A stretch of DNA of 64,000 bases from Yersinia massiliensis (GTDB lineage: Bacteria > Pseudomonadota > Gammaproteobacteria > Enterobacterales > Enterobacteriaceae), in the NCBI RefSeq assembly GCF_003048255.1, contig NZ_CP028487.1, positions 1,116,001 through 1,180,000 of the forward strand, read 5' to 3'. The notes beneath the pieces were generated by a model. That model made no database searches. It saw nothing but the letters and a program-made list of their open reading frames with translations, and was not told the origin of the DNA. The stretch's first letter is position 1. The number at the start of each line of letters is the position of its first letter. A program made the position numbers and the translations under genes. This document shows, in pieces, positions 1 to 64,000 of this stretch.

Positions 1-299
1 GTTGTTATTGGGGTGAATATCGAACATATAGGATTAATAATTATACGGGTTATTACTGATTATATTTTACCTGATTTTAGGTGCTCATTAACCTCGAAGG
101 AAAGCATCGTTTTAAGCTTGGAGAAGGCTCCTTTTCCATCAAGAATGAAACGCTGAGTCCCCCTTATACTCTGCTCTGTCGCTAAATGTATCGCCTGATA
201 ATAATTTCAGATCCCACTGCTAAATGGAGGCTCTGGACAGCCAAAAGGAGAGTGGGGGAAACGAGCGTTTTTTGGGGTGAGAAAGAGGGGGAATGAGAG
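1..299. other. Non-coding stretch downstream of nrdF
   Basis: I see no convincing coding frame here. The stretch is AT-rich up to about 120 and then mixed. In E. coli the genes after nrdF are proVWX on the same strand, so this may be the leader of a gene lying beyond the window edge; that is inference from synteny only. The nrd terminator lies at its right end. Confidence 0.4.
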
Positions 300-331
300 G
301 AAAAAAAGAGGCAACCTCATAGCGGCTGCCT
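300..331 (-). terminator. Intrinsic terminator of the nrdHIEF operon
   Basis: Read on the minus strand, AGGCAGCC pairs with GGUUGCCU (one G-U pair) around a 7-nt loop and is followed directly by C and seven Us. It lies about 64 bp past the nrdF stop, which fits a Rho-independent end for the operon. Confidence 0.8.
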
Positions 332-394
332 ATTGGCCTTAGATGCCGATTTTTTACACCCAGGTGTTGAGGGTGAAAACCGGGGTGAAAAAGT

Positions 395-1378
<984 letters not shown>

Positions 1379-1419
1379 TTATTAAGCCAATTCTGTTTAT
1401 TTACAGCGAGCAGGAAAAT

Positions 1420-3570
1420 TTACAGCGAGCAAGAAACACAGCCTTCGACTTCCGTGCCTTCGAGTGCCATCTGACGCAACCGAATGTAATAAATCGTTTT
1501 GATCCCTTTTTTCCACGCATATATCTGCGCTTTGTTGATATCGCGGGTGGTGGCGGTATCGCGGAAAAACAGTGTCAGTGATAACCCTTGATCAACATGT
1601 TGGGTCGCTTGCGCATAGGTGTCGATGATCTTCTCCGGCCCAATTTGATAAGCGTCTTGATAATACTCAAGGTTATCGTTAGTCATAAAAGGCGCAGGAT
1701 AATAGACGCGTCCAATCTTGCCTTCTTTGCGGATCTCAATCGGGGAGACGATGGGGTGAATGCTTGATGTCGAATGGTTGATATATGAAATTGAACCAGT
1801 CGGTGGAACGGCCTGCAAATTCTGATTATAAATGCCATGTGCCATCACGGATTGGCGCAATGCCGCCCAATCTTGTTGGTCGGGAATATGAATACCTGCG
1901 TCGGCAAAGAGTGCCTGTACTTTGGCGGTTTTAGGCTGCCAGTGCTGTTCAAGATATTGAGTGAAATAGCTTCCCGAAGCATAGGTTGATTCATCGAAGC
2001 CTTTAAAGTGACAACCTCGTTCTATCGCCAATAAGTTAGAGGCACGGATGGCGTGATATACCACGGTATAGAAGTACATATTGGTGAAGTCGAGTGCTTC
2101 TTCTGAACCGTAGAACATACGTTCTCGTGCCAGATAACCGTGCAGATTCATCTGCCCCAGACCAATGGCATGGGATTCCTGATTGCCTTTATCAATAGAA
2201 GGCACTGAGCGAATATTGCTCATATCTGAGACTGCTGTTAGCCCTCGGATCGCGGTTTCAATGGATTTGCCAAAATCGGGTGAATCCATGGTGTGGGCAA
2301 TGTTCAATGAACCCAGATTACAGGAGATATCTTTGCCAATGTGGCGATAACCAAGGTCATCGTTATATTCGGAAGGGGAATTTACCTGCAATATTTCTGA
2401 GCACAGGTTACTCATATTGATCCGGCCTTTAATCGGATTGGCACGATTTACCGTATCTTCAAACATCATATAGGGGTAGCCGGATTCAAACTGGATCTCT
2501 GCGAGGATCTGGAAGAATTCACGAGCCTTGATTTTGCTTTTGCGGATGCGCTTGTTATCGACCATTTCACGGTATTTTTCGCTGATGCTGATTTCAGACA
2601 TCGGCATGCCATAAACCTGTTCGACGTCGTAAGGCGAAAATAGGTACATTTCTTCATTATTCTTCGCCAGTTCAAACGTGATATCAGGAATAACCACCCC
2701 AAGTGACAGGGTTTTTATCCGGACTTTTTCATCGGCGTTTTCTCGTTTGGTATCGAGAAAACGTAGAATATCCGGATGGTGGGCATGAAGATAGACCGCT
2801 CCCGCCCCTTGGCGCGCACCCAGCTGGTTGGCATAAGAGAACGCATCTTCCAGCATTTTCATGATTGGAATGACGCCGGATGACTGATTTTCGATTCGCT
2901 TGATAGGCGCGCCGACCTCACGAATATTGCTCAACAGAAAGGCAACGCCGCCACCTCGCTTGGATAGTTGCAACGCTGAATTTATCGAGCGGCCAATGGA
3001 CTCCATGTTGTCTTCCATGCGCAGCAAGAAGCAGGAAACGAGCTCGCCACGCTGTTTTTTACCACAATTGAGGAAGGTTGGGGTCGCGGGTTGGAAACGG
3101 CCAGAGATGATTTCCTCAACCAATTCTCGGGCAAGCTGTGGGTTGCCGGCCGCCAGTGTCAGGGCGACTAAGCAAACACGATCTTCATAGCGTTCCAGAT
3201 AGCGTTTGCCATCAAAGGTTTTTAGGGTATAGCTGGTGTAATATTTAAACGCGCCAAGGAAGGTCGGGAAGCGAAATTTCTTGCTGTAAGCCTGCTGGAA
3301 TAAGCTCTTGATAAAGCTAAAATCATACTGATCCAGCACCTCTTTTTCGTAATATTCCTCTTCCACCAGATAATCAAGTTTCTCTTGCAAGTTATGGAAG
3401 AAAACGGTGTTTTGATTGACGTGTTGCAAGAAGTATTGCCGCGCCGCCAGTCGGTCTTTATCAAACTGGATACGCCCGTCAGCATCATAGAGATTCAGCA
3501 TCGCATTCAGTGAGTGATAATCCAGCTCATTGTTGGATGGATCGGTGATTTTCAGTTCTGTCGTTGCCAA
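1420..3570 (-). CDS. nrdE: Class Ib ribonucleoside-diphosphate reductase, alpha subunit NrdE
   Basis: NrdE is the catalytic large subunit that reduces NDPs to dNDPs. Its 716 residues match the family length of about 714. The N-terminus ([12 protein letters not shown]) is the short form lacking the ATP cone of class Ia NrdA. The motifs [15 protein letters not shown] and the finger-loop neighbourhood are present. The protein ends in EGCVSCSL, the redox-active C-terminal cysteine pair reduced by the NrdH glutaredoxin-like protein. The start codon overlaps the end of nrdI by 19 bp, so the two are translationally coupled. Regulation is expected through the two NrdR boxes upstream of nrdH. Confidence 0.98.
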
Positions 3571-3956
3571 AATTCAGTTACTCCCTTGCGCACGTTTGCC
3601 ACATCTTCTGCTGTACCCAGTAGTTCAAAGCGATACAGATAAGGAACTTGGCACTTCTCGGAAATGATTTTTCCTGCCAAGCAATAGGCGTCGCCAAAAT
3701 TAGTGTTACCCGCGGCAATAACGCCGCGGATGAATGAACGGTTATGGGGATCATTGAGAAATCGAATAACCTGAATCGGCACAGCACCTATCGGGCTACC
3801 ACCTCCATAACTGGGTACTAACAAAATATAGGGTTGCTCAACCCGTAACTTTTCTCGTGCACCTGCGATGGGGATGCGTATCGCAGGGAGCGCCAGTTTC
3901 TCGACAAAACGATGAGTGTTTTGTGAAGAGCTGGAAAAATAGACCAGCGGGTTCAT
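3552..3956 (-). CDS. nrdI: Flavodoxin-like class Ib RNR maturation protein NrdI
   Basis: NrdI is a flavodoxin-like FMN protein that supplies the oxidant for assembly of the Mn(III)2-tyrosyl cofactor of NrdF. The sequence starts [20 protein letters not shown], where the SSSQNTHRF stretch is the phosphate-binding loop of the flavodoxin fold. The later motif VPSYGGG and the segment [12 protein letters not shown] are typical of NrdI. I chose the internal ATG at 3956 (134 residues) over the upstream ATG at 3977 because it gives the normal N-terminus and length of the family. It lies 13 bp after nrdH and overlaps nrdE by 19 bp. Confidence 0.95.
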
Positions 3957-3969
3957 GCCATTGCCCCCG

Positions 3970-4206
3970 TTAAGCACCGACAGCTTGAGCCAGAGCGCTT
4001 ATTTTGTCGGGGCGAAAACCAGACCAATGGTCGTCATGGGTAATAATCACAGGAACTTGCTGATAGCCCAGTGATTTAACATGATTTAATGCTTGAGGAT
4101 CTTCTGTTAAATCAACTACCTGATAAGTGATTCCTTGCTTATCTAAGGCGCGGTAGGTGGCATTGCACTGGACACAATCGGGCTTACTGTAAATAATAAT
4201 GCTCAT
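3970..4206 (-). CDS. nrdH: Glutaredoxin-like electron donor NrdH
   Basis: NrdH is a small redoxin that behaves like thioredoxin and reduces the C-terminal cysteine pair of NrdE. From the ATG at 4206 the protein is 78 residues, beginning [20 protein letters not shown]. The active-site CVQC is identical to that of E. coli NrdH, and the SGFRPDKI segment near the end is characteristic of NrdH rather than classical glutaredoxins. It is the first gene of nrdHIEF. A start three codons upstream (4215) is also possible but adds nothing conserved. Confidence 0.95.
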
Positions 4207-4321
4207 GATTCGCATTTACCTTTTGCATTGAGGAAAGGCGGAATTAGGCGGGTTGTTAGTGTGTCATGACGACCGGCCCCTGATAATCATCCACAGTTTT
4301 ATTTCCGTAGGTGATGAATAA

Positions 4322-4368
4322 ATACTATATCTAGTATTTATTTAATTCAACCACACTACATGTAGTTA
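4322..4368 (-). promoter_or_regulatory. Tandem NrdR boxes upstream of nrdHIEF
   Basis: Two imperfect palindromes, ATACTATATCTAGTAT (4322-4337) and ACACTACATGTAGTTA (4353-4368), match the NrdR consensus ACACWATATATWGTGT. Their centres are 31 bp apart, the spacing (about three helical turns) known for NrdR pairs. NrdR is the ATP/dATP-sensing repressor of ribonucleotide reductase operons. The boxes lie 116 bp or more upstream of the nrdH start. Confidence 0.88.
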
Positions 4369-4507
4369 TTTGTGTGCAATTTACTAGTGGCACAGTGGCG
4401 AAGCTGCCAGCACGGGGCTGACAGCCGAGATGAGTCATAATGAGCAGGCTAAAAATATTTTTAATGCGGAATTATGCTTAATGCAAAATAGTGGCTGGAG
4501 GAATTTC

Positions 4508-4939
4508 TTACTGACGCAGGCTAACCGCTAAGCGGTTAAAGGCATTCATGATACTGATGGCGAAAGTTAAATCAGAAATTTCAGCATCGGTAAAATGCGC
4601 TTTTAACGCCTCGAAAGTGTTGTCAGGCGTACCGCTGGTGGTGATATTCGTTACTGCTTCTGCCCAATCCAATGCCGCTCGTTCCGCTTCACTGAAAGCA
4701 TGACTCAACCGCCACCCCGCGATAGTGTCCATTTTGGCGTCATCAAAGCCATTCTCACGCAGGAATTTGCCGTGCATATTGAGGCAGAATGCACAGCCGT
4801 TGATCTGTGAAACTCGCATGAAGATCATTTCTATCATTGCTTTTGGCAATGAACTTTTATCGAGCGTTAGGGATGTATTCACCAATGCTTTGTAAGTCAC
4901 TGGAGAGAGTTCGGAGAAATAAAGACGTTGTTTAACCAT
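4508..4939 (-). CDS. AhpD-like carboxymuconolactone decarboxylase family protein
   Basis: This 143-residue protein has the alkylhydroperoxidase/carboxymuconolactone decarboxylase fold. The diagnostic motif is INGCAFCLNMH (about residues 47-57), a redox CxxC followed by a histidine, as in AhpD proton-relay sites. The family includes small peroxidase-like or reductase partners, but the substrate here cannot be read from the sequence. It is transcribed divergently from a MocR-type regulator, with 96 bp between the starts, so that regulator is its likely controller. Proteins with this architecture are all-helical and oligomeric. Confidence 0.88.
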   Translation of the reverse strand: MVKQRLYFSELSPVTYKALVNTSLTLDKSSLPKAMIEMIFMRVSQINGCAFCLNMHGKFLRENGFDDAKMDTIAGWRLSHAFSEAERAALDWAEAVTNITTSGTPDNTFEALKAHFTDAEISDLTFAISIMNAFNRLAVSLRQ

Positions 4940-5035
4940 GATATTTACCTGTGAGGTTTGCTGCGAAACAGGTCGCTACTTTAGCAACACCATGGCCTAT
5001 ACTATAGGGCCATAAATGACTTATTTTAGTGGGGC

Positions 5036-6499
5036 ATGATGAAGGTATTCTCGCGCCTATTGAACTTGGATCGTCACCAAAACGAACCGGTTTATCGCCA
5101 GATTTATCAACGTATTAAAGATGCTATTGTTCAGGGCGCATTGTTACCTGATACGCGAGTGCCATCGGTGCGCGCATTGGCCAGTGAAGTGGGGGTGGCG
5201 CGAGGGACGGTAGAAAATGCCTATGCCCAGTTGATTGCCGAAGGTTATTTGCAAAGCCGTGGGCAAGGGGGAACTTACGTATCGCCCCAGCTTATTGATG
5301 CCCCTTTATTGCCCTTGAACAGTGTCGTGGAGAGTTGCCCACCGATAGCCGTCAACAATGCGCTATCGGCTAATCGTATGATGGCGCTGCCGTTTCAGTT
5401 AGGCCTGCCTGCATTGGATGCTTTCCCCCGCGCGCAGTGGGGGCGAATGATGGCTAAGCAGTTGCACAATATGACCGCCGCATCTCTCGGGCATCCACCC
5501 GTCACCGGATTACCTGCCTTACGTGAATCTATTGCCCACTATTTACAACTTTCTCGGGGATTCAGTTGTCAGCCTGAGCAAGTTTTTATTTGCGCCGGTT
5601 ATCAAGCATTACTGGATTTGGTGGTGAGTACCTTACTCAAACCGGGAGATTGCGGCTGGCTAGAAGATCCTGGCTATCCTGCCACTGAACCCTTGATCCG
5701 CGAGGCTGGGTTGATCCCGTATCCGGTAAAGGTGGATGACGAAGGGATGGATGTGGCTACCGCTATTCAGTCTTGCCCACACGCGCGTTTTGCTATTGTT
5801 ACGCCAGCACATCAAAGTCCGTTAGGTGTTGCGCTGAGCTTAGTGCGGCGTATGGCGCTATTGGATTGGGCGGAACAACAGCAATCTTGGATCATCGAGG
5901 ATGATTATGACAGTGAGTTCCGCTATCAAGGGCGGCCGCTGCCTCCACTGAAGAGCATGGATAGGCAAGGGCGGGTGCTCTATGCCGGTACATTCAGCAA
6001 AGTAATGTTTCCAGCGTTGCGATTGGCCTATCTGGTGGTTCCACCCGCGTTGGTGGCGATTTTTAATCACCGCTGTCAGTTACGAACCTGTGCTTGTCCA
6101 CCACTAATACAGGCCAGTGTGGCGGAGTTTATGAATCAGGGGCATTTTTATCGTCACCTTAAGCGCATGCGCCACTTATATGCTGAGCGCCGCGAGCGGT
6201 TATCGGTCATCCTAATGCGCCAGCTTGCGGGTATCGTTGAGGTTGAACGCCAATCAGGGGGCATTCAGTTATTGGCTCGATTGGACAGCCATTTTGTTGA
6301 TAGGGAGATCGCTGCTGAAGCTCAACGTCAGGGATTGGCGATTCAAGCACTATCTGACTGGGGATTGGTGCAGAGAGCCAAACGCAATGAACGTGAGAAT
6401 GGCTTGTTGATGGGGTTTACGAATCTGACGTCGGAGGCAGAAACCGATCAACTGGTGGCACGCTTGGCAAAAATAATTCGTTCTGTCTCTGAGGGATAA
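5036..6499 (+). CDS. MocR/PdxR-subfamily GntR transcriptional regulator with aminotransferase-like domain
   Basis: The N-terminal 75 residues form a GntR winged helix (PVYRQIYQRIKDAIVQGALL ... VPSVRALASEVGVARGTVENAYAQL). The rest is a fold-type I aminotransferase-like domain: IIEDDYDSEFRY carries the PLP-ring aspartate and tyrosine, and GTFSKVMFPALRLAY carries the PLP lysine. The 487-residue length is normal for MocR proteins. Such regulators bind PLP and often act on a divergent gene, here the AhpD-like gene at 4508-4939. Two ATGs (5036 and 5039) are in tandem; the second has the better distance from the GGGG upstream. The effector and true target are inference. Confidence 0.92.
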   Translation: MMKVFSRLLNLDRHQNEPVYRQIYQRIKDAIVQGALLPDTRVPSVRALASEVGVARGTVENAYAQLIAEGYLQSRGQGGTYVSPQLIDAPLLPLNSVVESCPPIAVNNALSANRMMALPFQLGLPALDAFPRAQWGRMMAKQLHNMTAASLGHPPVTGLPALRESIAHYLQLSRGFSCQPEQVFICAGYQALLDLVVSTLLKPGDCGWLEDPGYPATEPLIREAGLIPYPVKVDDEGMDVATAIQSCPHARFAIVTPAHQSPLGVALSLVRRMALLDWAEQQQSWIIEDDYDSEFRYQGRPLPPLKSMDRQGRVLYAGTFSKVMFPALRLAYLVVPPALVAIFNHRCQLRTCACPPLIQASVAEFMNQGHFYRHLKRMRHLYAERRERLSVILMRQLAGIVEVERQSGGIQLLARLDSHFVDREIAAEAQRQGLAIQALSDWGLVQRAKRNERENGLLMGFTNLTSEAETDQLVARLAKIIRSVSEG

Positions 6500-6519
6500 A
6501 ACGGAGGGATAAAAAGTGT

Positions 6520-6547
6520 TGGCCCAAGATGTAGCACATCTGGGCCA
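6520..6547. terminator. Stem-loop between convergent genes
   Basis: TGGCCCAAGATGT and ACATCTGGGCCA form a 12-bp stem with one bulged A and an AGC loop. It lies between the ends of the convergent MocR gene and the ElaB-like gene. There is no T-run after it, so it may work with Rho or as a transcript-stabilising hairpin. Confidence 0.4.
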
Positions 6548-6635
6548 CTGATGAACCAACGACCATTAACCACATTTGAAGTAGACACAGCAATGAGGGC
6601 TATTGATTGATGGGCTAATCGGTTAATCACATGAG

Positions 6636-6944
6636 TTAGCGGCGCGCCAATAGCACACCCAGTACGATACCCACTGCGGCACCAATACCAACGCCTTGCC
6701 ATGGCTTATCGCGAATATAGTTGTCAGCATTGCCAGCCACGTCGCGAGCATGTTGCTTCAGGCTGGTGGAACCGCTGAAGCGCGCTCGAGCATCACGTAA
6801 TACACCCTCAGCATTCTGGCGAACCTTGGTCAGTTCCTCTTTCGTTTTCTCACCTGATGAACGCAAGACATCGTCGAGGGTATCTGCCAGAAGGGTCACG
6901 TCCTGATCGAGATCTCTTTCAACTTTTTCTGATTTCTTGAACAT
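6636..6944 (-). CDS. ElaB/YqjD/DUF883 family membrane-anchored ribosome-binding protein
   Basis: From the ATG at 6944 the protein has 102 residues, like E. coli YqjD and ElaB (101). It has an amphipathic, charged helical N-terminal part (MFKKSEKVERDLDQDVTLLADTL is the start of it), then the family signature RDKPWQGVGIGAAVGIVLG followed by LLARR, a single C-terminal membrane segment. Family members associate with stationary-phase ribosomes at the inner membrane. The start is decided by GGAGAG five bases upstream of ATG 6944; the open frame continues upstream to 7043 but that part encodes no family feature. Confidence 0.85.
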   Translation of the reverse strand: MFKKSEKVERDLDQDVTLLADTLDDVLRSSGEKTKEELTKVRQNAEGVLRDARARFSGSTSLKQHARDVAGNADNYIRDKPWQGVGIGAAVGIVLGVLLARR

Positions 6945-7066
6945 TTGACTCTCCATTTGCTTGATGAACATTAAGCATAGACTAACAATCAGCAGGTAAA
7001 TCGGCTTCAGGAGTAATCCGAAGGTGAGCCGCACGAATGGCACCCATCGTGACAGGGGTCACTTTG

Positions 7067-7080
7067 TACATTTGGTTACT
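7067..7080 (+). promoter_or_regulatory. RstA box upstream of asr
   Basis: TACATTTGGTTACT matches the RstA consensus TACATNTNGTTACA at 11 of 12 fixed positions. It lies about 100 bp before the asr start. RstA/RstB control of asr is established in E. coli. Confidence 0.75.
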
Positions 7081-7182
7081 TAGCGAAACCAATGACTCAC
7101 GGAAAGAGCAAATTCATTCCTCTATGATTCTTTCCAACGGCCCCATCAGGGGCTTAGCGAAACAAACTCTGAGGATTTGAAA

Positions 7183-7584
7183 ATGAAAAAAGTATTAGCG
7201 CTGATCGTTGCTGCAACTATGGGTCTGTCTTCTGTTGCTTTCGCTGCTGAAACAACTGCAGCTGCTGCAACACCAACAGCACCCGCTGCAACCAGCACCA
7301 CCGCAGCGCCTGCTGTAGAAAAAGCAGCTCCAACTAAACATAAAAAACATAAAGCCACCAAACAGACAACAGAACAGAAAGCACAGGCTGCAAAAGCCAA
7401 AAAACACGAGAAGAAAGCCGCAGTGCAAAAAGCACAGGCAGCTAAAAAACACGAGAAAAAAGCACCCGTTCAAAAAGCACAGGCTGCTAAAAAACACGTG
7501 AAAAAAGCACCAGCTCAAAAAGCACAAGCCGCTAAAAAACACCATAAAGCTGCTAAAAAATCAGTGACTGCACCTGCTGCATAA
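7183..7584 (+). CDS. asr: Acid-shock protein Asr precursor, Lys/Ala/His repeat protein
   Basis: Asr is a secreted, intrinsically disordered, very basic protein strongly induced at low external pH. The sequence has a clear Sec signal peptide ([20 protein letters not shown], cut near AFA-A), an Ala/Thr/Pro-rich spacer, and then about four repeats of a unit like [15 protein letters not shown], giving the family's Lys-Ala-His bias. The mature protein probably buffers or shields the periplasm. The ATG at 7183 has GAGG eight bases upstream; an in-frame TTG at 7177 is less likely. An RstA box lies upstream and a strong terminator downstream, so it is a single-gene unit. Confidence 0.92.
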
Positions 7585-7631
7585 GGATCTCGGAATGCGG
7601 GGTTGAGCCCCGCACCGCCTAACCTATTCCA

Positions 7632-7658
7632 AACACCTGATGAAGATCGGGTGTTTTT
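7632..7658 (+). terminator. Intrinsic terminator of asr
   Basis: AACACCTGAT and ATCGGGTGTT form a 10-bp stem (one T-G pair) with a GAAG tetraloop, followed by TTT. A second GC-rich hairpin (ATGCGGGGTTGAGCCCCGCA) lies just upstream, immediately after the asr stop. Confidence 0.8.
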
Positions 7659-7830
7659 CGTGCTTTCATTTGATCCGCGCTTGCTGCTTTCTTCCGTTTC
7701 TTGGCCCCTAATACAGACGCTACGCGCGTGTAGACTATTCCTAAATAGCCGTTTTGAACCAATAAATACGTGGTTTCCCTTATTTATTGCGGTAAGGTCG
7801 CCCAATAGTAGTTAAAAAGAGGGGAAGTCA

Positions 7831-8166
7831 ATGTATTTACGGCCAGATGAAGTGGCTAGAGTGTTGGAGAATGCTGGCTTTGAGCGGGATTACACGGTTG
7901 ATCAGGCATACGGCTACCGCAAAGCAGAACACTACGTTTATGTTAACCGCGAAGCCCGCATGGGCAGAACTGCATTGGTGATACATCCTGCACACAAAGA
8001 TAAAAGCTTACTGTTTGCCACGCCGACAGCAACGCTTCGTATCAGTGATAAATATGTAGAGTTCCCACTCTATCTGGCGGGTGAGGCGGAAGACCGTTAT
8101 GGTATCGCCCACGGTTTTAGCTCAAGAGAAATGTTATTGCGCTATCTGAACAGTATGTTTCAGTAA
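7831..8166 (+). CDS. Conserved small protein of unknown function (111 aa)
   Basis: The gene has an excellent ribosome site (GAGGGGA six bases before the ATG) and normal enterobacterial codon use, so it is very likely expressed. The protein begins [20 protein letters not shown] and reads as a soluble alpha/beta protein with aromatic-rich segments ([20 protein letters not shown]). There is no signal peptide, membrane helix or catalytic motif. I recall similar short proteins in Enterobacterales (possibly the DUF2002 group) but cannot confirm this from the sequence. It stands alone between the asr terminator and a convergent gene. Confidence 0.75.
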
Positions 8167-8218
8167 ATTTGACGCGCAAGCCTACCGACATAAAATTAAT
8201 TGCGCCGTCGTGCCGCTA

Positions 8219-8668
8219 TCAATGCAGTACGGCGTCAGCTTCCGGATTAAATCGCAGATTATATTGGCGGCGAAATTGCGCTAATTCAAAGGCGTCTAAA
8301 TCCAACTCAGCAAAATAGAACAATGCTGCTTCTGTGTGTTCAGCGGAAAGGATAGGCGATATATGGGCGCGAATCAGCGTATTACGCCATTGCATCACGT
8401 TTTCGTCGGAAGGGTCTTTAACAAAGGTTTGATAGATGAATACCAAATAGGCCGCCTTTCGCACATCTTCAGCGTAACCATTGCTGGTGGACCGGATGAA
8501 CATTTGAGTTGGGCGTTGTCCCATTTCTTGCAACATCGATTCAATATAAATGGGCTTAATCTTCAGTAAATTTGCCAGCGTATCCACCGCCTTGCGGGTA
8601 TCAGATGTCAATACACGGTAGCCCACGATAAAAACCACGATCAAAACAGCAATCATTATCCACGTCAT
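8219..8668 (-). CDS. YicN-like DUF1198 membrane-anchored protein
   Basis: The 149-residue protein starts with an uncleaved membrane helix (MTWIMIAVLIVVFIVGYRVL) followed by a cytoplasmic helical domain. Start, length and the ESM..QMG and QWR/H...A.ISPI patterns match E. coli YicN (150 residues, DUF1198), whose function is unknown. The YRVLTSDTRKA junction after the helix is the best conserved part. It is convergent with the gene at 7831-8166 and 91 bp from the next minus-strand gene. Confidence 0.8.
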   Translation of the reverse strand: MTWIMIAVLIVVFIVGYRVLTSDTRKAVDTLANLLKIKPIYIESMLQEMGQRPTQMFIRSTSNGYAEDVRKAAYLVFIYQTFVKDPSDENVMQWRNTLIRAHISPILSAEHTEAALFYFAELDLDAFELAQFRRQYNLRFNPEADAVLH

Positions 8669-8759
8669 TGAGTGTTTCTTTGCGCCATATAAAGTGAAAT
8701 TGACAACGTAAAATTATCTGGCTGTAAAATCGCCCAAATCGATAAATTCAACGAAGAAG

Positions 8760-9098
8760 TTAAGGCGTGTTGCCACTGAAGCTATCGCTATTTTTTTGCT
8801 GATTGTTCAGATGATGATTAAACGCTGCTGCATCATTAGCCAAAGCATCAAGGTGTGCGCCCAACATTTTTATCTGCCTGACCAGTGAATGTTGCTCGGG
8901 CAAGGTATTGGCCGTATTTAGCTTTCTCAGCAACATATCATTCTTAGCACGCAATGCTGTTTCCCGCGCTTTTGACTGCTCCAGCTCATGTTGCAGTGCC
9001 GTATAACTCGCCTGCCATGTTTGGTGCTGCTTCTCAAAAGTTGCCTGCAACTCACTCATTGCATTGAGAAACTGTACTTCAAGCTCACGCATTGTCAT
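8760..9098 (-). CDS. MbeD/MobD-like coiled-coil protein
   Basis: The protein starts MTMRELEVQFLNAMSELQAT, which resembles the start of ColE1 MbeD (pattern M-x-E-L-E-x-x-L-x-x-A-x-x-x-L-Q followed by an E/D-rich W-containing helix). The rest is predicted coiled coil (LEQSKARETALRAKNDMLLRKL). MbeD is involved in plasmid mobilisation or exclusion, but chromosomal copies like this exist in Yersinia and need not have that role. The ATG at 9098 was chosen because AGGA lies six bases upstream; an upstream ATG at 9164 has no such site. There are no mobilisation genes nearby. Confidence 0.65.
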   Translation of the reverse strand: MTMRELEVQFLNAMSELQATFEKQHQTWQASYTALQHELEQSKARETALRAKNDMLLRKLNTANTLPEQHSLVRQIKMLGAHLDALANDAAAFNHHLNNQQKNSDSFSGNTP

Positions 9099-9164
9099 TG
9101 CTTTTCCTTTATGACGGCTTCCGAATTTCACTGGGAGTATAACGAAATTTGAGCATAAGCTCAT

Positions 9165-9615
9165 CCGCTAGAATCTGAGTCCTCCTGTGTTAACTCGAAG
9201 GGAGGGGTTGACTACTCCCCAATCAGGTACCCCAAGCTGCGGTTGCCATATTTAAATCCTATTGTGGGGTGATGAGGTCGAATGTGTATTACTGGCGATA
9301 TTCCTATATTCAATAGTGCCCACTCAATCACTCTCTTCATCTTTTTATTATGATAATTTTCGAATTGTAAATAATATTATTTGATTGCAATTCTTTGTAT
9401 TCCATTATCATTTTTTTGATTTACCTCATCTAAAACTGACATTTATCACATAAATACTTTTTAATTCTAACAAATGGATGGAAAATTAGTGAATTGCACT
9501 GAATTGAGTCTACATTACCCCTATTAATATTTGGTGCTACGCTTAACTATTTATTGAATATTTTCCTGACAGAGAATGCCCTATATTCGCTAGCTAGATA
9601 ATCAAAGGATGGTAC
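9165..9615. other. AT-rich intergenic region, presumed ynt promoter
   Basis: This 450-bp stretch has no convincing gene. It is very AT-rich from about 9340 to 9500. It must contain the promoter of yntABCDE. I looked for a NikR operator (GTATGA-N16-TCATAC) and for a good Fur box and did not find either. Confidence 0.45.
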
Positions 9616-11196
9616 ATGTCTAAACGTCTATGGCTTCGTAATACCTTTCTAACCGCGGCTTTATTGAGTGCTTTGTCTCTTCCGATTAGTGCTGCAACCC
9701 CCCACACACTGCAACTGGCTATCGGTGATGAACCCACCGAAGGTTTTGACCCTATGTTAGGGTGGAGTCATGGCAGTTATTTGCTACTCCACAGCCCATT
9801 ACTGAAACAAAATGATGACCTTAGCTGGAACAGCTTTTTGCTGAGCGACTATAAAACCAGTGACGACGGTAAAACTTGGTTACTGACGCTGAAACCTGAT
9901 CTTAAGTTCTCTGATGGTTCACCGCTGACGGCCAAAGATGTGGTGTTCACATACAACAATGCTGCCGCCAGTGGCGGTAAAGTGGATATGGGGAACTTTC
10001 TGAGTGCCGAAGAGATAGACCCCCTCAATGTGCGTATTCAGTTGAAAGCCCCGCAGAGTACCTTTGTGAATGTATTAGGCTCTTTGGGGATTGTTTCCGC
10101 GGATAAATATGATGCTAAGACGTATGCGCAAAAACCAATTGGTGCGGGGCCTTATCGTTTAATCAGTTTCCAACCAGGTCAGCAAATGATCGTGGAAGCG
10201 AACCCCTATTACGCGGGGAATAAAAATGACTTCGACAAGCTGATTTTTGTCTTCCTCGATGAGGATAGTGCCTTTGCTGCCGCGCAAAGCGGCCAGTTGG
10301 GTGTCGTACGTATTCCACCGTCCATGTCGGCCGGTCCAGTCAATAACATGAAGTTATGGGTCAGACCGAGTGTCGAAAACCGAGGCATTGTGTTCCCAAC
10401 GACGCCATCGGGCAAAAAAGATGCGAATGGTTATCCGATTGGCAATGATGTCACGTCTGATGTTGCGATCCGCCGCGCCATTAACTATGCCATCAATCGC
10501 CAACTATTAGCTGAGCAAATCATGGAAGGCCATGCCATCCCGGCCTATACCGGCGTACAGGGGTTACCGTGGAATAGCCCAGATTCAGATATCAAAGATG
10601 GTGATATCGAGAAAGCCAAACAGATATTGGAAGAAGCCGGTTGGAAAGTGAACAAAAATGGTGTTCGCGAGAAAAATGGTGTGCCAGCGAAAATAACGCT
10701 TTGGTATACCAGTGGTGACACCACTCGTCGTGATTTAGCCCAAGCCGTGCGATCAATGCTGAAACCTATTGGTATTGACGTCGATTTAAAATCCGGCAGT
10801 TGGGAAACCGTCGAGCGCAATATGCATGCTAACCCAACGCTATTTGGCTGGGGCAGTTTAGACCCAATGGAGCTTTACCATCATTACAGCAGCAAAGCGG
10901 CTGGGGTGGAGTATTACAATCCTGGGTATTACCAAAACCCAGTGGTGGATAAGCACCTGCAACAGGCGCTCGACGCCCCAACTTGGCAGCAAGCCGTGCC
11001 GTTCTGGCAACAGGTGGATTGGGATGGTACGACAGGGGCCGGTATTCGTGGTGATGCGGCATGGGCTTGGTTACTGAATATTCAGCATACTTATCTGGCG
11101 AACGAATGTGTTGATCTCGGTAAGGGAGCGCCGGAGATTCATGGCTCTTGGTCACTGCTCAATAGCCTTGATAGCTGGAAATGGACCTGTCAGTAA
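9616..11196 (+). CDS. yntA: Nickel ABC transporter substrate-binding protein YntA
   Basis: This is a periplasmic solute-binding protein of the peptide/nickel family (SBP family 5, DppA/NikA type). It has a signal peptide ending near PISA-ATPHT and the family motif (LKFSDGSPLTAKDVVFTYNN, about residues 98-117) and is 526 residues long, as usual. It heads five tightly packed genes whose partners are two DppB/C-type permeases and two ATPases. In Yersinia this system (Ynt) imports nickel for urease, and urease follows directly here, so nickel (perhaps as a chelate) is the likely ligand. Ligand specificity cannot be read from the sequence itself. Confidence 0.88.
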   Translation: MSKRLWLRNTFLTAALLSALSLPISAATPHTLQLAIGDEPTEGFDPMLGWSHGSYLLLHSPLLKQNDDLSWNSFLLSDYKTSDDGKTWLLTLKPDLKFSDGSPLTAKDVVFTYNNAAASGGKVDMGNFLSAEEIDPLNVRIQLKAPQSTFVNVLGSLGIVSADKYDAKTYAQKPIGAGPYRLISFQPGQQMIVEANPYYAGNKNDFDKLIFVFLDEDSAFAAAQSGQLGVVRIPPSMSAGPVNNMKLWVRPSVENRGIVFPTTPSGKKDANGYPIGNDVTSDVAIRRAINYAINRQLLAEQIMEGHAIPAYTGVQGLPWNSPDSDIKDGDIEKAKQILEEAGWKVNKNGVREKNGVPAKITLWYTSGDTTRRDLAQAVRSMLKPIGIDVDLKSGSWETVERNMHANPTLFGWGSLDPMELYHHYSSKAAGVEYYNPGYYQNPVVDKHLQQALDAPTWQQAVPFWQQVDWDGTTGAGIRGDAAWAWLLNIQHTYLANECVDLGKGAPEIHGSWSLLNSLDSWKWTCQ

Positions 11197-12164
11197 TGAA
11201 GGGTGTCTCACTTTTCATTGTGCGTTTAATCTGCCTGCTGCTGGTCACCGCAGTAGGCACTTTTACGCTATTGAGTTTCTCACCAGTCGATCCCATCCGC
11301 GCCTACATTGGCAGTGATTTGTTGCATGTTCCGCCAGAGCAATATCCGCTGATCGCGGCGCGTTGGGGACTGGATCTCCCTTTATGGCAGCGCTTTCTGC
11401 ATTGGTTTACCCAAGTCTTACAAGGGGATTTTGGTTATTCGATGCTTTACAACGCGCCAGTTTCACAAGTTATCGGTGAGCGTTTTGCGACCTCATTTGC
11501 GTTACTGGTTTCGGCGTGGTTGTTCTCAGGGATTGTCGGGTTATTGCTAGGGCTGACGGCGGGGCGCTATCTCAATCGTTGGCCTGATCGGTTGATTTCA
11601 ACACTGTCCTATTTATTGGCTTCACTGCCCACTTTCTGGATTGGCTTATTACTGCTGTCATTATTCGCGGTGAAACTGAATTGGGCACCCATTTGTTGTG
11701 CTTGGACACCGGGTAGTAATGCAGAGACGGCCAGTTGGAGTGATAAGCTGCATCATCTTATTTTACCGATGCTGGCTCTGGGGCTATTAGGGGTCGGCAA
11801 TATTGCCCTGCATACCCGCGCGCGTGTTGCCGAAGTGATGAACAGTGAGTTTATTCGCTATGCGCAAGCGCAGGGGGATAAAGGGTGGTCATTGGTGAAT
11901 TTTCATATTTTGCGCCACGCTATTACACCGGCACTTTGCCTGCAATTTGCCTCGGTTGGCGAATTGCTTGGGGGATCATTATTGGCTGAAAAAGTCTTTG
12001 CTTATCCTGGGTTAGGGCAGGCCACTATTGATGCTGGGCTTCATGGCGATATTCCACTCTTGATGGGGATCGTGATGTTTTGCGCCATCTTGGTATTCTG
12101 CGGTAATAGCATCGCCAATGTGCTGTTACATCGCCTCAACAGGGGGGCTGCGCGGCAACTATGA
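11196..12164 (+). CDS. yntB: Nickel ABC transporter permease YntB
   Basis: This is an inner-membrane permease of the DppB/NikB type with about six membrane helices and the conserved ATPase-contact loop (EVMNSEFIRYAQAQGDKGWS). The C-terminal segment (GLGQATIDAGLHGDIPLLMG) is typical of the family. I chose the ATG that overlaps the yntA stop (TAATG); an in-frame ATG five codons earlier (11181) is also possible. The reading frame overlaps yntC by 4 bp. It forms the channel together with YntC. Confidence 0.88.
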   Translation: MKGVSLFIVRLICLLLVTAVGTFTLLSFSPVDPIRAYIGSDLLHVPPEQYPLIAARWGLDLPLWQRFLHWFTQVLQGDFGYSMLYNAPVSQVIGERFATSFALLVSAWLFSGIVGLLLGLTAGRYLNRWPDRLISTLSYLLASLPTFWIGLLLLSLFAVKLNWAPICCAWTPGSNAETASWSDKLHHLILPMLALGLLGVGNIALHTRARVAEVMNSEFIRYAQAQGDKGWSLVNFHILRHAITPALCLQFASVGELLGGSLLAEKVFAYPGLGQATIDAGLHGDIPLLMGIVMFCAILVFCGNSIANVLLHRLNRGAARQL

Positions 12165-12967
12165 CCTATAACCCCAATCAAGCTTTGTTCCGGTTGTTTG
12201 TATCATTAGCTTTACTGTCTATTTTGATTATTTATGGCTGGGCTATTTATCCCCTCGAAGTCCCAATGGATCTAATGGCTCGCCGTCAGCCGCCTTCGCT
12301 GGCTTATTGGTTTGGCACCGACAGTCTGGGGCGTGATTTGTGGATGCGCTGTTTTCAGGGCATGACCACCAGCTTACAGATAGGTCTAATTGCCGCCTTT
12401 GCCAGCGGCATACTGGCCATGCTGACTGCCAGTTTATGTGCAGTGAATAAAACGCTGGATTACCTGATTCGCGGGTTGATTGACAGCATGCTGGCATTGC
12501 CACATTTGCTATTGTTAGTGCTGATTTGCTTCACGCTAGGCGGGGGGAAACAAGGGGTCATTCTGGCGGTGGCGTTAACCCATTGGCCAAAGTTAGCTTT
12601 GATCCTACGTGCGGAAATTTTACGTATTCGTGAAACCGACTATGTGATGTTGTCGCATCGGTTAGGCAACAGCAATTTCTACCGATGGCGTCACCATCTG
12701 CTACCGTTATTACTGCCACAATGGATTGTGGGTACGCTGTTGATGTTCCCACATGCGGTGTTACACAGCGCGGCACTGAGTTTTCTCGGATTTGGGCTGT
12801 CCCCTCATGAGCCGTCGTTGGGCATATTATTGGCGGATGCATTACGTTACCTAAGTAGTGGGGCATGGTGGTTGGCATTTTTCCCAGGACTCATTTTAGT
12901 CGGATTAGTGCTGACATTTGACCAGTTTGCCCGTTCTTTGCAGCAGCTCTGGGTGAGGATAACCTGA
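12161..12967 (+). CDS. yntC: Nickel ABC transporter permease YntC
   Basis: This 268-residue protein is the DppC/NikC-type second permease. The early motif FGTDSLGRDLWMRCFQGMTTS (about residues 51-71) is the hallmark of DppC-type permeases. The coupling loop EILRIRETDYVMLSHRLGNSN and the C-terminal helices with SFLGFGLSPHEPSLG are also present. Start and stop overlap both neighbours (ATGA with yntB, TGATG with yntD), so the five genes are translationally coupled. Confidence 0.88.
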   Translation: MTYNPNQALFRLFVSLALLSILIIYGWAIYPLEVPMDLMARRQPPSLAYWFGTDSLGRDLWMRCFQGMTTSLQIGLIAAFASGILAMLTASLCAVNKTLDYLIRGLIDSMLALPHLLLLVLICFTLGGGKQGVILAVALTHWPKLALILRAEILRIRETDYVMLSHRLGNSNFYRWRHHLLPLLLPQWIVGTLLMFPHAVLHSAALSFLGFGLSPHEPSLGILLADALRYLSSGAWWLAFFPGLILVGLVLTFDQFARSLQQLWVRIT

Positions 12968-13773
12968 TGTTGAAATTTGATAGGTTTGCCATTGATGTTG
13001 CGCATTATCGCTGGTTAGGGCGAAAAACTTGGCATCCATTGCTCAGTCATATTTCATTGGAGATCAATCCTGGGGAGTTGGTCGCGTTAGTCGGTGGGAG
13101 TGGTGAAGGTAAAAGCTTGCTCCTGCAAAGTGTACTGGGCTTATTGCCGGATAATATGCGCTGCCACGGTGAGATTATCCTTGATGGTGAAGTCCTGTGC
13201 GCTCAAGACAAAATTGAGCAGCGTGGCAAAACCTTGTGTTACGTCCCCCAAGGCGTTAGCGCCCTGAATCCATTGATTAAAGTCGGCTCACAAATGACCC
13301 GAGCAGCGCAACTGAGCGGGGTAAAACTGCGGTTAGAAGATGTGGCTATGCAACTGCAAAACTACAATTTAGCACCGGGGCTGATAAATGATTTCCCGCG
13401 CCAACTCTCTGGCGGTATGGCCAAGCGAGTGCTGACTAGCTGTGCAACGCTGACCAATGCCCGTTATATCTTGGCCGATGAAGTGACCTCTTGGTTAGAT
13501 GATGAACATGCCTGCCAGCTACTGACCCACTTACGGGCGTTTTGTCAGCAAGGGCGCGGTATTTTATGGGTCACACATGACCTCTCGTTGGCTGCACGCT
13601 TCGCCGATAAAATCGCGGTATTACATCAAGGGGAGTTGCACGAAACACTGAGCGCTGATGAGCTGAGAAATAACGGTGGTAGTCCGTGGCTGCAATCGTT
13701 GTGGGCCGCATTGCCGGAGCAGCAATTTGTGAGCAAGGCGATATCACCCTCGGAGGTAGCTGGATATGTTTAG
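12967..13773 (+). CDS. yntD: Nickel ABC transporter ATP-binding protein YntD
   Basis: This ABC ATPase is of the oligopeptide/nickel importer type. Walker A is GGSGEGKS (about residues 42-49), the signature is LSGGMAKRV, and Walker B is YILADEVTSWLD. The H-loop is in WVTHDLS. At 268 residues it is shorter than DppD (about 327) and has no C-terminal oligopeptide-transporter extension with Fe-S cysteines, as in NikD. It pairs with YntE as the two-ATPase motor. It overlaps yntE by 8 bp. Confidence 0.88.
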   Translation: MLKFDRFAIDVAHYRWLGRKTWHPLLSHISLEINPGELVALVGGSGEGKSLLLQSVLGLLPDNMRCHGEIILDGEVLCAQDKIEQRGKTLCYVPQGVSALNPLIKVGSQMTRAAQLSGVKLRLEDVAMQLQNYNLAPGLINDFPRQLSGGMAKRVLTSCATLTNARYILADEVTSWLDDEHACQLLTHLRAFCQQGRGILWVTHDLSLAARFADKIAVLHQGELHETLSADELRNNGGSPWLQSLWAALPEQQFVSKAISPSEVAGYV

Positions 13774-14431
13774 TGTCGAGAACCTGACCATTGATCAGGG
13801 GGGAAAGCGGCTATGGGATACGATCAGTTTTTCACTCAAAGCGGGTGAGAGATTAGGTATATCAGCCCCGAGCGGTTTTGGTAAAACGACCCTTGGCCGG
13901 GTATTGGCGCAATGGCAGTCTGCCACTTCAGGGCAAATCCTACTGGGCGGTGCACCCTTAGCAAAAAAAGGGTATTGCCCTGTCCAACTGGTGCCGCAGC
14001 ACCCTGAACAAAGTTTCAATCCTTATCGAACGACGGGGGAAAGTTTGCATGATGCTTGGCGGCCTGATGCCTATTGGCTCGAGCGGATGGTGGTGGATCC
14101 TGTTTGGCTGAAGCGTCGGCCCGATGAACTCTCCGGTGGGGAATTGGCCCGGATAGCGTTATTACGGGCATTGGACCCACGGACGCGTTTTTTAATTGCT
14201 GATGAAGTCACCGCGCAATTAGATGCTCATATTCAGGCCCAAATTTGGCAAGTTCTGTTGTCAGAAGCGGCCCATCGGCCACTCGGGTTAATCGTTTTTA
14301 GCCATAATAAAGCTTTATTAGAAAAAGTGTGTTCGCGGATATGGATACCGGAAAGGGAAAATAATGTTTCGATAACGGGTGGATCACAGGGAAAGCCCCA
14401 TATTGGCTTGGCAATGGTAAAAACGGGGTAG
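13766..14431 (+). CDS. yntE: Nickel ABC transporter ATP-binding protein YntE
   Basis: This is the second ATPase of the Ynt importer. Walker A is PSGFGKTT, the signature is LSGGELARI and Walker B is FLIADEVTAQLD. At 221 residues it is short for NikE/DppF-type proteins, mainly because the region between Walker A and the signature is compact. The ribosome site GGAGG lies nine bases before the ATG. It ends the operon; no terminator hairpin is evident after it. Confidence 0.86.
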   Translation: MFSVENLTIDQGGKRLWDTISFSLKAGERLGISAPSGFGKTTLGRVLAQWQSATSGQILLGGAPLAKKGYCPVQLVPQHPEQSFNPYRTTGESLHDAWRPDAYWLERMVVDPVWLKRRPDELSGGELARIALLRALDPRTRFLIADEVTAQLDAHIQAQIWQVLLSEAAHRPLGLIVFSHNKALLEKVCSRIWIPERENNVSITGGSQGKPHIGLAMVKTG

Positions 14432-15146
14432 GATTTATATCGTGTGGAATAATAATTGATAAGATAATTTTAACCATCGCTTAATAAATCAGCGTGATAA
14501 TTAGCTACTACAAGAGTATTTCTTGGCTGATTATTTTAATCACGTTGATTAAGATCATGGTCTTATTTGGCTATGGGGAAAATGTACTTTTCAGATCTCT
14601 ATAACTTAATTTTTTATGAGCCTAAATACACTAGGATAACCTCATAATATTCTGATATTTAAGTTTATTTTTATTTTTCATGGCGCGATTAATTTTAAAT
14701 TGATAATTAATGATCCCTTTACAGAATTTTAGTCTATATTGATTAAAGGCTATGTTTTTACGGCAACTTATTGATTTATAGCTGACTGTTACAGAAATGT
14801 TATATCGAAATCCCGTGTGAAATAAAAGGATTCATAAGTTATGGCATTCGCTAGACAAGGCAAACGTTTAATCGATTTTTTCCTGCATGCCTTACTGTGG
14901 ATTATTACAGTCACTCATTTTTGTTTTAGTAAAAAATTATTACTGAACGCAAGTTTCTTATTGATTGAAATAACGAAAAGCGGTAAAAAAAACTCACCGA
15001 AACAAATCATCATACAAATTGATTTAACAGGATAACCTCGACTCACTCTAGCTGTTGTTATTTACAGCGGTGTCATCGTGGTTATTTGTCATTTTCAGTA
15101 CGTTATTTTCTCACTTTCACTTTCTTAACACGATACAGGAGGGCTT
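14432..15146. other. Long AT-rich intergenic region before ureA
   Basis: This 715-bp stretch separates ynt from the urease genes. It is AT-rich and holds one weak small open frame (14841-15035, listed separately). A possible FNR-like site, TTGATTAAGATCAT, lies at 14545-14558 (9 of 10 consensus positions), but it is far from ureA. The ureA promoter must lie in the last part; I could not assign a convincing -10/-35 pair. Confidence 0.4.
14841..15035 (+). CDS. Possible small protein (64 aa), unrecognised
   Basis: The frame opens with ATG ten bases after AAAGGA and encodes one hydrophobic stretch (IDFFLHALLWIITVTHFCF) followed by a basic, lysine-rich C-terminus. I do not recognise it. Similar AT-rich frames arise by chance in such DNA, so this is only a candidate for a small membrane protein located just before ureA. 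Confidence 0.22.
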   Translation: MAFARQGKRLIDFFLHALLWIITVTHFCFSKKLLLNASFLLIEITKSGKKNSPKQIIIQIDLTG

Positions 15147-15449
15147 ATGCAGCTCACCCCAAGAGAAGTTGAAAAGCTCATGATCTACACGCTGTCTGAT
15201 GTGGCGTTCAAACGCAAAGCGCGTGGCTTGAAACTTAATTATCCGGAAGCTGTTTCGATTATTACAGTGACTGCAATGGAAGGGGCCAGAGATGGCAAAT
15301 CCGTAGAAGATGTGATGAAAGAAGCCAGTAAAGTTCTGACTAAAGATGATGTGATGGATGGGGTAGCTGATCTGATCCCGAACGTTCAGGTTGAAGCCAT
15401 TTTTACTGACGGAAGCCGTTTGGTTACGGTGCACGATCCAATTAAATAA
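15147..15449 (+). CDS. ureA: Urease gamma subunit UreA
   Basis: UreA is the smallest structural subunit of urease (urea to ammonia and carbamate). The 100-residue protein begins [20 protein letters not shown], the invariant start of bacterial gamma subunits, and contains the conserved [10 protein letters not shown] and [16 protein letters not shown] segments. AGGAGG upstream of the ATG is a strong ribosome site. It is the first gene of ureABCEFGD. In Yersinia urease raises cytoplasmic and periplasmic pH and helps gastric passage. Confidence 0.97.
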
Positions 15450-15502
15450 GTCATGGCAGCATGCGAGTAAAACCTGAACTGATTAATGTAGAGGATTAAA
15501 GC

Positions 15503-15937
15503 ATGAGCGCGAAGAAAAGTACTAAAGCGACGTCAGAAACAAATACCCCACTGGGTGGCTGTATTTTAGCTGACGCCCCGATCACGTTTAATGAAAATAA
15601 GCCCGTTACCAAAGTCAAAGTACGTAATACCGGTGACCGCCCTATTCAGATAGGCTCACATTTCCACTTTTTTGAAGTTAACCGCGCACTGGAATTTGAT
15701 CGTGCTGCGGCCTATGGCAAACGCCTGAATATCTCCTCAACCACCGCAATCCGTTTTGAACCCGGCGATGAAACTGAAGTTTCGTTGATTCCTTACGGTG
15801 GTAAACAAACCCTGTACGGTTTTAACAATCTGGTCGATGGCTGGACCGGTGAAGGCGTGGTGCCGAATAGTGAGCGCCCAGATAAGCTTGAAGCTATCCG
15901 CCGAGCGGCTGCACGTGGTTTTAAATCGTCTAAATAA
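15503..15937 (+). CDS. ureB: Urease beta subunit UreB
   Basis: UreB is a structural urease subunit. The core is typical ([49 protein letters not shown]). At 144 residues it is about 40 longer than Klebsiella UreB, with an N-terminal Lys/Thr-rich leader and a C-terminal extension ([20 protein letters not shown]), as is usual in Yersinia. It is encoded 53 bp after ureA. Confidence 0.97.
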
Positions 15938-16024
15938 AACGTTATCTATCTAGCAAATCATCGAAATTCGCAGACGTGTGATGAAAAAACCATGACACGC
16001 ACCGGAAAAAGAAAGGAGCGACAG

Positions 16025-17743
16025 ATGCCTCAAATTTCTCGGCAAGAATACGCGGGTCTATTTGGCCCAACGACGGGCGATAAAATCCGGTTGGGTGACA
16101 CCAATCTATTTATCGAAATCGAAAAAGACCTGCGCGGATATGGTGAAGAGTCGGTTTACGGTGGGGGGAAATCCCTGCGTGACGGGATGGGCGCGAATAA
16201 CCAACTGACCCGTGATAATGGTGTTCTGGATTTAGTGATTACCAACGTTACCATTGTGGATGCTCGTCTGGGTGTGGTGAAAGCCGACGTGGGGGTCCGT
16301 GATGGTAAAATTGTCGGTATCGGTAAAAGTGGTAACCCCGGTGTGATGGATGGCGTGACACCGGGTCTGGTCGTCGGTGTGAGTACCGATGCGATTTCAG
16401 GTGAGCACTTGATTCTTACCGCCGCAGGTATCGACTCACACATTCATTTTATTTCACCTCAACAGGCTTACCATGCGTTATCCAATGGCGTGGCGACCTT
16501 CTTCGGCGGCGGGATTGGCCCAACCGATGGCACCAACGGCACCACGGTGACACCAGGCCCATGGAACATCCGCCAGATGCTACGTTCCGCTGAAGGTCTA
16601 CCGATCAACGTCGGTTTTCTCGGGAAAGGTAATGCCTTTGGCCGTGGTCCATTGATAGAACAAGCGGTTGCTGGCGTGGTGGGCTTTAAAGTTCACGAAG
16701 ACTGGGGCGCGACGGCTAACGCTATTCGACATTCATTGCGGATGGCTGACGAGATGGATATTCAAGTATCCGTGCACACCGACAGTCTGAACGAATGTGG
16801 CTATGTGGAAGATACTATTGATGCTTTCGAAGGCCGCACTATCCATACGTTCCATACCGAAGGGGCGGGTGGGGGCCATGCGCCGGATATTATCCGCGTT
16901 GCCAGCCAAATGAACGTACTACCAAGTTCCACTAACCCAACACTGCCGTATGGTGTTAACAGCCAAGCTGAGCTGTTCGACATGATCATGGTGTGCCATA
17001 ACCTCAACCCGAATGTGCCAGCGGACGTTTCCTTCGCGGAAAGTCGCGTGCGGCCGGAAACCATCGCAGCAGAAAACGTCCTGCACGATATGGGGGTTAT
17101 CTCCATGTTCTCCAGTGACTCTCAAGCCATGGGGCGTGTGGGGGAAAACTGGTTGCGCATTATACAAACTGCGAATGCGATGAAAGCGTCTCGCGGTAAA
17201 TTGCCAGAAGATGATGCCAACAACGACAACTTCCGCGTACTGCGTTATGTCGCGAAAATCACCATTAACCCAGCGATTGCACAAGGTGTTAGCCATGTCA
17301 TCGGTTCAGTTGAAGTGGGCAAAATGGCCGATTTGGTGCTGTGGGATCCTCGCTTCTTTGGTGCTAAACCAAAACTGGTTATCAAAGGCGGCATGATTAA
17401 CTGGGCAGCAATGGGGGATCCAAATGCCTCATTACCGACCCCTCAGCCGGTGTTCTATCGTCCAATGTTTGGCGCCCTGGGTAAAACCATGCAAGACACC
17501 TGCGTTACGTTTGTCTCTCAGGCTGCACTAGAAGATGGTGTGAAAGAGAAAGCTGGGCTGGATCGCCAAGTGATGGCGGTTAAAAACTGCCGAACCATCT
17601 CTAAACGCGATTTAGTGCGTAATGACCAAACACCAAATATTGAAGTGGACCCTGAGACCTTTGCGGTGAAAGTGGATGGCGTACATGCCACCTGTGATCC
17701 GATTGAAACAGCCTCTATGAACCAGCGCTATTTCTTTGGTTGA
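16025..17743 (+). CDS. ureC: Urease alpha (catalytic) subunit UreC
   Basis: UreC holds the dinuclear nickel site. Visible residues: the metal histidines in GIDSHIHF, the carbamylated lysine in [10 protein letters not shown] (Lys222), the histidines in [10 protein letters not shown] and [15 protein letters not shown], and the flap cysteine and catalytic histidine in MVCHNLNP (His325). In Klebsiella the residue after that histidine is another His; here it is Asn326. The length of 572 residues from ATG 16025 fits Yersinia; the frame is open 11 codons further upstream, but AAAGGAG directly precedes 16025. It is followed by a 235-bp gap before ureE. Confidence 0.97.
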
Positions 17744-17758
17744 TGCCTTTGGTTGATA

Positions 17759-17789
17759 CCGACGTTTCTTTGGTTCACAGACACGTCGG
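17759..17789 (+). repeat. Hairpin and short repeats in the ureC-ureE gap
   Basis: CCGACGT (17759-17765) and ACGTCGG (17783-17789) are inverted around a 17-nt loop. The words TTTGGTTGAT and TTTCTTTGGTT from the end of ureC recur in the first 30 bases after its stop. There is no T-run, so this is more likely an RNA-processing or stability element than a terminator. Confidence 0.45.
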
Positions 17790-17978
17790 CTGATGTTGTT
17801 GGACGTGGCCTCTCGATTTGACGGGCCCGTCCCTTTCAGAATTCAGCTTGCCCATGGTCAGTGTCATCTCGTCTTTGGATGGGGCGACCAACAATGACGG
17901 GGATGTGTGGCACAGAAACGGATTTCATGACTGTGGGCAACTGACGACTGGCAATGGATAAACGCAAGGAGTGACAAC

Positions 17979-18671
17979 ATGATTTTGATAGAACACATTC
18001 TTGGCAATGTAAAAAAAGATCCGGTTTGGCAGGAAAAACTCAAAGGTGCCACTTTAGACTTCTTGGTATTGGATCAGCGGGAAGCGCAAAAAAGTCGCTG
18101 CCGTAAAGCCAGTACACAAGGTTTGGATTTGGGGATTTCTCTCGATCGAAATGTTGTACTTGCCGATGGTGATGTGCTGGCTTGGGATGAAGAAAGTCGT
18201 GTTGCTGTGGTGGTACAGATCAATTTGCGTGATGTCATGGTGATTGATCTTAGCGAGTTGAAAAGCCGTTCAACAGATGAATTGATTAAGACCTGCTTTG
18301 AACTGGGACATGCGTTGGGTAATCAGCATTGGAAAGCGGTCACCAAAAATAATGAGGTGTATGTACCGCTGACCGTAGCCACCACCATGATGGATTCAGT
18401 GATGAGAACTCATGGCTTCCAGCATCTTCCTTTCCGTTTTGTAAAAGGCGCAGAAATTCTTCCCCTGTTAAGTAACTCAGAAGCTCGGCTGCTGTTTGGT
18501 GGCGCGGAAGATACGGATACTCACGTTCATGTCGCCAGCCCTCTAGATGAACCCCATGGTTCCGGTCTGCATATTCACGCCATTCACTCCCATGGCGACG
18601 GGCATAGTCATGACCATGACCACGGCCATGATCACAGTCATAGCGACCATGATCACGACCATAAACACTGA
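17979..18671 (+). CDS. ureE: Urease accessory protein UreE (nickel metallochaperone)
   Basis: UreE delivers Ni(II) to the UreD-UreF-UreG-apourease complex. The N-terminal peptide-binding domain and the metal-binding domain ([13 protein letters not shown]) are recognisable. The C-terminus is strongly histidine-rich ([19 protein letters not shown] and on to the end, over 15 His), so it can store several nickel ions. At 230 residues it is longer than Klebsiella UreE (158), with extra sequence at both ends as in other Yersinia. A ribosome site AAGGAG lies before the ATG. Confidence 0.95.
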
Positions 18672-18691
18672 TTAGGAATGAGGGCACCGCG

Positions 18692-19378
18692 ATGAACGCA
18701 TCAGATCTCATTCGTATTATGCAATTTGGTGATTCCGTACTGCCGGTCGGGGCCTTTACGTTTTCCAATGGCGTGGAATCCGCCATTCAGACCGGCGTCG
18801 TTCATGATGTGGCGACATTAAAAGGTTTTGTCCTGACGGCGCTTAAACAGGCCGCCAGTTGTGATGGGATGGGGGTGGTAGCCGCCCACCGTGCCGTGAT
18901 GGCCGATGATAGGGATGGCATCATCCGTGCTGATTGGGCCGTGAATAACCGCAAGCTCAATGAAGAAAGCCGCTTAATGGCGACCCGTATGGGGAAAAAG
19001 CTGGCAGAGATGTCAATCCACGTGGTGGAGCATCCACTGATTAGCTGGTGGCTGGAGCAGATCAAAAGCGGCAACGCTGCCGGGACGTATCCGGTCACTC
19101 AAGCGGTGGTGATGGCTGCTCAAGGAATAGGGCAACGTGAAGTGGTGGTGATGCATCAATACGGTGTGGCGATGACCATTCTGAGTGCGGCCATGCGTTT
19201 GATGCGCGTTACCCATTTCGATACTCAGCACATTCTGTTTGAGTTGAACCATGACATTGAGACATTTTGCGATATTGCCGAGATTGGCGATATCAATCAG
19301 ATGTCATCTTATGTCCCTATTGTGGATGTGTTGGCGGCGGTGCATGTGAAGGCACACGTTCGTCTCTTTAGTAATTGA
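18692..19378 (+). CDS. ureF: Urease accessory protein UreF
   Basis: UreF is an all-helical protein that binds UreD on apourease and gates the GTPase of UreG. The 228-residue sequence has the family start ([20 protein letters not shown]) and ends in a conserved hydrophobic tail. It is 20 bp after ureE and in the standard place in the operon. Identification rests on the N-terminal motif, length and context. Confidence 0.94.
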
Positions 19379-19486
19379 GCCGCCATTTATGGCGAGGCTC
19401 CCGATACACAATGAATTCTGAGTGTTGAGTGAACGTGTTCACTTGGCGCATAGGCAATATCAGATAAAAACGAAGAGGATTACTCC

Positions 19487-20152
19487 GTGAATAGCCATTC
19501 AACCGATAAACGCAAAAAGATTACTCGCATTGGTATTGGTGGCCCGGTGGGGTCAGGTAAGACCGCCATTATTGAAGTGATCACCCCTATTTTGATTAAG
19601 CGGGGCATTAAGCCACTCATTATTACCAACGATATCGTCACCACTGAAGATGCTAAGCAAGTAAAACGGACACTGAAAGGCATTTTGGAAGAGGAAAAGA
19701 TCCTCGGGGTGGAAACCGGAGCTTGCCCACACACCGCGGTACGTGAAGACCCGAGTATGAACATCGCCGCGGTAGAAGAGATGGAAGAACGCTTCCCTGA
19801 CAGCGACCTGATTATGATTGAAAGTGGCGGCGATAACCTGACACTGACGTTCAGCCCTGCGCTAGCAGACTTCTATATCTATGTTATCGATGTGGCCGAA
19901 GGGGAAAAGATCCCGCGTAAAAACGGTCCAGGCTTAGTTCAGGCAGACATCTTAGTCATTAATAAAATCGACTTGGCACCTTACGTTGGGGCGAGTTTGG
20001 ATGTGATGGAAAGTGATACCAAAGTGGTCCGCGGTGAGCGCCCCTATATTTTGACCAACTGCAAAACTGGGCAGGGCATTGAAGAGTTGGTGGACATGAT
20101 TATGCGTGACTTCTTATTTACTCACGTACAACCGCAAGGAGCGAATGCATGA
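19487..20152 (+). CDS. ureG: Urease accessory GTPase UreG
   Basis: UreG hydrolyses GTP to drive nickel insertion into urease. It has P-loop [10 protein letters not shown] (about residues 18-27), the metal-binding CPH motif ([11 protein letters not shown]), ESGGDNLT, and the guanine-specific NKID. At 221 residues it is a typical UreG. Translation starts at GTG (19487), preceded by AGAGGA. The stop overlaps ureD by 4 bp (ATGA). Confidence 0.97.
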
Positions 20153-21114
20153 CATTCCAGAGCCAGAATATCGTGGAAACACCTTCACGGGTTCGTGCTC
20201 ACGCATTAGGGACTCACGCGCCTGAACTCGCGGAATATCAGGACGAACCGGCGCAAATGCGTAGCGGGGCCGTAGGAAAAAGTGGCTATCTTTACCTGAG
20301 ATTTGTTAAACGTGAGCACCGCAGTATTTTGGCAGAAATGGAACGGCGGGTGCCCTCGATGGTGCAAAAAGCGTTGTATTGGGATGAAGAAATGCCCGAA
20401 TTACCCTGTGTCACCATGATTTCAACATCAGGGTGCATTCTGCAAGGTGATCGGCTGGCAACAGATGTACACGTGGAAGCAGGCGCTTGCGCCCATGTCA
20501 CCACTCAGTCGGCCACTAAAGTTCATATGATGAATGCCAATTACGCGTCACAAATTCAAAACTTCAGGGTAGAAGAGGGGGGCTATTTGGAGTTTATGCC
20601 GGACCCATTGATCCCTCATCGGAATTCACGGTTTATCACCGATACCACCATTAATATTCATCCGACGGCGACGGCAATTTATTCAGAAGTGTTGATATCA
20701 GGACGTAAATATCACCACGAGGATGAACGTTTCGGTTTCGATGTCTATTCATCCCGAGTCGCTGCTCACCATTTGGCGGGTAAAGAGCTGTTTGTTGAAA
20801 AGTATGTGTTAGAGCCAAAGACCGAGAGCCTTGATGCCATTGGTGTTATGCAGTCATTTGATGCCTTTGGTAACGTGATTTTATTGACGCCAAAAGAGCA
20901 TCATGATCGCATTTTAGCGCGGGTTCCGGCGCGTTTTGATATCAAGGGCGGTATTGCCAGTGGTGCGACACGCTTACCTAATGACTGCGGCATCGTGTTT
21001 AAAGCACTGGGTATCGATAGCGCAGGTGTTAAAGAAGAAATCAGGCAATTTTGGAAGATAGCGCGTGAGGAAATTCTGGGTGTGACATTGCCGGAAAAAT
21101 TCTTGTGGCGCTAA
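20149..21114 (+). CDS. ureD: Urease accessory protein UreD
   Basis: UreD is the scaffold that binds apourease and recruits UreF and UreG, with a tunnel for nickel. The 321-residue sequence has the family pattern [31 protein letters not shown] and [16 protein letters not shown]. The frame runs intact through GAGGGGGGC at 20575-20583 (six Gs). In Y. pestis one extra G at this tract breaks ureD and silences urease, so this strain should be urease-positive. As in other Yersinia, ureD is last in the ure operon rather than first. Confidence 0.96.
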
Positions 21115-21186
21115 GTGTAACCCAACGGTATCCAGTTTCATGGATACCGGTATGGCTGCATGCAACTTTAAGTTAGAAAGGTAAAC

Positions 21187-22179
21187 ATGATGAATACTAA
21201 AACCGGCAATTTATCTGGCTGGGCGCAGCTCAGCAATTCGAATGTTTTCATTGAATTTATCGATACAACACTGCGCGGCTGTGCTCAGGTTATGTTCCAA
21301 AATAACCCATTGACGGGGTTATTCTTTTTTATCGCTATATTTGTGGGTGCTTACGGTGAAGGGAATCCGGCAGTCGCCTTCGGTTGTGTGTTGGGGACGG
21401 CGGTGGCGACACTCACTGGGCTCACCATGCGTGATCGCGCCTCTTGGCGCTCTGGATTATACGGCTATAACGGCTGCCTAGTTGGCGCGGCGTTACCGAC
21501 ATTTTTGGTCGCTACACCGGTGGTTTGGGCCTGTATTATCTTGGGCAGCATTGTGTCGGTTATCGTCATGGCTTGTATTGCCGACATTTTAAAAACGTGG
21601 AAAGTCGCAGCATTAACAGCCCCTTTTGTTTTAACGACTTGGATGATATTGCTGGCCAGCTACGCCTTTGCCGGTTTGCATAGCAGTGGATTACCCACGC
21701 CTGCACTCCCGCACCCATTTGTTTTAGCGGCGGGAACAGCGACGGGTGCTAATATTTTTGTCACCCTGTTTAATGGTATTTCTGAGGTGTTCTTACTCAG
21801 TAGCTTGGTTGGCGGCATTCTCTTTGTCATTGGGCTAGCCGTGGAATCACTCTGGGCTGCGGTCTTTGCTATCGGCGGTTCAATTCTTGCTATTTTCACT
21901 GCCATGTTCCTTGGCGCGGACCCGAGCAGTATTGATGCTGGCATGTATGCATTCAGTGCGGTATTAACTGCAATTGCGCTGGGTTCAACCTTCAATAAAC
22001 CCAGTTGGCGTGTATTGGCTTATACCATTATCGGCGTTATTTTCACGGTTATCGTGCAGGGTGCCCTGAACATATTATTGTCCCCGATCGGTATTCCGAC
22101 CCTCACAATGCCTTTTGTTCTCGCTTCATGGTTATTCCTGGTTCCTAATAAAGATGTCATGCCGGCGCACAGACAATAA
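21187..22179 (+). CDS. yut: Urea channel Yut
   Basis: Yut belongs to the UT family of urea channels, which are homologous to eukaryotic urea transporters. The 330-residue protein has about ten membrane helices in two homologous halves. Typical motifs are the pore-lining NNPLTGLFF and the second-half equivalent near SSLVGGILFVIG. Passive urea entry feeds the cytoplasmic urease at low pH. It lies 72 bp after ureD and 23 bp before the nickel permease, so it is probably part of the same transcript. Confidence 0.93.
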   Translation: MMNTKTGNLSGWAQLSNSNVFIEFIDTTLRGCAQVMFQNNPLTGLFFFIAIFVGAYGEGNPAVAFGCVLGTAVATLTGLTMRDRASWRSGLYGYNGCLVGAALPTFLVATPVVWACIILGSIVSVIVMACIADILKTWKVAALTAPFVLTTWMILLASYAFAGLHSSGLPTPALPHPFVLAAGTATGANIFVTLFNGISEVFLLSSLVGGILFVIGLAVESLWAAVFAIGGSILAIFTAMFLGADPSSIDAGMYAFSAVLTAIALGSTFNKPSWRVLAYTIIGVIFTVIVQGALNILLSPIGIPTLTMPFVLASWLFLVPNKDVMPAHRQ

Positions 22180-22202
22180 CGATATTATTCTGGAGTACAA
22201 AC

Positions 22203-23261
22203 ATGGCGACAGGAATAGAGAGAACCAGCGCATTTGGCAATCGGGAGACAAAGCTTCGTGCTATCTACTTACTGATTGGATTAGTGGTTGTTAACGCTCT
22301 GGCATGGGTTTGGGCATTTATTGAATTCAATAATAATGCAGTATTGATGGGGATGGCGTTTCTGGCTTATAGCTTTGGTTTACGTCATGCAGTTGATGCT
22401 GACCATATTGCCGCCATTGATAACGTCACACGAAAATTGATGCAGCAGGGTAAAACGCCGATCGCCGTTGGGACATTCTTTTCTCTTGGTCATTCCACCA
22501 TCGTCATATTAGCTTCATTAGCCATTGCTGCGACAGCAATGGCATTTAAAAATAATATGACGTGGTTCCATGAAACGGGCGGCTTGATTGGCACCTTGGT
22601 TTCATCCCTCTTTTTGCTATTGTTCGCCTTTCTTAATTTGACCATCCTGATATCAGTGTACAAAAAATTCAAGCAAGTCAAAGCGGGCAAAGTTTACCAA
22701 GATGAAGAGCTCGATTTACTGGTGGCGAATAATGGCGGAGTCTTAGCCAGACTGTTTAAGCGTGTCTTTAATATGGTCAATAAAAGCTGGCATATGTATC
22801 CGGTTGGTTTTTTATTTGGCTTGGGGTTTGATACCGCTACTGAGATTGGGGTGTTAGGTATTTCGGCTGCCAGTGCGACCCATGGCATGAATTTATGGTC
22901 GATTATGGTCTTCCCCATTTTATTTGCTGCTGGGATGGCATTGATCGATTCACTCGATAATTTTGTGATGATAGGTGCTTATGGTTGGGCATTTTCTAAA
23001 CCGGTACGGAAATTGTATTACAACATTACCATTACAGCCGCTTCCGTTATTATCGCTTTCTTTATTGGTGGCATAGAAGCGTTGGGATTAATCGCCGATA
23101 AACTGAGTCTCACTGGCGGCATTTGGACACCTATCAATAATATTAGCGAGAATATGGGGGAGATAGGCTATTGGATTATTGGGATGTTTATTCTCTGCTG
23201 GTTGATTTCCGCCGTTAATTACTATGTTCGTGGTTATGATAATTTGAGTATCACTCGTTAA
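22203..23261 (+). CDS. nixA: NiCoT-family nickel permease (NixA/UreH-like)
   Basis: This is a high-affinity nickel(-cobalt) permease with eight membrane helices. All four NiCoT signatures are visible: HAVDADHIAAIDN in helix II (the H-x4-DH motif), FSLGHSTIV, LGFDTATEIG and GMALIDSLDN. The length of 352 residues fits. It provides a second nickel route beside YntABCDE. It ends the urease cluster before a strong bidirectional terminator. In Yersinia the gene has also been called ureH. Confidence 0.93.
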   Translation: MATGIERTSAFGNRETKLRAIYLLIGLVVVNALAWVWAFIEFNNNAVLMGMAFLAYSFGLRHAVDADHIAAIDNVTRKLMQQGKTPIAVGTFFSLGHSTIVILASLAIAATAMAFKNNMTWFHETGGLIGTLVSSLFLLLFAFLNLTILISVYKKFKQVKAGKVYQDEELDLLVANNGGVLARLFKRVFNMVNKSWHMYPVGFLFGLGFDTATEIGVLGISAASATHGMNLWSIMVFPILFAAGMALIDSLDNFVMIGAYGWAFSKPVRKLYYNITITAASVIIAFFIGGIEALGLIADKLSLTGGIWTPINNISENMGEIGYWIIGMFILCWLISAVNYYVRGYDNLSITR

Positions 23262-23292
23262 CTCATGATTAATTAAATAGAACACTAAAAAC

Positions 23293-23327
23293 AATCAGGC
23301 GCTTATACAAGATATAAGCGCCTGATT
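23293..23327. terminator. Bidirectional terminator between nixA and hdeB
   Basis: A perfect 15-bp inverted repeat (AATCAGGCGCTTATA) surrounds the 5-nt loop CAAGA. AT-rich flanks give short U-tracts on both strands. It separates convergent genes. Confidence 0.85.
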
Positions 23328-23348
23328 GATTAAGTCTATTGTGTTAAG

Positions 23349-23681
23349 TTACATGTGTTTTTTCGCAAAACCTAGAATATCTTGCTTAATTTCAGACAGT
23401 TTACTCTCAGGTGCCTTTTTACAGACCTCAACGACTTTCGGTGTCACGATAGTGTCAGTTTCATGCAAATCAACATAATCGCCTTGTTTGTACTGAGTAT
23501 TATCATTCAATACCCAATAAACGACAGGAGTAAATGACTTTGGATTCAGATCCAGGAACTCTTTGCAGGTCATATCACTCGGGGTCGTTGTTGTTGCTTT
23601 AGTGGTTGCTGCAAAACTTGTTGCGGCAGCGGAAAGTAATAAACCAGTCAATGCAATATTACGAAGTGATTTGTAGGACAT
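23349..23681 (-). CDS. hdeB: HdeB-like periplasmic acid-stress chaperone
   Basis: From ATG 23681 the protein is 110 residues with a signal peptide (MSYKSLRNIALTGLLLSAAA, cut near SFA-A). The mature part has the HdeA/B pattern MTCKEFLDLNPKSFTPVVYW and a second cysteine in VVEVCKKAP, giving the family's single disulfide. HdeB prevents aggregation of periplasmic proteins at mildly acidic pH. The start is set by AAGGA eight bases upstream; the frame is open further (to 23753) but without family sequence. Its place beside urease makes a compact acid-resistance region. Confidence 0.87.
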   Translation of the reverse strand: MSYKSLRNIALTGLLLSAAATSFAATTKATTTTPSDMTCKEFLDLNPKSFTPVVYWVLNDNTQYKQGDYVDLHETDTIVTPKVVEVCKKAPESKLSEIKQDILGFAKKHM

Positions 23682-24079
23682 GCTTATTTCCTTATTTATC
23701 TTTTCAATACTGTTGAATATTTCCAGCATTAAATTAAGGGTGATGAATATCACTCAACAATGAGAACGCCAGCAGCATTATCTGCCGGAGTGCGAGTATA
23801 TTATTGTCCATGATGGGCACTTATGCCAATTATTTGACTTATTATTTCAATATTGAATAAGTATAGAGGGCTTTACAACCTGTAAATCTAGCTTTAAATA
23901 AATGATTGGTCTCTTTGATTTCTCAATGCAAATATTAGAAGACTATGAGTTAATGTTTCCATCATAGTGTTAGATAAACTTACCTTTTGATTTTTGTCAA
24001 AAAAAGAGTCTTTTAAGATGAAATATCTCATTTATTATCTATACTTTATTTACCTATAACAATTTTAGTCACTTTATTG
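23682..24079. other. AT-rich divergent promoter region hdeB / kch
   Basis: About 400 bp of AT-rich DNA separates the divergent hdeB-like and kch genes. It presumably carries both promoters. I see no gene and no operator I can name. Confidence 0.35.
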
Positions 24080-25255
24080 ATGAAAATATTACAGGAAATT
24101 AAGACTAAGGTATCAATACCGCTTTTATTGGCTATTTTAGTGGCCATTAATGGGCTTTTGGTTTTAAGCCCCGTGCTTTTTCGGGCGATTACTCATTCAA
24201 CCGAGGCAATAGAGAATTTTAGTACATGGAAGGAGGCGCTAAGTTTTCTTGATTTATTTGAGATCCCACAGTTTATCATCGGTCTACTATTGATACTGAT
24301 GGCATTCGCAGTATCGATGAAGATCCGTACAGCATGGTTTTTGACCGTATTATTGCTGTTTACGTTGGTGGCCATCAATATCTTTATTCTGAAAGATCAG
24401 AATAAGCTGACGACTTATTCCATTATTGTCATTGTCGCGCTGATATTCTATTGGCGAGAGTTTGACCACTACAGTCTCGGCAGTGCAACATTCTTTGCGA
24501 TCGCGAGTATTTTTTCATTAATCGTCTATAGCATGTTGGGCACACTTTATATGGGCGATGAATTCGCGCCTGTTGTGACCGATTTACCGACGGCCTTTTA
24601 TTTCGCCATCGTTTGTATGTCCACAGTGGGGTTCGGGGATATTATTCCGCATACTACTGTCGCGAGAATGTTTACTCTTACGGTGATTATTGCTGGTATT
24701 ACGGTCTTTGCGACGTCGATTGCTTCTGTTGCCGGTCCGATCATCAGTAATAATATTAAACGCATAGTCAAAGGTAGGATTTCTCACGTGGAACGTAAAA
24801 ATCATTTTATTATTGTTGGTTCCGGTTCCTTGGCGCTGAATGTCTATAATGGTCTTCGTGACCGAGGTGATGATGTCACGGTCGTTTGTGCCGTCGGTAG
24901 CCAACATAATTTTCCGCCCCATACCGATATCATCGAAGGTGATCCCTCTTCGGTTGCAACATTGAAGCTGGCCGGTGCTGCCAAGGCGAAATATATCATT
25001 GCCTTGTGCAACAGCGATGCTGATAACACCTTTATTATTCTGGCCGCCAAAGAAATTGCAGGAGAGGGGACCAAGACACTGGCACTGGTCAATGAAACGC
25101 AGAACGTGGAAAAAGTAAAACGAGTTAACCCAGATATGGTTTTCTCATTGCCATTATTAGGCAGTGAAATTCTAGTGAGAACCCTGAACGGCGACACCAT
25201 TAATAACTCGCTGATTACAGAAATGTTCTTCGGTAAATGTCAGAAGTTGGATTAG
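24080..25255 (+). CDS. kch: Kch-like potassium channel with RCK domain
   Basis: This is an inner-membrane K+ channel. The first 230 residues contain several hydrophobic helices and the pore loop with selectivity filter STVGFGDIIPH (about residue 181). The cytosolic C-terminus is an RCK/TrkA-N nucleotide-binding domain beginning HFIIVGSGSLALNVYNGL. At 391 residues it is slightly shorter than E. coli Kch (417). I prefer ATG 24080 to the TTG just before it; there is no strong ribosome site for either. E. coli Kch also makes a soluble RCK-only product from an internal Met; I cannot judge that here. Confidence 0.9.
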   Translation: MKILQEIKTKVSIPLLLAILVAINGLLVLSPVLFRAITHSTEAIENFSTWKEALSFLDLFEIPQFIIGLLLILMAFAVSMKIRTAWFLTVLLLFTLVAINIFILKDQNKLTTYSIIVIVALIFYWREFDHYSLGSATFFAIASIFSLIVYSMLGTLYMGDEFAPVVTDLPTAFYFAIVCMSTVGFGDIIPHTTVARMFTLTVIIAGITVFATSIASVAGPIISNNIKRIVKGRISHVERKNHFIIVGSGSLALNVYNGLRDRGDDVTVVCAVGSQHNFPPHTDIIEGDPSSVATLKLAGAAKAKYIIALCNSDADNTFIILAAKEIAGEGTKTLALVNETQNVEKVKRVNPDMVFSLPLLGSEILVRTLNGDTINNSLITEMFFGKCQKLD

Positions 25256-25257
25256 TG

Positions 25258-25309
25258 CCGTTCTGAACGAGTCAATGCTGACAAACATCGATGACTCGAC
25301 CTAGAACGG
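25258..25309. repeat. Long imperfect hairpin after kch
   Basis: CCGTTCT/AGAACGG and CGAGTCA/TGACTCG are nested inverted repeats (7 bp each) separated by small internal loops, with a 17-nt apical loop. It begins three bases after the kch stop codon, without a T-run. It may act as a transcript 3' end or processing signal between convergent kch and crcB. Confidence 0.55.
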
Positions 25310-25345
25310 TGAGGGCAGGCAGAAGAGTAAAGCGTCCGCACCAAG

Positions 25346-25361
25346 GATGGCTCGAGCCATC
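25346..25361. repeat. 16-bp perfect palindrome
   Basis: GATGGCTCGAGCCATC is a perfect palindrome without a spacer. It lies in the kch-crcB gap, about 105 bp after the crcB stop. Perfect symmetry suggests a dimeric protein site rather than an RNA hairpin, but no regulator can be named. Confidence 0.4.
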
Positions 25362-25466
25362 AGGGATGATTTTACGGCGTCTTTACGATCTGCTTGTCCT
25401 CTGTGCAATGAGCACTTTATCAGCTGTCTCGGGTGTTTTTTTATGCGGATTAATAAGTCATTGGCG

Positions 25467-25871
25467 TTATTCAACGGCGGCTTGTGGATCTTTGGGCTTC
25501 TCTTTTGGCCCGACCATTAAGCCCAGCTCGACCGCAATAAAACCGACAATAAGGCTTATCACCAAATAGCAGATTGAAACCAATACGCCCGTCGGGTTTT
25601 TCATCATTTCCACAGCACCAAATACAAAGCTGGAGAATGTGGAAAGCCCCCCCATAATCCCCGTACCAACCATCAGATGCACATACTGATTAATAATATC
25701 TTTTTTAAACAGAGAGGTGGCTAGTCCTAATAAAAATGCCGCGATGATATTGGCGACAAAGATATCCATCGGGAATCCATCCGCTAATCTGGGTACTGAT
25801 AGCATAATGAATTCACGGCACATGGCACCAAAAGCCCCACCAACAAAAACGAGAATAATAAGATTTGGCAT
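25467..25871 (-). CDS. crcB: Fluoride channel CrcB/Fluc, distal copy
   Basis: CrcB (Fluc) proteins are small dual-topology channels that export fluoride. This 134-residue protein has four membrane helices and the family motifs [12 protein letters not shown] near the start, [11 protein letters not shown] (pore Asn) and [13 protein letters not shown] (the central Na+ site and phenylalanine pore). It is encoded 32 bp after a second crcB. Paired genes of this kind often form heterodimers with opposite orientation. I see no fluoride riboswitch upstream. Confidence 0.92.
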
Positions 25872-25903
25872 AGCATTTTCCTATGAATTAGTCCGTGACT
25901 CGA

Positions 25904-26284
25904 TCAATAAGCTAACCAAGCACCGAATGCTGCGGCAATTAGACCGACCACGACAGAAATAATCAGATATCCGGCTGCAATGGCTCGACTGCGGGCAGTT
26001 GCCAATTTTGCTGCATCTAATTGCATGCTACTGAAGGTGGTATAGCCGCCTAAAATGCCGGTTAAGATCGCTGCATTCATGAAATCACCGTAACGATCAC
26101 GCCAATCCACGCTAAATAGAATACTCAGGTAGCCAATTACAAATGCACCGGAGATATTGATCAGAAAAGTGCCGAGTGGGAAATTGCCTTTATATATCTT
26201 TCCAACGCCTAACCCTATCCACCACCGTAAAAGAGAACCGATACCGCCACCCAATCCTACCCACATTACATCTATTGCTGTCAT
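25904..26284 (-). CDS. crcB: Fluoride channel CrcB/Fluc, proximal copy
   Basis: From ATG 26284 this protein has 126 residues and four membrane helices. It shares GGGIGSLLRWWIG, FLINISGAFVIG and TGILGGYTTFSS with the family. The GAGG eight bases before 26284 decides the start; the frame opens seven codons earlier. It is followed after 32 bp by the other crcB, which suggests a heterodimeric Fluc. The two proteins are clearly diverged from each other, not a recent duplication. Confidence 0.92.
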   Translation of the reverse strand: MTAIDVMWVGLGGGIGSLLRWWIGLGVGKIYKGNFPLGTFLINISGAFVIGYLSILFSVDWRDRYGDFMNAAILTGILGGYTTFSSMQLDAAKLATARSRAIAAGYLIISVVVGLIAAAFGAWLAY

Positions 26285-26354
26285 AACAAAGCCCTCAATG
26301 GCCATTCGTTAGAATCAGAATAATTGTAGTACAAATACAAGCGCTAAGATTTGG

Positions 26355-27539
26355 CTATTTTGTGTCGAGGCCGACTTTCAGCAACTTACCGTCACGCTCA
26401 TCGGTTAAGACATAAAGATAGCCGTCAGGCCCCACGCGAACATCGCGAATTCGTTCACCACGGTCTTCCAGCAACCGTTCCTCTGAAATCACTTTATCGC
26501 CTTCCAATTGCAGGCGAATCAATGCCTCTTGCGCTAACGCGCCGATAAAGAGTGAATGCTGCCAGCTAGGAAAACGGGGGTTATCATAGAAAGCCATTCC
26601 ACTGATCCCAGGTGATTTCTCCCAATAATAAATGGGCTGCTCAGTGCCATCGACATGCGTGCCTTTGGCTTCGGGAATCGCTAAGCCTGAATAGTTCACG
26701 CCGTGGGTCGCAAGTGGCCAGCCGTAGTTTTTCCCTGCCTCTGGGATATTCACTTCATCGCCTCCTTTAGGGCCATGTTCATTTGCCCACATCACTCCAC
26801 TCCAAGGGTTTAAGGCCAATCCTTGTGGATTACGATGGCCATAGGACCAGATTTCGGGTTTTGCCGGAGGACGATTGGCAAAAGGATTATCTGTCGGCAC
26901 TTTCCCATCGAGTGTGAGACGAACAATTTTACCTTGGTGCAAACTCAGATCCTGAGCGGTTGGGCGCTGATTATTCTCGCCTAGCGTGATAAAAATATGG
27001 TCTTTATCATCAAAAGCCAATTTTCCACCAAAGTGGTTGCCAGTAGATAGCTTCGGCTGCTGACGGAAAAATGCGGTGAAATCGTCAATAGCCGTGCCCT
27101 GTGGGTTAAGGCGGCCATAGCCCACGGCGGTACCTGCTTTTCCGTCTTTTCCTGCTTCTGCAAAACTGAGGTATACGCGGCGGTCCTGAGAGAACTTAGG
27201 TGATAGCGCCACTTCCAATAAGCCACCTTGCCCTTTGGCATAGACGGTGGGTACCCCTTTTAACGGTGCTGAAATCGCTTTCCCTGGTTGCCACAAACGT
27301 AGTTGCCCAGAACGCTCGGTAATTAAAATACCGCCATTATCAGGCAAGAAGGCCAGTGACCACGGGTGATCTAAGCCGCGTTGTAATTCCGTTACCGTCA
27401 CGGCGGGTGCCGCAATGGCTGACATCGAAATCACCAAGCTGAATAACGCCAATACTGCGAATTTCAAGGTTGATGATTGCCATCCTACGCACATTAATCT
27501 GCGTCTATGGATCGGTGTGATATTGCCGAATACCGTCAT
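26355..27539 (-). CDS. Periplasmic PQQ-dependent aldose dehydrogenase (YliI/Asd-like)
   Basis: This is a six-bladed beta-propeller sugar dehydrogenase of the soluble PQQ type. A signal segment near residues 25-43 (FAVLALFSLVISMSAIA) directs export. Characteristic stretches are GLDHPWSLAFLPD, GNHFGGKLAFDD, YGHRNPQGLALNP and ANEHGPKGGDEVN, the last near the PQQ/Ca site. Length is 394, with the mature part like E. coli YliI (371). GGAG six bases before 27539 supports that start, giving a long n-region; an ATG at 27494 is an alternative. The PQQ cofactor may have to come from outside, as in E. coli. Confidence 0.88.
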   Translation of the reverse strand: MTVFGNITPIHRRRLMCVGWQSSTLKFAVLALFSLVISMSAIAAPAVTVTELQRGLDHPWSLAFLPDNGGILITERSGQLRLWQPGKAISAPLKGVPTVYAKGQGGLLEVALSPKFSQDRRVYLSFAEAGKDGKAGTAVGYGRLNPQGTAIDDFTAFFRQQPKLSTGNHFGGKLAFDDKDHIFITLGENNQRPTAQDLSLHQGKIVRLTLDGKVPTDNPFANRPPAKPEIWSYGHRNPQGLALNPWSGVMWANEHGPKGGDEVNIPEAGKNYGWPLATHGVNYSGLAIPEAKGTHVDGTEQPIYYWEKSPGISGMAFYDNPRFPSWQHSLFIGALAQEALIRLQLEGDKVISEERLLEDRGERIRDVRVGPDGYLYVLTDERDGKLLKVGLDTK

Positions 27540-28132
27540 CAGTCACTCCTTCAATAGGTAAACACCTGTTAACTTTAGAATATTAATGGGTATTCAGCTA
27601 ATAATGGCGTCAACGTATTGAGTATTTGTGACCCCATGATAACGACGTACTAACATGTGAAGCGTCAAAATGTCCTACTCTCCCTGCATAAAACTCTGTC
27701 ACTCAATCCCTGCCAAAGAGTGAAAAACTTCGCTAGGATAATTCTCCAATCAATAAGCATGACTAATTTGTCTCATCACTGATTTTAATGCATTTTTTTC
27801 GCCGCAGATTGGTCGACTACTTTTCTCAAATAAAATTAAGCATATGAAATGTAAATGAATTAAACTTAATTCGCCGAGCAAAAAAATAACAATTTTGCGA
27901 TAAGCATCACATTGTAATCACTGAGAAATGTGAAGGGCATCAATGTCAGAAGTCAATTAGAGACGATTATTGATAGAAGTGAATTACTGGCTTAGCTATC
28001 GACGCCGTATACTGACGACAACCAGAAACAATGGGCTGGGCAAGGGGCACGATAAAGTACAGATAAAGGGAATTCACCATTGCACTGGCATATAAATAAC
28101 TTGTTTCTTTTGAACATCAAAAGGTGTTGGGT
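27540..28132. other. Divergent regulatory region before chbB
   Basis: This 590-bp AT-rich region carries the promoters for the sugar dehydrogenase and the chb genes. A half-good CRP site, TGTGAAGGGCATCAAT, lies at 27929-27944. ChbR and NagC sites are expected from E. coli but I could not place them with confidence. I see no gene. Confidence 0.4.
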
Positions 28133-28450
28133 ATGGAAAAGAAAAAAATTTATCTATTTTGTTCTGCCGGTATGTCCACCTCGCTACTGGTTTCCAAGAT
28201 GAAAGTACAAGCAGAAAAATATGACGTACCCGTCGTTATCAGTGCTTACCCTGAAGCGATGGCAGCAGAGCATGGCGCTCAGGCTGATGTGATTTTATTA
28301 GGGCCGCAAATTGCTTACATGTTGCCTGAAATTGCCAAAATGTTCCCCCATAAGCCCGTTGAAGTGATCGATGCGCTCTTGTACGGCAAAGTCGATGGTT
28401 TAGGGGTATTAAAAGCGGCTGTCGCTGCCATAAAAAAAGCAAAACAATAA
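28133..28450 (+). CDS. chbB: Chitobiose PTS enzyme IIB, ChbB
   Basis: ChbB is the phosphocarrier that passes phosphate from ChbA to the N,N'-diacetylchitobiose entering through ChbC. The 105-residue protein begins [20 protein letters not shown]; the cysteine in CSAGMSTS is the phosphorylation site. It is nearly collinear with E. coli ChbB (106 residues), including [13 protein letters not shown] and [21 protein letters not shown] 28133 has AAAGG eight bases upstream. First gene of chbBCA-R-G. Confidence 0.95.
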
Positions 28451-28460
28451 GGGGAGCACT

Positions 28461-29822
28461 GTGAGCGCATTTATTCATTCTCTGGAAAAGGCCATTTTGC
28501 CTTTTGCGATTAAGATTGGCAGACAGCAACATATCAATGCTATCAAGAACGGATTTATTCGGTTGATGCCATTGACCCTGACAGGGGCGATGTTCGTTCT
28601 GATTAATAACGTGTTTTTAAGTTTCGGTGAGGGGTCATTCTTCTTCTCGATGGGCGTACGCCTTGATGCTGACACCATCGCTACGCTCAATGGTTTGAAA
28701 GCAATCGGTGGCAACGTTTATAACGGTACTCTCGGTATTATGTCGTTAATGACGCCGTTCTTTATCAGTATGGCCTTAGCTGAAGAGAAGAAAGTCGACC
28801 CTCTTGCTGCGGCGTTACTGGCTATTGCCGCCTTTATGACCGTGACGCCGTATAGCGTGGGAGAAGCCTATGCGGTGGGGGCTAATTGGTTAGGTGGTGC
28901 GAATATTATCTCTGGTATTATCATCGGTTTAGTGGTGGCTGAGGTCTTTACCTTTATCACTCGCCGCAACTGGATCATTCGCCTGCCGGATAGTGTGCCA
29001 ACGTCCGTTTCCCGCTCTTTCTCAGCGCTGATCCCAGGGTTTATCATTCTTTCCTTCATGGGGGTTTTGGCCTACGTCCTAGGGCTGTATGGCACGAACT
29101 TCCACCAGATCATTATGGACACCATTTCAGCACCACTATCCAAAATGGGCAGTGTGGTGGGGTGGGTATATGTTATGTGTTCCTCGCTGTTGTGGTTCTT
29201 CGGGATACACGGAGCCATGGCCCTATCGGCGCTGGAAAGTGGCATCATGATGCCGTTTGCGCTAGAAAACGTCGCCACCTACACCCAATATGGTTCAGTT
29301 GCTGCAGCAGTAGCCGCAGGTAAAGAGTTCCATATGTGGGCGAAACCTTTCGTTGATTCCTACATCTTCTTAGGCGGGACTGGGGCAACGTTAGGACTTG
29401 TGATTGCTATCTTTATCGGTTCGCGTCGTGCAGATTATCGTCAAGTAGCAAAATTGGGCGCACCGGCGAGTATTTTCCAAATTAACGAACCTATCCTGTT
29501 TGGTTTACCGGTCATAATGAACCCGCTGTTCTTTATTCCCTTTATTTTGGTTCAGCCGGTCTTGGCAATCATTACCTCTATTGCCTATTACACAGGTTTT
29601 ATTCCGCCAATCACCAATATTGCACCATGGACCATGCCCGTCGGTTTGGGGGCATTCTTTAATACCAACGGCAGTATTGCTGCGATGTTATTAAGCTTGT
29701 TCAACTTGGGCATTGCTACACTGATGTATCTGCCGTTCGTTATTATTGCTAATAAGGCACAAAACGAAATTGATCGTCAGGCTGAGAGTGAAGAAGAAAT
29801 TGCTGATAGCTTGAAGTTTTAA
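28461..29822 (+). CDS. chbC: Chitobiose PTS enzyme IIC, ChbC
   Basis: ChbC is the membrane channel of the chitobiose PTS (lactose/cellobiose IIC family). The 453-residue protein has about ten helices. The [14 protein letters not shown] and [20 protein letters not shown] segments are the conserved substrate-binding and NEPxxFG motifs. Translation starts at GTG, with GGGGAG upstream. It is 10 bp after chbB. A hairpin follows in the 132-bp gap to chbA. Confidence 0.95.
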
Positions 29823-29840
29823 CCGACGAGAGTGATCACC

Positions 29841-29883
29841 AAAGGGTGACGGTATACTTAGCCCCAACGCCGTCACCTTTTTT
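29841..29883 (+). terminator. Hairpin with U-tract between chbC and chbA
   Basis: GGTGACGG (29845-29852) pairs with CCGTCACC (29870-29877), the flanking AAA with TTT, and six Ts follow. It has the form of an intrinsic terminator inside the operon, so it may set a lower level of chbA and downstream genes or protect the chbBC transcript. Confidence 0.65.
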
Positions 29884-29954
29884 AAACCTGTACTGACCTT
29901 GATGGGTTTGAAGGTATTGCAAGACAAAATGATTTTAATTAACGGAGCAAGAGT

Positions 29955-30302
29955 ATGTTTGATTTAGATAAAATCGTTGATGAAGTCCCACCCACCGATG
30001 AAATGGAAGATGTCATCATGGGGCTGATTATCAACGCAGGGCAGGCTCGCAGTTTGGCTTATAAGGCGCTGAAGCAGGCTAAAAGTGGTGATTTCGCTCA
30101 AGCAGAAGCATTAATGGCGCAATCTCGCCTTGCACTCAATGAAGCGCATTTGGTTCAAACCAAGTTAATCGAATCCGATCAAGGTGAGGGCAAAACTCGT
30201 GTCACATTAGTCTTAGTGCATGCACAGGATCATTTAATGAACGCGATGCTGGCCAGAGAGTTAATTGCAGAACTCATTGAATTACATCAAAAATTAGGAT
30301 GA
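29955..30302 (+). CDS. chbA: Chitobiose PTS enzyme IIA, ChbA
   Basis: ChbA is the IIA phosphocarrier. The 115-residue helical protein matches E. coli ChbA (116) closely in MGLIINAGQARSLAYKALKQ and NEAHLVQTKLIE. The phosphorylated histidine lies in LVLVHAQDHLMNAMLAREL. A good ribosome site (CGGAGC) precedes the ATG. In E. coli, ChbA state also signals to ChbR. Confidence 0.95.
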   Translation: MFDLDKIVDEVPPTDEMEDVIMGLIINAGQARSLAYKALKQAKSGDFAQAEALMAQSRLALNEAHLVQTKLIESDQGEGKTRVTLVLVHAQDHLMNAMLARELIAELIELHQKLG

Positions 30303-30354
30303 ACGTTAGTACAACGTATTCGCTATTGTGAACGAGAGAGTGAAGGTAAATAAG

Positions 30355-31185
30355 ATGGAAGTCAGGTTAGTACGTCAGAAAGACTTTTTTAACGGAAAAG
30401 AATTCCATCTGTTTATCTATAACAAAACGGAGAGTGCGACGGGGCTGCATCAGCACGATTATTATGAATATACGTTGATACTCACCGGAATGTGCTATCA
30501 GGAGATTAATGGCAAACGGGTCTTTTTAGAACGTGGTGATGTTGTTTTCATTCCTATTGGTTCTCATCATAAAAGCGCTTATGAATTTGGCGCGACGCGT
30601 ATATTGAACGTTGGTATTAGCAAATCTTTTTTCGAAGAGCATTACTTTCATTTGCTATCGCAGCCCATTGTGGCCTCGCAAGCTTATCGGTTGAAAGGTG
30701 ATTTTCTTTCTTATATCGAATCCGCGATTTCTGCCCCGCATTTTAGGCAAGACGAGCTCACCGAGTTGGTCGAGTTACTGACCTTTTATGTCACCAACCG
30801 TATCAGTCACTACAAAGAGAGTGAGGTCAACGACGATATTCCTCTGTGGCTAAAAACAAGTATCGACAAAATGCACGACAAATCGATGTTTGGTGATAAA
30901 GCCTTGGTGAATATGATTGAGCTTTCTGGCAAAACGCAAGAGTATTTGACCCGCGCCACGCGTCGTTATTATCAGAAAACGCCGATGCAAATTATTAATG
31001 AGATCAGAATCAATTTTGCTAAAACCCAACTGGAAGTGACGAACTACTTAGTCTCAGATATTGCTTTTGATGCGGGTTATAGTGATACCACGTTATTTAT
31101 CAAAAACTTCAAGAAATTGACCTCTTTTACGCCAGGCAACTACCGTAAGAAATTCCACTGCGCCGGAGAGGCGTTATCCGATTAG
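30355..31185 (+). CDS. chbR: AraC-family chitobiose regulator ChbR
   Basis: ChbR is a dual AraC/XylS regulator of the chb operon. The N-terminal cupin part resembles E. coli ChbR ([51 protein letters not shown]). The C-terminal helix-turn-helix pair ends in [21 protein letters not shown] place the start at ATG 30355 (276 residues), with AAGG eight bases upstream; a GTG at 30328 is possible. It lies between chbA and chbG as in E. coli. Confidence 0.92.
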
Positions 31186-31232
31186 TTTCCGGTGAGATTT
31201 TGCTCGCCGGAATAGCATATAAGGCACCATTG

Positions 31233-31994
31233 ATGGAAAAGTTACTTATTGTTAATGCGGATGATTTTGGTCTATGCAAAGGCCAAAATTATGGAATTAT
31301 TGATGCATTCCGCCATGGTATCGTCTCATCGACTACTGCAATGATGAACTGCGCGGATATTCATCATGCAGCAGAGTTGAGCCGGCAAAATCCAGCATTG
31401 CCCATTGGGATGCATTTTGTGTTGACCTACGGTCGGCCACTAACCGCCATGCCATCGTTAGTGGATGCCAATGGTCTACTGAGTAAAGTGTTGTGGCAGC
31501 GTGCTGAAGCTGGCGCGTTAAATTTGACTGAAATTGCGCAGGAACTCGCGGCTCAATTTGATCAATTTGTTGCTGTTTTTGGCCGCTCGCCAACCCACAT
31601 CGACAGCCATCACCACGTCCATATGCTGCCGCAAATTTACCCATTGGTTGAAGCTTTTGCGCGCGAAAAGTCAGTGGCATTACGTATTGATCGTCACGAA
31701 GCACAGCAACATGGCATTACGCTCAATGAGCCACGCAGCACTGATTGGTTTGATGCGGGTTTTTATGGCGAAGATCTCTCGGAACAAACATTTTTACAGC
31801 GATTGGATCTGGCGGATCAGCAAGGGTTTCGTTCGCTAGAAGTGATGTGCCACCCGGCATTTGTTGATAAAACCCTGATGACCAGTGGTTACTGCTATCC
31901 GCGACTGAATGAACTCGATGTTCTCACCTCGTCAGCGCTAAAACAGGCTATCATACAGCGCGGTTATCGATTGGGATCCTATTTGGATTGTTGA
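31233..31994 (+). CDS. chbG: Chitooligosaccharide deacetylase ChbG (YdjC family)
   Basis: ChbG removes one acetyl group from chitobiose-6-phosphate, a step needed to make the ChbR inducer. The 253-residue protein has the YdjC-family metal site: [19 protein letters not shown] (Asp-Asp) at the N-terminus, and the histidines in [16 protein letters not shown] and in EVMCHPAF. In E. coli chbF (6-phospho-beta-glucosidase) lies between chbR and chbG; here the two genes are only 47 bp apart and chbF is absent. Confidence 0.92.
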
Positions 31995-32157
31995 ATGACA
32001 TCCCGCTTACCGGCCAATAATAAATGAATCACTCAGCGTCTGTTTCTATAAAGAGGCTACGCAATAACACCATTTACATCCACGCTATTAACGAGCAGTT
32101 TATAATTTGCACTGTAGCCTAGGATTAAATCCATTCTATTGTGGTGCAAATAAAGTC

Positions 32158-34353
32158 ATGAGAAAGTCTTGTTTATGTATTGCTTCGCTCGCCAGCCTCT
32201 TTCTGTTTTATTGCTTACCCGCGAGTGCCGTTCGGTTACAACAAGGGACGGCACAGTTCGATATTGATCCCGCAACACTACAAATTAGTGCTGGCGATGC
32301 AGTGATAAACTCGCCTCAAACATCACAAAAAGTGAGTGAGTTAACCTCTTCCGCTGTCTTGGCAAACTGGTACTGGCCGCAGCACCGCATGCATGTTAGC
32401 GCTAAATTGGAGGGGGATGACCTTCGTTTAAGCTTCAGCAGCGAGCAACCACAAATACTGAACTGGTTCAGCTTACCGTCACAAGCCAAAGTGCTGTTGC
32501 TCCCTCTGGGTGAAGGCAGCCGAATTCCACTGGATAGCCCCGTATGGCAATCCTATCTGGTTGACGAGCAGACCCCTCTAGACACTAACTTTGATCTGAA
32601 ATTGCCACTGTGGAGTCAAGAACAGAACGGGAAATTCTACAGTTGGCTACACCTCACTCCCTTTAGTAATCAGGTCACTTTCAGTCAGGCCGACCAGCAT
32701 TTACAGATGCAAAGCGGCCATGAGTTTAATCGCTTTAACCAGCAGCAGCCTTTCGAGGTTTTACTGCATGTTGGCACCACTCCACTCTCCGGTGCGATAC
32801 GTTATCGTGAGTACCTGCAACAAAGCGGCCAGTTCAGTTCGCTGGAAGAGAAGATCAAAATTGCGCCCGAGGGTAAAAAGCTGATAGGTGCAACGCATAT
32901 CTATCTGTGGGGCAGTATGTTGCTGGCGCAGGAAGATGTAAAAAATTGGGCAGGGCTGGCGAGTTATCTGCAAACGCCCGCTGGGGCACCCCTTTGGCGG
33001 CACCTAGATGCTGAAGCCCAAAAAGCGTTGCAGCAATGGCAAGGGCGTGAGCCTGAGGGTTGGCAGAAGCAATCACTGATTGAATCTATCAATAATGCAC
33101 TTGTCGCACAGGTTCCTCTTAACGCTTCACCGGAGCAGGATACGTTCCTGCTGGCACAACAACAGCAAGCGGTTAAAGTACGCCAACTGGCACAATCTCA
33201 GCTTGGCGCTTATCTGACTTCCCCTGATAGCTGGGGGCTTGGGCTGTCTAAGCCGGTCATTGAATCATTGCATAAGGCTGGCTTAGCCCGATTATGGCTA
33301 GGTACGGATAACTGGACTGCTGAGTTCTTACACCCAGAGGCCGTCGCGAATGCGATAAAGTCAGGTTATCTAATAGCGAGTTATGACTCCTACGACACGG
33401 GCATTCCGCTGGGTGTTAACGACAGTTGGCTGACAGCCCAACTACCCACTGAAATTCGGGAAAAATGCGCCATAGTACAAGCTAATGGTAATAAAAAACC
33501 GGGTTTTGGTGGGGAGGGTTACTACCTCAATCCCGGCTGTGTCCTCCCTTATTCGCAGCAACGCATGCAGGAATTAACAACATTGGCTGGACTAAACAGC
33601 CTGTTTCTCGACGTTGACGGTACTGGCATGGTGTCAGACGATTACCAACCAGAGCATCCTACCGGCGCTGCTCAGATGGCAGATGCGCGCAACGCCCGTA
33701 TGGCTTGGTACAGCAAGACGCTCAAATTACCGTTAGGATCTGAAGACGGTAATGCGGTGACTGCTCGTCACATCATGTTTGCACACGGCATGGAGACTTG
33801 GGGATTTGGCTGGGGTGATAAAGACATGCGCCAGAACAAAAAATCGCCTTACTATCTAGGAGCTTGGTGGCCCAACGCTCAACCGGCGACCTTCTTTAAG
33901 CCAGCAAAGGTGAAACAGCCTTATCTTACCGTCGAGTTTGACCCACGCTATCGTATTCCTCTGTATCAGGCCGTTTTTCATGACTCGGTCATCAGCACAC
34001 ATCACTGGACCTACGACAACCTCAAATTTAGTGACGTAAAAATAGCGCGTGAGTTACTTAGCCAGTTATACAACACGCCCCCGCTTTTCAATCTCAGCCG
34101 TAGCACCCTCAATGCGCGTTTACCTGAAATCATCAAAGCAGATGCCAATTTCCGTCCTCTGCATCAAATACTTTGGAACAAAGGACTCACAGATTTTCGC
34201 TGGTTAGACCAAGCTGGTTGGGTACAACAAACGACATTCAGCGACGGCTCAGTATTGATTGCCAATTTTTCTGACCGCGCGTTCAACGGTATCGCAGCCC
34301 ATAGCCTGCGGGCCAACTTAGCTGATGGTCGTGTTCTGGATTTCAACGCTTAG
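32158..34353 (+). CDS. Secreted glycoside-hydrolase-like protein
   Basis: From ATG 32158 the protein has 731 residues with a Sec signal peptide (MRKSCLCIASLASLFLFYC, cut near ASA-V). The N-terminal third is beta-rich; the rest reads as a TIM-barrel-like domain with strand-end acidic residues: LWLGTDNW, ASYDSYDTGIP, LFLDVDGTGM, HGMETWGFGWGD. This arrangement reminds me of the GH101/GH129-type glycosidases, but I cannot assign a family or substrate. A 20-bp tandem repeat array begins at its stop codon and the fec locus follows. It may release host or plant sugars; that is inference. Confidence 0.6.
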   Translation: MRKSCLCIASLASLFLFYCLPASAVRLQQGTAQFDIDPATLQISAGDAVINSPQTSQKVSELTSSAVLANWYWPQHRMHVSAKLEGDDLRLSFSSEQPQILNWFSLPSQAKVLLLPLGEGSRIPLDSPVWQSYLVDEQTPLDTNFDLKLPLWSQEQNGKFYSWLHLTPFSNQVTFSQADQHLQMQSGHEFNRFNQQQPFEVLLHVGTTPLSGAIRYREYLQQSGQFSSLEEKIKIAPEGKKLIGATHIYLWGSMLLAQEDVKNWAGLASYLQTPAGAPLWRHLDAEAQKALQQWQGREPEGWQKQSLIESINNALVAQVPLNASPEQDTFLLAQQQQAVKVRQLAQSQLGAYLTSPDSWGLGLSKPVIESLHKAGLARLWLGTDNWTAEFLHPEAVANAIKSGYLIASYDSYDTGIPLGVNDSWLTAQLPTEIREKCAIVQANGNKKPGFGGEGYYLNPGCVLPYSQQRMQELTTLAGLNSLFLDVDGTGMVSDDYQPEHPTGAAQMADARNARMAWYSKTLKLPLGSEDGNAVTARHIMFAHGMETWGFGWGDKDMRQNKKSPYYLGAWWPNAQPATFFKPAKVKQPYLTVEFDPRYRIPLYQAVFHDSVISTHHWTYDNLKFSDVKIARELLSQLYNTPPLFNLSRSTLNARLPEIIKADANFRPLHQILWNKGLTDFRWLDQAGWVQQTTFSDGSVLIANFSDRAFNGIAAHSLRANLADGRVLDFNA

Positions 34354-34430
34354 TGGCTAAAGCTAAAAGAGAGTGGCTTGAGTTGAAAGAGGTTGGCTTA
34401 AATTGAATGATAGTGGCTTAAATTGATAGT
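34352..34430 (+). repeat. Four tandem 20-bp repeats
   Basis: The units start at 34352, 34372, 34392 and 34412. The last two share GGCTTAAATTGA; the first two are more diverged (AGTGGCTTGAGTTGAAAGAG). The array lies between the hydrolase stop and the Fur box of fecI. Confidence 0.8.
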
Positions 34431-34454
34431 CAGAAACGCGCAATCTTATTGTAA

Positions 34455-34469
34455 TGATAACTATTCTCA
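34455..34469 (+). promoter_or_regulatory. Fur box upstream of fecI
   Basis: TGATAACTATTCTCA fits the 7-1-7 Fur motif TGATAATNATTATCA at 12 of 14 positions, and the surrounding AT-rich run gives 14 of 19 to the classical 19-mer. It sits 45-59 bp before the fecI start. Fur-Fe2+ repression of fecIR is established in E. coli. Confidence 0.75.
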
Positions 34470-34513
34470 ATTATCATCCTGCGTTTCTACTCTATTGATG
34501 AAAGTCACTTCTT

Positions 34514-35020
34514 ATGTCCACTTTAGCCGATCCATTGGCAAGTCTGTACAGCTCGCATCATCGCTGGCTGAAAAACTGGCTTCATCGCAGGCTGGGATCA
34601 GCTTTCGATGCTGAGGATCTGGCGCAAGATACTTTCATGCGCATACTCACCGGCGGTTCCGTCGCGCAGATACGAGAACCGAAAGCTTTTTTGAGCACGG
34701 TAGCCAAACGCGTGATGATCGACTTTTTCCGTCGTAATGCGCTGGAGCAGGCGTGGCTTGATATGCTGGCCTTAATGCCGGAAGAAACACACCCTTCGCC
34801 CGAACAACAGCAATGTTGGCGGGAAACGCTGCAACAGATCGACACCATGCTGGATAAGCTCAGCAGCAAATTACGTCAGGCATTTCTACTCTCCCAACTC
34901 GAAGGAATGCCTTATGCTGATATTGCTATTAAGCTCGGCGTTTCAGTGAGTTCGGTGAAAAAATATATCGCCAAAGCGACAGAACACTGTCTGCTTTTCA
35001 GCCTCGAGCAGGCCAGTTAA
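34514..35020 (+). CDS. fecI: ECF sigma factor FecI
   Basis: FecI is the extracytoplasmic-function sigma factor that transcribes fecABCDE when ferric citrate binds FecA. The 168-residue protein has region 2 (DAEDLAQDTFMRIL, then VAKRVMIDFFRRNALEQAW) and region 4 (LEGMPYADIAIKLGVSVSSVKKYIAKA). Its stop overlaps the fecR start by one base (TAATG). It is expected to be Fur-repressed through the box upstream. Confidence 0.95.
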   Translation: MSTLADPLASLYSSHHRWLKNWLHRRLGSAFDAEDLAQDTFMRILTGGSVAQIREPKAFLSTVAKRVMIDFFRRNALEQAWLDMLALMPEETHPSPEQQQCWRETLQQIDTMLDKLSSKLRQAFLLSQLEGMPYADIAIKLGVSVSSVKKYIAKATEHCLLFSLEQAS

Positions 35021-35994
35021 TGGCCGCCAGTATCATCACTGAGAACCAGCGTCAGGCGTTAAGTCAGGCGGCGTATTGGTTTGCTGTTCTGGGGGCAGAA
35101 GATGTCACTGCGAGGCAGAATCAGCAATGGCAGCGGTGGCTCGAGCAGCATACTGATCACCGCTGGGCATGGAGTAAGGTAGAAGCTCTGCAAGGGCAAT
35201 TACAAGCTATGCCTGGGAAAATGAGCTACCAGGTGCTTAACAATGCAAACCAGCAAGTCGCGGTGACGCGTAGACGAGTGTTGAAAAGTTTGCTGGTATT
35301 GTTGGGGGTTGGAACCAGTTGGCGACTATGGCAATCACCGGCGGCTTTGGGATATCGAGCCGAGTTGCGTACTGCAACGGGGGAGATAAAGCCACTTCAT
35401 CTCAGTGATGGTTCGCTGGTGGTCATGAATACCGCCACTGCCGCCGACCTTCAGTTTACGGCACAGCAAAGAATGATCCTGCTTTATCAGGGGGAAATCG
35501 CCATTCGTACCGCAAGTGATCCGTCCTCCATACCGCGCCCATTCTTGGTTTCCACCGCACAGGGTAAGTTACGTGCGCTCGGCACACAATTTACTGTCCG
35601 CGCCCTTGGGGATGAAACTGTGCTGGCAGTACAACAGCACGCAGTAGAAGTTAGCCTGCGCAATGCGCCCGAGGCGGCATTGATTGTTTCTCAAGGCCAA
35701 CAGGTAAGCTTCACAGCCGATAGATTCGGCGAGCTTATGGCAGCGGAATCTAACAGTGCTGATTGGACACAAGGTGTACTGACCGTCAGCGACAGACCGC
35801 TTTCACAGGTCATTGAAGAAATCGCCCGATATCGTCACGGTAGTATCACTTGTTCGCCAGAAGTGGCTCACTTACGTGTTAGTGGTACCTTCCCGCTAAA
35901 AGATACCGACCGCATATTGGATGTGCTCGCGCAAACACTTCCTATCAAAATTCAATCAGTTACCCGGTATTGGGTTAAAGTTGCCGCAGCTTGA
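35020..35994 (+). CDS. fecR: Anti-sigma/sigma-regulator FecR
   Basis: FecR carries the FecA signal across the inner membrane to FecI. The cytoplasmic N-terminus has the tryptophan pattern AAYWFAVLG...QWQRWLEQHTDHRWAWSKVE. One membrane helix follows near residue 92 (VLKSLLVLLGVGTSW), and the periplasmic C-terminus contains the FecR domain (LGTQFTVRALGDETVLAVQQ) and a STN-contacting end. The length of 324 is normal (E. coli 317). Confidence 0.95.
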   Translation: MAASIITENQRQALSQAAYWFAVLGAEDVTARQNQQWQRWLEQHTDHRWAWSKVEALQGQLQAMPGKMSYQVLNNANQQVAVTRRRVLKSLLVLLGVGTSWRLWQSPAALGYRAELRTATGEIKPLHLSDGSLVVMNTATAADLQFTAQQRMILLYQGEIAIRTASDPSSIPRPFLVSTAQGKLRALGTQFTVRALGDETVLAVQQHAVEVSLRNAPEAALIVSQGQQVSFTADRFGELMAAESNSADWTQGVLTVSDRPLSQVIEEIARYRHGSITCSPEVAHLRVSGTFPLKDTDRILDVLAQTLPIKIQSVTRYWVKVAAA

Positions 35995-36085
35995 TGATAA
36001 AAAAAATCATTCTCGATTGTCCTTTTTAATTTCTCATCCGACTCCTAATTAACACCACATAAAAATAACTTCTCATGGAGACGGT

Positions 36086-38467
36086 ATGCCTGATTTATGC
36101 GTTCGCGCAATTCACACCTTGAAGACAACACCTTTGGTTCTGGCTATCCAATGCGCCATCATTCCGCTGGCGGTGCTAGTGCCAGCAACTTATGCGGCCA
36201 CTACACAGCAAGCAGCCACTACACAGCAAGCAGCCGCTCAACAGCAGTATCAGATACCCGCAGGGGATTTAGATTCTGCGCTCAACCACTTTGCAGCGCA
36301 GTCATCGATGACGCTGTCAGTTGATGCATCGTTAACCCGTGGTAAAAAAACCGCCGGTCTTATCGGGCAATATGACGTGGCTGGTGGGTTAGAAAAACTT
36401 CTTTCCGGCAGCGGGTTGCAGCCAAAATCGCTGGGTAATAATGCCTTTACGCTAGAGTTAACCCCTGCTGCAAAAGAAGAGTCAATGACCGTTGTCGGTG
36501 ACTGGTTAGGCAGCGCCCGAGAAAATGATGTATTTGAACATGGTGGCGCACGGGATGTTATTCGACGTAAAGACTTTGCCAAAATAGGGGCCACTCGGGC
36601 GCGCGACGTATTAAATCGCATCCCCGGAGTCTATGCCCCAGAGAATAACGGTACCGGTAGTCATGATATGGCGATGAACTTCGGTATTCGCGGCCTAAAT
36701 CCGCGTTTGGCTAGCCGTTCAACGGTGTTAATGGATGGGATCCCGGTTCCTTTCGCGCCTTACGGGCAACCCCAATTATCTTTAGCGCCGATCTCATTGG
36801 GCAATATGGATGCGATCGATGTGGTACGTGGCGGCGGCGCTGTCCGTTATGGACCGCAAAGCGTGGGCGGGGTCGTTAACTTTGTGACACGCGCGATCCC
36901 GAAAGATTTCGCGATTGAAGCCGGAATGGAAGGCCAACTCAGCCCATCATCAAGCCAGAATCACCCCAAAGGCACCAGCAACCTGATGATCGGTGGTACT
37001 GCTGATAACGGTTTTGGCGGCGCACTACTTTACTCTGGCACACGTGGTAGCGACTGGCGTGAACACAGCTCAACCAAAATTGATGATGTGATGCTGAAAA
37101 CGCGCTATGCACCCAACGACGTGCACACGTTTAACAGCCTGCTGCAATATTATGAAGGTCGTGCCGATATGCCTGGCGGCCTGTCGCGGGCGGATTACAA
37201 CGCTGATCGTTTCCAATCAACACGTCCATACGATAAATTCTGGGGCCGCCGCCAACTGGCTAATTTCGGCTATCAATACCAACCTGACGCCCAACATAAA
37301 TTTAATGTCCAGAGCTTCTATACCTACACCTTACGAAGCGGTTTTCTGGATCAAGGCAAGAATTTAACCCTCTCACCGCGTGAATACTGGGTTCGTGGCA
37401 TCGAGCCGCGCTACAGCCAAAGTTTTAACTTAGGTGAATCGGCGCATGAAGTGGGGATCGGCTACCGCTATGTCAGCGAATCAAGCCACGAATTACGCTA
37501 TACCAGCCTCGCCTCAAGCGGGATTCTACCGAGCACGAACAGCCCATATGACCGCGATACTCAGTCTGGGACACAAGCTAACGCTTGGTATATCGACGAC
37601 CGCATTGATATTGGCGATTGGACCATTACCCCCGGGATGCGCTACGAGCACATTCAGTCTTATCAAAATAATTACATTAAAAAAACTAAGCAGGAGATTA
37701 GCTACAATGCTCCGTTGCCTGCACTGAACATCGTTTATCGCCTCAACAGTGCATGGAATCTGTATGCCAATACAGAAGGTTCATTTGGTACGGTGCAATA
37801 TAGCCAAATTGGTAAGGCTGTAAACAGCGGCAATATTGAGCCTGAAAAAGCGCGTACGTGGGAGTTGGGTACTCGGTTTGATAATGGCGAAGTTCAAGCT
37901 GAAGCTGGGCTGTTTCTGATTAACTTTAACAACCAATATGACTCCAATCAGGTGACGGACAGCGTCACTGCACGCGGCAAAACGCGTCACACAGGACTCG
38001 AAAGTCAGATTCGCTACGACTTATCAACGTTGTCACCCAAGCTGGAAAATATCAGTGCCTACGCCAGCTATGCCTACATCAATGCGGTGATCCGTGAAGA
38101 TGGTGCCTATAAAGGCAATCAAGTCCCCTTTTCGCCAAAGCATAAAGGCACGCTGGGTGTGGACTACACGCCAGGCAGTTGGACCTTTAACCTCAACAGT
38201 GAATATCAATCTAGCCAATTTGCTGATAACGCCAATACCGTCGCCGAAAGTGCAGACGGCAGCACCGGTCGTATTCCTGGCTTCATGCTCTGGGGCGTGC
38301 GTGCAAACTACGATTTTGGTCCACAGATGGCCAATTTGAATCTTGCTGTAGGTCTGAAAAATATCTTCGACCAAGCCTATTTCACCCGCGCTTATGACGA
38401 TAACAACAAAGGAATCTACGCCGGTCAGCCGCGTACTATCTATGTTCAGGGATCGTTGAAATTCTAA
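36086..38467 (+). CDS. fecA: TonB-dependent ferric citrate receptor FecA
   Basis: FecA imports Fe3+-dicitrate and transmits the induction signal. It has a signal peptide ending near TYA-A, a linker with the repeat ATTQQA, the N-terminal STN signalling domain (residues about 54-125, [20 protein letters not shown]), a TonB box (SMTVVGDW), plug and 22-strand barrel ending in QGSLKF. Identity to E. coli FecA is high over the whole length (for example [20 protein letters not shown]). The 793 residues exceed E. coli (774) mainly in the linker. The promoter should be FecI-dependent. A hairpin follows. Confidence 0.97.
36197..36232 (+). repeat. In-frame 18-bp tandem duplication in fecA
   Basis: GCCACTACACAGCAAGCA occurs twice back to back and encodes [12 protein letters not shown]. 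It lies between the signal peptide and the signalling domain, so copy number could change without breaking the frame. Confidence 0.85.
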
Positions 38468-38488
38468 AACGCCGAATGACCCTTCCAG

Positions 38489-38521
38489 GCACACCGCTGT
38501 TCAGATAGCGGTGTGCTTTTT
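38489..38521 (+). terminator. Hairpin between fecA and fecB
   Basis: GCACACCGCT and AGCGGTGTGC form a perfect 10-bp stem with an 8-nt loop and five Ts follow. In E. coli a comparable structure lowers expression of fecBCDE relative to fecA. Confidence 0.85.
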
Positions 38522-38550
38522 GATTTCGACAGAATTGCTAGGAGTGCACT

Positions 38551-39459
38551 GTGCCCTTAATTTTTCGCTTTTTCCTCTCAGTCTGCTTGTCCGTCGGGAT
38601 GGCTAATTTCGCTCAGGCAGTCACCGTAACCGATCAACAGGGTACGTTTACGCTGAATACGGTCCCTAAGCGAGTGGTGGTATTGGAATTGTCATTTGTT
38701 GACGCGCTTGCCGCAATTGACGTGAGCCCCGTTGGGGTGGCGGATGATAATGACCCTCAACGTATTCTAAGTGAGATTCGCCAACATATTCAGCCATGGG
38801 CATCGGTGGGAACGCGATCTCAGCCAAGCCTTGAAGCCATTGCAGCGCTAAAGCCCGATTTAATCATTGCCGACAGCAGTCGTCATGCCGGCATATACAC
38901 CACACTCCAAGGTATCGCTCCGACACTGCTGTTGAAATCTCGCGCCGAAACTTATGACGAAAATCTGCAATCAGCAGTCATTATTGGCCAAGTTATGGGT
39001 AAAACAGCTGCAATGCAGCAAAGACTGGCTCTGCATCACCAACGTATGCAAGCCTTTGCCAGTCGCTTACCGGCGGGGACAAGCGTGATGTTTGGCACCT
39101 CACGCGAGCAGCAATTTAATGTGCATACCCTCGACTCCTATACCGGAAGCGTGCTTAACGCACTGGGGTTAAATGTGGTTGGTCCAACGGGTCACCAACC
39201 ACTGGCTAATATCAGCCTAGAACAGTTACTGGCAATCAATCCAGACTGGCTGATTGTGGCGCATTATCGTCAGGAGAGCGTGGTGCGGCGTTGGCAACAA
39301 GATTCATTGTGGCAGGCGATGACTGCGGCGCAAAAAGATCAGGTGGCTGCGGTAGACAGCAACGTCTGGGCAAGAATGCGCGGTCTATTTGCCGCCGAAC
39401 ATATTGCTGCCGATCTAGTGAACATTTTTAACCATCAAGCCGTCGTTAGTGAGCCATGA
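38551..39459 (+). CDS. fecB: Ferric citrate periplasmic binding protein FecB
   Basis: FecB captures ferric citrate in the periplasm and hands it to FecCD. It is a cluster-8 (siderophore type) binding protein with a signal peptide (SVCLSVGMANFAQA) and the characteristic start of the mature part VTVTDQQGTFTLNTVPKRVV. SLEAIAALKPDLIIAD is the typical helical backbone hinge region. At 302 residues it matches the family. The stop overlaps fecC by 4 bp. Confidence 0.94.
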   Translation: MPLIFRFFLSVCLSVGMANFAQAVTVTDQQGTFTLNTVPKRVVVLELSFVDALAAIDVSPVGVADDNDPQRILSEIRQHIQPWASVGTRSQPSLEAIAALKPDLIIADSSRHAGIYTTLQGIAPTLLLKSRAETYDENLQSAVIIGQVMGKTAAMQQRLALHHQRMQAFASRLPAGTSVMFGTSREQQFNVHTLDSYTGSVLNALGLNVVGPTGHQPLANISLEQLLAINPDWLIVAHYRQESVVRRWQQDSLWQAMTAAQKDQVAAVDSNVWARMRGLFAAEHIAADLVNIFNHQAVVSEP

Positions 39460-40460
39460 TTACTCAACATCGGCTGACCACTCGATGGCGCTGGGCATTG
39501 CCTTTGCTGCTCTTGGCTCTAGTCTTTTGGCTAACGTTATTTTGTTGGTCGGCCATTCCCATTTCAGCGACTCAGGCGTTACGCGCATTACTACCATGGG
39601 AACCTTCATCATTACCGCAAACGCTGGTCCGTAGCATTCGCTTGCCTCGCAGCTTGGTTGCATTGCTGCTCGGCGCAAGTTTGGCGTTATCCGGTTCACT
39701 CTTGCAGTCGCTAACTCGCAATCCGCTGGCTTCACCCTCCTTGCTGGGCATCAATGCCGGAGCTTCACTGGGCATGGTGATCCTGACTGCGTTTAGTCCT
39801 GCTTGGATGTCCGGTGTGAGTCTATCGCTTGCCGCAGCAATCGGTGGCGGCATGAGTTGGGGTATCGTGATGCTATTGGGGGCAGGGTGGTCTCAGTCAG
39901 GCGATCGCAGCCGCCTTATTTTAGCTGGAGTGGCCGTCTCGGCCCTTTGTGCTGCGCTGACAAAAGCAACGCTTATCCTCTCGGAAGATAATGCCTACGG
40001 TATCCTGCATTGGTTAGCGGGTGGTGTGGCGAATGTTCGCTGGCCTGAGTTTTGGCGCTTATTTCCATTGCTACTGATTGCCGCGCCTCTAGCCCAATTG
40101 CTCGCCAGTCGTATCAATTTGCTGCAAGTAGGTGACCAAAGTGCCCATTCGCTGGGGGTCAACCTGTGGCGACTAAAGATCTACATTAATCTGCTCGTTT
40201 TGTTGCTGGTCGGTACATGCGTAAGCGTGGCGGGGCCACTGGCCTTTATTGGCCTACTTGTCCCACATATGGCGCGTTACTGGGTAGGTTATGACCTCAG
40301 AAAAAGCCTGCCGATGAGTATGGTGTTAGGCGCAATTTTGATGTTATTAGCCGATCTGTTAGCCCGCGCACTGGGTTGGCCTCGGGAACTGCCCGCAGGT
40401 GCGATGTTGGCGCTGATTGGCGCGCCATTCTTCGTATGGCTAGTGAGGACACGCGGATGA
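39456..40460 (+). CDS. fecC: Ferric citrate ABC permease FecC
   Basis: FecC is one of two BtuC/FecCD-type permeases, with about ten helices. RLPRSLVALLLGASLALSG, LTRNPLASPSLLGINAGAS and GPLAFIGLLVPHMAR are the hallmark segments, the last near the ATPase coupling loop. At 334 residues the length is typical. It overlaps fecD by 4 bp (ATGA). Confidence 0.94.
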   Translation: MITQHRLTTRWRWALPLLLLALVFWLTLFCWSAIPISATQALRALLPWEPSSLPQTLVRSIRLPRSLVALLLGASLALSGSLLQSLTRNPLASPSLLGINAGASLGMVILTAFSPAWMSGVSLSLAAAIGGGMSWGIVMLLGAGWSQSGDRSRLILAGVAVSALCAALTKATLILSEDNAYGILHWLAGGVANVRWPEFWRLFPLLLIAAPLAQLLASRINLLQVGDQSAHSLGVNLWRLKIYINLLVLLLVGTCVSVAGPLAFIGLLVPHMARYWVGYDLRKSLPMSMVLGAILMLLADLLARALGWPRELPAGAMLALIGAPFFVWLVRTRG

Positions 40461-41422
40461 AGAAACAAAGCCTAACCTGTGGCGTCATGGTATTGCTGCT
40501 TCTACTCGCGGTGTATTGCTCACTTAGTTTTGGTACTCAGACATTAGGATGGCGACAAATTGTCTCAGCCTTTAACGTGCAGGACAGCCACCATTTCACC
40601 CTTTTTGACTATCGCTTGCCCCGTACACTGTTAGCGCTGGTGGTTGGTGCCTCACTGGCTGTTTCTGGTGTATTGGTACAGGGTGTTATCCGTAACCCTT
40701 TAGCCTCACCGGATATTCTCGGCGTGAATCATGCGGCAGGTTTGACATCCGTTATCGCACTGACATTATTTCCGGCGTTATCAGTCATTTGGTTACCTCC
40801 GCTGGCATTTGTAGGTGGTCTTTTGGCTTTTCTGCTACTGCGTTTAGCTGCCGGTAGAACATCTCCTCCCGTGCGTCTTGCACTGACTGGTGTGGCACTG
40901 ACCGCACTTTATGCCAGCCTCACCGATTTCATCATGCTTTCCCATCCATTAGAGATAAATACCGCACTGTTGTGGTTGACGGGAAGCCTCTGGGGCCGAG
41001 GATGGGGCTTTATTTATGTTGCGCTTCCTTGGTTACTATTACTTCTGCCCCTAAGTTTTTGCCTGTGCCGTAGTCTGGATGTCATGGCTTTGGGGGAAGT
41101 GAGCGCCGCGACACTTGGTACGTCGGTCAGATGGGTTGTTTCACTGTCCCTGCTATTGGCTGTCGCGTTGGCGGCTGTGAGCGTGGCGATATGCGGACCG
41201 ATTGGTTTTATTGGTTTGGTTGCACCCCATTTAGCTCGTCGTCTAGTGGGTGGTCGTCACCGTTGGATGTTACCCGCCAGCATGCTCATAGGATCGTTAA
41301 TCTTGTTACTTTCAGACTTATTAGCACGGACACTTGCCCCTCCGCTTGAACTTCCAGCCGGTATTTTGACCGCCGTGATTGGTGCACCTTACTTTTTCTG
41401 GTTACTCATGAGAACTCGCTGA
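40457..41422 (+). CDS. fecD: Ferric citrate ABC permease FecD
   Basis: FecD is the partner permease of FecC. From ATG 40457 it has 321 residues (E. coli 318). Hallmarks are YRLPRTLLALVVGASLAVSG, VIRNPLASPDILGVNHAAG and GPIGFIGLVAPHLARRL. The frame is open upstream into fecC, but the ATG overlapping the fecC stop gives the family N-terminus (MKKQSLTCG). Two bases separate it from fecE. Confidence 0.94.
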   Translation: MKKQSLTCGVMVLLLLLAVYCSLSFGTQTLGWRQIVSAFNVQDSHHFTLFDYRLPRTLLALVVGASLAVSGVLVQGVIRNPLASPDILGVNHAAGLTSVIALTLFPALSVIWLPPLAFVGGLLAFLLLRLAAGRTSPPVRLALTGVALTALYASLTDFIMLSHPLEINTALLWLTGSLWGRGWGFIYVALPWLLLLLPLSFCLCRSLDVMALGEVSAATLGTSVRWVVSLSLLLAVALAAVSVAICGPIGFIGLVAPHLARRLVGGRHRWMLPASMLIGSLILLLSDLLARTLAPPLELPAGILTAVIGAPYFFWLLMRTR

Positions 41423-41424
41423 CG

Positions 41425-42192
41425 ATGATACTCAACGCTGACAATCTCTATGCCGGTTATGGCAATCGCTCTATTTTAAAGGGCATCTCACTTCAGCTTC
41501 CCGCTAACAAGATAACAGCGCTGGTTGGCCCTAATGGCTGCGGTAAATCAACGCTGCTGAAGTGTTTTTCGCGTTTGGTCACGCCATCTTCAGGTCAGAT
41601 CACATGTAACGGTCAGGATATTACTTCATTATCAATGCGAGCGCTGGCACAGGGCTCAGCCTTATTACCTCAGCAACATGTAATACCTGAAGGAATAAGT
41701 GTCGAAGAGCTGGTCAGCTACGGACGTAGCCCATGGCTTGGTGTTTGGGGGCGGCTTAGTCGTGCCGATCGCCGTTTGATTAAGCAGGCAATGGAAGATG
41801 CACATATCATTGAATTCGCTAAAACGCGGGTCAGCGAGCTTTCTGGTGGACAGCGCCAACGTGCTTTTCTCGCAATGACACTTGCCCAGAACACCCCAAT
41901 GATTTTACTCGATGAACCAACGACTTATCTGGATATAAATCATCAAGCTGAGTTGATGGCCTTGTTGAGACGCTTGAATCTGCAAGGGAAAACACTGATT
42001 ACTGTCTTGCATGATCTCAATCAGGCCAGTCGCTATTGTGACCACTTGGTGATGATGTCTGCCGGAAGTATTGTCGCCGAAGGGACGCCTGAAGAAGTCA
42101 TTACACCGAGAAATCTAAAACAGGTATTTGGGGTTGAGGCAGAGATTCATCCTGACCCCGTATCAGGCACCCCTATGTGTATCATTCTTTAG
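41425..42192 (+). CDS. fecE: Ferric citrate ABC ATPase FecE
   Basis: FecE energises ferric citrate import. Walker A is GPNGCGKST, the Q-loop lies in LLPQQH, the signature is LSGGQRQRAF and Walker B is MILLDEPTTYLD, with the H-loop in VLHDLNQA. The length of 255 is the family norm. It ends fecABCDE. Confidence 0.96.
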   Translation: MILNADNLYAGYGNRSILKGISLQLPANKITALVGPNGCGKSTLLKCFSRLVTPSSGQITCNGQDITSLSMRALAQGSALLPQQHVIPEGISVEELVSYGRSPWLGVWGRLSRADRRLIKQAMEDAHIIEFAKTRVSELSGGQRQRAFLAMTLAQNTPMILLDEPTTYLDINHQAELMALLRRLNLQGKTLITVLHDLNQASRYCDHLVMMSAGSIVAEGTPEEVITPRNLKQVFGVEAEIHPDPVSGTPMCIIL

Positions 42193-42538
42193 AGAAGGCC
42201 TAACACAGAGGTTAAGGCCCAGCTCGGTCGGTATGAAGATATTTGCGGTGCTGAGACCGGTGGGAAAGAATTGGGGATAAAAGAAAGGCCTGCAAGCAGG
42301 CCCGAGTACACACCAAGACATTGCTCCCCGGTGTTGGAGGTATGAGGTTTGTACAACGCAACTATAAGTGCCGTGATAGATAGCGTCCAATGGGTTAGGC
42401 AGATCAATAACGTCATATTGATCGGTATAAACGATCGTGATGCCGCTTAGTCAATATGCTTCACATTTAAGCAACCAGCCGGCATCGCAATCTTTACTTA
42501 ATATCAGATTGGTTTGCATCTTCTAGTTGGCCTCTCGT
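42193..42538. other. Non-coding gap after fecE with two hairpins
   Basis: GGCCTAAC and GTTAAGGCC (42197-42219) form a bulged stem right after fecE. GGCCTGC-AA-GCAGGCC (42287-42302) is a second short palindrome. Neither has a T-run. I see no gene. The opposite strand ends in a decayed hydrolase gene to the right. Confidence 0.4.
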
Positions 42539-42787
42539 TTATACAAATTCAGTCAATAGTTTTGCTGAGAGAATTGTGTTCGTGAACGTGCTGACTTTTG
42601 CAGATGCCTGACGCTCAAGCCCATCATCAAATACGGGATTGTCGGCATCACAAAACCCGTGATGGGCATCGAACTCTCGTCCTAGCCACTCATCACGTAT
42701 GCGTCGGATATGGTCATTGATACCATAGATTTCATGCAGTAAAACCACAGCATTACTGTTAATGATATGTCTGGATGGATTAGTCAT
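42539..42787 (-). pseudogene. Dienelactone hydrolase remnant with internal deletion
   Basis: The 82-residue frame joins two distant parts of a dienelactone hydrolase-like alpha/beta hydrolase. The N-terminal 33 residues carry AVVLLHEIYGINDHIRR (first strand and oxyanion region). They run directly into the C-terminal segment HHGFCDADNPVFDDGLERQA, which contains the catalytic histidine. The nucleophile-elbow cysteine and the acid in between are missing, so roughly 130 residues have been lost in frame and the product cannot be active. It overlaps the zinc-ribbon gene by 8 bp, which suggests they were once a coupled pair. Confidence 0.72.
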
Positions 42788-43031
42788 CGGCTTTATGTGC
42801 CCAAGCGGGCATTGCCGTCAGATAGCGTTTCGCACGTTTACGCGCTTCCTTTAAACCGACCTTTTGCCAAGAATCGAGAAATACAGCAAGGCCAGAAACG
42901 GCGTCATCCCAGGACTTAAGGTTACCGGCACTGTCGCTGCAATACGCGCAGTATTTATCACTCGCACTACGCGCATCTTCTGCAGACATTGGCATACCGC
43001 AAGCCTGGCAGAACTGTTCGTGTTGTGACAT
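42780..43031 (-). CDS. Putative zinc-ribbon protein (83 aa)
   Basis: The N-terminus has a four-cysteine zinc site, FCQACGMPM and KYCAYCSD, as in the 'putative zinc ribbon' family, followed by a helical basic C-terminus (LKEARKRAKRYL). The function of the family is unknown. A good ribosome site (AAGGAG) precedes the ATG. It is divergent from the MerR-type gene and overlaps the hydrolase remnant downstream. Confidence 0.75.
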   Translation of the reverse strand: MSQHEQFCQACGMPMSAEDARSASDKYCAYCSDSAGNLKSWDDAVSGLAVFLDSWQKVGLKEARKRAKRYLTAMPAWAHKADD

Positions 43032-43267
43032 GGTTTTCTCCTTATATTTTTACTGTCTAATAAATATACTGCTTTTAACTGGAATAAAAGTCTAAGTCGA
43101 TCAATAACCTTGAATGTTGTGTCATAAATATTGGCTGAAAATAGGCATACGCTTATTTCGCCTGCACAAAAAATTGACCTTAATGTCAATATTAGCATTT
43201 TGAACTTTAAGACATTTTACCGAGGACGATTGAGTGTTTCGCATGACATTTATCTGGAGTAAATTGC

Positions 43268-43298
43268 TTGACTTAGAGCGCACTCTAACTTTTAGGAT
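43268..43298 (+). promoter_or_regulatory. MerR-type promoter with 19-bp spacer and operator
   Basis: -35 TTGACT (43268-43273) and -10 TAGGAT (43293-43298) are 19 bp apart, the over-long spacing typical of MerR-family targets. The spacer contains the perfect inverted repeat TTAGAG-CGCA-CTCTAA (43273-43288). A start about seven bases after the -10 would fall at the merR ATG (43304). Confidence 0.82.
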
Positions 43299-43303
43299 GA
43301 CCC

Positions 43304-43753
43304 ATGGAATCCAATCTGACCATTAATGAAGTTGCACGCCGCACGGGCCTTACGGCCTACACCTTACGTTACTACGAGCGTATCGGGTTGATTACTTCAA
43401 TTCAACGTGCACCAGGAGGTCAACGGCGTTATGTGATATCGGACATGGCCTGGATTGAATTCCTGCTGCGATTGCGAACCACAAACATGCCTATCGGCAA
43501 GATGCTCAGGTTCGCAAAACTCCGCGGCGCTGGGGACCAGACGGTATTGGAGCGACGTCAGATGCTGGAACAGCACTTAACTGAGGTTCTTGCAGAAATT
43601 GAAGTGATGCGCCAGTCCGCAGATGCTTTGCAGGCAAAAATCGAGTATTACCGCTCGTATGAACAGTCTTTAGCGCCGGATTCGTTTTCTGATGAAGGGC
43701 ATGATAATGAATACCGAAAACCGCTACCAACAAGGATTAGCAAAACTGCGTGA
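43304..43753 (+). CDS. MerR-family transcriptional regulator
   Basis: The first 70 residues are a MerR winged helix (LTINEVARRTGLTAYTLRYYERIGLI, then GGQRRYVISDMAWIEFL). A dimerising coiled coil follows (about residues 80-125). There is no cysteine-rich metal-binding end, so metal sensing is unlikely; the group resembles aldehyde/redox-responsive MerR proteins. It probably autoregulates through the operator just upstream and controls the next two genes, with which it overlaps. Confidence 0.9.
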   Translation: MESNLTINEVARRTGLTAYTLRYYERIGLITSIQRAPGGQRRYVISDMAWIEFLLRLRTTNMPIGKMLRFAKLRGAGDQTVLERRQMLEQHLTEVLAEIEVMRQSADALQAKIEYYRSYEQSLAPDSFSDEGHDNEYRKPLPTRISKTA

Positions 43754-44090
43754 AATCGACGGCCAGGCTGGAGAAAACGTACTGAAAAGTTTGCAGGATA
43801 TCGCTCCAGACTTCGCTCGCTATTTAATTGAATTCCCATTTGGTGATATTTATTCCAGGCCAGGGCTGGATCTTAAAAGTCGGGAGATTGCTGTCGTGTC
43901 TGCACTCACGGCACTTGGCAATGCACAACCTCAGCTAAAAGTGCATATCCAAGGGGCGCTTAATGTAGGTGTGACACAATCAGAAATTGTTGAAACCATT
44001 ATGCAGATGGCGGTCTATACGGGATTTCCAGCCGCATTGAATGGGCTGGCAGTGGCAAAAGAGGTATTCGCGCAAGGAGAAGCTCAGTGA
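43707..44090 (+). CDS. Carboxymuconolactone decarboxylase family protein
   Basis: The protein (127 residues from ATG 43707) has the gamma-CMD pattern FGDIYSRPGLDLKSREIAVVSALTALG and HIQGALNVGVTQSEIVETIMQMAVYTGFP, without the CxxC of AhpD. Such proteins lack a redox pair and are seen with short-chain metabolism or detoxification genes. ATG 43707 was chosen because AAGGG lies seven bases upstream; ATGs at 43692 and 43701 are poorly placed. The gene starts inside the end of merR and its stop overlaps the next start (GTGA). Confidence 0.85.
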   Translation: MNTENRYQQGLAKLREIDGQAGENVLKSLQDIAPDFARYLIEFPFGDIYSRPGLDLKSREIAVVSALTALGNAQPQLKVHIQGALNVGVTQSEIVETIMQMAVYTGFPAALNGLAVAKEVFAQGEAQ

Positions 44091-44932
44091 ACAATACGAC
44101 CGTAAAACTAGTATTGACTCTCAGTATTGCCAGCATGGCTCTTGCGGCCTTGCCTATCCAGGCGCGGACAGACAGTACGACTCAAACAATGACTCAGCAG
44201 GCTCCCGTACTTATCCATGACGGGTTGGGTTCTCCGGTTGGAATGGCCTACGATACCAGTGGTAACCTCTATGTTGCCAACTGGTCGGCAGGTACTGTTT
44301 TGCGCTTTGGTCCTGATGGTCAACGCAGCGTTTTTGCTAAAGGACTGCGCGGCCCCTCAGGCCTTGCTATCTCAGCTAATGGGGATATTTATGTCGCCTC
44401 ATACAGTGAAGATTTGGTTTGGCGTTTTACACCTTCCGGTAAACAAAGCGTTTTTATCCGCGGGCTTGCCACACCGGCTGGCTTGTCATTTGATGCGCAG
44501 GGCCGTTTGCTTATTGCTAACAGGCGAACCAACCAGATTCTAGCGGCTCATCCGGATGGTCAAATCGATGTGGTCGCAGAGGGGCTGCAAACACCGGTGG
44601 GGGCTATCGAATTGCCTGATGGCGCTCTTATGGTGAGTAATATCGCCGGTGGTATCTCTTTGGTTTCAGACAATATTCTTGCTCGCAGTATTAACAACGA
44701 TCTGGCAAGCCCCGGACCTGGTATCGTGCGTGCGGGAGCAGATTCAGTCTATATCGTTGATTATGGTGGCACTACGGTGAGTCACGTCGACAGGAACGGT
44801 AAGCGCACGGTGATAGCCGATGGTCTGCGTAGCCCAGTAGGGATGGCACTCGCGCCTGATGGAAGTTTGACGGTGGCAACTTGGGGTGCAAATGCCGCTT
44901 TTCGTATTGATTCCTCTAGAACAAATCTATAG
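44087..44932 (+). CDS. Exported NHL/SMP-30-like beta-propeller protein
   Basis: This has a signal peptide (VKLVLTLSIASMALAALPIQ, cut near IQA-R) and then about six repeats of the form GLxxPxGLAxxxxGxxYVANxxxxxVxRFxPDG, typical of SMP-30/gluconolactonase or Vgb-like propellers. Such enzymes are periplasmic lactonases or lyases, but metal ligands cannot be assigned from here. It starts at GTG with AAGGAG seven bases upstream and closes the MerR operon. The pairing with a CMD protein suggests degradation of a lactone-type compound; that is inference. Confidence 0.8.
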   Translation: MNNTTVKLVLTLSIASMALAALPIQARTDSTTQTMTQQAPVLIHDGLGSPVGMAYDTSGNLYVANWSAGTVLRFGPDGQRSVFAKGLRGPSGLAISANGDIYVASYSEDLVWRFTPSGKQSVFIRGLATPAGLSFDAQGRLLIANRRTNQILAAHPDGQIDVVAEGLQTPVGAIELPDGALMVSNIAGGISLVSDNILARSINNDLASPGPGIVRAGADSVYIVDYGGTTVSHVDRNGKRTVIADGLRSPVGMALAPDGSLTVATWGANAAFRIDSSRTNL

Positions 44933-45106
44933 AAGGATTCGTCTATTTGTTTGCTGGGCTTCAGGTTTTGAGTCCAGCGCAATCAAAAATATACCCTCCA
45001 TTTTTAACAGTTCATGGTGAAAGCTCACAGTTATGATAATAACCCCTTACTCTTAATGCTGTTTTTATATACAGTAGTATTAACCATGTGAAATGAGGGG
45101 TTAACT

Positions 45107-45475
45107 ATGATTAAACGAATAGAAACGCACTGTAATGATGACACTTGTCCTGCATGTGTTATTGCTGGAGATTTTATTTTCCTTTCTCATCACGCTGGAG
45201 GGCATAGCTCAACTGACGTAACGCATCAAACTAGGGCAGCCCTTACTGCTTTGACCAAAACACTGCAATCAGCGAATGCGGGCTTAAATGATCTAGTTCA
45301 AATCACCCTTTATCTTAAGAACAAGAATGATTTTTCTATAGCCCGCGAAGTTTTCCTTGAATTTTTTACGGATGGGCTCTACCCCGCGAGGATGACTGTA
45401 TTTACTGATTTTATTAACGAATCCTGTTTGTGTATGGTTGATGGAGTTGCATATCGATGCAAAGAGAATCAGTGA
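45107..45475 (+). CDS. RidA (YjgF/YER057c/UK114) family protein
   Basis: RidA-family trimers hydrolyse reactive enamines and imines. The 122-residue protein has the family core (ALTKTLQSANAGLNDLVQITLYL) and the C-terminal GLYPARMTVF, whose arginine is the catalytic one. It carries five cysteines including CNDDTCPAC near the start, unusual for true RidA, so it may belong to another subgroup. It stands alone, 174 bp after the propeller gene. Confidence 0.82.
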   Translation: MIKRIETHCNDDTCPACVIAGDFIFLSHHAGGHSSTDVTHQTRAALTALTKTLQSANAGLNDLVQITLYLKNKNDFSIAREVFLEFFTDGLYPARMTVFTDFINESCLCMVDGVAYRCKENQ

Positions 45476-45603
45476 TTAAGTACCTGCGGTAAATAGCCTG
45501 TCAATAACGACCTGCATAAGAATAACTGGGAAGTAACGAATGCTGGCAGTTGCCTCCCGCCCAGGCCAGAGGTTATTTCCCATTACGTGAGGATAAATGA
45601 CAC

Positions 45604-46167
45604 GTGAGACATAACACTGCCATCCACTTGTTAGGCGCATCAGGCTCAGGAACAACGTCGGTTGGTCGCGAACTAGAAAGATTGTCAGGCATTCAGCATC
45701 TCGATACAGATAGCTTTTATTGGCAGGACTCTTTCGTACCCTACAGCCAACCCCGTCCCGAATCTGACAGGAAAAAACTATTGTTAGAAGCTCTGCCAGA
45801 ATCTGGGGCCTGGATCCTCAGTGGGTCGCTCTGCGGATGGGGTGATTTTTTGATACCTCGCTTTAATTTGGTTATCTGGCTCATAGTCGATCAAAATCTG
45901 AGAATGGAGCGACTTCGGAAGCGGGAAACCGAAAGATACGGTTCGGCCATTTATCCTGGCGGTAATATGTGGCAAAAAAGCCAGATATTCTTGAATTGGG
46001 CAGAGGCTTACGATTCGGATGTTGAGGTAAGTCGTAGCGCTCAAAAGCATGCAGACTGGCTCAAAAAAATAACCTGTCCTGTTTTTACCGTCCCAAATAA
46101 TGATTCTTTTGAAGAAACTGTGAATGTCATAATGGGAATACTGGGAACCCACACAGGTGATACGTAA
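45604..46167 (+). CDS. P-loop NTPase/kinase-like protein
   Basis: The N-terminus has a Walker A loop LLGASGSGTTSVGREL followed by HLDTDSFYW, as in small nucleoside/shikimate-kinase-like or adenylate-kinase-like proteins. A lid-like basic segment (RMERLRKRETERYG) follows. The substrate is unknown. It starts at GTG (45604) after GAGGA; the length is 187. It lies just outside the left edge of the ssrA island. Confidence 0.75.
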   Translation: MRHNTAIHLLGASGSGTTSVGRELERLSGIQHLDTDSFYWQDSFVPYSQPRPESDRKKLLLEALPESGAWILSGSLCGWGDFLIPRFNLVIWLIVDQNLRMERLRKRETERYGSAIYPGGNMWQKSQIFLNWAEAYDSDVEVSRSAQKHADWLKKITCPVFTVPNNDSFEETVNVIMGILGTHTGDT

Positions 46168-46237
46168 TAGATTGATTATGCATTGAATTTTGCCACCTAA
46201 AAAAATCACAGAAATATGTTATAAAACTTCCTATCTT

Positions 46238-46306
46238 AATCGGCACCTTTAGGTTTGGTGGCTTTGATTTCCGTATCGGTTAACGGTTTGGTTTCTCTTG
46301 CTACGG
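46238..46306 (-). pseudogene. N-terminal remnant of a P4-type integrase
   Basis: The 22 codons VARETKPLTDTEIKATKPKG (plus AD and a stop) match the N-terminus of the integrase at 56513 (MARKTKPLTDTEIKAAKPQD). The start codon is now GTA and homology ends at 46238. The upstream repeats and a terminator like that of ssrA also match. This is what is left of an earlier integrase gene in the same site. Confidence 0.85.
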
Positions 46307-46319
46307 GTAGTCTTATGCG

Positions 46320-46374
46320 TTTAGACCCAACGGAAGCAATAGAGATTTTCGTTGGGCCTATCAATGGGCCTAAA
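46320..46374. repeat. GGCCCA repeat module, left copy
   Basis: TTTAGACCCAAC (46320-46331), GTTGGGCCTA (46351-46360) and TGGGCCTAAA (46365-46374) form inverted and direct repeats upstream of the integrase remnant. The same module with the same spacing lies upstream of the second integrase (56530-56584). Confidence 0.8.
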
Positions 46375-46425
46375 AGGTTCGGATTTAATGAGCTGGCTTC
46401 TGACTTCACGGGACAAATTGAGGAC

Positions 46426-46463
46426 ACAAAAAAGCCCGCAAACCTAAATGGGGTGCGGGCTTT
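46426..46463 (-). terminator. Displaced ssrA-type terminator
   Basis: AAAGCCCGCA and TGCGGGCTTT form a 10-bp stem with a U-tract on the minus strand. It is closely similar to the terminator after ssrA (56625-56662) and stands in the same position relative to an integrase start. It is therefore probably the terminator of ssrA before the present island entered. Confidence 0.75.
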
Positions 46464-46479
46464 CCGTACTTCTCCGGAC

Positions 46480-47193
46480 TTATCTGGTAATACCCGGATC
46501 ATTATTTGGTGGGCTGGCTACCCCGCTACTGGCTTGCGCCGGTAACGCCTGTATTAATTGCTCCGCTAATTCAGTGAGCTGAAAACCTTCTGCCGCAGAA
46601 ACCGTCATCACAGGATGATGCGGCTTAAATGCTGTTATCACTGCTTGTTGCTTCAAAACTAAATTAGCTGCTTGCTCAGAGGATGGCAGCTGGCACAGTT
46701 CATCCCACTGGCGGCAGGGCTCTATCTTGTCGGCTTGGTTCAGCACAAATAGAAATCGGTTCGGTTGATAACCACATTGCCCAGTAAGAAAGCGATAACA
46801 CTGTTCATCAGAAGACCATGCCCTATCATCCGCTTTGAGTACCCAGATGATTAAATCCAATTCTGGCAATAAGTTACGATAGAGCTGGTGGTATTCTTTA
46901 TCTCGCTCAAGGCTTTCCCCTACACCGGGTAAATCAATAAAGGTGAGTGTATGGTTGTTCATCGACATACTGAAGCGTTGGGCTTGGCGCGTACAGCCTG
47001 AGATATTACTGACGGGGGATAGTTGGGATTGGAATAGTGCGTTGATTAAGCTGGATTTTCCAGCCCCTGTTTTACCCATCAGGCCGATGGTAGGAGAGTA
47101 GTTGATTAGGTGGTTGAGTTGGTTGAAAAACAGATTTTTAAATGAAGCAGGAAAGGCTGAAATAACCCTTCCTAATTCAGGATGTTCGTTCAT
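46480..47193 (-). CDS. YfjP/YeeP-like GTPase, C-terminally truncated
   Basis: This is a dynamin/Era-like GTPase typical of CP4-type prophage islands. G1 is GLMGKTGAGKSSL (about residues 38-50), G3 is DLPGVGES and G4 is NQAD. E. coli YfjP has about 287 residues; here the frame stops at 237. After PAQASSGVA the sequence leaves the family and reads into an att-like sequence and the ssrA terminator region, so the last 50-60 residues are missing. The G domain is complete. The role of these GTPases in islands is unknown. Confidence 0.85.
   Translation of the reverse strand: MNEHPELGRVISAFPASFKNLFFNQLNHLINYSPTIGLMGKTGAGKSSLINALFQSQLSPVSNISGCTRQAQRFSMSMNNHTLTFIDLPGVGESLERDKEYHQLYRNLLPELDLIIWVLKADDRAWSSDEQCYRFLTGQCGYQPNRFLFVLNQADKIEPCRQWDELCQLPSSEQAANLVLKQQAVITAFKPHHPVMTVSAAEGFQLTELAEQLIQALPAQASSGVASPPNNDPGITR
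46501..46517. other. Left att-like site
   Basis: ATTATTTGGTGGGCTGG resembles the ssrA 3' end plus flank (ATAATTTGGTGGAGCTGG at 56691-56708). The shared word ATTTGGTGG is exact and GCTGG follows after a 1-bp gap. It lies between the GTPase gene and the displaced terminator, so it is the likely junction between island and older DNA. Confidence 0.6.
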
Positions 47194-47309
47194 ATTACTT
47201 CCTTGAAAGAATCATTGTTATTATTCAAGTTAATAATATATATCTGAAATTTTTTAAGTTTCCGTTTAATTATTGTTCAATCATAATTAAGCGATAGTTT
47301 AACATACAG

Positions 47310-48566
47310 TTAAGCTTCAAAAATTTGCTTTTTAAATTCATGTAAAATTTTATGATTGATATAGGCTTTCATCACAGATATTGGCTCGCAATAATGGCAA
47401 TAAATAACAGGGTATTCTAATTCAGCAATAAATAAATCAGTTCCCCCTTGTCCTCTTTCCCCAACATGAGCCGATATTAATTTTTGTTCTACTCCAGGAA
47501 ATACAAAATGAGTTGTAACTTTCACATCATTATTTACTGTAGATTTGACCGCTTTCTCATAAAAAAATTGCTTAACTAAATCAGGCCAACCGGGGGCATC
47601 TTTTGGTGTCAAAGCGGTATAATATTTAGCATCGACGACGGCAACTCGTTGATTAGACTTGTCACTAATGACTATATCAGTTCTTTGCCCTTTTTCTGCA
47701 ACCTCATGATATTTAGAATTTTGTAGATAATAAGGAACAGGTAATTTTTGATTGTAAGCGTTTTCTCCGAGTAGTACTTTATGTAGCATACACTCCCATA
47801 CATTCTGAAAATGACGAGTGCCTATTATCAGTATATTATTGTTCGTACCATCCATGTTTTCAATATACTGTTTTAATAATCTGATTAAATTAATATCTCG
47901 TTCAGAATAACTTAAAGAGAGCTCGCGATTTAAATGAGCGAGTTGAGTTTCTTGGTCGCCGGAGGGGGTAGGCATTTCCTCTAGACTTACATCAAAATGA
48001 ATCTCTTCACCATTTATAAGCACACCAAATTTTTTCTTAATGTCTCTAATGATTGCAGCATGGATCCTAGCGGTTTCACTATCTGATATATTCTTTATCT
48101 GAGATGATTCAAGCTCTAAGTAAACAGGAGATGAGTTGGATATAAATGGCATATGTCGAGATACTGTACGGGACCAGTTTGTTTTGCCTTTATTAACCGA
48201 CTGAATTTTATGCCTCCTGACATATAAACCATTTGTTATATAGTCTTCAAATATACTGATTGAAGTAAAAATTAAATTTCCCCCAATCAATGTATCACCA
48301 TCAGTATCTTGTATACCTGTTAATTTGTCTGAATAGTAACGATTTAATGACTGGAACAAATAATGAGCGGCTAACTCTTTATTATCTGTTAACGCGCTGT
48401 TTACTGGCAAGAAAACAGCAGTAGTCCCAGACCAAGAAAAGAAACCACAAAAACGAACCTTATAATGATCTGGGGCTATTAACCCCATTTCACGCATCTT
48501 ACAAGACAATTCATCAGGCAACTGACTGATGATAGAACGATCTCTGTAAAATTGAAGGTTACTCAT
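47310..48566 (-). CDS. LlaJI/McrC-like restriction endonuclease subunit
   Basis: The protein has 418 residues from ATG 48566. A PD-(D/E)xK-type nuclease core is visible near residues 295-315: GQRTDIVISDKSNQRVAVVDAKYY, in which the D and the DAK are the likely catalytic residues. Pairing with a McrB-like AAA+ protein and a cytosine methyltransferase fits the LlaJI/BsuMI type of restriction system. The start overlaps the mcrB-like stop (ATGAGTAA). The AGGAG is directly adjacent to the ATG, so translation is probably coupled. ATGs at 48593 and 48608 are alternatives. Confidence 0.78.
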   Translation of the reverse strand: MSNLQFYRDRSIISQLPDELSCKMREMGLIAPDHYKVRFCGFFSWSGTTAVFLPVNSALTDNKELAAHYLFQSLNRYYSDKLTGIQDTDGDTLIGGNLIFTSISIFEDYITNGLYVRRHKIQSVNKGKTNWSRTVSRHMPFISNSSPVYLELESSQIKNISDSETARIHAAIIRDIKKKFGVLINGEEIHFDVSLEEMPTPSGDQETQLAHLNRELSLSYSERDINLIRLLKQYIENMDGTNNNILIIGTRHFQNVWECMLHKVLLGENAYNQKLPVPYYLQNSKYHEVAEKGQRTDIVISDKSNQRVAVVDAKYYTALTPKDAPGWPDLVKQFFYEKAVKSTVNNDVKVTTHFVFPGVEQKLISAHVGERGQGGTDLFIAELEYPVIYCHYCEPISVMKAYINHKILHEFKKQIFEA

Positions 48567-50229
48567 CTCCTTCTGTAACCCCTGTAGTATCATCAGCCGT
48601 GTTGCCATTCGAGATAATTAGAGATTCAATTACTTCGCTGAAAACAGGTTTTTTACCCTCAATGAACTGTTCATGCAATTCACCAAATGTGCCAATATTT
48701 TTATCAAAAATGATATTCCGTCCCTTATGACGTAATACATCATCCCAGAGATACACAAACAGTTTTCCGCTGATTGCTTCATTAGATGTCTTACTATTTG
48801 ATAATTCAGTACTACTGAGAAAAAATGGGCCGATTAAGCGATCTTCTGGAACTTTCATTTCTTTTAGTTGATGGTTGACCACTTTATTAGCAAAATCTTT
48901 CCAAGTGATATAATAAACACCCTGAGTAGTCATAATTCGCTGGTTTTGTGAACTAACTGCAGGGTTCTCAAAATCAAGCTTCATATATCTAAATGACCAA
49001 CGTCTTTTAAATGCAGTATCCAAAGGCATAACGGCTTGGTCGCTACTATTCATAGTTGCAAGTAAAGACAAATTTGCAGGCATTGATAATTTTGAACGTT
49101 CATCTAGACCCGCAGCTTTAAGTTGTTCATTAATGTAAGCCTGCATATCTGGATCAGTGAAATCAATTTCGTACTTACTTGCCCCGTTTTCTCTATCTAA
49201 GAGTTGAAACAATTCACCAAAAACAGCAGCAGCAGGTGCTCGATTAATTTCTTCAATAACTAGGTAAACATTTTGTTTTGGATTCTTTAGTGCTTCAAGT
49301 AATGCTGTGGTAAAAGGACCGGGTCTGAAAGCATAAGTAACAGAACCACTTACATTTGTTGGCTTCAAAGAACCAATAAAATCTGAATTTTGTGTATCAG
49401 GATGGAAAACGGTAACAATTTTTCTATTACCTTCTGTTAGCTCATTAAGTTGGTGGCTTTTACCTGTACCTGGGGCCCCATAATAGATGTAATTTACTCC
49501 TATTTTTGATGATGAGGTGGATACTAATGATTTGGCTTTATTATCTTCTTCTATAAAAGTAATTGGCTGCTTTTCTATTTGTAAAAAGTAGTCTCTTAAT
49601 TCATTAGAAATAGAGAAAGCTTTTACAAGTGTAAAAAGTCGAGAAGAGTTTGCAACAATGACTCGTGATGCAAGATCAAAAGATGACTGAGGAAAATCAT
49701 CTCTATTTAGCTTTTTACCAACCTCTCTTTTACTTTTTTTAAGTGGTTTATACCACCAGTCTCTATCAGTAAGAAATTTATCAAAAAAGTTAGAATCTTG
49801 TGGTGATAAGCTATTGATAAAAAGCTGAACATCTTTCCCTATTGGTGAGGAGTAGACTGATTTATCAACTTTTTTCAACGGAAGTTGGCTGAAGAATTCA
49901 TCAATACTGTCTTTTGCATGCTTCTTACTTTGCAATTGGCTCTTTAACTCGTCTAATTTTTGTTGGTACTCACTTAGAGCTGAAACTAAAGGCCAGAAAG
50001 TGAAACCATACCAAAGTAGTGAAGATGATAAGTTTGTATATAGTCCCTCTTTATTTTTTTGATGAATTGAAAATGGTCTAACATCATATTCTGATTCTGC
50101 ATCTACTTCAGACAGCGTATCTGTCAATGCTTCAGCGAATACCTTATTAATGCGTATATCTCCGCGGTATTCCAAGTTATCAAAAAATTCTCTGCATTCA
50201 TCAATCACTAAACTCAGATCTTTTAGCAC
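48559..50229 (-). CDS. McrB-type AAA+ motor subunit of a restriction system
   Basis: The C-terminal half is a McrB-type AAA+ domain: Walker A IYYGAPGTGKSHQ (about residue 255), Walker B YLVIEEINRAPAAAVFGELFQLLDR, sensor I NLSLLATMNSSDQAVMPLDTAF, and the arginine pair KRRW. The N-terminal 230 residues are helical and not like the E. coli McrB methyl-DNA-reading domain, so target recognition differs. Translation begins at GTG (50229). It is divergent from the methyltransferase with only 69 bp between. It probably uses GTP or ATP to translocate and trigger the partner nuclease. Confidence 0.85.
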   Translation of the reverse strand: MLKDLSLVIDECREFFDNLEYRGDIRINKVFAEALTDTLSEVDAESEYDVRPFSIHQKNKEGLYTNLSSSLLWYGFTFWPLVSALSEYQQKLDELKSQLQSKKHAKDSIDEFFSQLPLKKVDKSVYSSPIGKDVQLFINSLSPQDSNFFDKFLTDRDWWYKPLKKSKREVGKKLNRDDFPQSSFDLASRVIVANSSRLFTLVKAFSISNELRDYFLQIEKQPITFIEEDNKAKSLVSTSSSKIGVNYIYYGAPGTGKSHQLNELTEGNRKIVTVFHPDTQNSDFIGSLKPTNVSGSVTYAFRPGPFTTALLEALKNPKQNVYLVIEEINRAPAAAVFGELFQLLDRENGASKYEIDFTDPDMQAYINEQLKAAGLDERSKLSMPANLSLLATMNSSDQAVMPLDTAFKRRWSFRYMKLDFENPAVSSQNQRIMTTQGVYYITWKDFANKVVNHQLKEMKVPEDRLIGPFFLSSTELSNSKTSNEAISGKLFVYLWDDVLRHKGRNIIFDKNIGTFGELHEQFIEGKKPVFSEVIESLIISNGNTADDTTGVTEGDE

Positions 50230-50298
50230 AATTCACCTTGCCTGTTTAGATATACAGTGCTAATATCACCGGGAGTAAAACCGGATAAGTAGGCACGT
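50230..50298. promoter_or_regulatory. Short divergent control region of the restriction and methyltransferase genes
   Basis: Only 69 bp separate the two starts. TTAGCAC at 50223-50229 (within the first codons of the mcrB-like gene) is inverted at GTGCTAA (50257-50263), and ACCGG is repeated at 50268-50272 and 50280-50284. These could bind the HTH domain of the methyltransferase. This is inference from position. Confidence 0.4.
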
Positions 50299-51615
50299 AT
50301 GACAATTGAAATCCTAGATAAAGCAGAATATATCAGACTATTGAGAAAAAAACTTGGATTAGGTCCAACAGAAATGGCAAATCTTCTAGGCATGAATGCG
50401 ACAGGAGAAAGAACTATACGTGGTTGGGAGAATGGTGAACATACACCAACACCTGCAAAATGGCAAAGCATACTTGATTTAGAAAAATCGTTAGTCAAAC
50501 ATTCAAAAAATGCACCATTCAAACAAAAATCTTTAGAAGAAGCTGATTTTACTTTTATTGATTTATTTGCAGGGATCGGAGGGGTACGTTTGCCATTCCA
50601 AAATCTTAATGGGCATTGTGTATTTTCATCCGAATGGGATAAATTTTCTCAAAGAACGTATTTAACGAATTATGGAGAAATGCCGAACGGAGATATCACT
50701 CAAATCTCAGCAAAAGATATTCCTGACCATGATATTTTATTAGGTGGCTTCCCATGTCAAGCATTCTCACAAGCTGGATTAAAGCAAGGTTTTAACGATA
50801 CTCGAGGAACAATGTTTTTTGAGATACAGCGGATACTAGCAGAAAAAAAACCGAAAGCATTTCTCTTAGAGAATGTAAAGCAACTTCAAGGCCACGATAA
50901 AGGCCGAACACTACAAACTATAATTAACATATTACAAGGGAAGCATAATCAGGCTATACCTGATGATGTTCCAATGAGTGAAGAATCACGCCATGCACTC
51001 TCAGTAAAACTTAATTATTGGGTTGATTTTAAAATACTTCGTGCGGCAGATTTTGGCATCCCTCAAAATAGAGAACGAATTTTCATCGTAGGCTATGACA
51101 GGGATTATTTTAAAGATATAGACTTTGATAGCCTATTTAAATGGCCTATTCCACCAAAATCAGATACTCGAGTTGGCGATATTCTTCAACCACAGGAAGA
51201 ATTAGAAGCCGAGATCAAAAAAATAGGTAAAGACAAATATACTATTTCTGATCAACTATGGAATGGACATAAAAAAAGAAAAGAAGAGCACAAGATGAAA
51301 GGAAATGGTTTCGGTTATACATTATTTAATTCCGAAAGCGAATATACGAATACAATTAGTGCTCGCTATTATAAAGATGGTTCTGAGATATTAATTGACC
51401 AAAGTCATCTTGGTAAAAATCCAAGAAAACTAACGCCTAGAGAATGTGCGAATCTCCAAGGCTTTCCCAAAAACTATATTGTTGATGCTGTATCACAAGG
51501 CCAAATTTATAAACAATTTGGCAATTCCGTATGTGTTAAAGTGGTAGAGGCTGTTGCTAGGGAGTTGGTTAAAATACTTACTGTTTATAAACATAAAAAT
51601 AATAAGGTTGTTTAG
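50299..51615 (+). CDS. DNA (cytosine-5) methyltransferase with N-terminal XRE-like HTH
   Basis: Residues about 8-60 form a Cro/CI-type helix-turn-helix (RLLRKKLGLGPTEMANLLGM and ERTIRGWENGEHTPTPAKW). The rest is a C5 methyltransferase: motif I DLFAGIGGVRLPF, motif IV GGFPCQAFSQAG (catalytic Cys), motif VI LLENVKQL, motif VIII PQNRERIFIVGY and motif X FGNSVCVKVVEAVA. The target-recognition region lies about residues 290-375. It should protect host DNA from the divergent nuclease, and its HTH may limit transcription. The recognition sequence cannot be read from the protein. The gene is AT-rich, as is its surrounding island. Confidence 0.93.
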   Translation: MTIEILDKAEYIRLLRKKLGLGPTEMANLLGMNATGERTIRGWENGEHTPTPAKWQSILDLEKSLVKHSKNAPFKQKSLEEADFTFIDLFAGIGGVRLPFQNLNGHCVFSSEWDKFSQRTYLTNYGEMPNGDITQISAKDIPDHDILLGGFPCQAFSQAGLKQGFNDTRGTMFFEIQRILAEKKPKAFLLENVKQLQGHDKGRTLQTIINILQGKHNQAIPDDVPMSEESRHALSVKLNYWVDFKILRAADFGIPQNRERIFIVGYDRDYFKDIDFDSLFKWPIPPKSDTRVGDILQPQEELEAEIKKIGKDKYTISDQLWNGHKKRKEEHKMKGNGFGYTLFNSESEYTNTISARYYKDGSEILIDQSHLGKNPRKLTPRECANLQGFPKNYIVDAVSQGQIYKQFGNSVCVKVVEAVARELVKILTVYKHKNNKVV

Positions 51616-51837
51616 ATTAATTATAATATTACAGTTAAAAATTAGTATTACTAGCCTACATTAGGCTACTCCAAAACACTCAGCGATTTGATAAGTATAA
51701 TTAATATATAAAGTGTGGTTGTGCAGGGGATTGAATATTTAGCTGGTTTTTCTAGTGGAAACAGAAGGAAAATAACTTATAACCACAGCTACAACTGCTA
51801 CATGTAGCAGTTGTAGCTGAGATCTAAAAAATAAAAT
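51616..51837. other. Convergent gap containing a 34-bp perfect palindrome
   Basis: No gene is visible. A perfect, spacer-less inverted repeat occupies 51786-51819; its centre reads GCTACATGTAGC and each arm is 17 bp (left arm CAGCTACAACTGCTACA). It lies 18 bp before the end of the minus-strand gene. It could be a two-way terminator, although there is no long U-tract, or a protein site. Confidence 0.6.
51786..51819. repeat. 34-bp perfect palindrome
   Basis: Left arm CAGCTACAACTGCTACA and right arm TGTAGCAGTTGTAGCTG are exact reverse complements with no spacer. As DNA it could extrude a cruciform; as RNA it would form a hairpin with a closed centre. Confidence 0.92.
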
Positions 51838-52290
51838 TTATATATTTTTACGTAATTCGTTTTCTACTATTACCAATGCATTGCATATTATAATTTTTCG
51901 CTGATAAATTTTTTCTGATATATCATCAGTATAAGGAAGTAAATTTCTTAAATTATTACCTTCGCCATTAGCTCTTAATAAATCAAATAAAACTGACATA
52001 CAATCAAGGCAATTATATAGATTGGAATGTTTAATGATATTAAAGTAATTGTTCGTAACTTCTTGTAATTTTAATGTTTTATTATGTAAAATGTACTTTG
52101 CGAGATTTTCGCTTGTAAGCGGTTCTTTTAGATTATTAATAGCATGGTTCAATTTAGTTGTAGCGATGCTAATTTTTTTGAGAAAACCTGAAATCGAGTG
52201 AGGATAAAACTCATCAGGATTATCACCATCTAGGCTACTTATTTTATCTATCATTACGTTATATAATTTAATTGAACGCATTATTATCAT
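51838..52290 (-). CDS. 3' segment of a frame-split hypothetical gene (150 aa)
   Basis: I do not recognise this AT-rich, helical protein (ends VENELRKNI). It is probably not an independent gene. The frame is open upstream of its first ATG for another 41 codons, back to the stop of the 287-codon frame, where an A7 run sits in a -1 slippery context (A AAA AAA TAA). Together with the two upstream frames it would make one protein of about 586 residues. Confidence 0.5.
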   Translation of the reverse strand: MIIMRSIKLYNVMIDKISSLDGDNPDEFYPHSISGFLKKISIATTKLNHAINNLKEPLTSENLAKYILHNKTLKLQEVTNNYFNIIKHSNLYNCLDCMSVLFDLLRANGEGNNLRNLLPYTDDISEKIYQRKIIICNALVIVENELRKNI

Positions 52291-52409
52291 ATTGTTAGAG
52301 TTTGAAATAATAGGGTTTTTTAGCTGTTCTGGCCTTAAGAATGCATAACTAAAATACGGACTTTGATTATTTAAAATAGGATTTATTAATGGTATTAATG
52401 AACCATTTT

Positions 52410-53273
52410 TTATTTTTTTGGCTCTAATTTTATTTTTAGTGCAAGCTTTATGATTGATATTGAGGATATTAATTTATTTGATTGGATTTCGTCTAAGTCT
52501 ATTCCATTTATAAGTCTATAGGCTTCATTTAAATTTTGGTGCCTTAGTAAATATAAAATGTCTAAAAATTGTTCATACGTATGAAATATGGGGTATTGCT
52601 TACACTCTCTTAGTTTTTTATAAATGTTAAGAAAATTATTTTCAGTATAATTCTCACGAAATATATATACATAAACTATTTCATTTATTTTTCGAATAAC
52701 ATATCTAGCATGTAGTGGTTCGTCTTTTATATTAGATAACTTTGCATAAGAAATAATTTCATCTGAACAGAGTTTAACGTTCCCTTCATTATATACATAT
52801 TTATATATATATGCATATAAAGACTTTAATGGATGACTTAAAGGGGTATTTTCATTTATTATTTTTTCATAATTATCTTTTACTAATTGTACTAAATATG
52901 TTTCATTTTGAAATGTCAGCATTGAATTTAAGGAAGTATATGCCATTTTTATTTTTTCAAACGCATTATCATAGTTTAAATTTGCACGTTTTGCATTTGA
53001 TTTGCAAATTTTTATTTTTTGGATGAACGTTTTTGTATTTTGATTTGCACTGGCTCTGATATTTCCAATTTGGATCTCAAGTAGCTTTGTATCTATAATT
53101 AATGGAAATTTCATGTTTTTGATAATTCTTTTAAGATACTTTCTAACTCCTTTTGGGAGTTCTTTAGGATCATGTAAATTGTGAGGATAACAGTCACTGA
53201 ATAGAAAGGCCTCAATATAACTATAGAAATGAATGGAGTTATCTTTAGATGAAGTGTTGAGTGTTATATGCAT
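52410..53273 (-). CDS. Middle segment of a frame-split hypothetical gene (287 aa)
   Basis: This frame begins MHITLNTSSKD and ends LALKIKLEPKK followed by TAA right after A7. It is lysine/asparagine-rich and largely helical with no motif I can name. Upstream of its ATG the frame stays open (LTEITIPAIIALD) back to an A AAA AAC heptamer in the preceding 106-codon frame. It is therefore most simply the middle of one larger gene whose frame is broken twice. If separate, it starts 2 bp after the upstream stop. Confidence 0.55.
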   Translation of the reverse strand: MHITLNTSSKDNSIHFYSYIEAFLFSDCYPHNLHDPKELPKGVRKYLKRIIKNMKFPLIIDTKLLEIQIGNIRASANQNTKTFIQKIKICKSNAKRANLNYDNAFEKIKMAYTSLNSMLTFQNETYLVQLVKDNYEKIINENTPLSHPLKSLYAYIYKYVYNEGNVKLCSDEIISYAKLSNIKDEPLHARYVIRKINEIVYVYIFRENYTENNFLNIYKKLRECKQYPIFHTYEQFLDILYLLRHQNLNEAYRLINGIDLDEIQSNKLISSISIIKLALKIKLEPKK

Positions 53274-53275
53274 AT

Positions 53276-53596
53276 CTAGAGCAATAATTGCTGGAATAGT
53301 GATCTCAGTAAGTTTTTTATTATTTCTTTTTTTGACAATTTAGATAAAATAAATTCGCTATTTAGTTGATTATATGGTTTTTCATATTTATAAAAATATT
53401 CCCTCCTTTCATCTTTATTTATCACTTTATTATGATCGATAATTTCGATTATCCCATTATAAGCATCATCTAAAAATTTTTGATGAGATATAAAATCTGT
53501 GTGGTTCCGCAATTCTTTCTTGTCAAGTTCTTTTGATAGTAACCCTAGAATTTTACAGACATCAATCATTATATTGGCAAACTTGTGTGTATACAT
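53276..53596 (-). CDS. 5' segment of a frame-split hypothetical gene (106 aa)
   Basis: This is the first of three successive minus-strand frames. It begins MYTHKFANIMIDVCKILGLL, with a weak GAGAAG ribosome site. The last 11 residues (LLRSLFQQLLL) lie beyond an A AAA AAC heptamer, where a -1 shift enters the 287-codon frame. The unit is divergent from alpA, and the 96-bp gap between them must hold both promoters. Function unknown; the place next to a restriction unit in an island suggests defence, which is inference. Confidence 0.5.
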   Translation of the reverse strand: MYTHKFANIMIDVCKILGLLSKELDKKELRNHTDFISHQKFLDDAYNGIIEIIDHNKVINKDERREYFYKYEKPYNQLNSEFILSKLSKKEIIKNLLRSLFQQLLL

Positions 53597-53692
53597 TTTC
53601 TTCTCTATTGGTCTCGGGATTTTTACGAGTTATTTTCTCATAACTTATGGCAAAGTCGAAGCATGTAAACAAAGCTGATAAGAGAGAACGAA

Positions 53693-53923
53693 ATGCTGAA
53701 TCCAAAAGAAAATGTAAATCAATCAAACTCACCTATACGTATCCTGCGAATGACAGAGTTAACGGTAATGCTTGGTATATCCAGATCAAGTATCTATGAA
53801 AAGCTTAATCCTCGATCGAAATACTACGATCAAGACTTTCCTAAGCCTATCAAGCTTGGTGCGGCATCTGTGGGATGGCAGTACGCATCTATCGAAAAAT
53901 GGTTAGTTTCACGAATTGCTTAG
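53693..53923 (+). CDS. AlpA-family phage/island regulator
   Basis: The 76-residue protein is an AlpA-type MerR-like helix-turn-helix (RILRMTELTVMLGISRSSIYEKLN, then FPKPIKLGAASVGWQYASIEKWL). In CP4-57 AlpA activates expression of the integrase and so element excision. Such proteins also act as directionality factors. A ribosome site GAGAACG lies before the ATG. It is followed 23 bp later by a DUF3987-like start, the usual island order. Confidence 0.88.
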   Translation: MLNPKENVNQSNSPIRILRMTELTVMLGISRSSIYEKLNPRSKYYDQDFPKPIKLGAASVGWQYASIEKWLVSRIA

Positions 53924-53946
53924 TTGAATTAATAAAGGGGTATGAA

Positions 53947-54198
53947 ATGTCTAAACAAAAAAAAGAACTGTGCTTCAAGCTAGATGTATTACCAAAATAT
54001 TTTCAAGATTTGATTGTTGAGATCCATGCTAAAACAGGCGCAGCAGCTGAGGTTATTTTCCCTACAATGTTGGGCGTTATGGCTTTGTCCTGTCAGGACA
54101 TGTTCGATGTCAAATATAAAGGTGGAATACAGCATCCAGTATCTATCTTTAGCATCGTACTTGCTAGGTCTGGAAGGAGAAAAACAACGGTATACTGA
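53947..54198 (+). pseudogene. DUF3987-like replication/primase protein, cut by IS
   Basis: The 83 residues from ATG 53947 match the N-terminus of DUF3987-type proteins (PTMLGVMALSCQDMFDVKYKGG, then VSIFSIVLARSGRRKTTVY, where SGRRKTT is the start of the P-loop region). The frame is ended by TGA that is the first triplet of the IS element (54196). Full-length proteins have several hundred residues, so the ATPase domain is gone. AAAGGGG gives a strong ribosome site. Confidence 0.75.
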
Positions 54199-54213
54199 AT
54201 CGCCACGGATAAT

Positions 54214-55026
54214 CTAGACACTTCCGAGCCGTTGATAATATTGTTTTTCATATTCCGTCGGTGGCATCTGATCACTCGAACCATGCCGACGCTTACTGTT
54301 ATAAAACATTTCGATGTAATCAAAAATATCGCTGCGTGCTTCTTCCCGTGTTCCGTAGATCTTTTTCTTTATCCGTTCACGCTTCAGTAGCTGGAAAAAG
54401 CTTTCTGCAACTGCATTGTCGTGACAGTTACCGCGACGGCTCATACTGCCCTCCAGACCGTGTGATTTCAGGAACGACTGCCACTCATGGCTTGTGTACT
54501 GACTACCTTGGTCAGAATGAACCAGCACCTGTTTTTGGGGATTACGTCGCCACACGGCCATCAAAAGCGCATTCAGAACAATATCTTTTGTCATCCTGGG
54601 TTGCATTGACCAGCCGATAACTTTGCGCGAGAACAGATCAACAACTACGGCCAGATACAGCCAGCCTTCGTAGGTTCGGATGTAAGTTATGTCCGTTACC
54701 CAACGTTCATCCGGAGCGTCCGGGTTGAACTGTCGCTGGAGCCTGTTGGGTGTCACGATACTGACTTCACCTTTACGCACTCGTGGGCTTCGATACCCGA
54801 CCTGAGCCTTTATCCCGGCACGCTTCATCAGCCGCCAGACCCGGTTAATCCCACATTGTTGCCCGCTATCTCGTAGGTCGAGATGGATCTTGCGATAGCC
54901 ATAAATGCAACCGGACTCCAGCCAGAACTGTTTGATTTGTCCTGTCAGTCTGAGATCCGCCTGAAGCCGTGGTGAATGCGGCTGCTGAAGCCAGGTGTAA
55001 AACCCACTCGGATGAACATTCAGCAC
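54214..55026 (-). CDS. IS3-family transposase OrfB (DDE integrase domain)
   Basis: OrfB carries the catalytic core. The DDE residues are visible in WVTDITYI, LVHSDQGSQYTS and CHDNAVAESFFQLLK. An HTH-like N-terminal part precedes (GYRKIHLDLRDSGQQCGINRVWRLM). The natural product is OrfAB made by -1 frameshifting; the OrfB frame starts further upstream than the first usable codon at 55026 (GTG), inside the OrfA end. This domain looks intact. Confidence 0.9.
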   Translation of the reverse strand: MLNVHPSGFYTWLQQPHSPRLQADLRLTGQIKQFWLESGCIYGYRKIHLDLRDSGQQCGINRVWRLMKRAGIKAQVGYRSPRVRKGEVSIVTPNRLQRQFNPDAPDERWVTDITYIRTYEGWLYLAVVVDLFSRKVIGWSMQPRMTKDIVLNALLMAVWRRNPQKQVLVHSDQGSQYTSHEWQSFLKSHGLEGSMSRRGNCHDNAVAESFFQLLKRERIKKKIYGTREEARSDIFDYIEMFYNSKRRHGSSDQMPPTEYEKQYYQRLGSV

Positions 55027-55082
55027 CCGGCAGAGTAGACGAACGGACCAACAACAGGAGTTGTCACGGATAAAGGCGTACC

Positions 55083-55361
55083 TCAGTCGGACAGCTTTGC
55101 GAAGTACGCCGCGGCTTTTTTTAATATGTCCCGTTCGTCGGTAACCCGCTTCAGCTCTTTCTGAAGACGGCGGATCTCGGCCTGAGCATCTGACTGCTCT
55201 TTGTTGGTGGAAGAATCCGGACCGTACTTCTTTATCTAGGCGTAAAGGCTGTGGGTGGTGATATCAAGACATGTTGCAACGCTGGAAACAGAATAACCGC
55301 GATCAACAACCTGTTTGACTGCTTCAGTTTTAAACTCTTCGGGATAACGCTTACCGCTCAT
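55083..55361 (-). pseudogene. IS3-family OrfA with internal amber codon
   Basis: OrfA starts MSGKRYPEEFKTEAVKQVVD and ends AAAYFAKLSD, 92 codons, with a helix-turn-helix and leucine zipper (DAQAEIRRLQKELKRVTDE). Codon 42 is TAG (55236-55238) within HSLYA-stop-IKKYG, where relatives have Trp (TGG). The element should therefore not make full OrfA or OrfAB unless the amber codon is suppressed. Confidence 0.85.
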
Positions 55362-55421
55362 GGGCACCTCTCTTCAAGTCATTTTAAATGACTCTGAGGT
55401 GTGTGTTAAACCCGTGGCGAT

Positions 55422-56513
55422 TCAGTGGGCTAGAGCGGCTTCAATCACATCAGGTGGGAAGCCTTGCTCATTGAGAGCGGTACTAGCAATTGAGCGTAGG
55501 CCGTGTGAGACCAGTACACCACCGAATCCAGCGCGTTTTAATGCAGCATTGACGGTTTGGCTATTCATCGGTTGAGTCGGCTTGATACGGCTAGGAAAGA
55601 TAAACTCACGATTAACACTGAGTGGTTTCATTAGTTCTAAGATAGCTAAAGCAGCGTCAGATAACGGAACAGTGTGCTCACGGTTCATTTTCATTCTAGC
55701 AGCCGGTATCTTCCATTCCTTGGTTTCAAAGTTGATTTCGTCCCAACGGGCTTCAGCGGCTTCGGCAGGGCGGGATATGGTAAGCAGCTGCCACATAAAC
55801 AAACATCTGGTAGGTAAGATAATATTAGCTGTACGCATTGTTTGCATGAGTTGCGGTAACTGCTCAGGGCGAATACTTGGCATGTTTTTTTTCTTTGGTT
55901 TTTCAAAAGCCTTACCAATGTTGATACTTGGAACAGCATCAATTAATCCAGTATTTTGAGCATAGATCATCACTTCGTTGATACGTTGACAAAGGCGACG
56001 AACAGTTTCTAATGCGCCTCTAGCTTGAACGGGCTGTATTGCTTGGACCAATATATGCGCTTTGATATCAGTAATGCTGATATCGCCTATAGCAGGAAAC
56101 ACATCTCGCTCAAGTGAACGCCAGATATCATTACCGTAATCTTCGGTTACGGTGGACTTCTTCACTTCCCACCAACGTTCAGCGACAAGTTGAAAGGTAT
56201 TGGTTTTGGCCTCTTGAGAGTTTCTTATTTGATCTTTTTGATATTCTTGAGGGTCAATATCTTTCGCCAGTAATGAGCGAGATTCTGCTCTAAGTTTTCT
56301 AGCATCTGAAAGTGTGACAGCAGGGTAGGCACCAAAACTTTGTTTGGTTCTTTGTTTTGTATAAGGGCGGTAGTAACGGAATTGCCATAACTTGCTTCCG
56401 CTAGATTTGATTAGCAGTGTGAGTCCATCACCATCATACAGCTGATAGTCTTTGTCCTGCGGTTTAGCTGCTTTGATTTCGGTATCGGTTAATGGCTTAG
56501 TTTTTCTTGCCAT
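55422..56513 (-). pseudogene. P4-type tyrosine integrase, C-terminally truncated by IS
   Basis: This integrase of the ssrA island starts MARKTKPLTDTEIKAAKPQD (N-terminal DUF4102 arm-binding domain, YQLYDGDGLTLLIKSSG). The catalytic part contains RPAEAAEARWDEI (first Arg), the H-x-x-R box SHGLRSIASTALNE and ends at AALAH. A TGA supplied by the IS end stops it there, before the tyrosine that attacks DNA and about 40 further residues. It should be inactive. ATG 56513 is the likely start although there is no strong ribosome site. The N-terminus points to ssrA as usual. Confidence 0.92.
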
Positions 56514-56529
56514 GAAAAATCTGCATGCG

Positions 56530-56584
56530 TTTAGGCCCAACAAAGATGTTAGTTCTTTTCGTTGGGCCTATCAATGGGCCTAAA
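56530..56584. repeat. GGCCCA repeat module upstream of the integrase
   Basis: TTTAGGCCCAAC (56530-56541), GTTGGGCCTA (56561-56570) and TGGGCCTAAA (56575-56584). The first is inverted to the other two. The location between att and int suggests integrase arm-type sites or an autoregulatory operator. It is matched by the left copy at 46320-46374. Confidence 0.8.
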
Positions 56585-56624
56585 GGAATTAGCTTGGGTG
56601 GGATAAAATAGGACAGCATAGGAC

Positions 56625-56662
56625 ATAAAAAAGCCCGCAACTCATTGAGTTAGCGGGCTTTT
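56625..56662 (-). terminator. Intrinsic terminator of ssrA
   Basis: On the minus strand AAAAGCCCGC-TAACTC pairs with GAGTTGCGGGCTTTT (one bulged base) and a U-run follows. It lies 33 bp after the tmRNA 3' end. Confidence 0.88.
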
Positions 56663-56690
56663 CAGTCTTCTTTGGACGTCCTTAGAAGAT

Positions 56691-56708
56691 AATTTGGTGG
56701 AGCTGGGG
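56691..56708. other. Right att site at the 3' end of ssrA
   Basis: The island joins the chromosome at the tmRNA acceptor end (ATAATTTGGTGGAGCTGG), a well-known target of P4-type integrases. The tmRNA sequence is complete, including encoded CCA. Confidence 0.7.
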
Positions 56709-57075
56709 GGATTTGAACCCCCGTCCGAAATTACTACGCCGTCGGCACTACATGCTTAGTCCAGTCATTACATTCGCCGGTTAGCTGCGGACGGACACGC
56801 TACTAACAAACTAGCTTGATTGGGTTTAACGCTTTCACCCCAAGCAAGGTGTCCACGCGATCTCTTTTGGGTTTGACCTCTCTTGATCCCCGTCCTAAGA
56901 GCGGAGGCTAGGGAGAGAGGGAATCTTCAGTTTCTTAGGCTGATTAAGCTGCTAAAGCAGCAGATTCGTATTGCGAGTCGTTTGCAATTATTTTTTTTGC
57001 GGTTTTTTACGAGGCCTCCGCACCTCGGCATGCACCTTGGGTTTCGCGAATCCCGTCGAATCCAGAATCAGCCCC
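56695..57075 (-). ncRNA. ssrA: Transfer-messenger RNA (tmRNA)
   Basis: tmRNA with SmpB rescues stalled ribosomes. The 5' end GGGGCTGATTCTGG (57075 downwards) and the 3' end GTTCAAATCCCCCCAGCTCC plus ACCA (ending 56695) form the tRNA-like domain. The tag frame runs 56985-56944 and encodes ANDSQYESAALAA followed by TAA, the Yersinia tag. At 381 nt it is slightly longer than the E. coli RNA (363). smpB lies just upstream on the same strand. Its 3' end is the integration site of the adjacent island. Confidence 0.97.
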
Positions 57076-57088
57076 AAAGAACTTAGGT

Positions 57089-57117
57089 AGTATACCAGAA
57101 CTATCGTCTGTTAAGCC
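57089..57117 (-). promoter_or_regulatory. Probable ssrA promoter
   Basis: On the minus strand TATACT (57094-57089) lies 13 bp before the tmRNA 5' end and is preceded by TGG, an extended -10. A weak -35 (GGCTTA) sits 17 bp upstream, at the edge of smpB. Confidence 0.6.
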
Positions 57118-57123
57118 AGTGAC

Positions 57124-57606
57124 TTAACGATTTGAGTGCTTCATTATTCTGGCTTTATCAAGCTGCCATTCACGATCTTTGATGTCATCGCGTTTATCGT
57201 GATCTTTTTTACCTTTCGCGACACCGATTTTAACTTTAACCCATGCATTTTTCCAATAGACGGAAAGGGCAACAACGGTAAAACCATCGCGGTTAACTTT
57301 GCCAATAAGCGAATCCAGTTCGCGCTTATTTAGCAGCAATTTGCGTGTACGCATGGGTTCGCAGACAACATGAGTTGAAGCGACGTTAAGCGGCGTGATG
57401 GTTGCCCCAAACAAGAAAGCTTCACCGTTTCTAAAAGTGACGTAGCTATCACTGATGTTGGCTTTACCAGCACGAAGAGACTTGACCTCCCAACCTTGCA
57501 AAGACAGGCCTGCTTCGAATTCTTGCTCGATAAAGTATTCGTGGCGGGCGCGCTTATTTTGCGCAATGGTGGCGGAACCGGGTTTGTATGCTTTTTTCTT
57601 TGTCAT
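57124..57606 (-). CDS. smpB: tmRNA-binding protein SmpB
   Basis: SmpB delivers tmRNA to stalled ribosomes. From ATG 57606 it is 160 residues, the exact E. coli length. It has the OB-fold core ([37 protein letters not shown]) and the basic C-terminal tail ([20 protein letters not shown]) that enters the mRNA channel. An ATG four codons earlier exists but adds nothing conserved. It sits directly upstream of ssrA. Confidence 0.96.
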
Positions 57607-57766
57607 AATGTTGATCATTATACTGTATGTGAAGGCGAATGAAATCCTTTCCCGCAGGAAGCCGATGCATTTTGTCTCATTTGTTGCACTGCATGCATAG
57701 CAGATTTTTTGTCTGGTGACAGATAAATGGTATTATCTGTGCGTATTATGTCTCACAGGAAATGAT

Positions 57767-58201
57767 ATGCCACAGATTAGCCGCTCTGCGTTAGTTCCAT
57801 TTAGCGTAGAACAGATGTATCAACTGGTTAACGATGTTCGTTCTTATCCAGAGTTTTTACCGGGTTGTACCGGAAGTCGTGTACTTGAAGCTACCGAAAA
57901 TGAAATGACAGCAGCCGTTGATGTTGCCAAAGCTGGAATCAGTAAAACGTTTACGACGCGTAATACGTTAACTGATAACCAGAGCATCAATATGCAACTA
58001 GTGGATGGGCCATTTAGTAAACTAATGGGCGGGTGGCATTTTACGCCACTGAGTGCAGACGCCTGTAAAGTCGAGTTGCATTTGGATTTTGAATTTACCA
58101 ATAAGTTAATCGAAATGGCTTTTGGTAAGATATTCAAAGAGTTGGTTGGGAATATGGTTCAAGCATTCACCCAGCGGGCGAAAGAGGTTTATAGTGTCTG
58201 A
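57767..58201 (+). CDS. ratA: Ribosome-associated START-domain protein RatA
   Basis: RatA (YfjG/PasT) is a START-like protein reported to bind 50S subunits and, in E. coli, linked to ubiquinone metabolism or toxin activity. From ATG 57767 it has 144 residues, beginning [20 protein letters not shown] and with [19 protein letters not shown] six bases upstream supports this start rather than codons further up. It is divergent from smpB and overlaps ratB by 8 bp. Confidence 0.92.
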
Positions 58202-58478
58202 TATTCGTGTTGAGGTGGTCTATGCCTTGCCTGAACGCCAATATCTACGTTCTATTTCACTTGTAGCGGGAAGTACTGTCGAGGACGCTATTAATGCGTC
58301 GGGCCTGCTTGAGTTGCGCTCAGATATCGATCTGACCAAAAATAAAGTGGGTGTCTACAGCCGTCCTGTAAAACTTAGCGATAAATTGAATGACGGTGAT
58401 CGGGTTGAGATATATCGTCCACTTATTGCTGATCCTAAAGAGCTACGCCGCCAGCGCGCTGAGCACGCAAAAAAATAA
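58194..58478 (+). CDS. ratB: RatB (RnfH family ubiquitin-like protein)
   Basis: The 94-residue RnfH-family protein (YfjF/PasI) has a beta-grasp fold: [19 protein letters not shown] at the start and [20 protein letters not shown] near the end. It starts at GTG inside the ratA end, so the pair is translationally coupled. It was proposed as an antitoxin of RatA, but this remains debated. A terminator follows at once. Confidence 0.92.
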
Positions 58479-58501
58479 GGCACATTTGCGCCTTATTTTT
58501 T
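58473..58501. terminator. Terminator after ratB
   Basis: AAATAAGGC and GCCTTATTT form a 9-bp stem around ACATTTGC, followed by Ts. The stem includes the ratB stop codon. The symmetric A/T flanks allow it also to serve bamE. Confidence 0.88.
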
Positions 58502-58630
58502 GTTGCTGCCCCTGATTGCTATTGAACAAACCGGCTCTACTACACGTTGCCACTAATACCAGCAGGCTCAACATGTAACTATCCTAGTCAGAATTCGTCT
58601 CTTCAATTTAAATGGCAATCTTCGGAAAAA

Positions 58631-58972
58631 TCAATTCCCTGCTAGCGTTGGTTCATTTTTGATATCAGTAAGTACACCGCTGCTATCGAAGGTCAACGTC
58701 AATGTTTGCTGCGTCACTTTCTCATGGCCAGGTTGCTGACGGAATACATAGAACCAAGTTTTAGTACCAAATGGATCCTGTAACATTGGGGTGCCTAAGG
58801 TATATGCCACTTGTTGCTGGGTCATACCCTTATGGATTTTGGATGCATCATTAGGTGATAAATAGTTACCCTGATTAATATCAGGCCGGTAGACCACCTT
58901 CTCCAGTGTTGAACAACCCGCAGTAAGCATCGCAAGCATCACAGCGGCGGCAGTCAGCATTTTACAGCGCAT
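58631..58972 (-). CDS. bamE: Outer-membrane assembly lipoprotein BamE
   Basis: BamE (SmpA) is a small lipoprotein of the beta-barrel assembly machine. The lipobox is MLTAGC (Cys about residue 20), and the mature part has the family sequence [35 protein letters not shown] and [11 protein letters not shown]. The length is 113 from ATG 58972, as in E. coli. An ATG three codons earlier is less likely. Confidence 0.96.
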
Positions 58973-59085
58973 AGTAATCACATTCCTTTAGGGCGTAGTA
59001 TGACGATGATAATAGACCTTGCAGCAGTTGGAAACCTTTACAGAGCACCTGTATGACCTCTAGAAAGGAAAAAAGTTAATCTTTT

Positions 59086-60747
59086 CTACGCTGCGAGCAA
59101 TTCTTTTGCATTTGCTAAGGTATTTTTCGTCACTTCGCTACCCCCTAGAAGGCGCGCCAACTCTTGTAAACGAGCTTTTTTATCTAACCGGTGCATGTGC
59201 GTTTCGGTCTCAGTGCCATCGGTTTGTTTACTCACAAAGAAATGTTGATGGCCACAACCGGCAACTTGCGGAAGGTGAGTGACGCACATGACTTGAGTCG
59301 ACTCGCCAAGCTGACGCAACAGGCGGCCCACAATGGCTGCGGTTGGTCCACTGATACCCACGTCGACTTCATCAAAAATAAGCGCAGGAGTGTCCATTTT
59401 ACGCGCTGTAATGACCTGAATTGCTAAGGCGATGCGAGATAGTTCACCACCAGAAGCGACTTTTGCCAGCGGTTGCAGCGGTTGGCCTGGGTTGGTGGTG
59501 ACGCAGAATTCAATCCGAGTTGCACCTTCAGCGCTGAGGTGTTCTGGTTCAAAGTGAGTATCAATAGTGAATTTGCCGTGTGGCATTGATAACTCGTGCA
59601 TGCTTTTAGTAATTAATGCCGCTAGCTCATTCGCATAATGCTCGCGTTCCTCATGCAGGTGTTTGGCAATAGCGAGTGCATGCTGGTAGTGAGTATTAAC
59701 TTCATGGCTAAGTTGTTCGTGATCACTCTCTTGTTGTGAGAGTTGTTCTTGTTCATCAAGCAATTGCTGATGGAATTGTGGAAGTTCTTCCGGTGCGACA
59801 TGATGCTTACGAGCCAAAGCTAATTGGCGGGATAGCCGTTGCTCTAGTTCATATAGGCGGTTAGGGTCCATATCTAGCTGTTCTGCATAATGGCGTAACT
59901 CATCACTCGCTTCACTAATTTGGATTGAGGCCTCTTCCAGCATATTAAGCAGATTATTAAATTGCTCATCCATACTCGCCAGTTCGGTTAGCTGATGTTT
60001 AGCGGAATAAAGTTGGCTAAGAATGTTATTTTGTTCATCGTCTGAAAGCAGTTGTAAAGCTTGTTGGCTGATTGATAGCAACTGACCGCTATTCGCTAGG
60101 CGTTTATATTCAACATCAATCTGTTCATATTCCCCTGCTTGTGGGGCAAATGAATTTAGCTCTTTTAACTGATATTGCAATAACTCATGGCGGGCGTTGC
60201 GTTCCAGTGATTGTTGTTGATGGAGTGCCAGAGCACGGCAGCTTTGATGCCAGATTTGATAGGCTGCTTTCATTTCAGACAACAGAATTGATTGACCTGC
60301 GTAAGCATCTAACAATTGTTTCTGGTGATCAGGCCTTAACAGTAATTGATGGGCATGTTGGCCGTGAATCTGAATCAAGTGTTGGCCCAGTTCACGTAAT
60401 TGTGACAAAGGCACTGCTGTACCATTAATAAAGCCCCTTGAGCGGCCATCTGCTCCAATGGCGCGGCGCAATAGACATTCATTGCTGTCGTCTAAATGGT
60501 TATTTTCCAACCACAGACGGGCTGAGGGAGTATCTACCAGTGAGAAGCGAGCACAAATATCAGCACGTGTCGCCCCCAAGCGGACCATACTGCCGTCTGA
60601 ACGGCTACCGAGACATAACCCTAATGCGTCTATAGCGATGGATTTACCTGCCCCTGTTTCGCCAGTAATTGCTGTCATTCCGGGTTGAAAATCAATTTCT
60701 AACTCACGCACAATTGCAAAATTACTGATGGTTAATTGGGCCAGCAT
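59086..60747 (-). CDS. recN: DNA repair protein RecN
   Basis: RecN is an SMC-like ATPase used in double-strand break repair. From ATG 60747 it has 553 residues, the family length; the frame continues 36 codons upstream through the LexA boxes and is not coding there. Walker A is [11 protein letters not shown], the signature is [11 protein letters not shown] and Walker B is [13 protein letters not shown]. The middle is a long coiled coil. Two LexA boxes lie upstream. Confidence 0.97.
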
Positions 60748-60773
60748 GGTAAATCTCCTGTACATAAACACAT

Positions 60774-60815
60774 GGCTGTATTTGAATACAGTATAAACTG
60801 GTTTTATATACAGTA
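60774..60815 (-). promoter_or_regulatory. Two LexA (SOS) boxes before recN
   Basis: GGCTGTATTTGAATACAGTA (60774-60793) has perfect CTGT-N8-ACAG. AACTGGTTTTATATACAGTA (60796-60815) has CTGG-N8-ACAG. A third, weaker match (CTGT-N8-ACAT) begins at 60758. Multiple LexA boxes at recN are known in E. coli. Confidence 0.92.
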
Positions 60816-60833
60816 AAGTCCTTGGGGCATTTT

Positions 60834-61715
60834 TTAGAATAATTTTTTTGACCAACCTAATTTCGTACTTAACGTATTGAAATAGCTGTAGTCCTTAGGA
60901 TGGATCAGATTGAGATGAAAATCACTGCGTCGGATGAGAACCTCTTCCCCCTCTTGGATCGGCAACGCTATCTGGCTGTCACAGCTAATTTCCAGGTCAC
61001 TGGTAATTTGCGAGAACTTCAGGCGAATGGTACTGCTACTATTAATTACCAGTGGCCTTGCAGTTAGGGTGTGGGGGAACATTGGAACTAAAACGATGGC
61101 ATCCAGTGTGGGGGTCAGAATAGGCCCTCCAGCGGAAAGAGAGTAAGCCGTCGAACCGGTTGGCGTGGCAATGATCAAGCCATCAGAGCGTTGAGAGAAT
61201 GCGAAGCGATCATCGATATAGACTTCGAATTCGATCATATGTGCAACTTTGCCGGGGTGCAAAACGACTTCATTGATGGCTGTGCTGATGCGGCTTTGTT
61301 GAGCTGTTCGTGTGACTTGGGCTTCCAGTAAGAAACGCTGCTCGCTGATGTATTCACCTTCCAACACATCGGAAAGTTGTTGTTGAGCGTTATCTGGGTC
61401 TAAATCGGTGAGAAAACCCAGGTTGCCGCGGTTGACGCCAATCACTTTGATATCATAACGGGCCAGAACACGAGCAGCGCCAAGCATGTTGCCATCACCG
61501 CCGACGACGACCGCTAAATCGGCTTTTTGGCCGATTTCAGCCAAACTGCCAGTGACTGCACCGGTTAAATTGAGATCTTTTGCAATTTGTTGTTCAACCA
61601 TCACGTCATAACCTCTGGTATTTAGCCAGTGGTAGAGCATTTCATGAGTGGCAAGTGCGGCCGGGTGCCGTGGGTGACCGACAATACCAATACAATTGAA
61701 TCTTTTATTATTCAT
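60834..61715 (-). CDS. nadK: NAD kinase
   Basis: NadK phosphorylates NAD to NADP. From ATG 61715 the protein has 293 residues (E. coli 292). It carries the GGDG motif ([13 protein letters not shown]), [12 protein letters not shown], the helical [13 protein letters not shown] and [16 protein letters not shown]. It is divergent from grpE and precedes recN, as in E. coli. Confidence 0.97.
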
Positions 61716-61769
61716 TGCCGTGATTTTCCTTACTGGGGGCATCTTTTACCCCACATTATGACCGGTTCC

Positions 61770-61797
61770 CTTGAATCCCCGGTTTTGATCCCCATAA
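61770..61797 (+). promoter_or_regulatory. Sigma-32 heat-shock promoter of grpE
   Basis: CTTGAA (61770-61775) and CCCCATAA (61790-61797) with a 14-bp spacer match the sigma-32 consensus. The site lies 43 bp before the grpE ATG. Confidence 0.88.
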
Positions 61798-61839
61798 TAA
61801 GCCAAGTAGCGAGATTAATGCTAAAACGCGGAGATATCC

Positions 61840-62418
61840 ATGAGTAGTAAAGAACAGAAAACACCAAACGAGCAAGTCTCGGAAGAAATGGAAAATGCAG
61901 CAGAGCAACAAGTGGAAGCAACACAAGAGACGGGTGAAGGTGTAGATCCGCGTGTTGCCGAGCTCGAAGCGCAGTTGGCTGCAGCTGTACAGCGTGAGCG
62001 CGAGAGCTTGCTACGCGCCAAGGCTGAAGTTGAGAATATCCGTCGTCGTACTGAATTGGATGTTGAAAAAGCCCATAAGTTTGCTTTGGAACGATTCTCT
62101 GCTGAATTATTGCCAGTTATCGATAATCTGGAACGTGCGCTAGATACAGCTGACAAAGCCAATACCGAACTGACTTCGATGATTGAAGGTGTTGAGTTAA
62201 CGCTGAAATCATTGCTCGATGCGGTCGGTAAATTCGGCATTCAAGTTGTCAGCGAGACTAACGTTCCATTTAATCCTGAAGTTCATCAGGCAATGACGAT
62301 GCTTGAATCTGCCGATCACGAACCTAACAATGTGATGATGGTGATGCAAAAAGGCTATACGCTGAATGGCCGCCTGTTACGCCCAGCGATGGTTGCGGTA
62401 TCTAAAGCGAAAGCTTAA
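61840..62418 (+). CDS. grpE: Nucleotide exchange factor GrpE
   Basis: GrpE releases ADP from DnaK. The 192-residue protein has an acidic, flexible N-terminus, a long coiled coil ([20 protein letters not shown]) and the C-terminal beta domain ([33 protein letters not shown]). AGATATCC lies before the ATG. A heat-shock promoter precedes and a bidirectional terminator follows. Confidence 0.97.
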
Positions 62419-62431
62419 GGTGCTCTAACGT

Positions 62432-62461
62432 AAAAAAGGCACCTCTTTGGTGCCTTTTTTT
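62432..62461. terminator. Bidirectional terminator grpE / ung
   Basis: AAAAAAGGCACC-TCTTT-GGTGCCTTTTTT is perfectly symmetric, with a GC core and A/T tracts on both sides. It lies between two convergent genes. Confidence 0.93.
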
Positions 62462-62493
62462 ATGATTCTGATTAGTGAGTTAGGCCATTCGTC

Positions 62494-63174
62494 TTAAGAA
62501 GGCAGTTTGGGCTGCCAATCAATTGGCGGTAAACCTTGCTGTTGCAACAATACGTTTGCTTGCGAGAAATGCTGACAGCCAAGAAAACCTCGGTGTGCGG
62601 AGAGTGGGGATGGATGTGGCGCTTTCAGAATATGATGGCGTTGAGTATCGATGATACGGCCTTTTTTCTGCGCATGTGCTCCCCACAGCATAAAAATCAC
62701 GCCGTCACGGTGTTCATTCAGCGCTGCAATCACTTTATCGGTAAAGGTTTCCCAGCCAAGGTTAGCGTGAGAGTGCGCGTTGCCTGCTTCGACAGTGAGC
62801 ACAGTATTGAGTAATAACACGCCTTGCTCGGCCCAACTTTGTAAAAAGCCATGATTAGGGCGTTCGAAGCCTGGAATGTCAGTTACCAGCTCTTTATACA
62901 TATTCACTAAAGATGGCGGGGCAGGGACGCCAGGTAACACTGAAAATGATAGCCCATGAGCCTGATTAGGTCCGTGGTATGGGTCTTGGCCCAAAATGAC
63001 CACTTTAACTCTATCTAATTCAGTGAGACGAAACGCGTTAAACACGTCTTTTTGCGGGGGATAGATAATCTTCCCAGCATGACGTTCCGCAGCCACATAG
63101 GCCAATGTATCTTTAAAATAGGGCTGTTCTTTTTCCTGGCCGATAACATCGTGCCAGCTTAGGGAGGCGGACAT
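62494..63174 (-). CDS. ung: Uracil-DNA glycosylase
   Basis: Ung excises uracil from DNA. The catalytic loop [13 protein letters not shown] (water-activating Asp) and the [10 protein letters not shown] leucine loop are present. It also has [12 protein letters not shown]. From ATG 63174 there are 226 residues; AAGGAG eight bases before it decides over the GTG two codons earlier. Confidence 0.97.
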
Positions 63175-63346
63175 AAACACACTCCTTGATTTATGTAAGG
63201 TGTTGATGTGCGTTAGCTTACCGGTTCAATCCTAGGAGTGAAACTGTTAAACCTGAGTCTGTGACGTGATGATGCTTTTTTGACCGCTAAATATAAAAAA
63301 TGTTGAAAATTTACAAAAAAAATTGCTACGGTCGCTATTGATAAAA

Positions 63347-63413
63347 TTGATATAAAACATAAATTTGGCGCTATGGTTCTTATTGATGCGGTAAAAATGT
63401 TGATTTAAGTCAA
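63347..63413 (+). promoter_or_regulatory. Two FNR boxes upstream of grcA
   Basis: TTGATTTAAGTCAA (63400-63413; 9 of 10) and TTGATATAAAACAT (63347-63360; 8 of 10). Their centres are 53 bp apart, as are the -40.5 and -93.5 sites of E. coli yfiD. A -10 (TATATA, 63436-63441) sits at the matching distance. Confidence 0.82.
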
Positions 63414-63524
63414 GGAATCGCGGCTGTGTGACTGGTATATAGAACAATAAGACAACAATGGTTTTACCAAATAACCAAAATGGTTTTTCCCTTAGGAATT
63501 TTAGCCGTATTACGGAGGCCCCAA

Positions 63525-63908
63525 ATGATTACTGGTATTCAAATTACTAAAGCTAGCAATGAAGCACTGTTGAACTCTTTCTGGTTGCTGGATAATGAAA
63601 AAAATGAGCTGCGCTGTGTTTGTGCCAAATCAGGATATGCAGAGGACCAGATCGTACCAGCAAGTGAATTAGGCCAGATCGAATATCGTGAAGTTCCACT
63701 GGAACTGCAACCGACTGTCCGTGTTGAAGGTGGCCAGCATTTGAACGTTAACGTTCTGCGCCGCGAAACGTTAGAAGATGCTGTGAAAAACCCAGAAAAA
63801 TATCCTCAGTTGACTATTCGTGTCTCTGGTTATGCTGTGCGCTTCAACTCTTTGACGCCAGAACAGCAGCGTGATGTGATTACTCGTACTTTCACTGAAA
63901 GCTTATAA
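63525..63908 (+). CDS. grcA: Autonomous glycyl radical cofactor GrcA (YfiD)
   Basis: GrcA restores activity to oxygen-damaged pyruvate formate-lyase by supplying the glycyl radical segment. The 127-residue protein ends with the radical motif [20 protein letters not shown], in which the glycine is the radical site. ATG 63525 has GGAGG upstream. The frame opens 15 codons earlier, in the leader. Strong FNR control under low oxygen is expected. Confidence 0.97.
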
Positions 63909-63942
63909 TTCTTTATCACAACGATGATGTTGTGAAAATTCT

Positions 63943-63966
63943 AAGGGAGCCTCGGCTCCCTTTTTT
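63943..63966 (+). terminator. Terminator of grcA
   Basis: AAGGGAGC and GCTCCCTT pair around CTCG, followed by a run of Ts. Confidence 0.9.
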
Positions 63967-63972
63967 GTTAAT

Positions 63973-64000
63973 AAAAAAGCCGCAATTGATAAGCGGCTTT
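63973..64000 (-). terminator. Terminator of a minus-strand gene beyond the window
   Basis: AAAAAAGCCGC and GCGGCTTT flank AATTGATAA. Read on the minus strand the hairpin is followed by six Us, so it should end a convergent gene that starts to the right of the window. Confidence 0.8.

What the first reader, a model, noticed from the sequence alone, without database searches (positions are those of the whole stretch)
51838..53596. One gene of about 586 codons split by two -1 shifts at slippery A-runs
Three minus-strand frames follow each other. At the end of the first, ATA AAA AAC contains the heptamer A AAA AAC; a -1 shift there enters the second frame (LTEITIPAIIALD then MHITLN). At the end of the second, CCA AAA AAA TAA contains A AAA AAA just before the stop; a -1 shift there enters a frame open for 41 codons before the ATG of the third. 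Both junctions are homopolymers and both shifts are in the same direction. Options: double A-loss (decay or phase variation), homopolymer undercalling in the assembly, or programmed frameshifting. I recognise no family; it neighbours a restriction unit in an island.
Basis: partly seen in the sequence, partly recalled or inferred. Interest (0 to 1): 0.72.

Follow-up and report, generated by a model that had tools for sequence, protein, structure and literature searches.

The report
Island gene broken at two A-runs
Three neighbouring reading frames are the pieces of one mobile-island gene that lost its reading frame at two runs of A; close relatives carry it whole, and its function is still unknown.

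Summary
Three minus-strand frames (53596-53276, 53309-52410, 52413-51838) are pieces of one gene: a continuous 586-residue Providencia rettgeri protein (P0008) matches them at 94, 89 and 90% identity. Of 16 relatives with DNA in hand, 12 have one open frame and 4 a broken one. Both breaks fall in A-runs. Assembly error is unlikely: 128 conserved genes around the window, with 114 homopolymers of six or more, show no frame split, and another source has the same isolated middle frame with two substitutions. Programmed frameshifting is unlikely: homologues are continuous and no stimulatory RNA fold follows either run. Decay fits best, as the element has also lost most of DUF3987, its Gp2 gene and the integrase C-terminus. 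The second run is also broken in two other genera, perhaps four, so switching is not excluded. The family is unnamed, all-helical, and sits divergently beside alpA in ssrA-type defence islands. The host is most likely a Yersinia, so the gene was described only.

The parts
53276..53596 (-). first piece of the split gene (N-terminal, 106 aa; the first 96 residues align with the family)
   Evidence: 94% identical to residues 1-96 of P0008
53313..53318 (-). A-run at the first frame break
   Evidence: read; the match to P0008 changes frame here
52410..53309 (-). second piece (middle, 299 aa from the break, ATG at 53273)
   Evidence: 89% identical to residues 89-395 of P0008; same isolated 287-aa frame in P0001
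52413..52419 (-). A-run at the second frame break; the matching run is also broken in some relatives
51838..52413 (-). third piece (C-terminal, 191 aa open from the break, ATG at 52290)
   Evidence: 90% identical to residues 384-586 of P0008; continuous with the middle piece in P0002
53693..53923 (+). alpA-type regulator, divergent from the split gene
   Evidence: PF05930, E 5.2e-17; alpA on the opposite strand upstream in 16 of 16 relatives
53597..53692 (.). 96-base divergent intergenic region between alpA and the split gene, conserved between elements
   Evidence: 10 elements aligned with a few bases of each gene, mean column identity 67%
53899..54273 (+). remnant of the DUF3987 gene (130 of 515 residues)
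   Evidence: PF13148; tblastn, 77% to the Morganella copy
54214..55026 (-). IS3-type transposase frame beside the DUF3987 remnant
   Evidence: frame; the family name is my recognition of the sequence, not a library hit
55422..56543 (-). integrase, C-terminally truncated (373 of 423 residues)
   Evidence: 97% to the Morganella integrase
56695..57075 (-). ssrA (tmRNA), insertion locus
47310..51615 (.). LlaJI-type restriction-modification unit: nuclease 47310-48608 (-), McrB-like ATPase 48559-50229 (-), cytosine methylase 50299-51615 (+)
   Evidence: PF09563, PF07728, PF00145; PADLOC type II models

Best explanation
The three frames are one former gene of a mobile island, inactivated by length changes of two A-runs. 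SHOWN: intact homologues are single proteins of about 573-680 residues; the three pieces match one of them end to end; the gene sits divergently beside alpA in every relative examined; the host element has lost other core genes. INFERRED: replication slippage at the A-runs caused the breaks, after the element could no longer move or while the gene gave no benefit, and the gene now makes at best truncated products. INFERRED, less sure: the intact protein is an all-helical, part TPR-like partner or regulator of the alpA/DUF3987/Gp2 core module, not a piece of the defence cargo.
For: One continuous 586-residue homologue covers all three frames. A profile search, which scored only the 7995 best candidates, lists 52 proteins, 42 of them of 483 residues or more, and 7 of the 9 other species genomes that carry the gene, of 391 examined, have it open. 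The first break falls inside a predicted long helix (89-116) of the P0008 model (pLDDT 80.5, pTM 0.73), so the pieces are not natural domains. The same isolated middle frame occurs in another source. Of 128 conserved genes in 464 kb around the window none is frame-split against a genus mate, although they hold 114 homopolymers of six or more. Decay of the element: DUF3987 130 of 515 residues, integrase 373 of 423, Gp2 not found.
Against: Each piece is free of other stops and still 89-94% identical to P0008, so the breaks are recent or selection has not been absent for long. The second junction is continuous in the closely related P0002, and the matching run is broken in other genera, which would also suit a switching tract. 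No raw reads were available.
Confidence: 0.82

Rival explanations
1. Phase variation: the A-runs are contingency tracts and the gene is switched on and off within populations.
For: The matching second run is broken in Pseudescherichia vulneris L020 and in E. coli AW1.7 L028, and the database proteins P0046 (398 aa) and P0045 (408 aa) end or depart at that place. A close protein, P0002, is continuous there. Of 6 relatives with a run of seven or more there, 4 are open across it and 2 broken.
Against: The run is short for a switching tract (general knowledge), and 10 of 16 relatives have no run of seven or more there. Two of the four broken relatives are broken elsewhere (L021, L027), and L020 has several breaks, as expected of plain decay. 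Breaks at two runs at once are not the usual pattern of a switch.
Confidence: 0.1
2. Assembly error: homopolymers were undercalled and the gene is intact.
For: Both breaks are at homopolymers; close proteins are continuous at one (P0002) or both junctions (P0008). In the control, 4 of 129 and 2 of 128 genes did not align over 90% of their length, for reasons not examined.
Against: 0 frame splits in 129 genus-mate and 128 own conserved genes, the latter with 114 homopolymers of six or more and 23 of seven or more, in 464 kb. P0001, which differs from the window at two residues, is the same isolated 287-aa frame.
Confidence: 0.05
3. Programmed -1 ribosomal frameshifting or transcriptional slippage joins the three frames into one product.
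For: Slippery A-runs stand at both junctions and the downstream frames are open.
Against: Homologues are continuous and most have no long run there, so the arrangement is not conserved. No stable RNA fold follows either run (z -0.73 and +0.79 over 81 bases; pseudoknots not modelled). In the passages read of PMC1088944 the runs studied for transcriptional slippage are of nine, and a run length conserved among homologues is taken as the mark of purposeful use; neither holds here.
Confidence: 0.03

Closest known systems
Continuous homologue P0008, hypothetical protein OUB44_001672 of Providencia rettgeri
   Same: 586 residues; matches the three frames at 94, 89 and 90%
   Different: One open frame; the window copy is split at two A-runs
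[not shown]
   Same: Distant member, 26.7% over residues 4-366 of P0008; divergent from alpA beside YfjI (DUF3987) and Gp2 genes; found in 1030 of 5426 complete E. coli genomes
   Different: 605 aa, open; next to a different integrase and site, near ycdU
tmRNA-integrated genomic islands I23, I44, I55 (PMC12595487, passages read)
   Same: Integration downstream of tmRNA, tyrosine integrase, AlpA, inovirus Gp2-like protein, restriction-modification and other defence cargo
   Different: Described in Pseudomonas; the passages seen do not mention this gene family or DUF3987; the window element is truncated
CP4-57 island of E. coli K-12 (recalled, not tested here)
   Same: ssrA site, alpA, yfjI and yfjJ genes, from memory
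   Different: Gene order differs, from memory; not compared by a call

Membership tests
Unnamed ~600-aa alpA-adjacent protein family | End-to-end sequence homology to intact members | tested here: met
   three frames cover residues 1-586 of P0008
Unnamed ~600-aa alpA-adjacent protein family | Position divergent from alpA, next to DUF3987 | tested here: met
   window and 16 of 16 relatives; DUF3987 is a fragment in the window and in L020
Unnamed ~600-aa alpA-adjacent protein family | Continuous open reading frame | tested here: not met
   window broken twice; 12 of 16 relatives open
Pseudogene by homopolymer slippage | Frame breaks in homopolymers relative to intact orthologues | tested here: met
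Pseudogene by homopolymer slippage | Breaks real, not assembly errors | tested here: inconclusive
   indirect controls favour it; raw reads not available
Programmed ribosomal frameshifting | Frame arrangement conserved among homologues | tested here: not met
   homologues continuous
Programmed ribosomal frameshifting | Stimulatory RNA structure downstream | tested here: not met
   z -0.73 and +0.79 (pseudoknots not modelled)
Phase-variable contingency locus | Run length mixed within one population | not testable with these tools
   no reads
Phase-variable contingency locus | Open and broken copies among related strains at the same run | tested here: met
   second run
Known defence-system protein | Match to a PADLOC model | tested here: not met
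   none up to E 0.1 for the three pieces; among seven members one weak match (P0015 to Cas6b, E 0.0015 over 58 residues), taken as chance
TPR-type regulator (RRNPP, such as NprR or Rap) | Fold match well above helical background | tested here: inconclusive
   [not shown]

The most novel reading that the evidence does not exclude
An undescribed core gene of alpA-type defence islands, all-helical and sharing a conserved divergent promoter region with alpA, is switched off again and again at one A-run, so that run length sets whether an island keeps control over its own mobility or its defence cargo.
Probability: 0.08. Interest if true: 0.6.

Novelty: new member of a known kind. Interest (0 to 1): 0.24.

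Why it matters
The split itself is ordinary decay. The by-product may be of more use: a protein family with no convincing match in Pfam, NCBIfam, PADLOC or PHROGs sits at a fixed place beside alpA in defence-carrying islands of Enterobacterales and, as a distant member, in about a fifth of complete E. coli genomes (1030 of 5426). Knowing that the three frames are one gene keeps them from being read as three small proteins and gives the family its true length.

Tried and rejected
Three separate genes: rejected, because the pieces match one continuous protein and the first break lies inside a predicted helix.

Plasmids and phages: the middle piece found none; P0008 found three E. coli records in the plasmid collection; P0015 found no phage. 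Viral contigs: 2 loci with A2, none with P0008. Class sample: only the window's own genome of 369. Genus: only the window's genome of 25, though proteins named Yersinia ruckeri (P0007) and Yersinia enterocolitica (P0021) belong to the family. E. coli: DNA of L006 found none; DNA of L009 found 2 of 5426 genomes, two assemblies of strain AW1.7.

Rows left out of the count of 16 relatives: L096 (E. coli H240, the same gene as L095), the hits H30, H31 and H34-H93, and the shorter loci L005-L010, L013-L015 and L100-L111, which repeat genomes already counted or the window's own.

Full report
WHAT IS THERE. The window lies at 1,116,001-1,180,000 of contig 1 of a 5.16-Mb genome in three contigs. A 20-kb piece of contig 3 matches 27 plasmid records, all 27 from Yersinia, though no more than 14% of the piece is covered in the eight listed; the host is most likely a Yersinia. 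Because that genus includes a listed germ, the split gene was described only. Searches confirm the three minus-strand frames; one search finds no further stop inside them. The frame changes at the A-runs 53313-53318 and 52413-52419.

ONE GENE, NOT THREE. The middle piece alone found homologues in 9 other genomes of 391 examined in the same GTDB family (10 of 392 with the own genome). A profile search, in which only the 7995 best candidates were scored, listed 52 proteins, 40 of them of 573-620 residues, with names from Klebsiella, Citrobacter, Cronobacter, Pectobacterium, Pantoea, Enterobacter, Yersinia, E. coli and others. The closest to the window, P0008 of Providencia rettgeri, is 586 residues long. 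By tblastn it matches the window in three frames, residues 1-96 at 94%, 89-395 at 89% and 384-586 at 90%. P0002, 425 residues and 95% identical over the part of the middle piece that it covers, runs through the second junction without a break; its start lies downstream of the first junction, so it says nothing about that one. Intact copies therefore exist.

HOW OFTEN IS IT BROKEN. Among 16 relatives with DNA in hand, 12 have one open frame and 4 do not: L020 Pseudescherichia vulneris, L021 (titled Xenorhabdus sp. BG5), L027 Enterobacter cloacae and L028 E. coli AW1.7. In the even sample of species genomes, 7 of 9 relatives are open. L020 and L028 are broken at the A-run that matches the window's second junction; the database proteins P0046 (398 aa, Klebsiella quasipneumoniae) and P0045 (408 aa) end or depart from the family there, and P0047 (408 aa) departs a little earlier. 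Six of the 16 relatives have a run of seven or more at that place: L018, L019, L021 and L093 are open across it (L021 is broken elsewhere), L020 and L028 are not; the other ten have no such run. The run is thus a weak spot of one branch. In E. coli a distant member (P0054) occurs in 1030 of 5426 complete genomes. Of 1032 records 60 were listed, taken evenly down the ranking: in 57 a single hypothetical protein is annotated under a match over the whole query (in one of these, H92, the matched stretch is a base shorter, so its frame may be broken), in two an IS has inserted (H34, H62), and one keeps only a fragment (H93). Whether the other 972 are open was not checked.

NOT AN ASSEMBLY ERROR, PROBABLY. 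In 464 kb around and including the window, 129 genus-mate ORFs of 343 tested and 128 own ORFs of 377 tested had a partner at 60% identity or better; none was frame-split, 125 of 129 and 126 of 128 aligned over 90% of their length, and the few others were not examined. The 128 own genes hold 114 homopolymers of six or more, 23 of seven or more and 5 of eight or more. P0008 against the same sequence gives three frames, the positive control. Independently, P0001, from a contig of 5119 bases and differing from the window at two residues, is the same isolated 287-residue frame; the listing gives no source name for it. Raw reads were not available.

NOT A PROGRAMMED SHIFT, PROBABLY. The homologues are continuous, so the arrangement is not a conserved feature. 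The RNA after each run does not fold clearly better than shuffled sequence (z -0.73 and +0.79; pseudoknots were not modelled). Low-level slippage at the runs is possible but not shown.

THE ELEMENT. The gene starts 96 bases from alpA, on the other strand. In 16 of 16 relatives alpA lies upstream on the opposite strand (about 1.1 kb away in L095), followed by a DUF3987 gene (16 of 16; a fragment in L020, cut by the end of the stretch in L018, L011 and L012, broken in L027); a Gp2-type gene follows in 12 of 16, and in three of the other four the stretch ends before it. The intergenic region is well conserved across ten elements (mean column identity 67%), which supports the start codon and marks the gene as part of the element's core rather than cargo. 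Beside it lies variable cargo: LlaJI-type restriction-modification in the window, Qat in E. coli AW1.7. The window element is damaged: integrase 373 of 423 residues, DUF3987 130 of 515, no Gp2 match, and an IS3-type transposase frame in between. Elements inserted at tmRNA with integrase, AlpA, Gp2-like protein and defence cargo are described from Pseudomonas in PMC12595487 (passages read).

VERDICT. A real, correctly read observation with an ordinary cause: a mobile-island gene losing its frame at A-runs in a decaying element.

Noticed in passing
window 46218-46441 and 56470-56640: The left end of the island carries a remnant of an integrase start (residues 2-37, 53%) and an exact 29-base repeat (46346-46374) of the stretch between integrase and ssrA (56556-56584), as if a second element or an att-side duplication had been there.
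   Followed up: partly
window 46480-47193: A YeeP/YfjP-like GTPase gene matches residues 10-226 of the 290-residue Morganella copy and then ends, next to the integrase remnant; probably C-terminally truncated.
   Followed up: partly
window 47310-51615: LlaJI-type restriction-modification unit with an HTH-bearing cytosine methylase on the + strand and an McrB-like ATPase plus LlaJI nuclease on the - strand.
   Followed up: partly
L028:7331-22960: E. coli AW1.7 has the same kind of ssrA island with Qat defence genes, an IS2-interrupted integrase and the same family gene, annotated as two hypothetical proteins and broken at the run that matches the window's second junction.
   Followed up: yes
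L095:8998-10815: A distant member, annotated only as hypothetical protein, lies between an integrase and alpA/YfjI/Gp2 genes and occurs in 1030 of 5426 complete E. coli genomes.
   Followed up: partly
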